Below are positions 1 to 32,300 of a stretch of DNA of 32,300 nt, piece after piece (positions within the stretch are counted from its first letter, which is position 1; every line of letters begins with the position of its first letter). Source of the DNA: Hydrogenothermaceae bacterium (GTDB lineage: Bacteria > Aquificota > Aquificia > Aquificales > Hydrogenothermaceae). The translations under genes were made by a program, and so were the position numbers. The notes under the pieces are model-generated. The model ran no database searches, was not told the DNA's origin, and saw only the letters and a program-made list of their open reading frames with translations. The stretch covers positions 1 through 32,300 of the forward strand of contig WIAL01000021.1 of the NCBI GenBank assembly GCA_015519975.1, in the 5' to 3' direction.

Positions 1-1716
1 CAGTCTTTTAGAACAACCCTTGTAATAGTTGAATCTCCAAATAAAGCAAGAACCATTGCAAACTTTTTTGGTAAGCCTTTAAGAAGAAGATTAAAAAAGG
101 TTGATGCTTATGAAATTGGTGTAGGAGATAGGTTTTTAACTATAGTTGCAAGTAAAGGGCACGTTTTTGATCTTAATAAGGAAGAATATTACTACGGTGT
201 CAAAAAAGAAGACGGCAAATTTGTACCTATTTTTGAGCCAATTGTAGAAGATGAAGAAAAAGGAATTACAAAAAAGGAAATAATGGACAGTATAAGGGAA
301 CTTGACCTTGAAGTTCAGGATGTGTTTATTGCTACAGACCCTGACACTGAAGGGGAAAAAATCGCTTATGACCTTTATTTAAACTCAAAAACATTTAATA
401 CAAGTATAAAAAGAGCAGAATTCCATGAAGTTACAAGAAGAGCATTTTTAGAAGCTGTAGATAACCCTAGAGATTTTGATGAAAACTTAGTTAAAGCTCA
501 GCTTGTAAGAAGAATAGCAGATAGATGGATAGGATTTACAATATCCCAGTATGTTCAAAGAAAACTTCACAAAAACTGGCTTTCTGCGGGAAGGGTTCAG
601 ACTCCTGTACTTGAATGGATAATAAAGAAAACAGATGAAGCAAAGCAGAAAATAGCTGTAATTAGAGTAGTTATTGATAACGTACCTGTAGAGTTTGTTT
701 TTGAAAATAAGGAAGAAGGGAAAAAATTCTTCCAGGCTCTTGAGTTTGTAATTGTAAAAGAAGAGAAAAAAGAGGAAGAAAAGCTATTTGAAACACCCTT
801 CTCTACTGATAAAATGCTAAGAGAAGCTGCAGCAGTTTTAAGATTTTCACCACAAAAAACAATGCAGTTGGCACAGGATTTATTTGAAGCTGGGTTAATA
901 ACGTACCACAGAACAGATAGTATTAGGGTATCTCCTGCCGGAGTGGCAGTTGCAAAAGAGTATATTACAGAAAACTTTGGGGAGGAATATTTTCATCCTA
1001 GAACATTTGTAACATCAGGCGGAGCCCACGAATGTATTAGACCTACAAGACCGATTGATGCTGAAGATTTAAGGTCTATGATTTATACAATGAATTTAAC
1101 CGGTATTACTAAAGACCACATAAAACTGTATGATCTTATATTTAAACAGTTTATGGCTTCTCAGATGAGAGAAACTGTTGTAGAAAAAACAACATACAAA
1201 GTAAGGGCTTTTGATAAAGAAGTTGAAGTTAGTTTATTTACAAAAATAATTGAAAATGGATTTAACCTAATTAAACCTATAACAATTCAGAAATTAGAAG
1301 AAGGAAAACATGAAGTAATAAATACTAAAAAATTCAGCTTAAGACCGAAAGTTCCTTACTATACTTACGCAACAGTAATTCAAGATATGAAAGAAAAAGG
1401 TATTGGAAGACCTTCAACTTATGCAATAACGATAGAGAAACTTCTTGAAAGACATTACATAATTGAGAGAAACGGATATCTGTTTCCTACAAAACTTGGA
1501 AGAACAGTTTTAAGCCTAATAAAAGAAAGAGAAGATTTTTATAAATTTGTAAATGAACACTTTACAAGGCAGCTGGAAGAACTTATGGATAAAGTAGAAA
1601 ATAATGAAGCTGATTATTTTGAAATTATAAAGAATTTATATGATGAAATAGTAAAGCATTTTACAGAATACAAACACTATAAAGGTTACAAACATAAATT
1701 TAATATTAAAGAATAA
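1..1716 (+). CDS. rgy: Reverse gyrase, C-terminal topoisomerase part (5' end outside window)
   Basis: Reverse gyrase couples a helicase-like domain to a type IA topoisomerase and introduces positive supercoils; it is the hallmark protein of hyperthermophiles. The frame is open from base 1, so only the C-terminal ~571 residues are visible and the helicase half lies upstream. The segment opens with a Toprim strand typical of reverse gyrase (VESPNKARTI; ordinary TopA has VESPAKAKTI), then the DPDTEGE metal site around bases 337-357, and the active-site tyrosine in LITYHRTDS (Tyr codon at 904-906). GRPSTYA near 1408 is also typical of type IA enzymes. Known reverse gyrases usually carry a second Cys4 zinc finger between FxPIxxPI and the DxDTEGE strand; here that stretch (about 226-290) is short, acidic and lacks cysteine. 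It converges on cutA 23 bases later. Confidence 0.95.
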   Translation, partial: QSFRTTLVIVESPNKARTIANFFGKPLRRRLKKVDAYEIGVGDRFLTIVASKGHVFDLNKEEYYYGVKKEDGKFVPIFEPIVEDEEKGITKKEIMDSIRELDLEVQDVFIATDPDTEGEKIAYDLYLNSKTFNTSIKRAEFHEVTRRAFLEAVDNPRDFDENLVKAQLVRRIADRWIGFTISQYVQRKLHKNWLSAGRVQTPVLEWIIKKTDEAKQKIAVIRVVIDNVPVEFVFENKEEGKKFFQALEFVIVKEEKKEEEKLFETPFSTDKMLREAAAVLRFSPQKTMQLAQDLFEAGLITYHRTDSIRVSPAGVAVAKEYITENFGEEYFHPRTFVTSGGAHECIRPTRPIDAEDLRSMIYTMNLTGITKDHIKLYDLIFKQFMASQMRETVVEKTTYKVRAFDKEVEVSLFTKIIENGFNLIKPITIQKLEEGKHEVINTKKFSLRPKVPYYTYATVIQDMKEKGIGRPSTYAITIEKLLERHYIIERNGYLFPTKLGRTVLSLIKEREDFYKFVNEHFTRQLEELMDKVENNEADYFEIIKNLYDEIVKHFTEYKHYKGYKHKFNIKE

Positions 1717-1739
1717 AAATTTAGGGAGGGGGATTTTTA

Positions 1740-2060
1740 CTAATCCCTGTTTAATGTTTCATCTATCCAGTTTAAATAATCTTCAGATCCTATAACTATA
1801 GGCATTGCTATTATTTCTGGGACAGTATAAGGGTGGTTTTCTTTAACTTTTTTTTCTAATTCCTTAAACTTATCTTTTCTTGTTTTTATTATTAGTAAGT
1901 ATTCATCTTCATTTTCTACATTTCCCTGCCAAAAATACGTAGAATTTACTTTTCCTGTTATATTTACACATGCTGCTAGTTTCTCTTCCACTAAAATTTT
2001 GGCTATATTCTCCCCAACTTCAAATTCAGGAACAGTTATGAATATTACTATATAATCCAT
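1740..2060 (-). CDS. cutA: CutA1 family divalent-cation tolerance protein
   Basis: A 106-residue protein of the usual CutA1 length, a small very stable trimeric ferredoxin-like fold found across life and linked to copper tolerance in E. coli, although its exact role is unsettled. Visible family features are the N-terminal strand with ITVP, the EKLAACVNI segment, the YFWQG turn with the nearby acidic loop, and the HPYTVPEI block near residue 80. The start is supported by an AGGAGG Shine-Dalgarno just upstream. It is the last gene of the long minus-strand run, 12 bases after argB, so it is probably cotranscribed. Its stop faces the reverse gyrase stop. Confidence 0.93.
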   Translation of the reverse strand: MDYIVIFITVPEFEVGENIAKILVEEKLAACVNITGKVNSTYFWQGNVENEDEYLLIIKTRKDKFKELEKKVKENHPYTVPEIIAMPIVIGSEDYLNWIDETLNRD

Positions 2061-2072
2061 ATGAAATACCTC

Positions 2073-2972
2073 CTATGCGTAAATTTCCGTTCCTACTCCT
2101 TTTGATGTAAATATTTCAAGTAAAACAGCATGTGGAAGTCTTCCATCTAAAATATGAGCCTTTTTAACACCTTCGTCTAAAGCTTTAACACAGGCTTTTA
2201 TTTTTGGGATCATTCCACCAGTTATAGTCCCATCTTCAATAAGTTTTAAAGCATCATCTTTATTTAAGGAAGATATTACATTTCCTTCTTTATCTTTTAG
2301 ACCTTCTATATCTGTTAAAAATATAGCTTTTTCTGCTTTTAATGCTCCTGCAACTGCTGATGCCACAAAATCTGCATTTATGTTAAAAGCATTTCCTTCA
2401 TTGTCAAATCCTATTGGAGCAATAACAGGAATATAAAAATCCTCTTCTAAATGTTTTAGGATCTGTGTATCAACATATTCAACTTCCCCAACATGTCCAA
2501 GATCAAGCATTTCAGTTGGTATAAACTCTCCTATTTCTTTAAAATATTCTTCAATATCCAATTTCTTAGCCCTTAATAAACCACCGTCTTTACCTGTAAG
2601 ACCTACAGCTCTAATATGTCCACCTGCATATTTATTTATAAGCATTACAATGTTTTTATTAACAAGTCCACCAAGAACCATTTCAACAACGTCCATTGTT
2701 TCTTTTGGCGTTATTCTAAGCCCACCGATAAATTTTGATTCAAGCCCCATCTTTTTTAAATACTCTCCTATCTGGGGACCTCCACCATGAACTATCACAG
2801 GGTTGATCCCAATATATTTAAGCATTAATATATCCTGCGCAAAAGCTGTTTTTAAGTCAGCCTTTGCCATAGCATTTCCACCGTATTTAATTACAAAAGT
2901 TTTTCCTCTAAACTTTGTTATAAAAGGAAGGGCTTCCATTAAAACATTTGCTTTTTCAAGAATTTTTTCCAT
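2073..2972 (-). CDS. argB: Acetylglutamate kinase
   Basis: Phosphorylates N-acetyl-L-glutamate, the second step of arginine (ornithine) biosynthesis, in the cytoplasm. The 299 residues match the family length. Amino-acid-kinase features are the N-terminal FVIKYGGNAM phosphate-binding stretch, VIHGGGPQIG near residue 65, the NINAD substrate-binding segment near residue 198, FLTDIEGL, and the GGMIPK block towards the C terminus. The first 17 bases overlap the end of the upstream 117-residue gene; an AGAGGT-like ribosome site lies within that overlap, which suggests translational coupling. No other arginine gene is in the window, so the pathway is dispersed, as is common in Aquificota. Confidence 0.96.
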   Translation of the reverse strand: MEKILEKANVLMEALPFITKFRGKTFVIKYGGNAMAKADLKTAFAQDILMLKYIGINPVIVHGGGPQIGEYLKKMGLESKFIGGLRITPKETMDVVEMVLGGLVNKNIVMLINKYAGGHIRAVGLTGKDGGLLRAKKLDIEEYFKEIGEFIPTEMLDLGHVGEVEYVDTQILKHLEEDFYIPVIAPIGFDNEGNAFNINADFVASAVAGALKAEKAIFLTDIEGLKDKEGNVISSLNKDDALKLIEDGTITGGMIPKIKACVKALDEGVKKAHILDGRLPHAVLLEIFTSKGVGTEIYA

Positions 2973-3309
2973 CTATCTGACCTCTGTATTCATCTATAAA
3001 CTCTTTTAAAAACTCATAAACCTCTTTAGTTAAAGGCATGTCAACCCAGTAACTACCATCTTCATGTTCTATATGTATAAATCTTCCTGTTGGCGTTTGC
3101 CCAAATTTAAACTCTGTAAGCCCCCTTGAAAAATACCACTCAATATCTTCAGTGGAACTTTTCATGAAAATCGTAAATCCACCTTTTCTTTTTGCAATTT
3201 TATATATCTCAACAGGTGCTTTATTTACAATATCTTCTTCCATCCATTCATCAGACAGCACATCAACAGCTACACCTTTTAATTTTACTTCTAACTCTTC
3301 CCAGCTCAT
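2956..3309 (-). CDS. Hypothetical protein, 117 residues
   Basis: I do not recognise this family. It is a soluble, acidic protein without signal peptide, membrane segment or cysteine. The sequence reads as an alternating alpha/beta domain: an N-terminal helix (SWEELEVKLKG), a strand-rich middle (GGFTIFMKSS, EFKFGQTPTGRFIHIEHEDG, YWVDMPLT) and a C-terminal helix (VYEFLKEFIDEY). It overlaps the upstream LAGLIDADG-like gene by four bases (ATGA) and argB by 17, so it is a translated member of the operon and not spurious. The tight coupling to argB does not establish a role in arginine synthesis, because this operon mixes pathways. Confidence 0.75.
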   Translation of the reverse strand: MSWEELEVKLKGVAVDVLSDEWMEEDIVNKAPVEIYKIAKRKGGFTIFMKSSTEDIEWYFSRGLTEFKFGQTPTGRFIHIEHEDGSYWVDMPLTKEVYEFLKEFIDEYRGQIDGKNS

Positions 3310-3728
3310 TTAGCCTCCTCAAGCCATTTTTTTATCGATGAATTTCCAGTTTTATAATCTTTTTTATTCCATCCTTCAATTTCAATAAATTTTCTCACTA
3401 TGTCTTTTTTCCTCTGGGCTTCATAATGCCTTGTGAATCTAACTTCATAAAACTCTATTATAAGATCTGCAGTTTCTTTTTTAAAATTTAAAAAATCATA
3501 AATATCTTTTAAAAAATTTAGAGCTTTTCTATGAGACAATATTATTTTACCTGCATTTTTTGATTTCCGTACACTTCCGCCATATAGTTTTTTTAATTCT
3601 TCAAGGATTTGTACATTAGAAGTTTTTATTATTACTACAGGATAAACTGAATTTTTAGTTCTAATATCTTTTTTAAATGTTATATATCCACAGGATTCAA
3701 AAATGCCGGCAATGTATGACTTATCCAT
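3306..3728 (-). CDS. Free-standing LAGLIDADG-like protein, probably non-catalytic
   Basis: A 140-residue protein whose N terminus (residues 5-15, YIAGIFESCGY) fits a single LAGLIDADG helix followed by a beta strand. Further on, VVIIKTSNVQILEELKKLYGG resembles the second strand and helix of the homing-endonuclease half-domain. In active enzymes the residue just before the last glycine of the motif is Asp or Glu and binds the catalytic metal; here it is Cys13. The last ~45 residues are basic and helical, with an aromatic YxxRFTRHY stretch. It is not inside an intron or intein: it starts directly after the ispG stop and overlaps the next gene by four bases, so it is a normal operon member. I infer a domesticated DNA- or RNA-binding protein; the family assignment rests on motif resemblance only. 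Confidence 0.65.
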   Translation of the reverse strand: MDKSYIAGIFESCGYITFKKDIRTKNSVYPVVIIKTSNVQILEELKKLYGGSVRKSKNAGKIILSHRKALNFLKDIYDFLNFKKETADLIIEFYEVRFTRHYEAQRKKDIVRKFIEIEGWNKKDYKTGNSSIKKWLEEAK

Positions 3729-4781
3729 TTAGAGATTTTTTATTTCCTTTAAAAGCTCATCAACCATTTCATCTTCTGAAACTCTTTTTAAAGGCTCTCC
3801 CTTTTTAAATAAAATTGCAGATTTATTCCCACAGGCAAGTCCTATATCAGCCTCTTTTGCCTCACCTATTGCATTTACAACACATCCCATTATTGCCACC
3901 TTTAACGGCTTATCTACATATTTTAACTTTTCTTCAACTTTTGATACAACTTCAGGAAGATTTACCTCTATTCTTCCGCAAGTTGGACAGGATATTATCT
4001 CAATACCTTTTCTTCTAATTCCTAGAGATTTCAGAATTTCATAGGCAGCTTTTACTTCTTCTTCAGGGTCCGCTGTTAAAGATACTCTAATTGTATCTCC
4101 TATTCCCATAAAAAGTAAAATACCCAATCCAACAGCTGATTTAATTGAGCCTTTAAATAAAGGTCCTGCTTCAGTTATCCCTATATGAAGGGGGATGTCT
4201 GTTTTTTCTGCAAAAATTTTATTTGCTTCAATATTCTGTAAAACATCAGAGCCTTTAATTGAAACTTTAAAATTTGTAAATCCAACACTTTCAAAAAATT
4301 CAGACCAGTATAAAGCACTTTCTGCAAGAGCCTGCCCTGAAGGGTATCCATATTTTTCTAAAAGTCTTTCTTCCAGAGAACCAGAATTTACACCAAGTCT
4401 AACGGCTATGTTTTTTCTCTTACATTCCTCTAAAATTTCTTTTATCTTTCCTTTATCATTTATGTTTCCTGGATTTAACCTTATCCCGTGTATTTCACTT
4501 TCAAGGGCTAAAAATGCTATTCTTGGTGAAAAGTGTATATCTGCAATAACAGGTATGGGTGATTTTTTTACTATTTCAGGAAGTGCTTTTGCATCTTCTT
4601 CTGTTGGAACTGCCACCCTGATAATTTCACAGCCTGCCTTGGCAAGCCTATCTATCTGATCTAAAGTTGCTTCGATATCTCTCGTTTTTGTATCAGTCAT
4701 AGACTGAACTACAACAGGTGCATCATCTCCTATTTTTACATTTCCAACGTAAATTGGTCTTGTCTTTCTTCTTTCTATCAT
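3729..4781 (-). CDS. ispG: 4-hydroxy-3-methylbut-2-enyl diphosphate synthase (flavodoxin/ferredoxin)
   Basis: IspG (GcpE) performs the reductive opening of methylerythritol cyclodiphosphate to HMBPP, the penultimate step of the MEP isoprenoid pathway, using a [4Fe-4S] cluster. The 350 residues match the short bacterial form. The TIM-barrel half begins with the conserved VVVQSMTDTKT. The cluster half shows the three cysteine ligands: CPTCGR near residue 264 and GCVVNAIGEA near residue 300, followed by the typical glycine-rich end. The stop of the lipoprotein transglycosylase precedes it with no gap, and the LAGLIDADG-like gene follows with none. A polyprenyl diphosphate synthase gene is in the same operon, so two isoprenoid steps are grouped here. 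Confidence 0.97.
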   Translation of the reverse strand: MIERRKTRPIYVGNVKIGDDAPVVVQSMTDTKTRDIEATLDQIDRLAKAGCEIIRVAVPTEEDAKALPEIVKKSPIPVIADIHFSPRIAFLALESEIHGIRLNPGNINDKGKIKEILEECKRKNIAVRLGVNSGSLEERLLEKYGYPSGQALAESALYWSEFFESVGFTNFKVSIKGSDVLQNIEANKIFAEKTDIPLHIGITEAGPLFKGSIKSAVGLGILLFMGIGDTIRVSLTADPEEEVKAAYEILKSLGIRRKGIEIISCPTCGRIEVNLPEVVSKVEEKLKYVDKPLKVAIMGCVVNAIGEAKEADIGLACGNKSAILFKKGEPLKRVSEDEMVDELLKEIKNL

Positions 4782-5843
4782 TTAATCCTCTACTGGAATT
4801 TTTAATACTTGTCCTATCTTTATGTCATAAGAGTTTAGTTTATTTATCTTTTTTAGTTTTTCAAGGTCTACATTAAATCTTTTAGAAATACTGTATAAAG
4901 TATCTTTTGGTTTCACTATGTATGTTTTATATTTTAAAGATACTTTCTTAATTATTTTTCTTTTTTTAGGAATGGATTTATATGCGTATTTTGTTTTTGA
5001 AACAGGAATGTTTACGTAAACGCCCCTATAAGCTATTTTCTTTTTTAGGTGAGCATTAAAAAGTTTTACAAGATTATAATCAATCTTATAGTAAGAAGAT
5101 AATTTTTTTAAACTGAATGTAGTTTTTGCTGGCTTTCTAACTATATAAACAGGTTTTTTTTGAATGTAAATTCCATATTTTTTCGGATTTTTGGCTATTA
5201 TTAATGCAGCAAAAAAACGCGGAACATACTCTTTTGTTTGATCCGGAAGTTTATGTTTAATATCCCAAAATCCTTTTTTATAGCCTCTTTTTCTCTGCAC
5301 GCATCCTTCACCGCAGTTGTAAGCTGCAAGAACTAAATCCCATCTGTGAAAAATAGAGTATAAATATTTAAGGTACTTTGCAGCAGCTACAGTAGATTTG
5401 TATGGATCTTTTCTTTCATCTATTTTATAATTTATTTTAAGACCAAATCTTCTTGCTGTCATAGGTAAAAACTGCCACAGTCCTGCTGCACCTGAAGAGG
5501 AAACTGCATATGGATTAAATTTGCTTTCTATTAATGGAAGATAGGCTAAATCTTCTGGAATGTTGTATTTTTTAAAAATTTTTTTTACAGTAGGAAGATA
5601 AATCTGGGCATTTTCAAGACCTTCTTTTATAAATCTTTTATCTTTTTTAGTATAGAAATGAATATATTTTCTAATTTCCCATCTATCGGGAACTTGTATC
5701 CCTATTTTTTTAAATTCATACTCGATGAACTGTTCATCTTCATAGTTGTGATAAGAGTAGTTTACTTTTTTTGAAGAGCAAGAAGATAAAAAAATGGCTG
5801 AGGTTATTATAAATATTAATAATCCCCAGCCTTTTGGTTTCAT
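4782..5843 (-). CDS. mltD: Membrane-bound lytic murein transglycosylase, MltD-like lipoprotein with LysM
   Basis: Predicted peptidoglycan-cleaving lytic transglycosylase anchored in the outer membrane. The N terminus is a lipoprotein signal ending in LSSC, with Cys22 as the lipidated residue. The SLT/GEWL-like catalytic domain spans about residues 75-215, with the catalytic Glu106 in PLIESKF and the following SSGAAGLWQF and AAYNCGEG blocks typical of the MltD class. A degenerate LysM-like stretch (about 232-283) precedes a clear C-terminal LysM (about 307-350; YIVKPKDTLYSISKRF and IGQVLKIP) that binds peptidoglycan. It lies one base after panD and directly before ispG. Assignment to MltD over other family-1 transglycosylases rests on the C-terminal LysM. 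Confidence 0.92.
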   Translation of the reverse strand: MKPKGWGLLIFIITSAIFLSSCSSKKVNYSYHNYEDEQFIEYEFKKIGIQVPDRWEIRKYIHFYTKKDKRFIKEGLENAQIYLPTVKKIFKKYNIPEDLAYLPLIESKFNPYAVSSSGAAGLWQFLPMTARRFGLKINYKIDERKDPYKSTVAAAKYLKYLYSIFHRWDLVLAAYNCGEGCVQRKRGYKKGFWDIKHKLPDQTKEYVPRFFAALIIAKNPKKYGIYIQKKPVYIVRKPAKTTFSLKKLSSYYKIDYNLVKLFNAHLKKKIAYRGVYVNIPVSKTKYAYKSIPKKRKIIKKVSLKYKTYIVKPKDTLYSISKRFNVDLEKLKKINKLNSYDIKIGQVLKIPVED

Positions 5844-5844
5844 A

Positions 5845-6237
5845 TTAATCCCTTACAAGGTAATTTTCTAAAGGTGAAACTTGTTTATGTTCTTTTACAT
5901 TGTTGTTTTCGTCCATGTAAACAAGGTTAATTTTAAAATCTTTTAACTCTTCATCTGAAACATTTGCATAGGAAGCTATGATTATAATATCTCCATAATG
6001 ACCTAGCCTTGCAGCAGCACCGTTTAAGATACATTCTCCGCCGTATCTTTCTCCCGGAATAACGTAGGTTGAAAACCTTTGACCGTTATTTACATTGTAA
6101 ACTTCTATTTTTTCAAAAGGAACGAGGTTTGCTGCTTCCATTAAAGCCTCATCTAAAGTTAAAGAACCTTCATAATGAAGGTCTGCCCCTGTAATTGTAA
6201 TTCTATGAATTTTTGATTTTAAAATTGTTCTTTGCAT
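5845..6237 (-). CDS. panD: Aspartate 1-decarboxylase (pyruvoyl-dependent)
   Basis: Makes beta-alanine from L-aspartate for pantothenate and coenzyme A. The proenzyme self-cleaves between Gly24 and Ser25 to create the pyruvoyl group; exactly this GS pair is present in YEGSLTLD. Downstream the ERY, NGAAARL and GDIIIIASY segments are typical of the family, and the 130-residue length fits. The start codon overlaps the stop of the upstream prenyl synthase gene by one base (TAATG), and the next gene begins one base after its stop, so it should be translated from the operon mRNA. No other pantothenate gene is in the window. Confidence 0.97.
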
Positions 6238-7199
6238 TAAACTTCCCTCTCTACAATATATTCGGCCAAGTTTTGAAGTTCTTTATTGTATATATTATCT
6301 GGAAAATGGGACAAATTTTGTATGGCTTTCATCACATAATCTTTTGCAACGTTAAAGGCTTTTTTGTGTCCTTCTTTTTGTAAGATTATATCTTTTGCTT
6401 TTTCTATATCCTTATTTTCTGGATTAACAGTCCTAAGTAATTTTTTTATAAATTCCTTTTCTTCATGAGAAAGGTTATCTCTGACAGCAATTAACGGATA
6501 TGTGACTTTTCCTTCTCTAAGGTCGTTACAAACAGGTTTACCGAGTTTTTCTTCCGTTGAAATGTAATCTAAAACATCATCAACTATCTGAAATGCTCTT
6601 CCTATGTTTATACCATATTCATAAGCTTGATTTAACAAATTTTCATCAGCCTTTGAGTAATTTGCCCCAATATAACAGCATGCTGCAAATAAAACAGCTG
6701 TTTTACCATCTATAATTTTAAAATAATCTTCCTCAGAAAGATCAAAATCAGCAATTTTTTTAAGTTCTAAAAGCTGTCCTTCTGCCATTTTCTTTACAGC
6801 ATCAGAAACAACTTTTATCATTTCAATGTTGCCGTAAGTTGAAAAAAGATACAAAGAGTTTGCATACATATAATCACCTGTTAAAACAACAGTATCATTT
6901 CCAAAAACTTTATTTGCTGAAGGTTTTCCTCTTCTTGTTCCTGCACCATCTACCACATCATCATGAAGGAGTGAAGCTGTATGAAGATACTCCATAGATA
7001 TTGCAAGAGGAAGTAAGTTATCTAGATCTTCACGTTCTAAAAGTTTTGCAAAGGATAAAACAAGTAAGGGTCTTAGGTTCTTACCGCCGCTTCCTAAAAT
7101 ATAATTTCCAACCTTTAGTATAAATTTAACATCTGAATCCATATATTTTGTCAGATTTTCCTTTACTAAAGTTAAAAGCTCTTTTTTTAACTTCTCCAT
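6237..7199 (-). CDS. ispB: Long-chain trans-polyprenyl diphosphate synthase
   Basis: Class I prenyl synthase that condenses isopentenyl diphosphate onto an allylic primer. Both aspartate-rich motifs are visible: the first in LLHDDVVD followed by RRGKPS near residue 80, and the second in IVDDVLDY near residue 205. The GGKNLRP substrate motif lies near residue 35. The 320-residue length and lack of a signal fit the octaprenyl/heptaprenyl (IspB/HepS-II-like) group, and the likely role is making the side chain of the respiratory quinone. Chain length cannot be read reliably from sequence. The gene starts 18 bases after the tRNA-Arg 3' end, so it is probably expressed by read-through from the upstream operon. 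Confidence 0.9.
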
Positions 7200-7216
7200 T
7201 TTACTCCTTCTGTTTA

Positions 7217-7291
7217 TGCGCCCGGCTGGATTTGAACCAGCGACCTTCGGCCCCGGAAACCGATGCTCTATCCAGACTGAGCTACGGGCGC
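7217..7291 (-). tRNA. tRNA-Arg (anticodon CCG)
   Basis: Read on the minus strand, this folds as a complete tRNA: perfect 7-bp acceptor stem (GCGCCCG with CGGGCGC), D arm closed by GCTC/GAGC, anticodon arm TCGGT/GCCGA with loop TTCCGGG and so anticodon CCG, a short variable loop, and a T arm GCTGG-TTCAAAT-CCAGC. The discriminator base is A, and CCA is not encoded. It sits inside a protein operon between endonuclease IV and the prenyl synthase. Its first 24 bases are also the last eight codons, including the stop, of the endonuclease IV gene. Confidence 0.97.
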
Positions 7292-8128
7292 CTTAATTAA
7301 ACTCCTTAATTTTTCCATATTTATAATATCCATATTACCCTGTTTAGGTGTTTCAAGTATAAAAGGCAGTTTAGAAAAATATTCATCATTTAAAAAAAGC
7401 TCAAATCCTTTAAGTCCTATACTACCTTTCCCAATATGCTCATGCCTATCTTTTCTAGAGTTAAAAGGTGTTTTTGAGTCATTGCAGTGTATAACCTTTA
7501 TTTTATCAATTCCTATTAAAGTATCAACTTCATCTTGGTAATCTTTAAACCCTTTTTTTTCATTTATTTTATAACCTGCAGAGTATATATGGCACGTATC
7601 AAGGCAAACGCCTATATTTTCACTTTCAAAAGGCTGTATTAAAGCTTGTATTTCTCGAGTGGTTTTCCCTATCTCTCCTTTCTGTCCAGCTAAAGTTTCT
7701 ACTAAAAATATTGTGTTTTTTAAAGATACATTTTTAAAAATTATTTCCATTGCTCTTAATATATTATTAATTGCTTTTTCTTCATTTAGACTTTTTGCCT
7801 TTCCTGCGTGTATTACATAATATTCAATGCCGAGTTCTTCACAAAGTCTTAATTCTTCAATTACTCCATTTATTGATTTTTGTCTTAAAGTTTGTTCTTC
7901 TGATGCAAGGTTGAATAGATATGAAGCGTGAACTATAAGAGGATTTATACCTGTTTTTTTTCTTTTTTCTGTAAAAGCTTGTTTTTCAATGTCTGACCTT
8001 TCTTTCCATGCCCATGCTCTTGGAGAGCGGACAAAAAACTGGATAGTATCAGCTCCTATTTCTAGAGCCCTATCAAAAACAAGGTCTAAAGATTTAGAAG
8101 ATGAAACGTGAGCTCCAAGTTTTACCAT
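7268..8128 (-). CDS. nfo: Endonuclease IV (AP endonuclease)
   Basis: Zinc-dependent apurinic/apyrimidinic endonuclease of base-excision repair. The 286 residues form one TIM barrel, and the metal ligands are visible in HASYL, VIHAGK, VETLAG, CLDTCH, VIHCNDSK and DRHEHIGKG. The start at 8128 overlaps the upstream hydrolase gene by seven bases. The C terminus is odd: the last seven residues (APVAQSG) and the TAG stop are encoded by the 5' part of the tRNA-Arg gene. RNase P cleavage at the tRNA 5' end would therefore remove the stop codon from the mRNA. This tail is likely dispensable, since family members normally end near this point. Confidence 0.97.
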   Translation of the reverse strand: MVKLGAHVSSSKSLDLVFDRALEIGADTIQFFVRSPRAWAWKERSDIEKQAFTEKRKKTGINPLIVHASYLFNLASEEQTLRQKSINGVIEELRLCEELGIEYYVIHAGKAKSLNEEKAINNILRAMEIIFKNVSLKNTIFLVETLAGQKGEIGKTTREIQALIQPFESENIGVCLDTCHIYSAGYKINEKKGFKDYQDEVDTLIGIDKIKVIHCNDSKTPFNSRKDRHEHIGKGSIGLKGFELFLNDEYFSKLPFILETPKQGNMDIINMEKLRSLIKAPVAQSG

Positions 8129-8760
8129 AGTGATATTCTGTGCTTACCTGTAATATAAGGGTTATTTTCTCTTTCGTAGCCTATTGTTGTGTTTGAGTAA
8201 TGACCGCAAACAACTTCAGTATCATCTGGAAGCTCCATAAGTTTTTGAAGGCTTTTCATAAGCTGATTAGCGTCTCCACCTGGCAGGTCAGTTCTTCCAA
8301 CACTTCCTCTGAAAAGAGTATCTCCAGCAACAAGCAGTTTTAAATTTGGCTCGTATAAGCAAATTCCTCCAGGAGTATGCCCGGGAGTTTCAATAACTGT
8401 AAACTCTAAATTCCCAACTTTTATTTTATCCCCTTCCTTCAAATCAAAATCAGGCTTAGGGCAGGGGACAGCTCCTATATGTTTTGCAAACATTGGAAAA
8501 AGCTCATCATTTATTAAAAATTCATCTTTTTTATTCAGAAAAAATGGAACATCAAACTCCTTTTTTATAAATCCGACCTGTCCAACATGGTCGATATGCC
8601 CGTGTGTATTTACAATAGCTTTTAACTTTAGACTTTCAAGTTCTTTTTTTAATTTTTCCCCTTCGGCTCCAGGGTCTATTATAATAGCTTCCTTTGTTTC
8701 ATCATCTGCAATTATTACCGTATTTTCATCAATTGGACCTACAGGTATAACCTTTATCAT
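8122..8760 (-). CDS. Metallo-beta-lactamase-fold hydrolase, glyoxalase II-like
   Basis: A 212-residue cytoplasmic protein of the metallo-beta-lactamase fold. The di-metal site is visible as THGHIDH near residue 53, then ETPGHTPGG, VAGDTLFRGSVGRTD and VVCGHYSNT. The last two motifs place it with the short glyoxalase II-like group (YcbL type) rather than beta-lactamases or RNases. Long glyoxalase II enzymes have an extra C-terminal glutathione-binding domain that is missing here, so the natural thioester substrate is unknown. It overlaps the biotin carboxylase stop by four bases (ATGA), which implies coupled translation. Confidence 0.9.
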   Translation of the reverse strand: MIKVIPVGPIDENTVIIADDETKEAIIIDPGAEGEKLKKELESLKLKAIVNTHGHIDHVGQVGFIKKEFDVPFFLNKKDEFLINDELFPMFAKHIGAVPCPKPDFDLKEGDKIKVGNLEFTVIETPGHTPGGICLYEPNLKLLVAGDTLFRGSVGRTDLPGGDANQLMKSLQKLMELPDDTEVVCGHYSNTTIGYERENNPYITGKHRISLW

Positions 8761-10112
8761 TTTTCACCTTTTAAGTACTTTTCATCAACATGTGTCGTCG
8801 TATAACTTCCATCTAAAAATGCTTCATCTTCTAAAATTTTCAAGTGAAAATCTTTTGTTGTTTTTACTCCCTCTATTATTAGCTCTTTTAATGCTCTTTT
8901 TCCTCTTGTTATTACTTCTTCTCGTGAATTTCCAAAAACTATTATTTTTGCAATTAATGAGTCATAATAAGGTGGTATATCATATCCCTGATAAATGTGG
9001 GTATCAACCCTTACTCCAAATCCCCCAGGTAAATAAAGTCTTTCAATCTTTCCAACATTTGGCTGGAAAGTATCTGGGTCTTCTGCATTTATTCTAAACT
9101 CAATTGCGTGGTATTTTTGTTTTATATCTTCCTGTTTAATATCAAGTTTTTGTCCATCAGCTATTTTTAACTGCCAAGATACTATATCGATTCCAGTTGT
9201 AATTTCACTTACAGGATGTTCAACTTGAATTCTCCCGTTCATTTCTATAAAATAAAAATTCATATCCTTATCAACTATAAATTCAACTGTACCTGCTCCT
9301 GTAAAACCAACTTCTTTTGCAAATCTAACTGCAGCCTCTCCCATTTCTTTTCTAACTTCGTCAGTTATATATGGAGATGGTGATTCTTCAAGAAGTTTTT
9401 GATGTCTTCTTTGAATGGAGCATTCTCTATCACCAAGATAAACAACATTTCCATACTCATCAGCCAAAATCTGAATTTCGATATGTTTTGGAGATTGTAT
9501 TAATTTTTCAATGTAAACAGTAGGGTCTCCAAAGTTTGCCTCTGCCTCTCTTTGTGCAACTGGAAGAAGCCGTGTAAGTTCCTGCTCATTATGGGCAACT
9601 CTCATTCCTCTACCGCCGCCTCCAGCAGCAGCTTTTATTAAAACTGGATATCCTATTTTTTTTGCTATTGTTAGAGCTTCTTCAAGGGTATCAACTGGAG
9701 GACTTCCCGGAATTATTGGAACATTTGCCCTTTCAGCCGCCTGTCTTGCTTTTGCTTTATCCCCAACAAGTTTTAAAGTGTCTGATGAAGGACCTATAAA
9801 TTTAATATTACTTTTTTCACAAATTTCTGCAAAAGTTGGGTTTTCAGCTAAAAATCCGTATCCAGGATAAACAGCATCTGCCCCTGATATCTCAATTGCT
9901 GAAAGTATTGATGGAATATTTAAATAACTTTTTACTGTGGGAGCATCCCCTATACATATAGCTATGTCTGCTATATCTTTGTGTATTGAGTTTTTATCTG
10001 CTGTAGAATAAACAGCTATAGATTCACCATTTAGTTCTCTTATGCTTCTTATAGCTCTTACTGCGATTTCCCCTCTATTTGCTATTAGTATTCTTTTTAA
10101 AGTTTTTAGCAA
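8757..10112 (-). CDS. accC: Biotin carboxylase subunit
   Basis: ATP-grasp enzyme that carboxylates biotin on a carrier protein, most simply the biotin carboxylase subunit of acetyl-CoA carboxylase. The 451 residues cover the N-terminal domain (RILIANRGEIA), the ATP-grasp glycine loop (AAAGGGGRGM, 161-170), EKLIQSPKHIEIQ, RECSIQRR with the catalytic Cys-region, and the EMNGRIQVEHP active-site strand (290-300). The usual sequence there is EMNTR; Thr is Gly here, while Glu290, Asn292 and Arg294 are kept. The start is TTG at 10110-10112 with AGAGG six bases upstream. accB is ~16 kb away at 26586. Aquificota also use related subunits in pyruvate or 2-oxoglutarate carboxylase, so the partner is not certain. 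Confidence 0.9.
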   Translation of the reverse strand: MLKTLKRILIANRGEIAVRAIRSIRELNGESIAVYSTADKNSIHKDIADIAICIGDAPTVKSYLNIPSILSAIEISGADAVYPGYGFLAENPTFAEICEKSNIKFIGPSSDTLKLVGDKAKARQAAERANVPIIPGSPPVDTLEEALTIAKKIGYPVLIKAAAGGGGRGMRVAHNEQELTRLLPVAQREAEANFGDPTVYIEKLIQSPKHIEIQILADEYGNVVYLGDRECSIQRRHQKLLEESPSPYITDEVRKEMGEAAVRFAKEVGFTGAGTVEFIVDKDMNFYFIEMNGRIQVEHPVSEITTGIDIVSWQLKIADGQKLDIKQEDIKQKYHAIEFRINAEDPDTFQPNVGKIERLYLPGGFGVRVDTHIYQGYDIPPYYDSLIAKIIVFGNSREEVITRGKRALKELIIEGVKTTKDFHLKILEDEAFLDGSYTTTHVDEKYLKGEK

Positions 10113-10126
10113 TTTTACCTCTTAAT

Positions 10127-10154
10127 TTGAAATTATTGAATAAAATTATATAAT
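10127..10154 (+). promoter_or_regulatory. Sigma70-type promoter for the pilB operon
   Basis: TTGAAA at 10127-10132 and TATAAT at 10149-10154 are separated by 16 bases. This predicts transcription from about 10161 and a ~30-base leader with AAGGA just before the pilB ATG. The 77-base divergent gap must also hold the promoter of the accC operon, but I see no comparably good minus-strand pair there. Confidence 0.7.
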
Positions 10155-10189
10155 AAAAGTTAAATTACAAAAATAATATAAGGATAGAA

Positions 10190-11914
10190 ATGTCTTTAAA
10201 AACTGATAGAAGAGAACACTCTTTATTAAGACTATTAGTTGATTTTGGGGCGGTAGATCCAGAAGTTTTACGAAATAATTCTGAAGTAATTAATAAAGAT
10301 TTTACAGAGTTATTGATCTATTTGATAAAAAATCAAAAAGCTAACCCTTTTAAAATTAAAGAGTTTTTTGTAAAAACATTTAATTTAAAGCCTTTTAAAC
10401 AAGAAATAGTAGAAAACTTGCCTGCCGAAGACATTGCTAAGCATTTTTCATTAAATTATTTAAAAAAGAAGATGTTTGTTCCAATTAATGCAGATTTTAA
10501 TAATTTAGAAGTTGTGCTTTTGAATCCTACAGATAAAGATATTCATCAATATCTTAAGTTTGTAGGAGCAGAAAAAATTCATATGTACGTTGGATCATAC
10601 AATGAAATAGAAGCACTAATAAATGAGATAGCTCCTTCATTTTCTGCTAAATCTGTTTTTGAAGATATTGAATTAAATGCTGAAGTAGAAGAAGAACAAA
10701 TAGAAGAAGAAGAAAATATAGAACATGTGGTTAAGGAGGCAGAAGAAGCTCCTATTGTGAAAGCATCTAGACTCTTTATTGTAAATGCTGTAAGAATGGG
10801 AGCATCTGATATTCATATAGAACCTTTTGAAAAGGAAGTTAGAGTTAGATATAGAATTGATGGTATATTAAGGACTATTCAAAAACTTCCAGTTTCTGTT
10901 AAAGACGCTTTAGTAGCAAGATACAAAATTATGGCAAATCTTGATATATCAGAAAAAAGACTTCCTCAAGATGGAAGAATCAGGGTAAAAATTGATAATA
11001 AGCCTATAGATTTAAGGGTATCTACTGTTCCAACTGTTTACGGCGAAAAAGTTGTAATGAGAATACAAGATGCAGAAAGTTATCTTAAACTTAAGCTAGA
11101 AGATTTAGGTTTTGAGGATGAAGATTTACAAAAATTTAGAGAAGCTATATACAATCCTTGGGGAATGATACTTGTGACAGGACCAACAGGTTCTGGTAAA
11201 ACAACTACTTTATATACTGCTCTAATGGAAAGAAATAAAGAAGATGTAAATATTTCAACTGCTGAAGATCCTGTTGAAGTTGCAATTCCAGGTGTTAATC
11301 AGGTTCATGTAAAAGAAAAAATCGGTTTAACCTTTGCTGAAGCACTTAGGGCATTTTTAAGACAAGATCCAGATATTATATTAGTTGGGGAAATTAGAGA
11401 TCATGAAACTGCTGAAATTGCAGTAAAAGCAGCTCTTACGGGTCACCTTGTATTTTCAACACTGCATACAAATGATGCGCCTTCTTCCATAACAAGGTTA
11501 ATAGATATAGGTGTAGATAATTTTTTAGTAGGTACTGCTGTAAGTCTTATTGTAGCTCAAAGACTTGTAAGAAAATTATGTCCAGAATGTAAACAGCCAG
11601 CAGAATATCCTCCAGAGTTCTGGAAAGGTCTTGGATTTTCGGATGAAGAGATAAAAAATGGACAGTTTTTTGTTCATAAAAAAGACGGGTGTAATTTCTG
11701 TAATCATACTGGATATAAGGGTAGAATAGCTGTTCATGAAATTTTAAAAATGGACGAAGATATTAGAAAGCTAGTTTTATCTGGAAAATCAGCAGATGAT
11801 ATAAGAGACACGGCAATAAAAAAAGGTATGAAAACCCTTTACCAGAACGGTCTTTTAAAGGTTAGAAAAGGAATTACAGATTTAGCTGAAATTGAAAGGG
11901 TTTTAATTAAATAA
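10190..11914 (+). CDS. pilB: Type IV pilus assembly ATPase PilB
   Basis: Cytoplasmic hexameric ATPase that powers pilin polymerisation at the inner membrane. The 574-residue protein has an N-terminal GSPII_E/MshEN-like domain (about 1-150), an acidic linker (about 160-185), then the secretion ATPase core: ASDIHIEP, Walker A GPTGSGKTTT (about 330), the Asp box, Walker B ILVGEIRD, and the His box GHLVFSTLHTND. The zinc-binding pairs CPEC and CNFC near the C terminus separate PilB/GspE from the PilT retraction ATPases. It heads the pilB-pilT-pilC-mnmA operon; GspE of type II secretion is the alternative, but the adjacent pilT favours a pilus. Pilin genes are not in the window. Confidence 0.93.
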   Translation: MSLKTDRREHSLLRLLVDFGAVDPEVLRNNSEVINKDFTELLIYLIKNQKANPFKIKEFFVKTFNLKPFKQEIVENLPAEDIAKHFSLNYLKKKMFVPINADFNNLEVVLLNPTDKDIHQYLKFVGAEKIHMYVGSYNEIEALINEIAPSFSAKSVFEDIELNAEVEEEQIEEEENIEHVVKEAEEAPIVKASRLFIVNAVRMGASDIHIEPFEKEVRVRYRIDGILRTIQKLPVSVKDALVARYKIMANLDISEKRLPQDGRIRVKIDNKPIDLRVSTVPTVYGEKVVMRIQDAESYLKLKLEDLGFEDEDLQKFREAIYNPWGMILVTGPTGSGKTTTLYTALMERNKEDVNISTAEDPVEVAIPGVNQVHVKEKIGLTFAEALRAFLRQDPDIILVGEIRDHETAEIAVKAALTGHLVFSTLHTNDAPSSITRLIDIGVDNFLVGTAVSLIVAQRLVRKLCPECKQPAEYPPEFWKGLGFSDEEIKNGQFFVHKKDGCNFCNHTGYKGRIAVHEILKMDEDIRKLVLSGKSADDIRDTAIKKGMKTLYQNGLLKVRKGITDLAEIERVLIK

Positions 11915-11929
11915 TTAGCGGGGAATAAT

Positions 11930-13006
11930 ATGGCAGAAAATCAAATTTCTTTAGATACGATAGCTCAAGAAGCAGTTAAAACCAATGCTTCCGATATTCA
12001 TATAATAGCCGGTGCTCCCCCTTCTCTTAGGGTAGATGGAAAAATAATTTATTTAACACAATTTCCAGTTCTACTCCCAAAAGATACACAGGCTCTTGCC
12101 TACTCTATAATGAATGAAAAGCAAAGGAGAACTTACGAAGAGCATCATGAAGTAGACTTCTCTGTTGGAATGAAGGGCATAGGAAGATTTAGGGTAAATG
12201 TATACAGCCAAAGAGGGACAGTAGCTGCTGCACTTAGAAGACTACCTTATCAAATTAAACCTATGGAAGAGCTTGGTTTAATACCAAGCGTAAAACAGCT
12301 TTGTCATAAAAGTATGGGGCTTATCTTGGTAACTGGACCTACAGGTTCAGGTAAAACAACCACACTTGCTTCAATGATTGATTATATAGATTCAAACTTT
12401 TCATACCACATTATAACAATTGAAGATCCTATTGAATACTTGTTCCCCCATAAAAAATCGGTAGTTTCCCAAAGAGAAGTTGGGAATGATACTGAAGGTT
12501 TTGCAACAGCTCTTAAATATGCACTTCGTGAAGATCCAGATGTTATTCTTGTTGGTGAGATGAGGGATTTAGAGACTATAAAAGCAGCTCTTACAGCAGC
12601 GGAAACAGGACACCTTGTATTTGGAACACTTCATACAAATACTGCTGTACAAACTATCAACCGTATAATTAATGTATTTCCAGAACATGAACAGGATCAA
12701 GTTAGAACAGAACTTAGTTTTGTTATTCAAGGAATAATTTCTCAAAGATTGGTACCAAAAATAGGAGGAGGAAGAGTTTTAATACATGAAGTTTTAATAC
12801 CAAATACTGCTATTAGAAATCTTATTAGAGAAAATAAAATTCACCAAATATACGGTTTAATGCAGGCAGGTCAAGCAGAAAGTGGAATGCAGACAATGAA
12901 CCAGTCGATATTAAAAGCTTTAAGAGAAGGGCTTATAACAATGGAAGATGCACTCAAAATATCACCAGAGCCGCAAGAGTTAGAAAGATTACTAAAATTA
13001 AGGTGA
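11930..13006 (+). CDS. pilT: Type IV pilus retraction ATPase PilT
   Basis: Hexameric motor that depolymerises type IV pili, giving twitching and DNA uptake. The 358 residues match PilT. Visible motifs are ASDIHI in the N-terminal domain, Walker A GPTGSGKTTT (about 136), the Walker B ILVGEMRD, and the His box GHLVFGTLHTN. The C-terminal AIRNLIRENK matches the AIRNLIRE motif needed for retraction, which distinguishes it from PilB and PilU-like paralogues. It starts 15 bases after pilB and ends six bases before pilC. Confidence 0.96.
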   Translation: MAENQISLDTIAQEAVKTNASDIHIIAGAPPSLRVDGKIIYLTQFPVLLPKDTQALAYSIMNEKQRRTYEEHHEVDFSVGMKGIGRFRVNVYSQRGTVAAALRRLPYQIKPMEELGLIPSVKQLCHKSMGLILVTGPTGSGKTTTLASMIDYIDSNFSYHIITIEDPIEYLFPHKKSVVSQREVGNDTEGFATALKYALREDPDVILVGEMRDLETIKAALTAAETGHLVFGTLHTNTAVQTINRIINVFPEHEQDQVRTELSFVIQGIISQRLVPKIGGGRVLIHEVLIPNTAIRNLIRENKIHQIYGLMQAGQAESGMQTMNQSILKALREGLITMEDALKISPEPQELERLLKLR

Positions 13007-13012
13007 AAATAA

Positions 13013-14236
13013 ATGGCAAAATATCAATATCAAGGTAGGGATAAATACGGGGTATTAAAAAGGGGCATAATTGAAGCAGATTCACCTGCAGAGGCTGAAG
13101 ATAAGTTAAAAGAACAAGGGTTAAAAGATTTTGAAATAAAATTACTTGAAGCTGGTAAAAAAGAAGCAAAAAGAAAAAGTGGAATAAGGTTATTTGGTGG
13201 TAAAGTCAAAGAAAAAGACCTGGCTGTTTTTACCCGTCAGCTGGGGGCCATGATATCTGCTGGTATAGGTATAGCAGATGCTCTTGAAATCATTGCAGAG
13301 CAAACTCCAAATAAAGCATTAAAAGAAGCATTATTTCAAGTCAGGGATGATGTTTTAAGCGGTAAATCATTATCTAAATCTATGGAAAAATTTCCTAAGG
13401 TTTTCCCTACATTTTTAGTAAACCTAATAGCTGCTGCAGAAGAGTCTGGGAACCTTGATGTTGTTTTACAAAGAGCCACAGTCTATTATGAAAAAATTGC
13501 GGCTATAAAGAGAAAACTTATAAGTGCCTCCTGGTATCCAACTGCAGTACTTATTATTGCGACGTTGATAGTAGTAGGTATCTTAACATTTATTGTTCCA
13601 ACTTTTGCCAAAATGTATGCAGGAATGGGAGCACAGCTTCCTTTCCTGACACAAATGCTTATAAATATAAGTAATAGTTTAAGAAATAATGCTCTTTATA
13701 TAATTATTTTTATTTTTGCGTTTTTTGGAATAAATTCATACATTTACAAAATACCTGCAGGTAAAAAAATATATCATCGTATTATGCTGAAACTTCCCCT
13801 CCTTGGACAAATATTTTTAAAAGGTTCTATTGCAAAATTTGCAAGGACTTTTGCAACTCTCATAGCTGGTGGTGTACCAATTATCAGGGCTCTTGAGATT
13901 GCTGCAAAAGTTGCAGGAAATGTTGTTATCGAAGAAGCTATAATGAAAGCAAGAGATGAAGTAGAACAAGGTAAGCCGTTATGGTCTTCTCTTGACCCGA
14001 AAGTATTTCCTCCTATATTTATCTCAATGTTAAAGGTAGGTGAAGAAACCGGTAGAATGGATGAAATGCTTGACACAATTGCAGAATTCTTTGAAGATGA
14101 AGTTGATAGAGCAGTTGATGGATTGCTATCTACTATAGAGCCTCTTTTAATGGTATTTATCGGTGGAATAGTTGGATTCATAATAGTTGGTCTTTACCTA
14201 CCAATATTTAAGATGGGAGAGCTTATATCAAAATAA
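13013..14236 (+). CDS. pilC: Type IV pilus inner-membrane platform protein PilC
   Basis: Integral inner-membrane platform that couples the PilB and PilT motors to pilin insertion and extraction. The 407 residues fit the PilC/GspF family: a short N-terminal cytoplasmic region, then two repeated T2SS-F domains (about 65-190 and 270-395), each with the characteristic FxRQLxxMxxAG or FARTFATLIAGG opening and an LxxAAEESG or LKVGEETG motif. Hydrophobic membrane segments lie near residues 170-200, 215-240 and 375-400. A GGTGA ribosome site overlaps the end of pilT. The mnmA start follows its stop with no gap. Confidence 0.95.
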   Translation: MAKYQYQGRDKYGVLKRGIIEADSPAEAEDKLKEQGLKDFEIKLLEAGKKEAKRKSGIRLFGGKVKEKDLAVFTRQLGAMISAGIGIADALEIIAEQTPNKALKEALFQVRDDVLSGKSLSKSMEKFPKVFPTFLVNLIAAAEESGNLDVVLQRATVYYEKIAAIKRKLISASWYPTAVLIIATLIVVGILTFIVPTFAKMYAGMGAQLPFLTQMLINISNSLRNNALYIIIFIFAFFGINSYIYKIPAGKKIYHRIMLKLPLLGQIFLKGSIAKFARTFATLIAGGVPIIRALEIAAKVAGNVVIEEAIMKARDEVEQGKPLWSSLDPKVFPPIFISMLKVGEETGRMDEMLDTIAEFFEDEVDRAVDGLLSTIEPLLMVFIGGIVGFIIVGLYLPIFKMGELISK

Positions 14237-15292
14237 ATGAAAGTAGCTGTTGGGATGAGTGGTGGGGTAGACAGCTCAGTAGCTGCTCTACTCCTTAAAG
14301 AAAAAGGATATGACGTTATAGGTGTTACTTTAAAGCTTTCATCTATAGAAAGTTCATGTGATATACAGGTTTGCTGTTCACCTCAAGATGTAAAAGATGC
14401 AAAAAAAGTAGCTTCTTATTTAGGAATAGAGCATTACACGATAGATTGGGAAAAGGATTTCAAAAATAAGGTTATTAATTATTTTGTAGAAGATTTAAAA
14501 AGAGGGAAAACTCCAAACCCATGTAGTGTATGCAATAGAGAGATAAAAACTGGAAAACTTTATAAGTATGTAAATCTTGTTTTTGATGCAGATTTTTTAG
14601 CAACAGGACATTACATAAAAACAGTAGAAATAAATGGTCAAAAACTTATTAAAAGAGGAAAAGATTTAAAAAAAGACCAGTCTTACTTTATGGCTCTTGT
14701 TGAAAAAGAAGTTTTAAACGGTCTTTTATTCCCACTTGGAGATTTTACAAAAGAGGAAGTTAGAAAAATGGCAGAAAAATACAGTCTTCCTGTATCACAA
14801 AAAAAAGACAGTTTTGAAATATGTTTTACTGCAGGGAAAACACCGGCTGAGTATATTGAAGAAAACCAGATATTTGAATTACAAGAAGGAGACATTATAC
14901 ATATATCAGGAAAAAAATTAGGTAAACATAAGGGACTTGCCCACTACACAATAGGGCAGAGAAGAGGTCTTGGTATTAGATGGCACAAGCCTCTTTATGT
15001 AATTGATAAAAATGTTGAAACTAACACAGTTATAGTTGCTGAAAATGATTTTCTTTTAACTGATACTGTAAAGGCAGAAAATTTCAATTTTCATCTACCG
15101 ATAGAAAATTGGAAAGGAAATCTAAAAGTACAGGGAAGATACAGACAAAAACCTGTTGATGTTGAAGATTTTTCATATAAAAATGGTATCTTAGAAATAA
15201 AATTTAAAGAGCCTCAAATAAAATTTGCTTCAGGTCAGATTCTAGCAGTTTATAAAGATGATATTTTATTAGGCGGCGGAATTATTATATAG
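14237..15292 (+). CDS. mnmA: tRNA-specific 2-thiouridylase MnmA
   Basis: Adds sulfur to U34 of the tRNAs for Lys, Glu and Gln, using ATP to adenylate the base. The 351 residues show the PP-loop at the N terminus (GMSGGVDSSVAA), the catalytic cysteine pair in NPCSVCNREIK and FEICF, KKDQSYFM, the GLAHYTIGQRRGLG block, and a C-terminal beta-barrel domain. It directly follows pilC, so it shares the pilus promoter unless an internal one exists. It overlaps the tail of the opposing tRNA nucleotidyltransferase gene by eight bases; both concern tRNA maturation, but they are on opposite strands. Confidence 0.97.
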   Translation: MKVAVGMSGGVDSSVAALLLKEKGYDVIGVTLKLSSIESSCDIQVCCSPQDVKDAKKVASYLGIEHYTIDWEKDFKNKVINYFVEDLKRGKTPNPCSVCNREIKTGKLYKYVNLVFDADFLATGHYIKTVEINGQKLIKRGKDLKKDQSYFMALVEKEVLNGLLFPLGDFTKEEVRKMAEKYSLPVSQKKDSFEICFTAGKTPAEYIEENQIFELQEGDIIHISGKKLGKHKGLAHYTIGQRRGLGIRWHKPLYVIDKNVETNTVIVAENDFLLTDTVKAENFNFHLPIENWKGNLKVQGRYRQKPVDVEDFSYKNGILEIKFKEPQIKFASGQILAVYKDDILLGGGIII

Positions 15293-16867
15293 ATTTTATA
15301 AACCCTACAGCTTCTTCTTTTGTTTTTATTTTTCCTTCTATTTGAGCTTTTAAAAGCAGTTCTTTTATTTTTCCAACTTTTGGAGAAGGTTTTAAGTTTA
15401 AGATTTCCATAATCTCTTTACCAGATAAAAGAGGTTCTTCTATTATTTCTTTTGTGTAGATATTGAAATAATATTCCTGCATATATTTTATAAACTCTAA
15501 AATCTCATTTAAAAAATTTTTATCTTCAGATGTTGCTAAGCTATCACTTAATGTTAATAAAAATAAATGGGGTGCTGTATCTTTATTTTCATACCACCAG
15601 AAATTTAAATCTTTATTTTGTAAATAACCCTCTTTTTGTAAGAAAAAAAGTCTGGTAATAGATAAATGTTTTTCTATTAATTTTACAGCAAACTCGGAAG
15701 CTTTTTTTCCAAGTGATAATTCCTCAGATATTTTTTCTTTAAAGATTTTGGCTCCTATTTTGTCGTGATTTTTATATATGCCTTCTTTTTTCTCGGTATA
15801 CGCCTTTCCTATATCATGAAAAAATGCAGAAAGTTTTAAAAGGGTTTCGTCTGTAAAATCTGAAAGGAAAATTTTTTTGCCGAAATTTTTAAGAAATCTT
15901 CTGTCTATAAAACTTTCTTTTTTTTTAAATAATCTTCAAGGTATTCTAAAGTTTTTAATGAATGGTTTAATAAATCATATTTGTGGTATTTTTCTAAATT
16001 TTTAGTTCTAATCATATCCTCTATTTGAGGAATTATTTCCTGTAAAACCTCTTTTTCAATAAGTTTATCTAATGTTTTATAACTTCCTTCTTTGTCAAAT
16101 ATTTTCAATATCTCATCTCTTACTCTTTCAATTGGAGAAGCTTTTAAGAGAGTCTTATTTTCTTTAACCCATTTTTCAAAATCTTTATCAATTTCAAAGT
16201 CAAGCTCCTGAGCTATTCTGTAGCCTCTAAGTATTCTAACAGGATCTTTTTGAATGTTTTCGTAAGAAATAGGTCTAATTACACCAGCCTGCAGGTCTTC
16301 AAGTCCTCCTGATGGGTCAAATAAAACAGTCTGAGAAGCTCCAAGTCCAAGGGCATCATCAAATAGAATAGCCATTGCATTTATTGTAAAATCTCTATTC
16401 AAAAGGTTTTCATTTAATCTTTCAACAATTTTAAGTTCTTTTTCCTGAAAATCTAAATTACTTTCTAAAATATCTGATACATCCATATAAGAAAAATCAA
16501 ATCTATATTTTACATCTCCTTCAAAGAAAACAATTGAAGCAACTGTTGTTTCTTTTTCAAACTTGAAAATATCACCTCCAACTATTTTTTGAAAATTTTT
16601 TACTATTTCAAAAGGATCCGTTGTAACTATAAAGTCAATATCTATTTTATTTTTTAATGGCCTGTTTAGGAGTCTATCTCTAACCCAGCCTCCAACAATA
16701 AAAGCAATAGTATCTCTTGATAAAGCTCCTGATAGCTTGTCAAAATATGAGTTATAAAATAAAAGTCCGTGTACGTATTTTGTCTTTATATCAAATTCTT
16801 CTCTTTGTTCTTTTGGTGTGTTTTGTCTGTTTAATATTTTTTCAAGTAGTTTTTCTATCCCAAACAT
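15285..16867 (-). CDS. tRNA nucleotidyltransferase (CCA/poly(A) polymerase family), split by a -1 frameshift
   Basis: Class II nucleotidyltransferase that adds or repairs the 3' CCA of tRNA. The N-terminal frame (320 codons, 16867 to 15905) holds GGWVRDRLL with the DxD metal pair (KIDIDFIV), NRDFTINAMA, and KDPVRILRGYR where most relatives have EDPxRILR. It stops just as the HD domain begins. The continuation lies in the -1 frame without an ATG of its own: it is open from the A9 run at 15918-15926 to the stop at 15285 and encodes FFHDIGKA, NHDKIG and the typical C-terminal end PLLSGKEIMEI to KTKEEAV. Joined at A AAA AAG it would be ~527 residues. Recoding, a sequencing error or a real mutation are all possible. 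Aquifex splits CC- and A-addition between two enzymes, so specificity is open. Confidence 0.88.
15917..15926 (-). other. A9 run with A AAA AAG slippery heptamer (putative recoding site)
   Basis: On the coding (minus) strand the zero frame reads tta aaa aaa aag aaa gtt tta tag. The heptamer A AAA AAG in this register is the classic bacterial -1 slippery sequence of dnaX, and nine consecutive A residues are also enough for transcriptional slippage, as known in Thermus dnaX. Slipping back one base joins the N-terminal frame to the HD-domain frame. I see no convincing downstream stem-loop; only a weak AT-rich pairing follows. Confidence 0.55.
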
Positions 16868-16878
16868 TAGTTTTCCTT

Positions 16879-17388
16879 TTAGAGTATGTTGAATTGTTTT
16901 AAAATCTTTGCAAGTTCTGGGTCTTTTTTAGCAAGTTGTTTTAGAGCGTTGTAAAGTTCTTTTAGTTTTTCTTCTTTTTGGAGTTCCTCAAGGGTTTCAT
17001 CTTTTGCTTTTCTTATAATTGTTCTTCTATCCCAAAATGCAAATCCTATTACTCCAAGAGTTAAAGTAGTAAATATCCCTGTAATTATCCATAAAAATGT
17101 ATATAGCTGTTCAAATCTTTTATTTATATCATCAAACCTTTTATCTACTGCATCAAACCTCTTATCCATGTAATTCTGCATAGATTCAAATCTTTTATCA
17201 ATAAAGTTAAATCTTTTATTTGTTTCTTCCTTAAAATCTCTAAACTGAGTTTCAAGAATAGTTAATCTTTTATCAATATCTATAAGTTTTTGATAAATCA
17301 TCTCATTTGTTATTTTTACATTTTCCTTTGCCTGTGAAGTTCCTGTTATAAATAAAGCTGTAATAAACAGCAGTAAAACTTTTTTCAT
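16879..17388 (-). CDS. Exported or membrane coiled-coil protein with DKRF heptad repeats
   Basis: A 169-residue protein with a cleavable-looking signal peptide (cut after TSQA, about residue 20). A coiled-coil region follows (about 35-95) built on a repeating [ND]KRF unit every 7-14 residues: NKRFNFI, DKRFESM, DKRFDAV, DKRFDDI, NKRFEQL. Next comes one membrane span (about 98-122, LWIITGIFTTLTLGVIGFAF) and a charged C-terminal helix. The topology suggests a coiled coil outside the inner membrane with a cytoplasmic tail. Proteins of this look are common in Aquificota, but I know no established function. GAGGT precedes the ATG, a good promoter and a palindrome lie upstream, and the nucleotidyltransferase gene starts 11 bases after its stop. 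Confidence 0.85.
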   Translation of the reverse strand: MKKVLLLFITALFITGTSQAKENVKITNEMIYQKLIDIDKRLTILETQFRDFKEETNKRFNFIDKRFESMQNYMDKRFDAVDKRFDDINKRFEQLYTFLWIITGIFTTLTLGVIGFAFWDRRTIIRKAKDETLEELQKEEKLKELYNALKQLAKKDPELAKILKQFNIL

Positions 17389-17399
17389 AAAAACCTCAA

Positions 17400-17420
17400 A
17401 ACTTAAATAGAGTTTAAGTT
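17400..17420. promoter_or_regulatory. Palindrome over the predicted start of the coiled-coil gene transcript
   Basis: AACTTAAA (17400-17407) and TTTAAGTT (17413-17420) form an 8-bp perfect inverted repeat around five bases. It begins one base downstream of the -10 hexamer, so it covers the predicted +1 and early leader. It could be a repressor operator or a small 5' hairpin; the AT-rich background raises the chance of coincidence. Confidence 0.4.
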
Positions 17421-17421
17421 A

Positions 17422-17450
17422 ATTTTATGCAAAAAATAGACTGTTTGCAA
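17422..17450 (-). promoter_or_regulatory. Sigma70-type promoter for the coiled-coil protein and nucleotidyltransferase genes
   Basis: On the minus strand, TTGCAA (17450-17445) and TAAAAT (17427-17422) are separated by 17 bases. Transcription should begin near 17414, giving a ~25-base leader before the ATG at 17388. The -35 box lies just beyond the terminator of the upstream porin-like gene. Confidence 0.65.
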
Positions 17451-17452
17451 AT

Positions 17453-17478
17453 AAAAAAGCCCCCATTAACGGGGGCTT
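17453..17478 (-). terminator. Rho-independent terminator of the porin-like gene
   Basis: On the minus strand, AAGCCCCC (17478-17471) pairs with GGGGGCTT (17464-17457) around a six-base loop and runs into a T tract (complement of the A run at 17453-17458). It lies about 30 bases after the porin-like stop and is the strongest terminator in the window. Confidence 0.92.
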
Positions 17479-17508
17479 GAGTGGTTTTAGTAAAAATTCG
17501 TGTTCGGG

Positions 17509-18570
17509 TTAGAATAAGAAGCCAGCTTCGAAAGCTGCTACAGTTCTTGTATCTTTAGTGTTTGCTGTACCGTTTGGTACTTTACCAAATAATTTAGCAT
17601 CAGCAGAGGTATAAGCTAATTCAACTCTTGCAAATGTATTTTTAGTTGGTTTCCAAGTTGGAGTTACTGTAAATGTCCATATAGTATCATCTTTTTTAGC
17701 ATCTGTATTTACATATTCTATTCTTATTGGAACAGCAATTTGCTCGCTAATAGAAGGATCTACATTTAAAGCAATACCGAACTGATTATCATCAGTTGTT
17801 GCAGATTTTATTTTATCATCCTTTGTTGCATAAGATATTTGTACTCCAGCTTTTGCTGCTCCAAAATCACCTTTCAAGCATAATGTGTAGAAATTGTACC
17901 CGCCAGCTTCATCATAAACATGTAATCCAGCTTTAGCTATTCCAAGATTTGCAGTAGCACCTAATTCTACAGCATCATTTACACTTCTATAAGTCCCTCC
18001 TTGGAACAAACCATTACCTTGGTTGTATCCAGCATAAACTTTTGCAACCCCAGCATCATAATTAATTCTTGCTCCTGTAAACAATACTGGATTAAAATAA
18101 ACAAATAAAGCTCCTCTGTTTATATTAGGATTTAAAATTGTAAGTGGAGCTTCCCCATATTTAGCCCATAATAAACCAGCATCAATAGAAAGTCCTTCTA
18201 CAGGTGCAATAGTTGCATATGCAAGCCAAGGTTTAAATTGATTTGGATTCCCATAAGCAATTAAACCAGAATTTACAACATCCACAGAAGCTACTACTGT
18301 GGGTACTGCAAATGAAGCAAATGCTGCATTAAATCCTATAGGAGACTTGTTTGGATCTGCATCTTTTTTTAAGCCAATTGCAAAAGAAGTTATTCTAAAC
18401 TGATCTTCTCTTGGGCTTGCTCCTACAACTAAATCATTGTTTTGATACTCATAAGCTGCAGATACTCCACCATAAAGAGTAATGTCCGAATTTGCTACTG
18501 TTAATGTTCCTGCCTGTGCAGCTCCCGCTGCAAGTAATCCTGCTGCTGCTAAACCTAATACTTTTTTCAT
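17509..18570 (-). CDS. Porin-like outer-membrane beta-barrel protein
   Basis: A 353-residue exported protein that I read as an outer-membrane beta-barrel. I choose the ATG at 18570, not the in-frame codon 15 residues upstream, because GGAGG lies nine bases before it and it begins a textbook signal peptide (MKKVLGLAAAGLLAAGAAQA, cut after AQA). The mature part is a run of short amphipathic strands rich in Tyr, Gly, Ala and Asn, with strand pairs such as ITLYGGVSAAYEY and VAAFEAGFLF, and it ends in Phe, the usual signal for barrel insertion. It has its own strong promoter and terminator, so it is probably abundant. Substrate specificity cannot be read. Alanine-rich composition and lower AT content set it apart from its neighbours. 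Confidence 0.85.
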   Translation of the reverse strand: MKKVLGLAAAGLLAAGAAQAGTLTVANSDITLYGGVSAAYEYQNNDLVVGASPREDQFRITSFAIGLKKDADPNKSPIGFNAAFASFAVPTVVASVDVVNSGLIAYGNPNQFKPWLAYATIAPVEGLSIDAGLLWAKYGEAPLTILNPNINRGALFVYFNPVLFTGARINYDAGVAKVYAGYNQGNGLFQGGTYRSVNDAVELGATANLGIAKAGLHVYDEAGGYNFYTLCLKGDFGAAKAGVQISYATKDDKIKSATTDDNQFGIALNVDPSISEQIAVPIRIEYVNTDAKKDDTIWTFTVTPTWKPTKNTFARVELAYTSADAKLFGKVPNGTANTKDTRTVAAFEAGFLF

Positions 18571-18610
18571 GCTGTGTAACCTCCATAAAAAATTATTTTT
18601 TATATTTTTT

Positions 18611-18639
18611 AGCATATTCTAATTTAAATTACTTGTCAA
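18611..18639 (-). promoter_or_regulatory. Strong sigma70-type promoter for the porin-like gene
   Basis: On the minus strand, a perfect TTGACA (18639-18634) is followed after 17 bases by TATGCT (18616-18611). The leader would be about 33 bases and carries the GGAGG ribosome site. The consensus -35 box is the best in the window and fits a highly expressed outer-membrane protein. The rest of the 281-base divergent gap (18571-18851) is AT-rich, and I see no further gene in it. Confidence 0.8.
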
Positions 18640-18766
18640 GTAAGCATTAACTTTATTTTCTTATTCGCATTATTTTATTAAAACTTTAAACTTTTATTAA
18701 TTCAAATTTTATGCCAATTTTTTGTTAAAGAATATCAATATTTTTTCATTTGAAATTTTTGTGTTT

Positions 18767-18794
18767 TTGCAAATTTACAGATTATATCTAAAAT
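18767..18794 (+). promoter_or_regulatory. Probable promoter for the MqnD-like gene and downstream operon
   Basis: TTGCAA (18767-18772) and TAAAAT (18789-18794) are 16 bases apart. A second candidate -10 (TATGAT) follows at about 18801. An AGGAGAG ribosome site precedes the ATG at 18852. The -35 hexamer is the same TTGCAA as at 17445 and 27674. Confidence 0.5.
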
Positions 18795-18851
18795 TTAAAC
18801 TATGATAAAATTTTATATATCTAATTCAATTAATTCTTTTAGGAGAGCTTA

Positions 18852-19685
18852 ATGAAAATCCATGTAGCACACAGCCCAGATTCAGATGATGCATTTATGT
18901 TTTATGCAATAAACCATCAAAAAATAGATACAAAAGGATATGAATTTATTGATGTTTTATCAGATATAGAAACTTTAAATCAAGAAGCCCTAAAAGGAAC
19001 TTACGAAGTTTCAGCCATCTCAATACATGCATTCCCATATGTAGCCGATAAATATGCACTTTTATCAAGCGGAGCTTCTATGGGAGATAACTACGGTCCT
19101 ATGATTGTAGCTAAAGAAGAGTTTGATATAAAAGATTTAAAAAATAAAAAAATTGCTGTTCCTGGAAAATTAACCTCTGCCTTTTTAGCGCTTCAACTAT
19201 TTTTAAAAGAAAAAGAGTTTAACTATGAAGTTATGCCTTTTGACAAAATAATACCTGCTGTAAAAGAAGGAAAAGTTGATGCAGGACTTATAATTCATGA
19301 AGGACAACTAACTTATCAAGATGAAGGTTTAAAATGTATCGTAGACCTTGGTAAATGGTGGTACGAAAAAACAGGAGGACTTCCTCTCCCGCTGGGTGGA
19401 AATGTTATTAGAAAAGACTTAGGCGAAAAAACTATGAAAGAAGTATCCGAAATTTTAAGAGAAAGTATCAAATACTCTTTAACCCATAGAGAAGAAGCTG
19501 TAGATTATGCTTTAAAATTTGCAAGAGATATGACAAAAGAAAAAGCTGATAAATTCATAGGAATGTATGTTAATGACCTTACAGTAGATTATGGAGAAAG
19601 AGGGAGAAAAGCTATAGAACTATTTTTAAGAGAAGCTAGAGAAATGGATTTAATACCAGAAATACCTGAAATAAAGTTCGTATGA
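18852..19685 (+). CDS. MqnA/MqnD-family protein, probable 1,4-dihydroxy-6-naphthoate synthase
   Basis: A 277-residue protein of the periplasmic-binding-like fold used by MqnA and MqnD of the futalosine route to menaquinone. Family features are the N-terminal HSPDSDDAFMFYA, where MqnD usually has SPCPNDTF, VSAISIHAFPYV, a GPMIVAK strand, IAVPGKLTSA, a DAGLIIHEGQLTY segment with the His expected in MqnD, and LPLPLGGNVIRKDL. No signal peptide is present, which argues against a transport-binding protein. Aquificota make menathioquinone, which fits. It heads a run with a receiver-like gene 10 bases downstream and hisF. MqnD versus an uncharacterised paralogue cannot be settled by eye. Confidence 0.75.
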   Translation: MKIHVAHSPDSDDAFMFYAINHQKIDTKGYEFIDVLSDIETLNQEALKGTYEVSAISIHAFPYVADKYALLSSGASMGDNYGPMIVAKEEFDIKDLKNKKIAVPGKLTSAFLALQLFLKEKEFNYEVMPFDKIIPAVKEGKVDAGLIIHEGQLTYQDEGLKCIVDLGKWWYEKTGGLPLPLGGNVIRKDLGEKTMKEVSEILRESIKYSLTHREEAVDYALKFARDMTKEKADKFIGMYVNDLTVDYGERGRKAIELFLREAREMDLIPEIPEIKFV

Positions 19686-19695
19686 GGTGTAAACT

Positions 19696-20178
19696 ATGAA
19701 AATAGTTTTGGTTGATGAAAACAGAGAAACATTTGAAGTTTTGAATGAAGTTGCACAGCTAAGTGGTTCAGAAATTTATTATTTTAACAATATAAAAGAT
19801 GCAAAAGAGTTTTTTAAAGAAAATACAGATGTTGATGGATTAATAATTGAGAAATATGTAAATAATGTACCTTCTGGTGAATTGGTAAGCTACATTAAAA
19901 TTCTAAAATTAGATATTCCAACTATACTCCTTACAAGTGATGTAACAGAGGAAGAAAAGGAATATTTTAAAAATTTAGGTGTGACTGAAATTATTGAAAA
20001 ACCTTTTAATCCTCTTGATGTTATGACGGCAATTGTTGCTTATATAAAAGAGAAAAAAGGTGAAGAGTACGTAAAAGAACGCTTACAAACCGAGGAAAAT
20101 ACTGATAGAACTTCTTTAAAAGCTATTATTCAAAAATTTATAGAAATATTTAAGAAACTTTTAAAAAAGACAGGTTAA
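19696..20178 (+). CDS. Receiver-domain protein with Glu at the phospho-acceptor position
   Basis: A 160-residue protein with one CheY-like receiver domain (about 1-118) and a basic, lysine-rich helical tail (about 120-160) without a recognisable output domain. Conserved positions are the acidic pair Asp7-Glu8, Thr80 in ILLTSD, and Lys102 in EKPFNP. Where the phosphorylated Asp should end the third strand, the sequence reads GLIIEKY, so Glu52 replaces it. This is expected to prevent normal phosphorylation and may mimic the active state. It is cotranscribed between the MqnD-like gene and hisF; the partner is unknown. Confidence 0.82.
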   Translation: MKIVLVDENRETFEVLNEVAQLSGSEIYYFNNIKDAKEFFKENTDVDGLIIEKYVNNVPSGELVSYIKILKLDIPTILLTSDVTEEEKEYFKNLGVTEIIEKPFNPLDVMTAIVAYIKEKKGEEYVKERLQTEENTDRTSLKAIIQKFIEIFKKLLKKTG

Positions 20179-20211
20179 ATTATCTGTTTTAAGTTGTTAG
20201 GGGCAATATAA

Positions 20212-20970
20212 ATGCTTGCAAAAAGAATAATTCCATGTCTTGATGTTAATAAAGGAAGAGTTGTTAAAGGTGTAAAATTTTTAAACCTTATAGATGCAGG
20301 AGATCCTGTTGAGGCAGCAAAGGCTTATGATGAAGCTGGTGCTGATGAACTTGTTTTCTTAGATATTACTGCTTCTGCAGAAGAAAGAGATATTATTTTA
20401 GATGTCGTTAAAAAAACTGCGGAAACTGTATTTATGCCTCTTACAGTTGGTGGAGGTGTTAGAAGCTTAGAAGATATTAGAAAACTTCTTGAAAGCGGTG
20501 CAGATAAAGTTTCTATAAACACAGCAGCAGTAAAAGAACCAATATTAGTTGAAGAAGCAGCTAAGAGATTTGGATCTTCTACAATTGTTGTTGCTATTGA
20601 TGCAAAGCAAGTAGGAGGAAACAAATGGGAAGTTTATGTTAACGGTGGTAGAACAGCTACAGGAATAGATGCAGTTGAGTGGGCAAAAGCAGTTCAGGAT
20701 TTAGGAGCAGGAGAGATACTTCTAACTTCTATGGATAAAGATGGAACAAAATCAGGATATGATATAAATCTAACAAAAGCAGTATCGCAGGCAGTTTCTA
20801 TTCCTGTTATAGCTTCTGGTGGAGCCGGTGCAAAAGAGCATTTTTATGAAGTTTTTGAAGAGGGAAAAGCAGATGCGGCTTTAGCTGCTTCATTATTTCA
20901 TTTTAAAGAAATAGAAATTCCAGATTTAAAAAAATATTTAAAAGATAAAGGTCTTCCAATAAGAATTTAG
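20212..20970 (+). CDS. hisF: Imidazole glycerol phosphate synthase, cyclase subunit HisF
   Basis: Cyclase half of the HisH-HisF enzyme, which turns PRFAR and ammonia into imidazole glycerol phosphate and AICAR in histidine synthesis. The 252 residues form a full TIM barrel. The catalytic Asp11 is in [15 protein letters not shown] and the second catalytic Asp in VAIDAK near residue 130. Phosphate-binding loops are [12 protein letters not shown] and SGGAG. A GGGGCAA-type weak ribosome site precedes the ATG. Its glutaminase partner hisH is not adjacent, unlike in many bacteria. Confidence 0.97.
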
Positions 20971-20980
20971 GAGAAGCAAT

Positions 20981-22318
20981 ATGAAAAGAAGGCTGGTATT
21001 ACTGCTTTTAATAATAGCAGTTGTAGCTGGAGGATATGCATATTTTAAAGGTATTATAGATTTTACAAAACCACAGGTAGTATTTTCTGAAATTCCAAAA
21101 TATATAGGGGCAAATAAAAAAATATCATTTACAGTAAAAGATAATAATCCAGGATTAAAAGAAGTAAAAGTTTATATCATTCAAAATGCAAAAAATATTC
21201 CTGTTTTAGAAGATAAAAATATACCTGAAGGTTTAAAAGAGAAAAGCTATACGGTAAATATAAAAGGAAGACAGCTTGGGCTTGTTGAAGGAAAAGCAAA
21301 ACTTTTTATAAAAGTTAAAGATGGATCTATACTCGGCAATGAAAATACCTTAGAGTATGACATAACAGTGGATTTATCACCTCCTGTTTTAAGTGTTTTA
21401 TCATCTCCAGCAACAATTATAAATGGTGGAACAGGATTTTTATTCTTCAGAACTTCAAAAGACGTTGCTGAAACTGGAGTAATGGTTGGAGACTTAAAAT
21501 TTAAATGTTTTAATAACATTTTTGAAAATAAGCAGATATACGGCTGTGCATTTCCATATCCTTATTACTGGAATAAAAAGAAACCAATTGTTGCTTACGC
21601 AGTAGATAGGGCAGGCAATGAAACTAAAAACGGAATAATGTACTTCTTTAAAAGAGTTAGATATAAAAAATCTATCATTAATTTAACTGACAGTTTTATA
21701 GAAACAAAAGTTAGACCTCTGTCTGATAAAGAAATAGAAGATCCTGTTGAGCTTTTTAAATATGTAAATGTAGAAATGAGAAAAAGGAATGAGGAAAAAA
21801 TTCATTCAATAACAAAAAATGTTAAACACGTAAAGCCTATGTTTCACGGAAAGTTTTTACAGCTTAAAAATTCTAAAATGCTTGGTGGTTTCGCAGATTA
21901 CAGAAAATATAGATATAAAGGAAAGATAATAAAAGGAGCTGATGCATACCACAAAGGAATGGATTTTGCATCTATAAAGAATGCTCCTGTTCAAGCTGCA
22001 AACGACGGTATAGTTAGATTTACAGGGTTTTTGGGCATATACGGTAATTCCATAATAATAGAACATGGAATGGGAGTTTTCACCCTTTATTCTCACCTTG
22101 CAGAAAGTAAAGTAAAAGAAGGTGATGTTGTTGTTAAAGGGCAGGAGATAGGTATCACAGATACAACAGGTCTTGCTGTTGGAGATCATTTACATTTTGG
22201 AGTTTTAGTTCAAGGGCTTGAAGTACATCCAATAGAATGGCTTGATAGAAAATGGATAAAATCAAGGTTTGAAAATGAATATAAAAGAATAGAAAAACTT
22301 TACGGAGGTAAAAACTAA
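20981..22318 (+). CDS. Membrane-anchored M23 (LytM-type) metallopeptidase
   Basis: A 445-residue protein with one N-terminal membrane anchor (about residues 4-22), a long beta-rich extracytoplasmic region, and a C-terminal M23 peptidase domain (about 310-425). Metal-site motifs are present: HKGMD near residue 323, and HLHFG near residue 403, preceded by VHT-like LYSHL. This is therefore a potentially active peptidoglycan endopeptidase, not a degenerate LytM activator. The region at about 35-230 looks like Ig-like folds (VKVYIIQNAKN, LFIKVKDGS, VAYAVDRAGNE). The tal ATG follows its stop with no gap. Confidence 0.9.
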   Translation: MKRRLVLLLLIIAVVAGGYAYFKGIIDFTKPQVVFSEIPKYIGANKKISFTVKDNNPGLKEVKVYIIQNAKNIPVLEDKNIPEGLKEKSYTVNIKGRQLGLVEGKAKLFIKVKDGSILGNENTLEYDITVDLSPPVLSVLSSPATIINGGTGFLFFRTSKDVAETGVMVGDLKFKCFNNIFENKQIYGCAFPYPYYWNKKKPIVAYAVDRAGNETKNGIMYFFKRVRYKKSIINLTDSFIETKVRPLSDKEIEDPVELFKYVNVEMRKRNEEKIHSITKNVKHVKPMFHGKFLQLKNSKMLGGFADYRKYRYKGKIIKGADAYHKGMDFASIKNAPVQAANDGIVRFTGFLGIYGNSIIIEHGMGVFTLYSHLAESKVKEGDVVVKGQEIGITDTTGLAVGDHLHFGVLVQGLEVHPIEWLDRKWIKSRFENEYKRIEKLYGGKN

Positions 22319-22975
22319 ATGAAATTTTTTATTGATACAGCAAATGTTGATGAAATAAGACAGGCTAACTCTTTAAGAATTTTGGACGGCGTTACAACAA
22401 ATCCAACATTAATTGCAAAAACAGGAAAACCTTTTATGGATGTTGTAAAAGAGATTTTAGAAGAAGTTCCAGATAAGCCAGTAAGCCTTGAAGTTGCAAG
22501 TACAGATTATGAAGGTATGGTAAAAGAAGGAGAGTATTTAGCACAGTTTGGTAAAAATGTAGTTGTTAAAATTCCTATGACAATAGATGGTTTAAAGGCA
22601 GTTAAACATTTTGAGTATAAAGGGATAAAAACAAATGTGACACTAATATTCTCGCCTGCACAGGCACTTCTTGCGATGAAAGCAGGAGCATCTTATATAT
22701 CTCCATTTGTTGGAAGACTAGACGACATCAGTCATACAGGAATGCAGTTAATAGAGGAAATAAAAACTATTAGAGATAACTATGATTTTCATACCGAGAT
22801 TATAGTGGCCTCAGTTAGAAATCCTCTCCATGTTGTTGAATCAGCAATTATAAGAGCAGATATTGCAACAATACCTTATAAAGTAATAGCTCAACTTGCA
22901 AAACATCCACTTACTGATATTGGACTTGAAAGATTTTTAAAAGACTGGGAGTCTGTACCGGAAAAACCTTTCTAA
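22319..22975 (+). CDS. tal: Transaldolase, short TalC/MipB class
   Basis: Transfers dihydroxyacetone units in the non-oxidative pentose phosphate pathway. The 218 residues match the short decameric transaldolase / fructose-6-phosphate aldolase group. Seen are [23 protein letters not shown], and the Schiff-base Lys84 in VVVKIPMT, followed by [11 protein letters not shown] and SPFVGRLDD. Phe in place of Tyr at one catalytic position separates FSA from transaldolase, and I cannot place that residue securely by eye; transaldolase is the more common function. Confidence 0.93.
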
Positions 22976-22982
22976 AAGAAAA

Positions 22983-23270
22983 ATGAAGTATAGAAAAAAA
23001 GGAATTAAAAAAGAACACCATATAATAGAAGACGGGGAGGGTGTTTTAAAGCTCTTAATCAAAAATAACCTTGTAGAATCAATAATTCCAGGAAGGATAA
23101 AAACTACTCCAAAAGGGCGGCCAGGAAAAATAAGATTAACTTATCAATACGATACAGATGCAGGTGCAAAACTTCTTTTAAAAAAAGGCTCAACAGTTCA
23201 GGAAGTTTTTGTAATAACAGATAAAAGAGAACAGTTAAGAGAATTTATAAAAAACAATTTTGGCAGTTAA
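22983..23270 (+). CDS. Small basic conserved protein, possibly DUF2103-like
   Basis: A 95-residue basic protein beginning seven bases after tal with only a weak ribosome site. It has no signal, membrane segment or cysteine. Recognisable pieces are KLLIKNNLVESIIPGRI, a basic loop TTPKGRPGKIRLTYQY, and a C-terminal VQEVFVITDKREQLREFI. The IIPGRI plus basic-loop layout reminds me of the small DUF2103 family, called predicted metal- or nucleic-acid-binding, but this is memory and not a search result. The basic surface would fit RNA or DNA binding. Confidence 0.6.
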   Translation: MKYRKKGIKKEHHIIEDGEGVLKLLIKNNLVESIIPGRIKTTPKGRPGKIRLTYQYDTDAGAKLLLKKGSTVQEVFVITDKREQLREFIKNNFGS

Positions 23271-23358
23271 CAAATAAAATTACATCATTTTAGCATAAAA
23301 AAACTATTCGTCAAAAAAATTTTTTTCTTTAATTTTTTATTTTTTAGAGTTATTATTT

Positions 23359-23367
23359 TTATCCAAA
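23359..23367 (+). promoter_or_regulatory. Near-consensus DnaA box upstream of dnaA
   Basis: TTATCCAAA differs from the consensus TTATCCACA at one base and sits 27 bases before the proposed dnaA start, in a gap of about 90% AT (23271-23393). One box could serve autoregulation. I see no cluster, so I do not call an origin. No clear -35/-10 pair stands out here. Confidence 0.3.
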
Positions 23368-23393
23368 AAAATAAAAGAGGGGTGATTTTCCTT

Positions 23394-24716
23394 TTGGATA
23401 TCTGGAGCAGTATTGTTTCCTACATTGAACCCAAGGTAGATAAAAACACATTAAAACTACTTAAGGGTATAAAGGAAACTAAATTATCAGATAATAAGTT
23501 TCAAATATATGCTCCAGATATTGTATATAAAGATTGGCTTGAGTCTAAATTTTTAAAGGTAATACAAAAAGTTGCAAAAAATCTAACTGGAAAAGATTTG
23601 GCTGTTGAAGTAATTTCTCAGGAAGAAGTTGATCTAAGAAATGAAAAATCTCAAATAGAAAAAGAACTTCCTCAAGATAAGTTAATTAGAAATATAAATC
23701 TAAATCCAAAATATACCTTTTCTAATCTAATAATAGGAAACTGTAACAAAATTGCATATAAGGCAGCTATAGCAGTAGCAGAAAATCCAGGAAGGATTTA
23801 TAACCCTCTTTTCATTTATGGGGGTGTAGGACTTGGGAAGACCCATATACTCCATGCAACAGCCCATTACATGCTTTCTAAAAATCCCAGAGCAAATATT
23901 ATTTACACAACAGCCGATGCATTTATGTCAGAGCTTATAGCTTACATGCAAAAAGGCTCAATACTGGATTTTAGAAGAAGATATAAAAATATAGACCTTC
24001 TTTTAATTGATGATGTTCAGTTTTTAGTTGGAAAAGAAAGAACTCAAGTTGAGTTTTATTATATTTTTAACGCACTTCATCTTATTGGAAAACAGGTTAT
24101 ACTTTCATCAGATACTCCCCCATCCAAATTAAAAGGTATTCAGGAAAGGCTTTTAAGCAGGTTTTCAAGTGGTTTAATAGTTGAAGTTAAACCTCCAGAT
24201 ATTGACACTAAACTTTCCATAATAAGGAAAAAAGCCACAGAGATGAAAATGAACCTGCCCCACGATGTAATGCTTTTTATAGCAAAAACTGTGAATACAA
24301 ATATTAGAGAACTTGAAGGGTCTTTAATGAAAATTAAGGCCTACAGTGAAATAATGGATAGGCAAATCACTCTTGAAATGACTAGAGAGGTGTTAAAAGA
24401 TATAGTTGAAGTTAAAGAAATTGAATCACTTTCAATAGAAAAAATACAAAAAGAAGTTGCAAATTACTTTGGTGTAAACATAAACGAAATTTTATCCTCT
24501 GCAAGAAAGAAAAAAGTTGTTATGGCAAGGCAGATAGCAATGTATCTTTCAAGGTATTTAACGGACAAATCATTGAATGAAATTTCAAAAGCGTTTAAAA
24601 AGAAAGACCATACAACAGTTATAAATGCAATTGAAAAAGTTGAGTCTCAAATGAAGAAAGATAGAAAATTTAAATTAACAGTTGAGTTTTTAAGAGACAA
24701 ACTTCTTACTCTATAA
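23394..24716 (+). CDS. dnaA: Chromosomal replication initiator DnaA
   Basis: AAA+ initiator that binds DnaA boxes and opens the origin. I choose the TTG at 23394 over the in-frame GTG at 23382, because the ribosome site GAGGGGTGAT overlaps that GTG and because domain I then begins in the usual way (MDIWSSIVSYIEP). Of 440 residues, domain I covers about 1-75, a short linker follows, and domain III shows Walker A GGVGLGKTH (about 143-151), Walker B LLLIDDVQF and the arginine-finger region ERLLSRFSSG. Domain IV ends with the DNA-binding signature (KKKDHTTVINAIEKVE). No dnaN follows; thrB overlaps its last 11 bases on the other strand. Confidence 0.96.
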   Translation: MDIWSSIVSYIEPKVDKNTLKLLKGIKETKLSDNKFQIYAPDIVYKDWLESKFLKVIQKVAKNLTGKDLAVEVISQEEVDLRNEKSQIEKELPQDKLIRNINLNPKYTFSNLIIGNCNKIAYKAAIAVAENPGRIYNPLFIYGGVGLGKTHILHATAHYMLSKNPRANIIYTTADAFMSELIAYMQKGSILDFRRRYKNIDLLLIDDVQFLVGKERTQVEFYYIFNALHLIGKQVILSSDTPPSKLKGIQERLLSRFSSGLIVEVKPPDIDTKLSIIRKKATEMKMNLPHDVMLFIAKTVNTNIRELEGSLMKIKAYSEIMDRQITLEMTREVLKDIVEVKEIESLSIEKIQKEVANYFGVNINEILSSARKKKVVMARQIAMYLSRYLTDKSLNEISKAFKKKDHTTVINAIEKVESQMKKDRKFKLTVEFLRDKLLTL

Positions 24717-25608
24717 TCTCTACTTTTGTTCCTTCCTTATCAACAGAAAGTACTTTGTACTGTGCTTTTATACCCTGTTTTTCAAAAACTTCTATCATTG
24801 CTCTGCCTATGTTATCAAAATTTTCCAGAGAAAGGGCTATAATTGTAGAACCTGCTCCGCTTAATGATGCACCAAGAGCTCCATTATTTAAACCAGCTTT
24901 TATAACTTCATCAAATCCAGGAATTAACTTTTTCCTGTAAGGCTCATGAAACCTATCATCCATAGCAACTTTTAATAGATCATATTTTTTACTGCAAAGT
25001 GCTGAGATAAAAAGGGAAACCCTCTGAACATTAAAAATTCCATCTTTTAAAGGTATTTGCTTAGGTAAAACTTTTCTTGCCTCTTCTGTTGAAAGCTCAA
25101 AGTCAGGTATTACAACAACAGCTTTTATTTCTTCTGGGAAATCTATTTTATTGTAGTAAGTTTTTCCTTCATTTATGCACGCTGTAATAAGATTTCCTTT
25201 TAATGCAGGAAGAAGGTTGTCAGGATGTGGCTCAAATTTATAAGCTATATTGAAAAAATCTTCATCTGTTAACTCTTTTTTATTTGCAGCAAATCCAGCA
25301 GCTATAGCTCCTACAATTGCTGTCGCACTGCTTCCAAGTCCTCTTGATACTGGAATATTAATATTTTGCTTAACTTTAACCCCGTGAAATTCGTTACCCA
25401 AGTATTCGCAGGTTGCTTTTAAAACTTTAACAAACAGATTTTTGTCTGGATTTTCAAATTCTGGCATTTTCGGATTTGTCTGGATTTCTAATTTATCACT
25501 TTCTTCTACTATAAACTCATTATAAAGGTCAAGTGCAAGGCCAAGTGTGTCAAAACCTGCACCAAGATTTGCAGACGTTGCTGGAACTTTAACTTTTATT
25601 CCTTTCAT
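24706..25608 (-). CDS. thrB: Homoserine kinase
   Basis: GHMP-family kinase that makes O-phosphohomoserine, the direct precursor for threonine synthase. The 300 residues fit. Visible motifs are the N-terminal VKVPATSANLGAGFDTLG, the ATP loop PVSRGLGSSATAIVGA near residue 90, and the C-terminal GASLSGAGSTIIAL, all typical of ThrB. The start overlaps the hldD stop by four bases (ATGA). It converges on dnaA with an 11-base overlap, so any terminators must lie inside the opposing genes. Confidence 0.96.
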   Translation of the reverse strand: MKGIKVKVPATSANLGAGFDTLGLALDLYNEFIVEESDKLEIQTNPKMPEFENPDKNLFVKVLKATCEYLGNEFHGVKVKQNINIPVSRGLGSSATAIVGAIAAGFAANKKELTDEDFFNIAYKFEPHPDNLLPALKGNLITACINEGKTYYNKIDFPEEIKAVVVIPDFELSTEEARKVLPKQIPLKDGIFNVQRVSLFISALCSKKYDLLKVAMDDRFHEPYRKKLIPGFDEVIKAGLNNGALGASLSGAGSTIIALSLENFDNIGRAMIEVFEKQGIKAQYKVLSVDKEGTKVEIIE

Positions 25609-26573
25609 AAAATTCCCTTTACAGGATAATCAACTTTACCTTCAAGGATATTGACGTATTCTTCAATGCCTTTTTCAAGGTTATATTTGGGAACAAAACC
25701 AAGCTCTTCCTTTATTTTTGTCATGTCAGCCTGAGTATATTCCTGATAAAAGTCGTATGGACAGTCAAAGTAATCTGGTTCTAAATCTTTTCCTAAATAT
25801 TTATTTAAAAGAGCGACAATTTCGTTAAAAGAACGTGCTTCTCCACTTCCAACATTATAAACTGTAGAGTATGGTGCTTTTACAGCCTGTATAGTAGCTT
25901 CCACAGCATCTTTTACATAAACAAAATCTCTTTTTTGTTCTCCCCATTTAAATAATCTTGGTCTCTTATTTGCTTTCATTTGAAGATAAAGCTGGTATAT
26001 CATGCTTGCAAATTTCTTTTTATGCGCTTCTCCAGGACCATAAACATTAAAGTATCTAACCCCTACTGTTTTTACACCGGTTTTTCTGCTGAAGTCTTCG
26101 GCAATGTTATCCATAATGTATTTTGAAAATGCGTAAACATTTTCAGGAGATTTTTCTCTATCTTCCCTTAATGGAACATGCTCTTTTACATTTCCATAAA
26201 CAGATGCAGAAGATGCATATACAACTACCGCTTCACTATCATAAGCAAGTTCTAGTATATTTTTAAACCCGTCAACATTTTTTCTCATCATAAGTTCTTG
26301 GTCCGTAACAGTGGTATCTGTAATAGAAGCAAGATGGAAAATTACATCTAATTTTATATCCTCAACTTTGAAAAATACTTCATCTGTTGATACATCACAG
26401 GCTAAAACTTCACCTTTAAATTTTTTTAAATTTTTAAAATTTGCACTTGAAAAGTCATCAAGAATTAAAATACTACTTTGAGGGTATAGTTCCTGTAATG
26501 TTAATGCTAAATTAGCACCTATAAAACCTACTCCGCCTGTTATTAATATATTAGAGAAGCTAACTTCTTCCAA
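25605..26573 (-). CDS. hldD: ADP-L-glycero-D-manno-heptose 6-epimerase
   Basis: Short-chain dehydrogenase-type epimerase producing the heptose precursor of the LPS inner core. The NAD(P)-binding GxxGxxG is at residues 13-19 (GGVGFIG), and the catalytic YxxxK is Tyr147-Lys151. The segments YFNVYGPGEAHKKK, ASMIYQL, KRDFVYVKD and PYDFYQEYTQADM are specific for HldD rather than UDP-glucose epimerases. The start codon is TTG (26571-26573), supported by AAGGAGG six bases upstream, and the gene lies 12 bases after accB. Together with the porin-like gene it implies a Gram-negative envelope. Confidence 0.94.
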   Translation of the reverse strand: MEEVSFSNILITGGVGFIGANLALTLQELYPQSSILILDDFSSANFKNLKKFKGEVLACDVSTDEVFFKVEDIKLDVIFHLASITDTTVTDQELMMRKNVDGFKNILELAYDSEAVVVYASSASVYGNVKEHVPLREDREKSPENVYAFSKYIMDNIAEDFSRKTGVKTVGVRYFNVYGPGEAHKKKFASMIYQLYLQMKANKRPRLFKWGEQKRDFVYVKDAVEATIQAVKAPYSTVYNVGSGEARSFNEIVALLNKYLGKDLEPDYFDCPYDFYQEYTQADMTKIKEELGFVPKYNLEKGIEEYVNILEGKVDYPVKGIL

Positions 26574-26585
26574 ATGTTTCCTCCT

Positions 26586-27038
26586 TTACATTGGCTCTAT
26601 ATAAAAAAGTTCCTGTCCGTAATCTACAGGCTGACCGTTTTCAACAAGTATTTTTACAACTTTCCCATTGATATCACTTTCTATTTCATTCATAACTTTT
26701 AAAGCTTCTATGATACATAAAACCTGTCCTTTTGAAACAATATCTCCTTCTTCCACAAAAGGAGGTGCTCCTGGAGATGGAGCTCTGTAAAATGTTCCAA
26801 CTAAAGGTGATTTAATTACGTGGTATTTTTGCTCTTCTTTAGTTTCAACTTCAGGTTTTTCTCCTGTCTTTATAACCTCTTTAACTTCAACGGTAGGAGA
26901 ACTTGAAACAACTTCTTTTGGACCAATGTACTGTTTTACAGAAATTCTAAATTCTTCTGTTTCAATGTCTACCTGTTCTATTTTTTTCCCTTCTATTTTT
27001 TTAATTATTTCATCTAAAAGGTTTAACATATTATCCAT
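26586..27038 (-). CDS. accB: Biotin carboxyl carrier protein of acetyl-CoA carboxylase
   Basis: Carries the biotin that shuttles CO2 between biotin carboxylase and carboxyltransferase in fatty acid synthesis. The 150 residues comprise an N-terminal helix, a Pro/Glu/Lys-rich linker (about 38-72) and the C-terminal biotinyl domain with the thumb [12 protein letters not shown] typical of AccB. The biotinylated lysine is Lys114 in EALKVMNEI; the usual motif is EAMKMMNEI, so both flanking Met residues are replaced (Leu, Val), a variation seen in some biotinyl domains. It follows efp as in many bacteria, but accC is missing from the usual efp-accB-accC order and lies at 8757. Confidence 0.95.
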
Positions 27039-27050
27039 TTTAAATCCCCT

Positions 27051-27623
27051 TTACTGATTTACCCTCTCTATATACTTTCCTTCTCTTGTATCAACTTTTA
27101 TTTTATCTCCAACATTTATAAATAATGGAACTTGTACTGTTGCTCCTGTGTCTATTTTTGCAGGTTTTAATGTATTAGTTGCTGTATCTCCTTTGAAGCC
27201 CGGCTCTGTTTCAACCACTTCATATACAGCAGATTTTGGAAGTTCAACACCTATAGGCTGACCTCTATCTAAAAATATAAACACTTCCATGCCTTCTTTT
27301 AAAAATTTTGCGTCGTCTCCTAAAACTTCCTTTGGTACAGCTATCATTTCTCCTGTATTATTGTCTATAAACCAGTAAGAATCACCGTCAAAATAAGAGT
27401 AAGCCATCTGTCTTTGCTCAAAATCTGCAAGCTCTATAGAATCTGAAGATTTAAATGTGATTTCATTTACATTACCAGTTCTCATATTTTTTGCCTTAAC
27501 CCTAACAAATGCCTGTCCTTTTCCTGGTTTTACGTGGTCGTAACTCAAAACTCTATAAGGCTGCCCATCTACAATTATAAACATGTCTTTTTTAATTTGG
27601 TTGATTCCAATTTTTACGCCCAT
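27051..27623 (-). CDS. efp: Elongation factor P
   Basis: Binds between the P and E sites to relieve ribosome stalling on polyproline. The 190 residues contain the three EF-P domains: the N-terminal KOW-like domain with PGKGQAF, whose Lys35 sits at the modified tip position, the central OB domain, and the C-terminal OB domain ending VQVPLFINVGDKIKVDTREGKYIER. Lysine at the tip fits EpmA-type lysylation or no modification, not rhamnosylation, which needs Arg. GGAGGAG precedes the ATG. It heads the efp-accB-hldD-thrB operon, and its promoter shares the 91-base gap with the divergent tRNA-Ser promoter. Confidence 0.97.
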   Translation of the reverse strand: MGVKIGINQIKKDMFIIVDGQPYRVLSYDHVKPGKGQAFVRVKAKNMRTGNVNEITFKSSDSIELADFEQRQMAYSYFDGDSYWFIDNNTGEMIAVPKEVLGDDAKFLKEGMEVFIFLDRGQPIGVELPKSAVYEVVETEPGFKGDTATNTLKPAKIDTGATVQVPLFINVGDKIKVDTREGKYIERVNQ

Positions 27624-27673
27624 TTACTCCTCCGTTTATGGAAATTGATATTAATTTTATCATATTTTTGCAT

Positions 27674-27701
27674 TTGCAAAATTTACTATTTGTCCTATAA
27701 T
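27674..27701 (+). promoter_or_regulatory. Promoter of tRNA-Ser and SRP RNA
   Basis: TTGCAA (27674-27679) and a perfect TATAAT (27696-27701) are separated by 16 bases, and the tRNA begins 14 bases beyond the -10 box. TTGCAA is self-complementary, so the same hexamer is presented to the divergent efp direction, where a TAAAAT follows at a short 14-base spacing. Confidence 0.75.
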
Positions 27702-27714
27702 AGTATCTGCCTAC

Positions 27715-27805
27715 GGATGGGTGTCCGAGCGGCCGAAGGAGCAGCACTGGAAATGCTGTGCACCGCTTTGCGGTGCCGAGGGTTCAAATCCCTCCCCATC
27801 CGCCA
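27715..27805 (+). tRNA. tRNA-Ser (anticodon GGA)
   Basis: Class II tRNA with acceptor stem GGATGGG/CCCATCC, anticodon stem CAGCA/TGCTG and loop CTGGAAA, so anticodon GGA. It has a long variable arm (GCACCGC/GCGGTGC), T arm GAGGG-TTCAAAT-CCCTC, discriminator G and an encoded CCA at 27803-27805. The long arm and the G discriminator fit serine. It precedes the SRP RNA by about 22 bases. Confidence 0.97.
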
Positions 27806-27827
27806 GTAAATGTGATAGAATAAAAAT

Positions 27828-27923
27828 TCCCGGGTCCCGCCGGGTGGGAGCTGGTGAACCCCGCCAGGCCCGGAAGGGAGCAACGGTAAGCCAGTTTCCC
27901 ACGCCGGATGGGGGTGCCCGGGT
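27828..27923 (+). ncRNA. ffs: Signal recognition particle RNA, small (4.5S-type)
   Basis: A GC-rich ~95-base hairpin in an AT-rich genome. The ends pair through CCCGGG (27829-27834) and CCCGGG (27917-27922). The apical part has the invariant SRP core: CCAGGCCCGGAAGGGAGCA with the GGAA tetraloop at 27872-27875, the symmetric-loop sequence ending in AACGGTAA, and GGTGAACCCC on the 5' side. No Alu domain is present, as in most Gram-negatives. It binds Ffh for membrane targeting. It is likely cotranscribed with tRNA-Ser; exact ends are inferred from pairing. Confidence 0.94.
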
Positions 27924-27948
27924 TTAAATATATCTTATGGGAAGAAAA

Positions 27949-28677
27949 ATGCCTTTTATCTATGTTGTAGAAGATGACGAAGATATCAACGAGCTTTTAG
28001 TTTATAATCTACAAAAGGAAGGAAACAAAGTAAAATCCTTTTACAGCGGTAAAGATGCACTTTCAAGTTTAGAGTATGAAAAACCTGATTTAATTCTTTT
28101 AGATATTATGCTTCCTGATATAGACGGCCTTGAAGTATGCAAAACAGTCAAATCTGATCCTGTTAAAAGAGACATCCCTATTATAATGCTTACAGCAAAA
28201 AGCACAGAAATAGATAAAATAGTGGGTCTTGAACTTGGAGCTGATGATTACATAACAAAACCTTTCTCTTTTAGGGAACTTCTTGCCAGAATAAAAGCAG
28301 TATTAAGAAGATGTTCAAATAAAAGCCATAAAAATGTTGATATTGTAAAAATTGGTGAATTAGAAATAAACCCTGCAAAACTTGAAGTTAAAATCCGTGG
28401 TAAACCTTTGAATTTAACAACAAAAGAATTTAAGCTTTTAATGAATCTGATAAATTCAAAAGGAAGGGTGTTAAACAGAGATTATCTTTTAGAAACTATA
28501 TGGCAAAATGAACCAGATGTTTTTGATAGAACGATAGATGTTCACATAAAAAAATTAAGAGATAAACTTGGAGAATATGGGAAGTATATAAAAACAGTTA
28601 GAGGAGCAGGGTATATGTGGGAAGAAGAGGATTACTCCTCTTCGGACACAGGTAATTTTTCAGGTAAAGGTGAATAA
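27949..28677 (+). CDS. OmpR/PhoB-family response regulator
   Basis: Two-component DNA-binding regulator. The receiver (about 1-118) has the acidic pair in VVEDDED, phospho-acceptor Asp in LILLDIMLP, Thr in MLTAKS and Lys in TKPFS. The C-terminal winged helix (about 135-230) shows LTTKEFKLL, FDRTIDVHIKKLRDKLG and TVRGAGYMWE, closest to PhoB. I prefer the ATG at 27949, with GGGAAG before it and the usual MPFIYVVEDD opening; the in-frame ATG at 27937 is only 14 bases from the SRP RNA end and lacks a ribosome site. The extra Ser/Gly-rich C-terminal tail is unusual. No sensor kinase is adjacent. The -1 convergent neighbour ends nine bases away. Confidence 0.93.
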   Translation: MPFIYVVEDDEDINELLVYNLQKEGNKVKSFYSGKDALSSLEYEKPDLILLDIMLPDIDGLEVCKTVKSDPVKRDIPIIMLTAKSTEIDKIVGLELGADDYITKPFSFRELLARIKAVLRRCSNKSHKNVDIVKIGELEINPAKLEVKIRGKPLNLTTKEFKLLMNLINSKGRVLNRDYLLETIWQNEPDVFDRTIDVHIKKLRDKLGEYGKYIKTVRGAGYMWEEEDYSSSDTGNFSGKGE

Positions 28678-28686
28678 TTTCCTTTA

Positions 28687-29118
28687 TTAATTATTTTTGC
28701 TTTTGCATATTTTTTTTTCACATTTTCCACCACAGGAAGGGTAAACATATTCAATCAGTGAATATACAGTATCTCTTAAAACATCAGAATTTAAGTTATC
28801 TAAAGCCCCTATTTTTAAATAAAGAGTTTCATCCTTATAGTTTTTATAAATACATTTTAATTCGCGAACATGCCCTTTTTTCTTGAATATATGTTCCCTA
28901 ATTGTCTTTTCTACACATCCTTCTATAGATACAATAGATAACTTTTCCTCAGGTTTTATTTGACCTGATAAAAACATAAAAACTCCTTCCATATCTAGTA
29001 AAGGGTTTTCCATTTCTTCAATTAACTTTCTTAAATGTTCAATAAACTTTTCATCAGTGTTATATTTTCCTGGTTTAAAAAGTTCAATAAGTTCGCTCCA
29101 AGTTATTTTGACTTCCAT
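28687..29118 (-). CDS. Hypothetical protein with C-terminal cysteine cluster
   Basis: I do not recognise this 143-residue protein. I start it at 29118, since GGAGGGG lies six bases upstream of that ATG; an in-frame ATG five codons earlier overlaps this ribosome site. It has no signal or membrane segment. The first half is acidic and helical (ITWSELIELF, KFIEHLRKLIEEMENPLLDMEGVFMF), the middle basic (HIFKKKGHVRELKCIYKNY), and the end holds CGGKCEKKIC (C-x3-C-x4-C), a possible metal site with earlier cysteines near 65 and 93. It follows thrS by 16 bases, so it is cotranscribed. Confidence 0.7.
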   Translation of the reverse strand: MEVKITWSELIELFKPGKYNTDEKFIEHLRKLIEEMENPLLDMEGVFMFLSGQIKPEEKLSIVSIEGCVEKTIREHIFKKKGHVRELKCIYKNYKDETLYLKIGALDNLNSDVLRDTVYSLIEYVYPSCGGKCEKKICKSKNN

Positions 29119-29134
29119 TATATTCCCCTCCATT

Positions 29135-31078
29135 TTAAAGTTCTAAAGATTTTTCTTTTATTAATTTTTTAGCTCTATCTATAAATTCATCAATAGTAAA
29201 TACACCAACATTTCCTTTTTTCTTAGTCCTTACAGAAACAGTTCCTGTTTGCCACTCCTTATCACCAACAACAAGCATATAAGGTATCTTTTGAAGCTCT
29301 GCATCTCTAATTTTTTTATTCATTCTTTCATTTCTTTCATCAGTTTCTACTCTGATTCCAGCTTCTCTTAATTTTTGTTCAACTTCCTTTGCATAAGGTA
29401 AGTGCGCATCTGCAATTGGAATTATTTTAGCCTGTACAGGAGAAAGCCATAGAGGAAGCTGTCCTGCATAATGCTCAATTAAGACTCCAATAAATCTTTC
29501 AATAGAACCAAATACAGCTCTGTGAACCATATAAGGCCTGTGCCTTTGATTATCCTCTCCTATATAGTACATATCAAACCTTTCAGGAAGATTAAAATCA
29601 AACTGAATTGTAGAACACTGCCACATTCTACCAATTGCATCTTTTATTTTTACATCAATTTTAGGACCGTAAAATGCTCCTCCACCTTCGTCTATATCGT
29701 ATTCAAGACCTACAGACTCTATTGCTTTTCTAAGGGCATCTGTAGCTACTTCCCACATTCTATCATCACCAACAGATTTTTCTGGTCTTGTTGAAAGGTA
29801 AACCTCAAACTCATTGAAACCATAGTTTTTCAATGTTTCTATTGCAAACTCAAGTACTTTTCTAATTTCATCTTCCACCTGGTCTTCCCTGCAAATTATA
29901 TGAGCATCATCTTGAGTAAAACCTCTGACTCTCATAAGTCCGTGTAAAACTCCGCTTCTTTCGTATCTGTAAACTGTTCCAAGTTCTGCAAGCTTTATAG
30001 GAAGTTCTTTATATGAACGCTGTCTTGATTTGTAAATTTCTACGTGAAAAGGGCAGTTCATTGGTTTTACAAAATAGCCTTCTTCTTCTATCTGCATTTC
30101 AGGGAACATATTTTCTCTGTAAAAATTAACGTGACCGGAAGTTTGCCAGAGCTGTTCTTTACCAACGTGAGGAGTGTAAACAAGCTGATAACCTCTTTTT
30201 ATATGCTCATTTCTCCAGTCATTTTCTATTTCATTCCTAATTATTGCTCCTTTTGGAAGCCATAAAGCAAGTCCACCCCCAACATTTTCATCAATTATGA
30301 AAAGTTCAAGTTCTTTTCCTATTTTTCTATGGTCTCTTTTTTTGGCTTCTTCTAGCATATTTAAATATTTCTTAAGTTCTTTTTCTGTCCAGAAGGCAAC
30401 TCCATATATTCTTTGGAGCATAGGATTTGTTTCTTTTCCTTTCCAGTAGGCTCCAGCAATTGAAAATAGTTTAAATGAAGTAGGAGCTTTTCCTGTTGAG
30501 GGGATATGAGGACCTCTGCAAAGGTCAACAAAGTCGCACTGCTTGTATATAGAAATTGGAGCTGTTTCTGGTATGTCGTGTCTGATTAAATCCACTTTGT
30601 ATATTTCTTTCATATTTTCAAAAAGCTGTAAAGCTTCTTCTCTAGGAAGTTCCTGTCTTTCAATAGGGCAGTCTCTTTTTATTATTTCTTTCATTTTTTC
30701 TTCAATTACAGGAAGGTCTTCTTCAGTTAATCTTTTGCCTTCAACTTCAACATCGTAGAAAAATCCAACATCTGTTGTAGGACCAATTCCAAGATGAACT
30801 TTATCTGTTCCGTAAAGTTCTTTTAAAGCCTGTGCCATTATATGAGCAAGTGAATGTCTAAGAATTTCAAGACTTTCTTTATCTTTTGGTATTAGGAATC
30901 TAAGGTTTCCACTTTGTTTAATAGGTGTATGTATATCTATAATTTCATCATTCAGAACACCACCAACCACATTTTTTACTTTCTTTCCTTCTCCTTCTAA
31001 AGCTTGTATTATTTCTTTGATTGTTATTCCATCTTCAAATTCAAATTCACCAAATCTATCAATATTTATTTTTATCAT
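29135..31078 (-). CDS. thrS: Threonyl-tRNA synthetase
   Basis: Class II synthetase charging tRNA-Thr. The 647 residues have the full bacterial architecture: N-terminal TGS domain (about 1-62), the editing domain with HxxxH-type HSLAHIMAQAL near residue 78 and the later CDFVDLCRGPH, the catalytic core, and the C-terminal anticodon-binding domain. Zinc ligands are visible as the Cys in MNCPFH, the His in TQDDAHIICRE and the His in YMVHRAVFGS. A distant AGGAGG (11 bases) precedes the ATG at 31078. Upstream lies the 112-base gap with a 13-bp inverted repeat shared with the tRNA-Cys promoter. Confidence 0.98.
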   Translation of the reverse strand: MIKINIDRFGEFEFEDGITIKEIIQALEGEGKKVKNVVGGVLNDEIIDIHTPIKQSGNLRFLIPKDKESLEILRHSLAHIMAQALKELYGTDKVHLGIGPTTDVGFFYDVEVEGKRLTEEDLPVIEEKMKEIIKRDCPIERQELPREEALQLFENMKEIYKVDLIRHDIPETAPISIYKQCDFVDLCRGPHIPSTGKAPTSFKLFSIAGAYWKGKETNPMLQRIYGVAFWTEKELKKYLNMLEEAKKRDHRKIGKELELFIIDENVGGGLALWLPKGAIIRNEIENDWRNEHIKRGYQLVYTPHVGKEQLWQTSGHVNFYRENMFPEMQIEEEGYFVKPMNCPFHVEIYKSRQRSYKELPIKLAELGTVYRYERSGVLHGLMRVRGFTQDDAHIICREDQVEDEIRKVLEFAIETLKNYGFNEFEVYLSTRPEKSVGDDRMWEVATDALRKAIESVGLEYDIDEGGGAFYGPKIDVKIKDAIGRMWQCSTIQFDFNLPERFDMYYIGEDNQRHRPYMVHRAVFGSIERFIGVLIEHYAGQLPLWLSPVQAKIIPIADAHLPYAKEVEQKLREAGIRVETDERNERMNKKIRDAELQKIPYMLVVGDKEWQTGTVSVRTKKKGNVGVFTIDEFIDRAKKLIKEKSLEL

Positions 31079-31104
31079 TAATAGAGTTTCCTCCTATTTA
31101 AATT

Positions 31105-31166
31105 CATGTGCATAAATATTTTAACAATTTATAAGCCTTGATACTAATTGAAAATTTATGCACATG
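31105..31166. repeat. 13-bp perfect inverted repeat between thrS and tRNA-Cys
   Basis: CATGTGCATAAAT (31105-31117) and ATTTATGCACATG (31154-31166) are exact reverse complements 36 bases apart. The right arm fills the spacer of the tRNA-Cys promoter, directly after its -35 box. The left arm lies just upstream of the thrS ribosome site. Possible operator pair or looping site; function unknown. Confidence 0.75.
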
Positions 31167-31175
31167 TGATATAAT
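31148..31175 (+). promoter_or_regulatory. Promoter of tRNA-Cys
   Basis: TTGAAA (31148-31153) and a perfect TATAAT (31170-31175) are separated by 16 bases, with the tRNA starting 16 bases beyond the -10 box. The spacer contains the 13-base arm ATTTATGCACATG of an inverted repeat. Confidence 0.75.
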
Positions 31176-31190
31176 GTAATACCTAAATAC

Positions 31191-31265
31191 GGCGGAGTAG
31201 CCAAGTGGTAAGGCAGGGGACTGCAAATCCCTTATACGCCGGTTCGATTCCGGCCTCCGCCTCCA
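31191..31265 (+). tRNA. tRNA-Cys (anticodon GCA)
   Basis: Acceptor stem GGCGGAG/CTCCGCC, D arm GCC/GGC, anticodon arm GGGGA/TCCCT with loop CTGCAAA and so anticodon GCA, T arm GCCGG-TTCGATT-CCGGC. The discriminator is U, the identity base of tRNA-Cys, and CCA is encoded at 31263-31265. It is transcribed divergently from thrS. Confidence 0.97.
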
Positions 31266-31338
31266 ATATTAAATCTTCTCAAACCCTTAAAAAATCTGAA
31301 TTTCCTAAATAATTAATATTTGTTTTATATCCTTATTT

Positions 31339-31398
31339 CTGACAAAATTTGCCGTCTAATGTGATATTATTACACTTAAAACGTCAGAGTTTTGTCAG
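31339..31398. repeat. 9-bp inverted repeat in the gap between tRNA-Cys and the CRISPR array
   Basis: CTGACAAAA (31339-31347) and TTTTGTCAG (31390-31398) bracket 42 bases that contain a weaker internal pairing (TGTGAT/ATTACA). It lies 20 bases from the leader-distal end of the array. It could be the array's 3' flank or terminator. The rest of 31266-31418 is AT-rich with no gene visible. Confidence 0.5.
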
Positions 31399-31418
31399 TT
31401 TGGATACTTCACTGTGAC

Positions 31419-31909
31419 CTTTATATTCCACTTAGTTCAGATAAAACCCACGGAAGAAAAAGAAGCTCTACGCCAGTTTAATCTTTATATCCCACTTAGT
31501 TCAGATAAAACTTATCATCTGCTCCTCTAAACTCTCCATAACATTCTTTCTTTATATCCCACTTAGTTCAGATAAAACTGTAGACGCTCTATCTCCTATA
31601 GATGATATTACTCACTTTATATCCCACTTAGTTCAGATAAAACACAACATATAAGATTAAAATTATACCAATATCTATATTCTTTATATCCCACTTAGTT
31701 CAGATAAAACGTGCTATAATAACTAAAAACTTGATGTGAGGTTATTACTTTATATCCCACTTAGTTCAGATAAAACTGGTATCCAGAGTGGAGAATACCA
31801 CTAAAAAGACTTTCTTTATATCCCACTTAGTTCAGATAAAACACAATGTTTACTCTTAGCTTTTGAAAAGCCATAGTTGTCTTTATATCCCACTTAGTTC
31901 AGATAAAAC
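31419..31909 (-). CRISPR. CRISPR array, 8 repeats and 7 spacers
   Basis: Eight 29-base repeats start at 31419, 31483, 31550, 31615, 31682, 31748, 31814 and 31881. On the plus strand each runs from CTTTATATCCC to AGATAAAAC. Seven unique spacers are 35, 38, 36, 38, 37, 37 and 38 bases. The repeat at 31419 has one change (TATTCC for TATCCC); such decay marks the leader-distal end, so the array is read on the minus strand as GTTTTATC to ATATAAAG, with the leader beyond 31909. A 5' GTTTT and 3' AAAG resemble type I-B and III repeats of thermophiles. No cas gene is in the window, so the machinery must lie elsewhere. Confidence 0.98.
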
Positions 31910-32300
31910 CCAGTTAATTATATTTAGAAAAAAATTTTACTTATAACAAGCAATATCAAAGTTTATCTTAAATCTAAAGATTTACATAAATCTTTTCTAA
32001 ATATGCAAAATTGCATCGAACCTTTATTAATGCAAATATATTTTCTATTATATTCTCTATAAAGCCCACAAAAAGCCAGCTTACACAAAAATATATTTTC
32101 TATTTAAAATGCAAAATTTAACAATAATTATTATTAATAATTATTCCTTTATTGAAAAGAACGAAATTAAATATTCTTATTCTTTTTCTAAGTAGCCAAA
32201 TTAACTTGGTAAATTTTATCATAAAAAATTATCCATATAGCTCTTTTCTATTCCTAAAACCTTTTTCTTTATATTCTTAGGATTTTTCACTTCATAAACA
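31910..32300 (-). other. CRISPR leader-side AT-rich region without a confident gene
   Basis: About 390 bases of ~80% AT next to the leader-proximal repeat. It holds a 16-base direct repeat (AAATATATTTTCTATT at 32034 and 32089), repeated ATGCAAAATT blocks near 32002 and 32109, and an imperfect AT palindrome at 32123-32145 (AATAATTA/TAATTATT). The part nearest the array is the expected leader. No clear promoter hexamer pair stands out. Confidence 0.5.
32219..32299 (-). CDS. Possible 3' end of a minus-strand gene running off the window
   Basis: Reading the minus strand from the window edge, one frame stays open for 26 codons (VYEVKNPKNIKKKVLGIEKS, then YMDNFL) before TGA, with TAA directly after it. 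The composition is protein-like, and the position just beyond the CRISPR leader would suit a cas or other accessory gene. The stretch is short enough to be chance, and I recognise no family. Confidence 0.3.
   Translation of the reverse strand, partial: VYEVKNPKNIKKKVLGIEKSYMDNFL

Follow-up and report, generated by a model that had tools for sequence, protein, structure and literature searches.

The nfo gene for endonuclease IV of a bacterium of the heat-loving family Hydrogenothermaceae (Aquificota) ends inside the tRNA-Arg(CCG) gene that follows it on the same strand, and this overlap is real, old and well conserved, its most likely cause being an ordinary one. The overlap lies in a stretch of 32,300 nucleotides (GCA_015519975.1, contig WIAL01000021.1, positions 1 to 32,300; hereafter the window), in which the following features are relevant:

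7268..8128, minus strand: nfo, endonuclease IV (deoxyribonuclease IV), 286 aa; open reading frame with matches to TIGR00587 and PF01261, TAG stop within the tRNA
7217..7291, minus strand: tRNA-Arg, anticodon CCG, CCA not encoded; ARAGORN, RF00005 at 65.6 bits, stem pairing in relatives
7268..7291, minus strand: overlap; nfo codons for APVAQSG plus TAG, equal to tRNA nucleotides 1-24 (5′ strand of the acceptor stem and D arm)
7268..7270, minus strand: nfo stop codon TAG, equal to tRNA nucleotides 22-24
6237..7199, minus strand: polyprenyl synthetase gene (PF00348, 253.7 bits), starting 17 nt past the tRNA
8122..8760, minus strand: metallo-beta-lactamase-fold gene (PF00753) upstream of nfo, with a 7-nt overlap with the nfo start

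The 24 nt shared by the two genes (open reading frame and ARAGORN) comprise seven sense codons and a TAG situated in the D arm, and the C-terminus of the frame reads LRSLIK-APVAQSG before this stop; the coordinates from the open reading frame, ARAGORN and Rfam confirm the earlier note, which had described nfo as running 24 bases into the tRNA and taking its stop from the D arm. The tRNA is normal and of full model length according to both ARAGORN and Rfam (RF00005, 65.6 bits). The 286-residue product passes the family profile TIGR00587 (277.3 bits for a cut-off of 129.65), matches PF01261 at 173 bits and is, by its family profile, a true Nfo. Since the TIGR00587 match stops at residue 275 and that to the best solved structure at residue 266, the tRNA-encoded residues 280-286 are located outside the known Nfo domain. 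With the nfo stop inside the tRNA, a single RNA strand cannot give both the full message and the tRNA.

The description of nfo and the tRNA as members of one tightly packed operon on the same strand is borne out by the minus-strand intergenic gaps between 1740 and 10112, which range from -17 to +12 nt with the tRNA site as the exception. Across the family, an ORF with a start resembling that of the window polyprenyl synthetase follows the tRNA by 2-78 nt in 26 of 36 junctions, a count in which the window gene alone was profile-tested and in which one of the ten other junctions has just 23 nt of sequence. A 140-aa ORF in a tight gene run (3306-3728, minus strand) looks LAGLIDADG-like by eye and has no Pfam match at E 0.001.

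Our family sample consisted of 41 Hydrogenothermaceae genomes, that of the window included, of which 38 have an nfo match and 37 a readable nfo 3′ end (G008 is the nfo-bearing genome left out of the junction count, because of its 3′ end). The tRNA-Arg(CCG) lies directly 3′ of nfo on the same strand in 36 of these 37 genomes, G030 being the exception. The nfo stop is inside the tRNA in 31 of the 36 junctions, with overlaps of 18 nt (n = 17), 10 nt (n = 7), 24 nt (n = 5) or 23 nt (n = 2); in one junction (G029) nfo stays open across the entire tRNA, and in four (G035, G037, G039 and G012) its stop precedes the tRNA by 1 or 5 nt, the order of the two genes being unchanged. An overlap of the type described for selB and selC (same strand, stop inside or after the tRNA) is found in 32 of the 36 junctions, kept across species and yet lost in some. 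A juxtaposition in 36 of 37 readable genomes including the window's, 32 of them overlapping, is not due to chance.

The geometry of the junction varies. All three reading frames are used across the family, the first nucleotide of the tRNA (G1) being at nfo codon position 1, 2 or 3, and a tree of 38 nfo rows (from which rows shorter than 180 residues were left out) requires at least five transitions between the four states of the junction; even G009 and G010, which are sister genomes, have different nfo entry frames. In G029, triplet 16-18 is CAG where relatives have TAG, and nfo stops just past the tRNA; since this low-quality MAG is 55% complete and its next gene is interrupted at 121 aa, an assembly error may account for the altered base. 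Outside the family, no tRNA adjoins nfo in the 26 genomes examined (20 + 6) out of 30 other nfo-bearing genomes of the order, and the nine loci with a tRNA at most 300 nt from nfo, among 84 with a readable stop (86 taken), all belong to Hydrogenothermaceae. As no tRNA was present beside nfo in the examined genomes outside the family, we consider the pairing a family trait.

Among 22 distinct family sequences of tRNA-Arg(CCG), 462 of 462 stem pair cells are standard, in a count that leaves out three tRNAs of the G035 type missed by the search pattern. Eight pairs are altered on both sides, including three acceptor-stem pairs for which the 5′ partner is nfo coding sequence, and the tRNA thus presents the cloverleaf with compensated changes among relatives that characterizes a functional elongator tRNA. 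Codon identity at same-residue pairs is 0.49-0.62 per 20-codon block along nfo versus 0.91 in the tail, the latter value being based on four scorable positions. The three entry frames and the compensated acceptor-stem changes indicate that the tRNA dictates the Nfo tail. Selection of the seven residues as part of Nfo might explain why APVAQ is almost invariant in one clade, but the tRNA-encoded tails of relatives are VRP, CVRSSNG-like, APVAQ or a reading of the whole tRNA, the tail begins past the end of the Nfo profile match (residue 275) and four relatives have no tail. We consider such selection extremely improbable and rejected it on account of the three frames and the loss in relatives.

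Stop codons are frequent in the 5′ part of tRNAs. In the window genome, 20 of 32 distinct tRNAs have TAG at positions 8-10, and in 26 one or more frames meet a stop within 25 nt; on average 1.09 frames per tRNA do so, versus 0.58 in shuffles. Once its own stop ahead of a tRNA is lost, a reading frame will therefore often be closed after a short distance inside the tRNA.

We scored matches to TATAATAT (out of 8) in the 30 nt upstream of 108 tRNAs from three genomes (the window's, G018 and G033), a test that detects one box type and that a promoter of another type would escape. Free-standing tRNAs (n = 63) have a mean of 7.22, with 7 or more in 52 cases, and tandem tRNAs within clusters a mean of 4.40. 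The tRNAs flush behind a CDS (n = 15, assigned by hand from CDS positions and including tRNA-Arg(ACG) at -16 in G033) have a mean of 5.07, the shuffled value being 5.6; this mean rises to about 5.3 if the two tRNA-Met behind rpsT (at -15 and -12, scoring 7 and 7), classed as free-standing because they have the box, are moved. The strong TATAATAT box of most free-standing tRNAs in these three genomes lies about 20 nt upstream, which would imply very short 5′ leaders for them.

The 36 nfo-linked tRNAs have a mean box score of 5.5, close to the shuffled level. A tRNA promoter located inside nfo would yield the mRNA and the tRNA from different transcripts and make the overlap inconsequential; two relatives (G009 and G010) indeed present a box at 7 of 8, and promoter-like matches exist within nfo, but a sigma-70 scan of 6900-10250 gave 12 sites for 12.1 expected, which is the chance rate. 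The box score at shuffled level, the codon conservation of residues 261-280, just slightly up (0.62 versus 0.55 overall), and the conserved operon order also argue against such a promoter, making it very unlikely. We discarded a separate promoter for tRNA-Arg(CCG), as both the box test and the promoter scan gave matches at chance level.

RNase P RNA (rnpB) is present in 39 of the 41 family genomes, tmRNA over cut-off in 31 and smpB in 34 (33 over cut-off), the window's genome having all three. According to the text available from PMC10941002, Hydrogenothermaceae retain the rpmH-rnpA unit; with this unit and the RNase P RNA present, a cut at G1 of the tRNA is to be expected. It would leave a stop-less nfo RNA in 32 of the 36 junctions; that this occurs, and that it has any importance, is inferred. 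The suggestion of the earlier note that one transcript must serve as mRNA or tRNA, cleavage by RNase P producing a non-stop nfo mRNA, is thus supported by the common strand, the compact operon, the lack of a recognisable tRNA promoter and a genome that encodes smpB, tmRNA and the RNA of RNase P.

We propose that tRNA-Arg(CCG) is probably a promoterless, rarely needed passenger on the nfo mRNA, and that the overlap is tolerated rather than being a dedicated switch. One transcript of the compact operon would carry nfo, the tRNA and, in most relatives, the polyprenyl synthetase gene, and RNase P would cut at the 5′ end of the tRNA, freeing the tRNA for CGG, a very rare codon. Because the nfo frame is still open where the tRNA begins, the ribosome would continue to a TAG triplet common in the 5′ halves of tRNAs, and this read-on would add a short tail of no consequence. 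The full nfo mRNA would be readable solely before the cut, and the cut RNA, a non-stop mRNA, would presumably be removed by tmRNA-SmpB. Since CGG accounts for 3 of the 9682 codons counted in 33 ORFs chosen mechanically, a repair operon that we assume to be weakly transcribed could be a sufficient source of this low-demand tRNA, and since Nfo (by assumption) and the tRNA would both be needed in small amounts, the conflict between them could be cheap and persistent. Of the readings in the earlier note, the second, in which the overlap is tolerated and the tail dispensable, agrees best with the data. The overlap could also be selected: where the last codon ahead of the tRNA is one for lysine (AAA or AAG), a single A-to-T change would close the nfo frame there, and 32 of 36 junctions nevertheless retain an overlap.

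Alternatively, the RNase P cut might act as a regulatory step, Nfo being made from uncut transcripts alone and hence tied to tRNA maturation, with tmRNA tagging clearing the rest. The presence of RNase P RNA, tmRNA and smpB, the overlap in 32 of 36 family genomes and the same model put forward for selB/selC in the accessible text of PMC8124441 are in favour of this scenario, whereas the entry frame and the stop position drift among relatives and the tRNA has other partner genes (pncB, YeiH family) in other Aquificota. RNase P-coupled regulation leads one to expect the stop inside the tRNA in all syntenic relatives, and the earlier note had counted a stop before the tRNA with unchanged synteny against a coupling: its question whether relatives keep the overlap is answered positively by 32 of 36 junctions and negatively by the four others, which show exactly this arrangement. 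To our knowledge, the decoding of CGG has not been connected functionally with AP sites, which also counts against such a switch. A coupling of tRNA maturation to the AP-endonuclease level is thus unsupported, the frame and stop position being unconserved and the tRNA having other partners in the order; we consider the switch unlikely, and the idea is unproven. The case for regulation specific for AP endonuclease is weakened by the change of tRNA partner gene.

The location of tRNAs behind genes appears to be a habit of these genomes, and the nfo pairing is not private. Among the 33 tRNAs of the window genome, a second overlap involves smc, whose TAG is at positions 8-10 of tRNA-Ala(GGC) (L090:278-1574, contig C35). 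This overlap occurs in 2 of 29 readable smc ends (30 taken, eight further smc matches being left out), those of the window genome and G040, and it was rejected as an old state comparable to that of nfo because of this low count. In the window genome, tRNA-Gln(TTG) starts immediately past the ispE stop (L078:673-1576), tRNA-Arg(ACG) 6 nt past prfA (L083:415-1574) and tRNA-Pro(GGG) 6 nt past an IHF/HU-like gene (L091:1204-1576). The same three pairs are found again in G018 and in G033 (where the gene copies were named from sequence start and end, without profile), the spacing varying between an overlap of 10 nt and a gap of 16 nt. In these two genomes, tRNA-Arg(CCT) also directly adjoins the end of a gene matching M16-peptidase-like models. 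In Aquificaceae, reported in the text seen of PMC10941002 to use the protein-only RNase P HARP, tRNA-Arg(CCG) follows a pncB-type ORF at a distance of 1-4 nt in three of the four loci inspected (L100, L101 and L103; one profile-tested), and in three genomes of group g8 it follows an ORF of the YeiH family (profile-tested in one case) at 6-24 nt.

These observations raise the tentative and rather doubtful possibility of a tRNA punctuation in Hydrogenothermaceae, in which a set of promoterless tRNAs, flush with or inside the ends of genes such as nfo, smc, ispE and prfA, would serve as mRNA 3′ ends, RNase P generating these ends together with the tRNAs. In overlapping pairs, each transcript would then represent a one-time choice between protein and tRNA, and tmRNA would clear the cut messages.

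No report of the nfo-tRNA overlap was found in the literature searched, a corpus outside which most subscription journals lie, and in an Aquificales ncRNA survey (PMC4227106) the term 'endonuclease IV' is absent and the retrieved passages describe no such overlap. Our results show that a protein gene and a tRNA gene without a common pathway can remain partially overlapping throughout a whole bacterial family. The natural variants, with a stop inside, before or beyond the tRNA, could be used to ask whether tRNA processing limits the translation of its host mRNA. For annotation, the APVAQSG-type tail belongs to the open frame, and tools that forbid CDS-tRNA overlaps would shorten or move nfo.

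Bacterial operons in which a tRNA and a protein gene are on one transcript, such as the tyrU-tufB region of Escherichia coli, are known, the tRNA being processed out; unlike nfo, they normally have a spacer between the stop codon and the tRNA. In animal mitochondria, as far as the consulted parts of PMC8124441 and PMC10941002 describe them, tRNAs are likewise flush with or overlap protein genes on one transcript and are released by RNase P, but the present case concerns a bacterial genome with many other promoters and mostly free-standing tRNAs.

The closest known parallel is selB/selC (Mukai 2021), and the nfo case is of the same kind in an unrelated gene pair. In the portion of that paper available (PMC8124441), the selB-selC overlap is described in Alphaproteobacteria and others and, as for nfo, a bacterial tRNA gene lies over the 3′ end of a protein gene on the same strand, the tail is encoded by the tRNA, a stop ahead of the tRNA has been regained in some relatives, and a non-stop mRNA after RNase cutting has been proposed. 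Also in common are the nesting of the whole tRNA, there in many cases, and a stop within the tRNA, there in Dyella and Luteibacter. For nfo, partial overlap is the rule throughout the family and all three frames are used. Furthermore, the selB-selC tRNA and protein share one pathway, a property not required for the wider kind, whereas tRNA-Arg, with anticodon CCG, and endonuclease IV, of a DNA-repair family, have no known link.

Follow-up and report, generated by a model that had tools for sequence, protein, structure and literature searches.

A tRNA nucleotidyltransferase gene in a member of the Hydrogenothermaceae, a family of hot-spring and vent bacteria, breaks at nine consecutive adenines and continues in the -1 frame. 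Is this break a fault in the sequence, the scar of an old mutation, or a means of making two enzymes from one gene? We analysed the surrounding stretch of 32,300 nucleotides ("the window"; Hydrogenothermaceae bacterium, GCA_015519975.1, contig WIAL01000021.1, positions 1-32,300, forward strand), which belongs to a 1.92-Mb draft genome in 65 contigs. We consider it probable that the gene undergoes programmed recoding at exactly nine A's (A9), with slippage of RNA polymerase yielding a short and a long enzyme.

The split gene and its predicted products

The features of the gene, with the evidence for each, are as follows.

15285..16867, minus strand: whole CC-adding tRNA nucleotidyltransferase gene, in two frames (frames; best PDB matches 3WFO-3WFS)
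15905..16867, minus strand: ORF1, zero frame, 320 aa, with catalytic head, neck and first helix of the body/HD domain (Pfam and structural model)
16274..16705, minus strand: PolyA_pol head domain (Pfam, ORF1 residues 55-198)
16016..16201, minus strand: PolyA_pol_RNAbd (neck) domain (Pfam, ORF1 residues 223-284)
15918..15926, minus strand: A9 run, the putative slip site (sequence; identical run in 28 relatives; codons free of synonymous change on the tree)
15917..15923, minus strand: heptamer A_AAA_AAG in zero-frame register, candidate ribosomal slip site within the A9 (sequence)
15905..15907, minus strand: zero-frame stop TAG, three codons past the AAG that closes the run (sequence)
15285..15917, minus strand: ORF2, -1 frame, HD/body and tail (frame; dN/dS 0.07-0.28 in close pairs)

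The minus-strand junction reads GAT TAT TTA AAA AAA AAG AAA GTT TTA TAG. An earlier note on this DNA had described two frames that join by a single -1 slip, a break on the A9 in the A_AAA_AAG register and a zero-frame stop shortly after the run, and the sequence bears out all three. The -1 frame ends at TAA 15285-15287, and ORF1 and ORF2, joined in our script by one extra A, encode a product of 527 aa. Neither ATG, GTG nor TTG occurs in the first 70 codons of the -1 frame of the window's gene. The adjacent mnmA (14237-15292, plus strand) is convergent with the CC-adding gene, and the two 3′ ends share 8 bases; the mnmA product thiolates U34 of tRNA-Lys. A second A9 of the window, at 28710-28718, is close to where a minus-strand open frame of 151 aa ends.

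The closest PDB entries by sequence are 3WFO-3WFS, which we take to be the AaS structures of Yamashita et al. 2014. AaS is the CC-adding enzyme of Aquifex aeolicus, and its structures are described in PMC3925840 (Yamashita et al. 2014). A structure predicted for a relative with an uninterrupted gene (L015; mean pLDDT 85.8) matches the same entries by fold, with TM-scores to the target of up to 0.90. The head and neck domains are present, and the window enzyme is nearer to AaS than to A-adding or CCA-adding enzymes. By sequence and model, the gene is an orthologue of the Aquifex CC-adding enzyme (class II, AaS type), and we predict CC-adding activity for its product. The genome also encodes an 856-aa DHH-nucleotidyltransferase that is of A-adding type by its best NCBIfam match, NF041569, which spans the whole protein yet scores under that model's cut-off. 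The division of CC- and A-addition known from Aquifex, which had been raised for this gene, would be matched by the gene content of this genome. Whereas the enzymes are orthologous and share a fold, the sampled Aquificaceae genes are uninterrupted and do not contain the run, and most Hydrogenothermaceae genes are split.

In the L015 model, the split point immediately follows the opening helix of the body/HD domain, and the short form would accordingly consist of head, neck and one body helix. The earlier proposal that the upstream product is head and neck alone is right about these two domains and omits the helix.

Distribution and constraint of the nine-adenine run

Among 41 family genomes searched, most of them drafts or MAGs, we obtained 37 usable sequences of the CC-adding gene. 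In 29 of these (the window's and 28 relatives), spread over 8 of 10 genera (g1, g2, g4-g9), the gene breaks at an A9 whose codon phase is the same in all of them, and the tail follows in the -1 frame. The run is formed by a Leu or Ile codon ending in A and then AAA AAA AA(G/C/T); the base that follows it is mostly G, and is C or T in Sulfurihydrogenibium and one g5 genome. The zero-frame stop lies 1-3 codons beyond the codon closing the run, and no more than 4 codons from the run in 29/29 genes; only 0.4% of distant columns have zero-frame stops as tight as this. Third-frame stops show no significant clustering close to the run. Four of the 37 genes (in g1, g2, g7 and g9) carry ten A's (A10) and an open frame, and three, all from g3 (three species), have an open frame without an A run. 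In these seven, at least, the gene can do without the split. The earlier note had proposed comparing run length and frame among relatives: most keep the A9 and the break, and g3 alone among the 37 sequences has an uninterrupted frame without the run. The HD motif of the tail seems to be lost in the Sulfurihydrogenibium group (L030-L038) and in G040 (L033).

Homopolymer runs are error-prone and the source assembly is a draft, which would suit a sequencing or assembly error, and the earlier note had allowed for such an error or a true mutation. Twenty-eight other genomes carry the same A9, however, including assemblies in 1-2 contigs (G015, G018 and G033), and dN/dS in close pairs (0.04-0.15 for ORF1, 0.07-0.28 for ORF2) indicates that both halves are under purifying selection. 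We therefore rejected sequencing error, recent mutation and pseudogene formation in the source genome, which are scarcely credible against these observations. The idea of two products, in turn, is supported. From the low dN/dS of ORF2, it is very likely that the tail is made and used in A9 species.

The tail could in principle be a separate protein, translated alone by re-initiation. A two-ORF arrangement is seen in G040 (g10): where relatives carry the A9, this genome has TAAATG, a stop codon directly abutting an ATG in frame, so that an ORF of 289 aa precedes a separate body-tail ORF in the same frame. By this example, the two parts seem able to function as separate polypeptides. Many A9 genes among the 37 sequences, the window's included, have no start codon in the ORF2 frame near the run, however, which makes re-initiation quite improbable as the general explanation.

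In a maximum-likelihood tree, the split is common to the family, with the deepest branching weakly supported. Among 117 conserved degenerate columns, those of the run are the only ones with zero third-base changes on the tree, a count that excludes the third Lys column because its third base was supplied by our script. In the Leu codon that opens the run, the first base changed 7 times and the third base 0 times. As a control, rluD of the source genome has an in-frame A9 that is not conserved: the run measures 2-8 in 29 relatives. The frame junction thus carries a conserved homopolymer of at least eight residues under nucleotide-level constraint, a combination expected of programmed transcriptional slippage. 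All four A10 genes are single tips, each inside a clade of A9 genes. Homopolymer indels are frequent, and a single-base insertion would reopen the frame. The count of 29 A9 against 4 A10 has a probability of about 5e-6 under the simplifying assumptions that both states are equally likely (equal mutation both ways) and that tips are independent. The persistence of A9 despite so simple an escape suggests that being split is the favoured state.

A second gene split at nine adenines

The whole 1.92-Mb genome contains 26 A9/T9 matches, against ~1000 expected from the dinucleotide composition of the window. In a census of all 26 sites, two further genes look split at an A9. One encodes a CopA-like metal ATPase, split between its HMA domain and the pump (G000:C41:4657-4665; L061, L184; relatives L185-L213). 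Its run is A9 in 29/30 family genomes and A8 in G003, with A10 in 0/30. The junction reads GAA AAA AAA AG., with a stop soon after, in a codon phase that differs from that of the CC-adding gene; its run contains A_AAA_AAA, so the two genes share the A9 length and not the heptamer register. We regard this ATPase as a second candidate for family-wide recoding. The other gene, named by eye as an IS1-like transposase, appears split at an A9 between two ORFs (G000:C15:8692-8700; L052). The dnaX gene of the source genome has an open frame of 499 aa, and its longest A run does not exceed 7.

Replication slippage might toggle A9 and A10 and thereby switch the full-length enzyme off and on, and A10 genes do lie near A9 genes on the tree (for example, L013/L015 and L037/L038). 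Such phase variation is very improbable: the run is short and fixed at nine in most species, cells presumably require a CC-adding enzyme at all times, and the CopA-like gene has no A10.

A more serious alternative is an old frameshift that is tolerated as long as slippage supplies sufficient full-length enzyme; the short form would then be waste, and the run would persist only because its disruption is deleterious. For insect endosymbionts, the review PMC5009743 describes poly(A) frameshifts that slippage partly corrects. Constraint on the run by itself proves no use for the short form; it is also expected in a lineage that is merely trapped, because breaking the run, once the gene is frameshifted, destroys the long form. 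The open frames of g3 and of the A10 tips fit this account as well. Against it, escape by one inserted base is confined to the four A10 tips and is absent from the CopA-like gene in 30 genomes, and G040 retains both parts as separate ORFs. We regard a neutral trap as unlikely, though far from negligible. The endosymbiont cases, as given in the same review, resemble the CC-adding gene in that slippage at a frameshifted A run restores full length, but they belong to reduced genomes, whereas the run here is conserved and constrained across a family.

Possible slippage by RNA polymerase or by the ribosome

We infer that the slip is transcriptional rather than ribosomal, and that the cell benefits from the short product or from the ratio of short to long. 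In the programmed recoding that we favour, a faithful A9 transcript would give a protein of ~320 aa ending a few codons past the run; a slipping RNA polymerase would insert one further A, and translation of the resulting A10 transcript would continue through body and tail to give an enzyme of ~530 aa. The recoding would have been kept since early in the Hydrogenothermaceae.

The main mechanistic rival is programmed -1 ribosomal frameshifting, in which the ribosome would slip back one base at A_AAA_AAG within the run to make the long form. E. coli dnaX undergoes -1 ribosomal frameshifting at this same heptamer. The two genes share the heptamer in register (X_XXY_YYZ, mostly with G as last base), a nearby stop and a lysine tRNA seen only with anticodon UUU, here among the 30 of 33 tRNA matches scanned; the heptamer and the tRNA suit ribosomal frameshifting and to that extent weaken the case for the polymerase. 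GGAG-like purines also occur upstream in a few species. Several observations nevertheless make polymerase slippage the more likely of the two, judging from sequence and by analogy. The constraint covers all nine A's, including the third base of the Leu codon, which lies outside A_AAA_AAG; any of G, C and T can follow the run; and the CopA-like ATPase shares the run length in a different codon phase. We found no consistent signal of downstream RNA structure at the run (mean z +0.1 to +0.4) and no consistent upstream Shine-Dalgarno-like stimulator (mean percentile 0.36; strong in a few species only). Ribosomal frameshifting is, on this evidence, rather unlikely. The CC-adding gene also differs from E. 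coli dnaX in that its shift would lengthen the product. The earlier description of the slippery site stands as to A_AAA_AAG in register and a Thermus-like A9, and needs amending in that conservation extends past the dnaX heptamer to all nine A's.

In Thermus thermophilus, dnaX undergoes transcriptional slippage at nine A/T residues (PMC5009743, PMC3711429). Like the CC-adding gene, it combines a run of nine with a short and a long product in a thermophile; it is a different gene, however, and its long product comes from the unslipped single ORF, whereas the long CC-adding form needs the slip. For E. coli copA, PMC5009743 describes a frameshift that yields the pump and a putative copper chaperone. 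The Hydrogenothermaceae CopA-like gene is also split between HMA domain and pump, but at an A9 and with the pump, not the small protein, requiring the slip. A frameshifted tRNA nucleotidyltransferase is mentioned neither in the main text of PMC3711429 or the first 300,000 characters of PMC5009743 nor in the literature-search matches.

Our analysis points to recoding retained by a bacterial family in an enzyme presumably required by its tRNAs, in genomes that use the same A9 in a metal pump. To our knowledge, slippage recoding has mostly been seen in dnaX, in insertion sequences and in endosymbiont genes undergoing decay. Tentatively, nine-A polymerase slippage may be a standing, family-wide two-protein device in at least two unrelated housekeeping genes (the CC-adding enzyme and the CopA-type metal pump), with the short CC-adding form acting as a functional partner or regulator of tRNA end synthesis. 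The finding makes RNA-polymerase slippage directly testable as a regular device of gene expression in thermophiles, and likewise the role that a catalytic tRNA nucleotidyltransferase half would have without its tRNA-binding tail.
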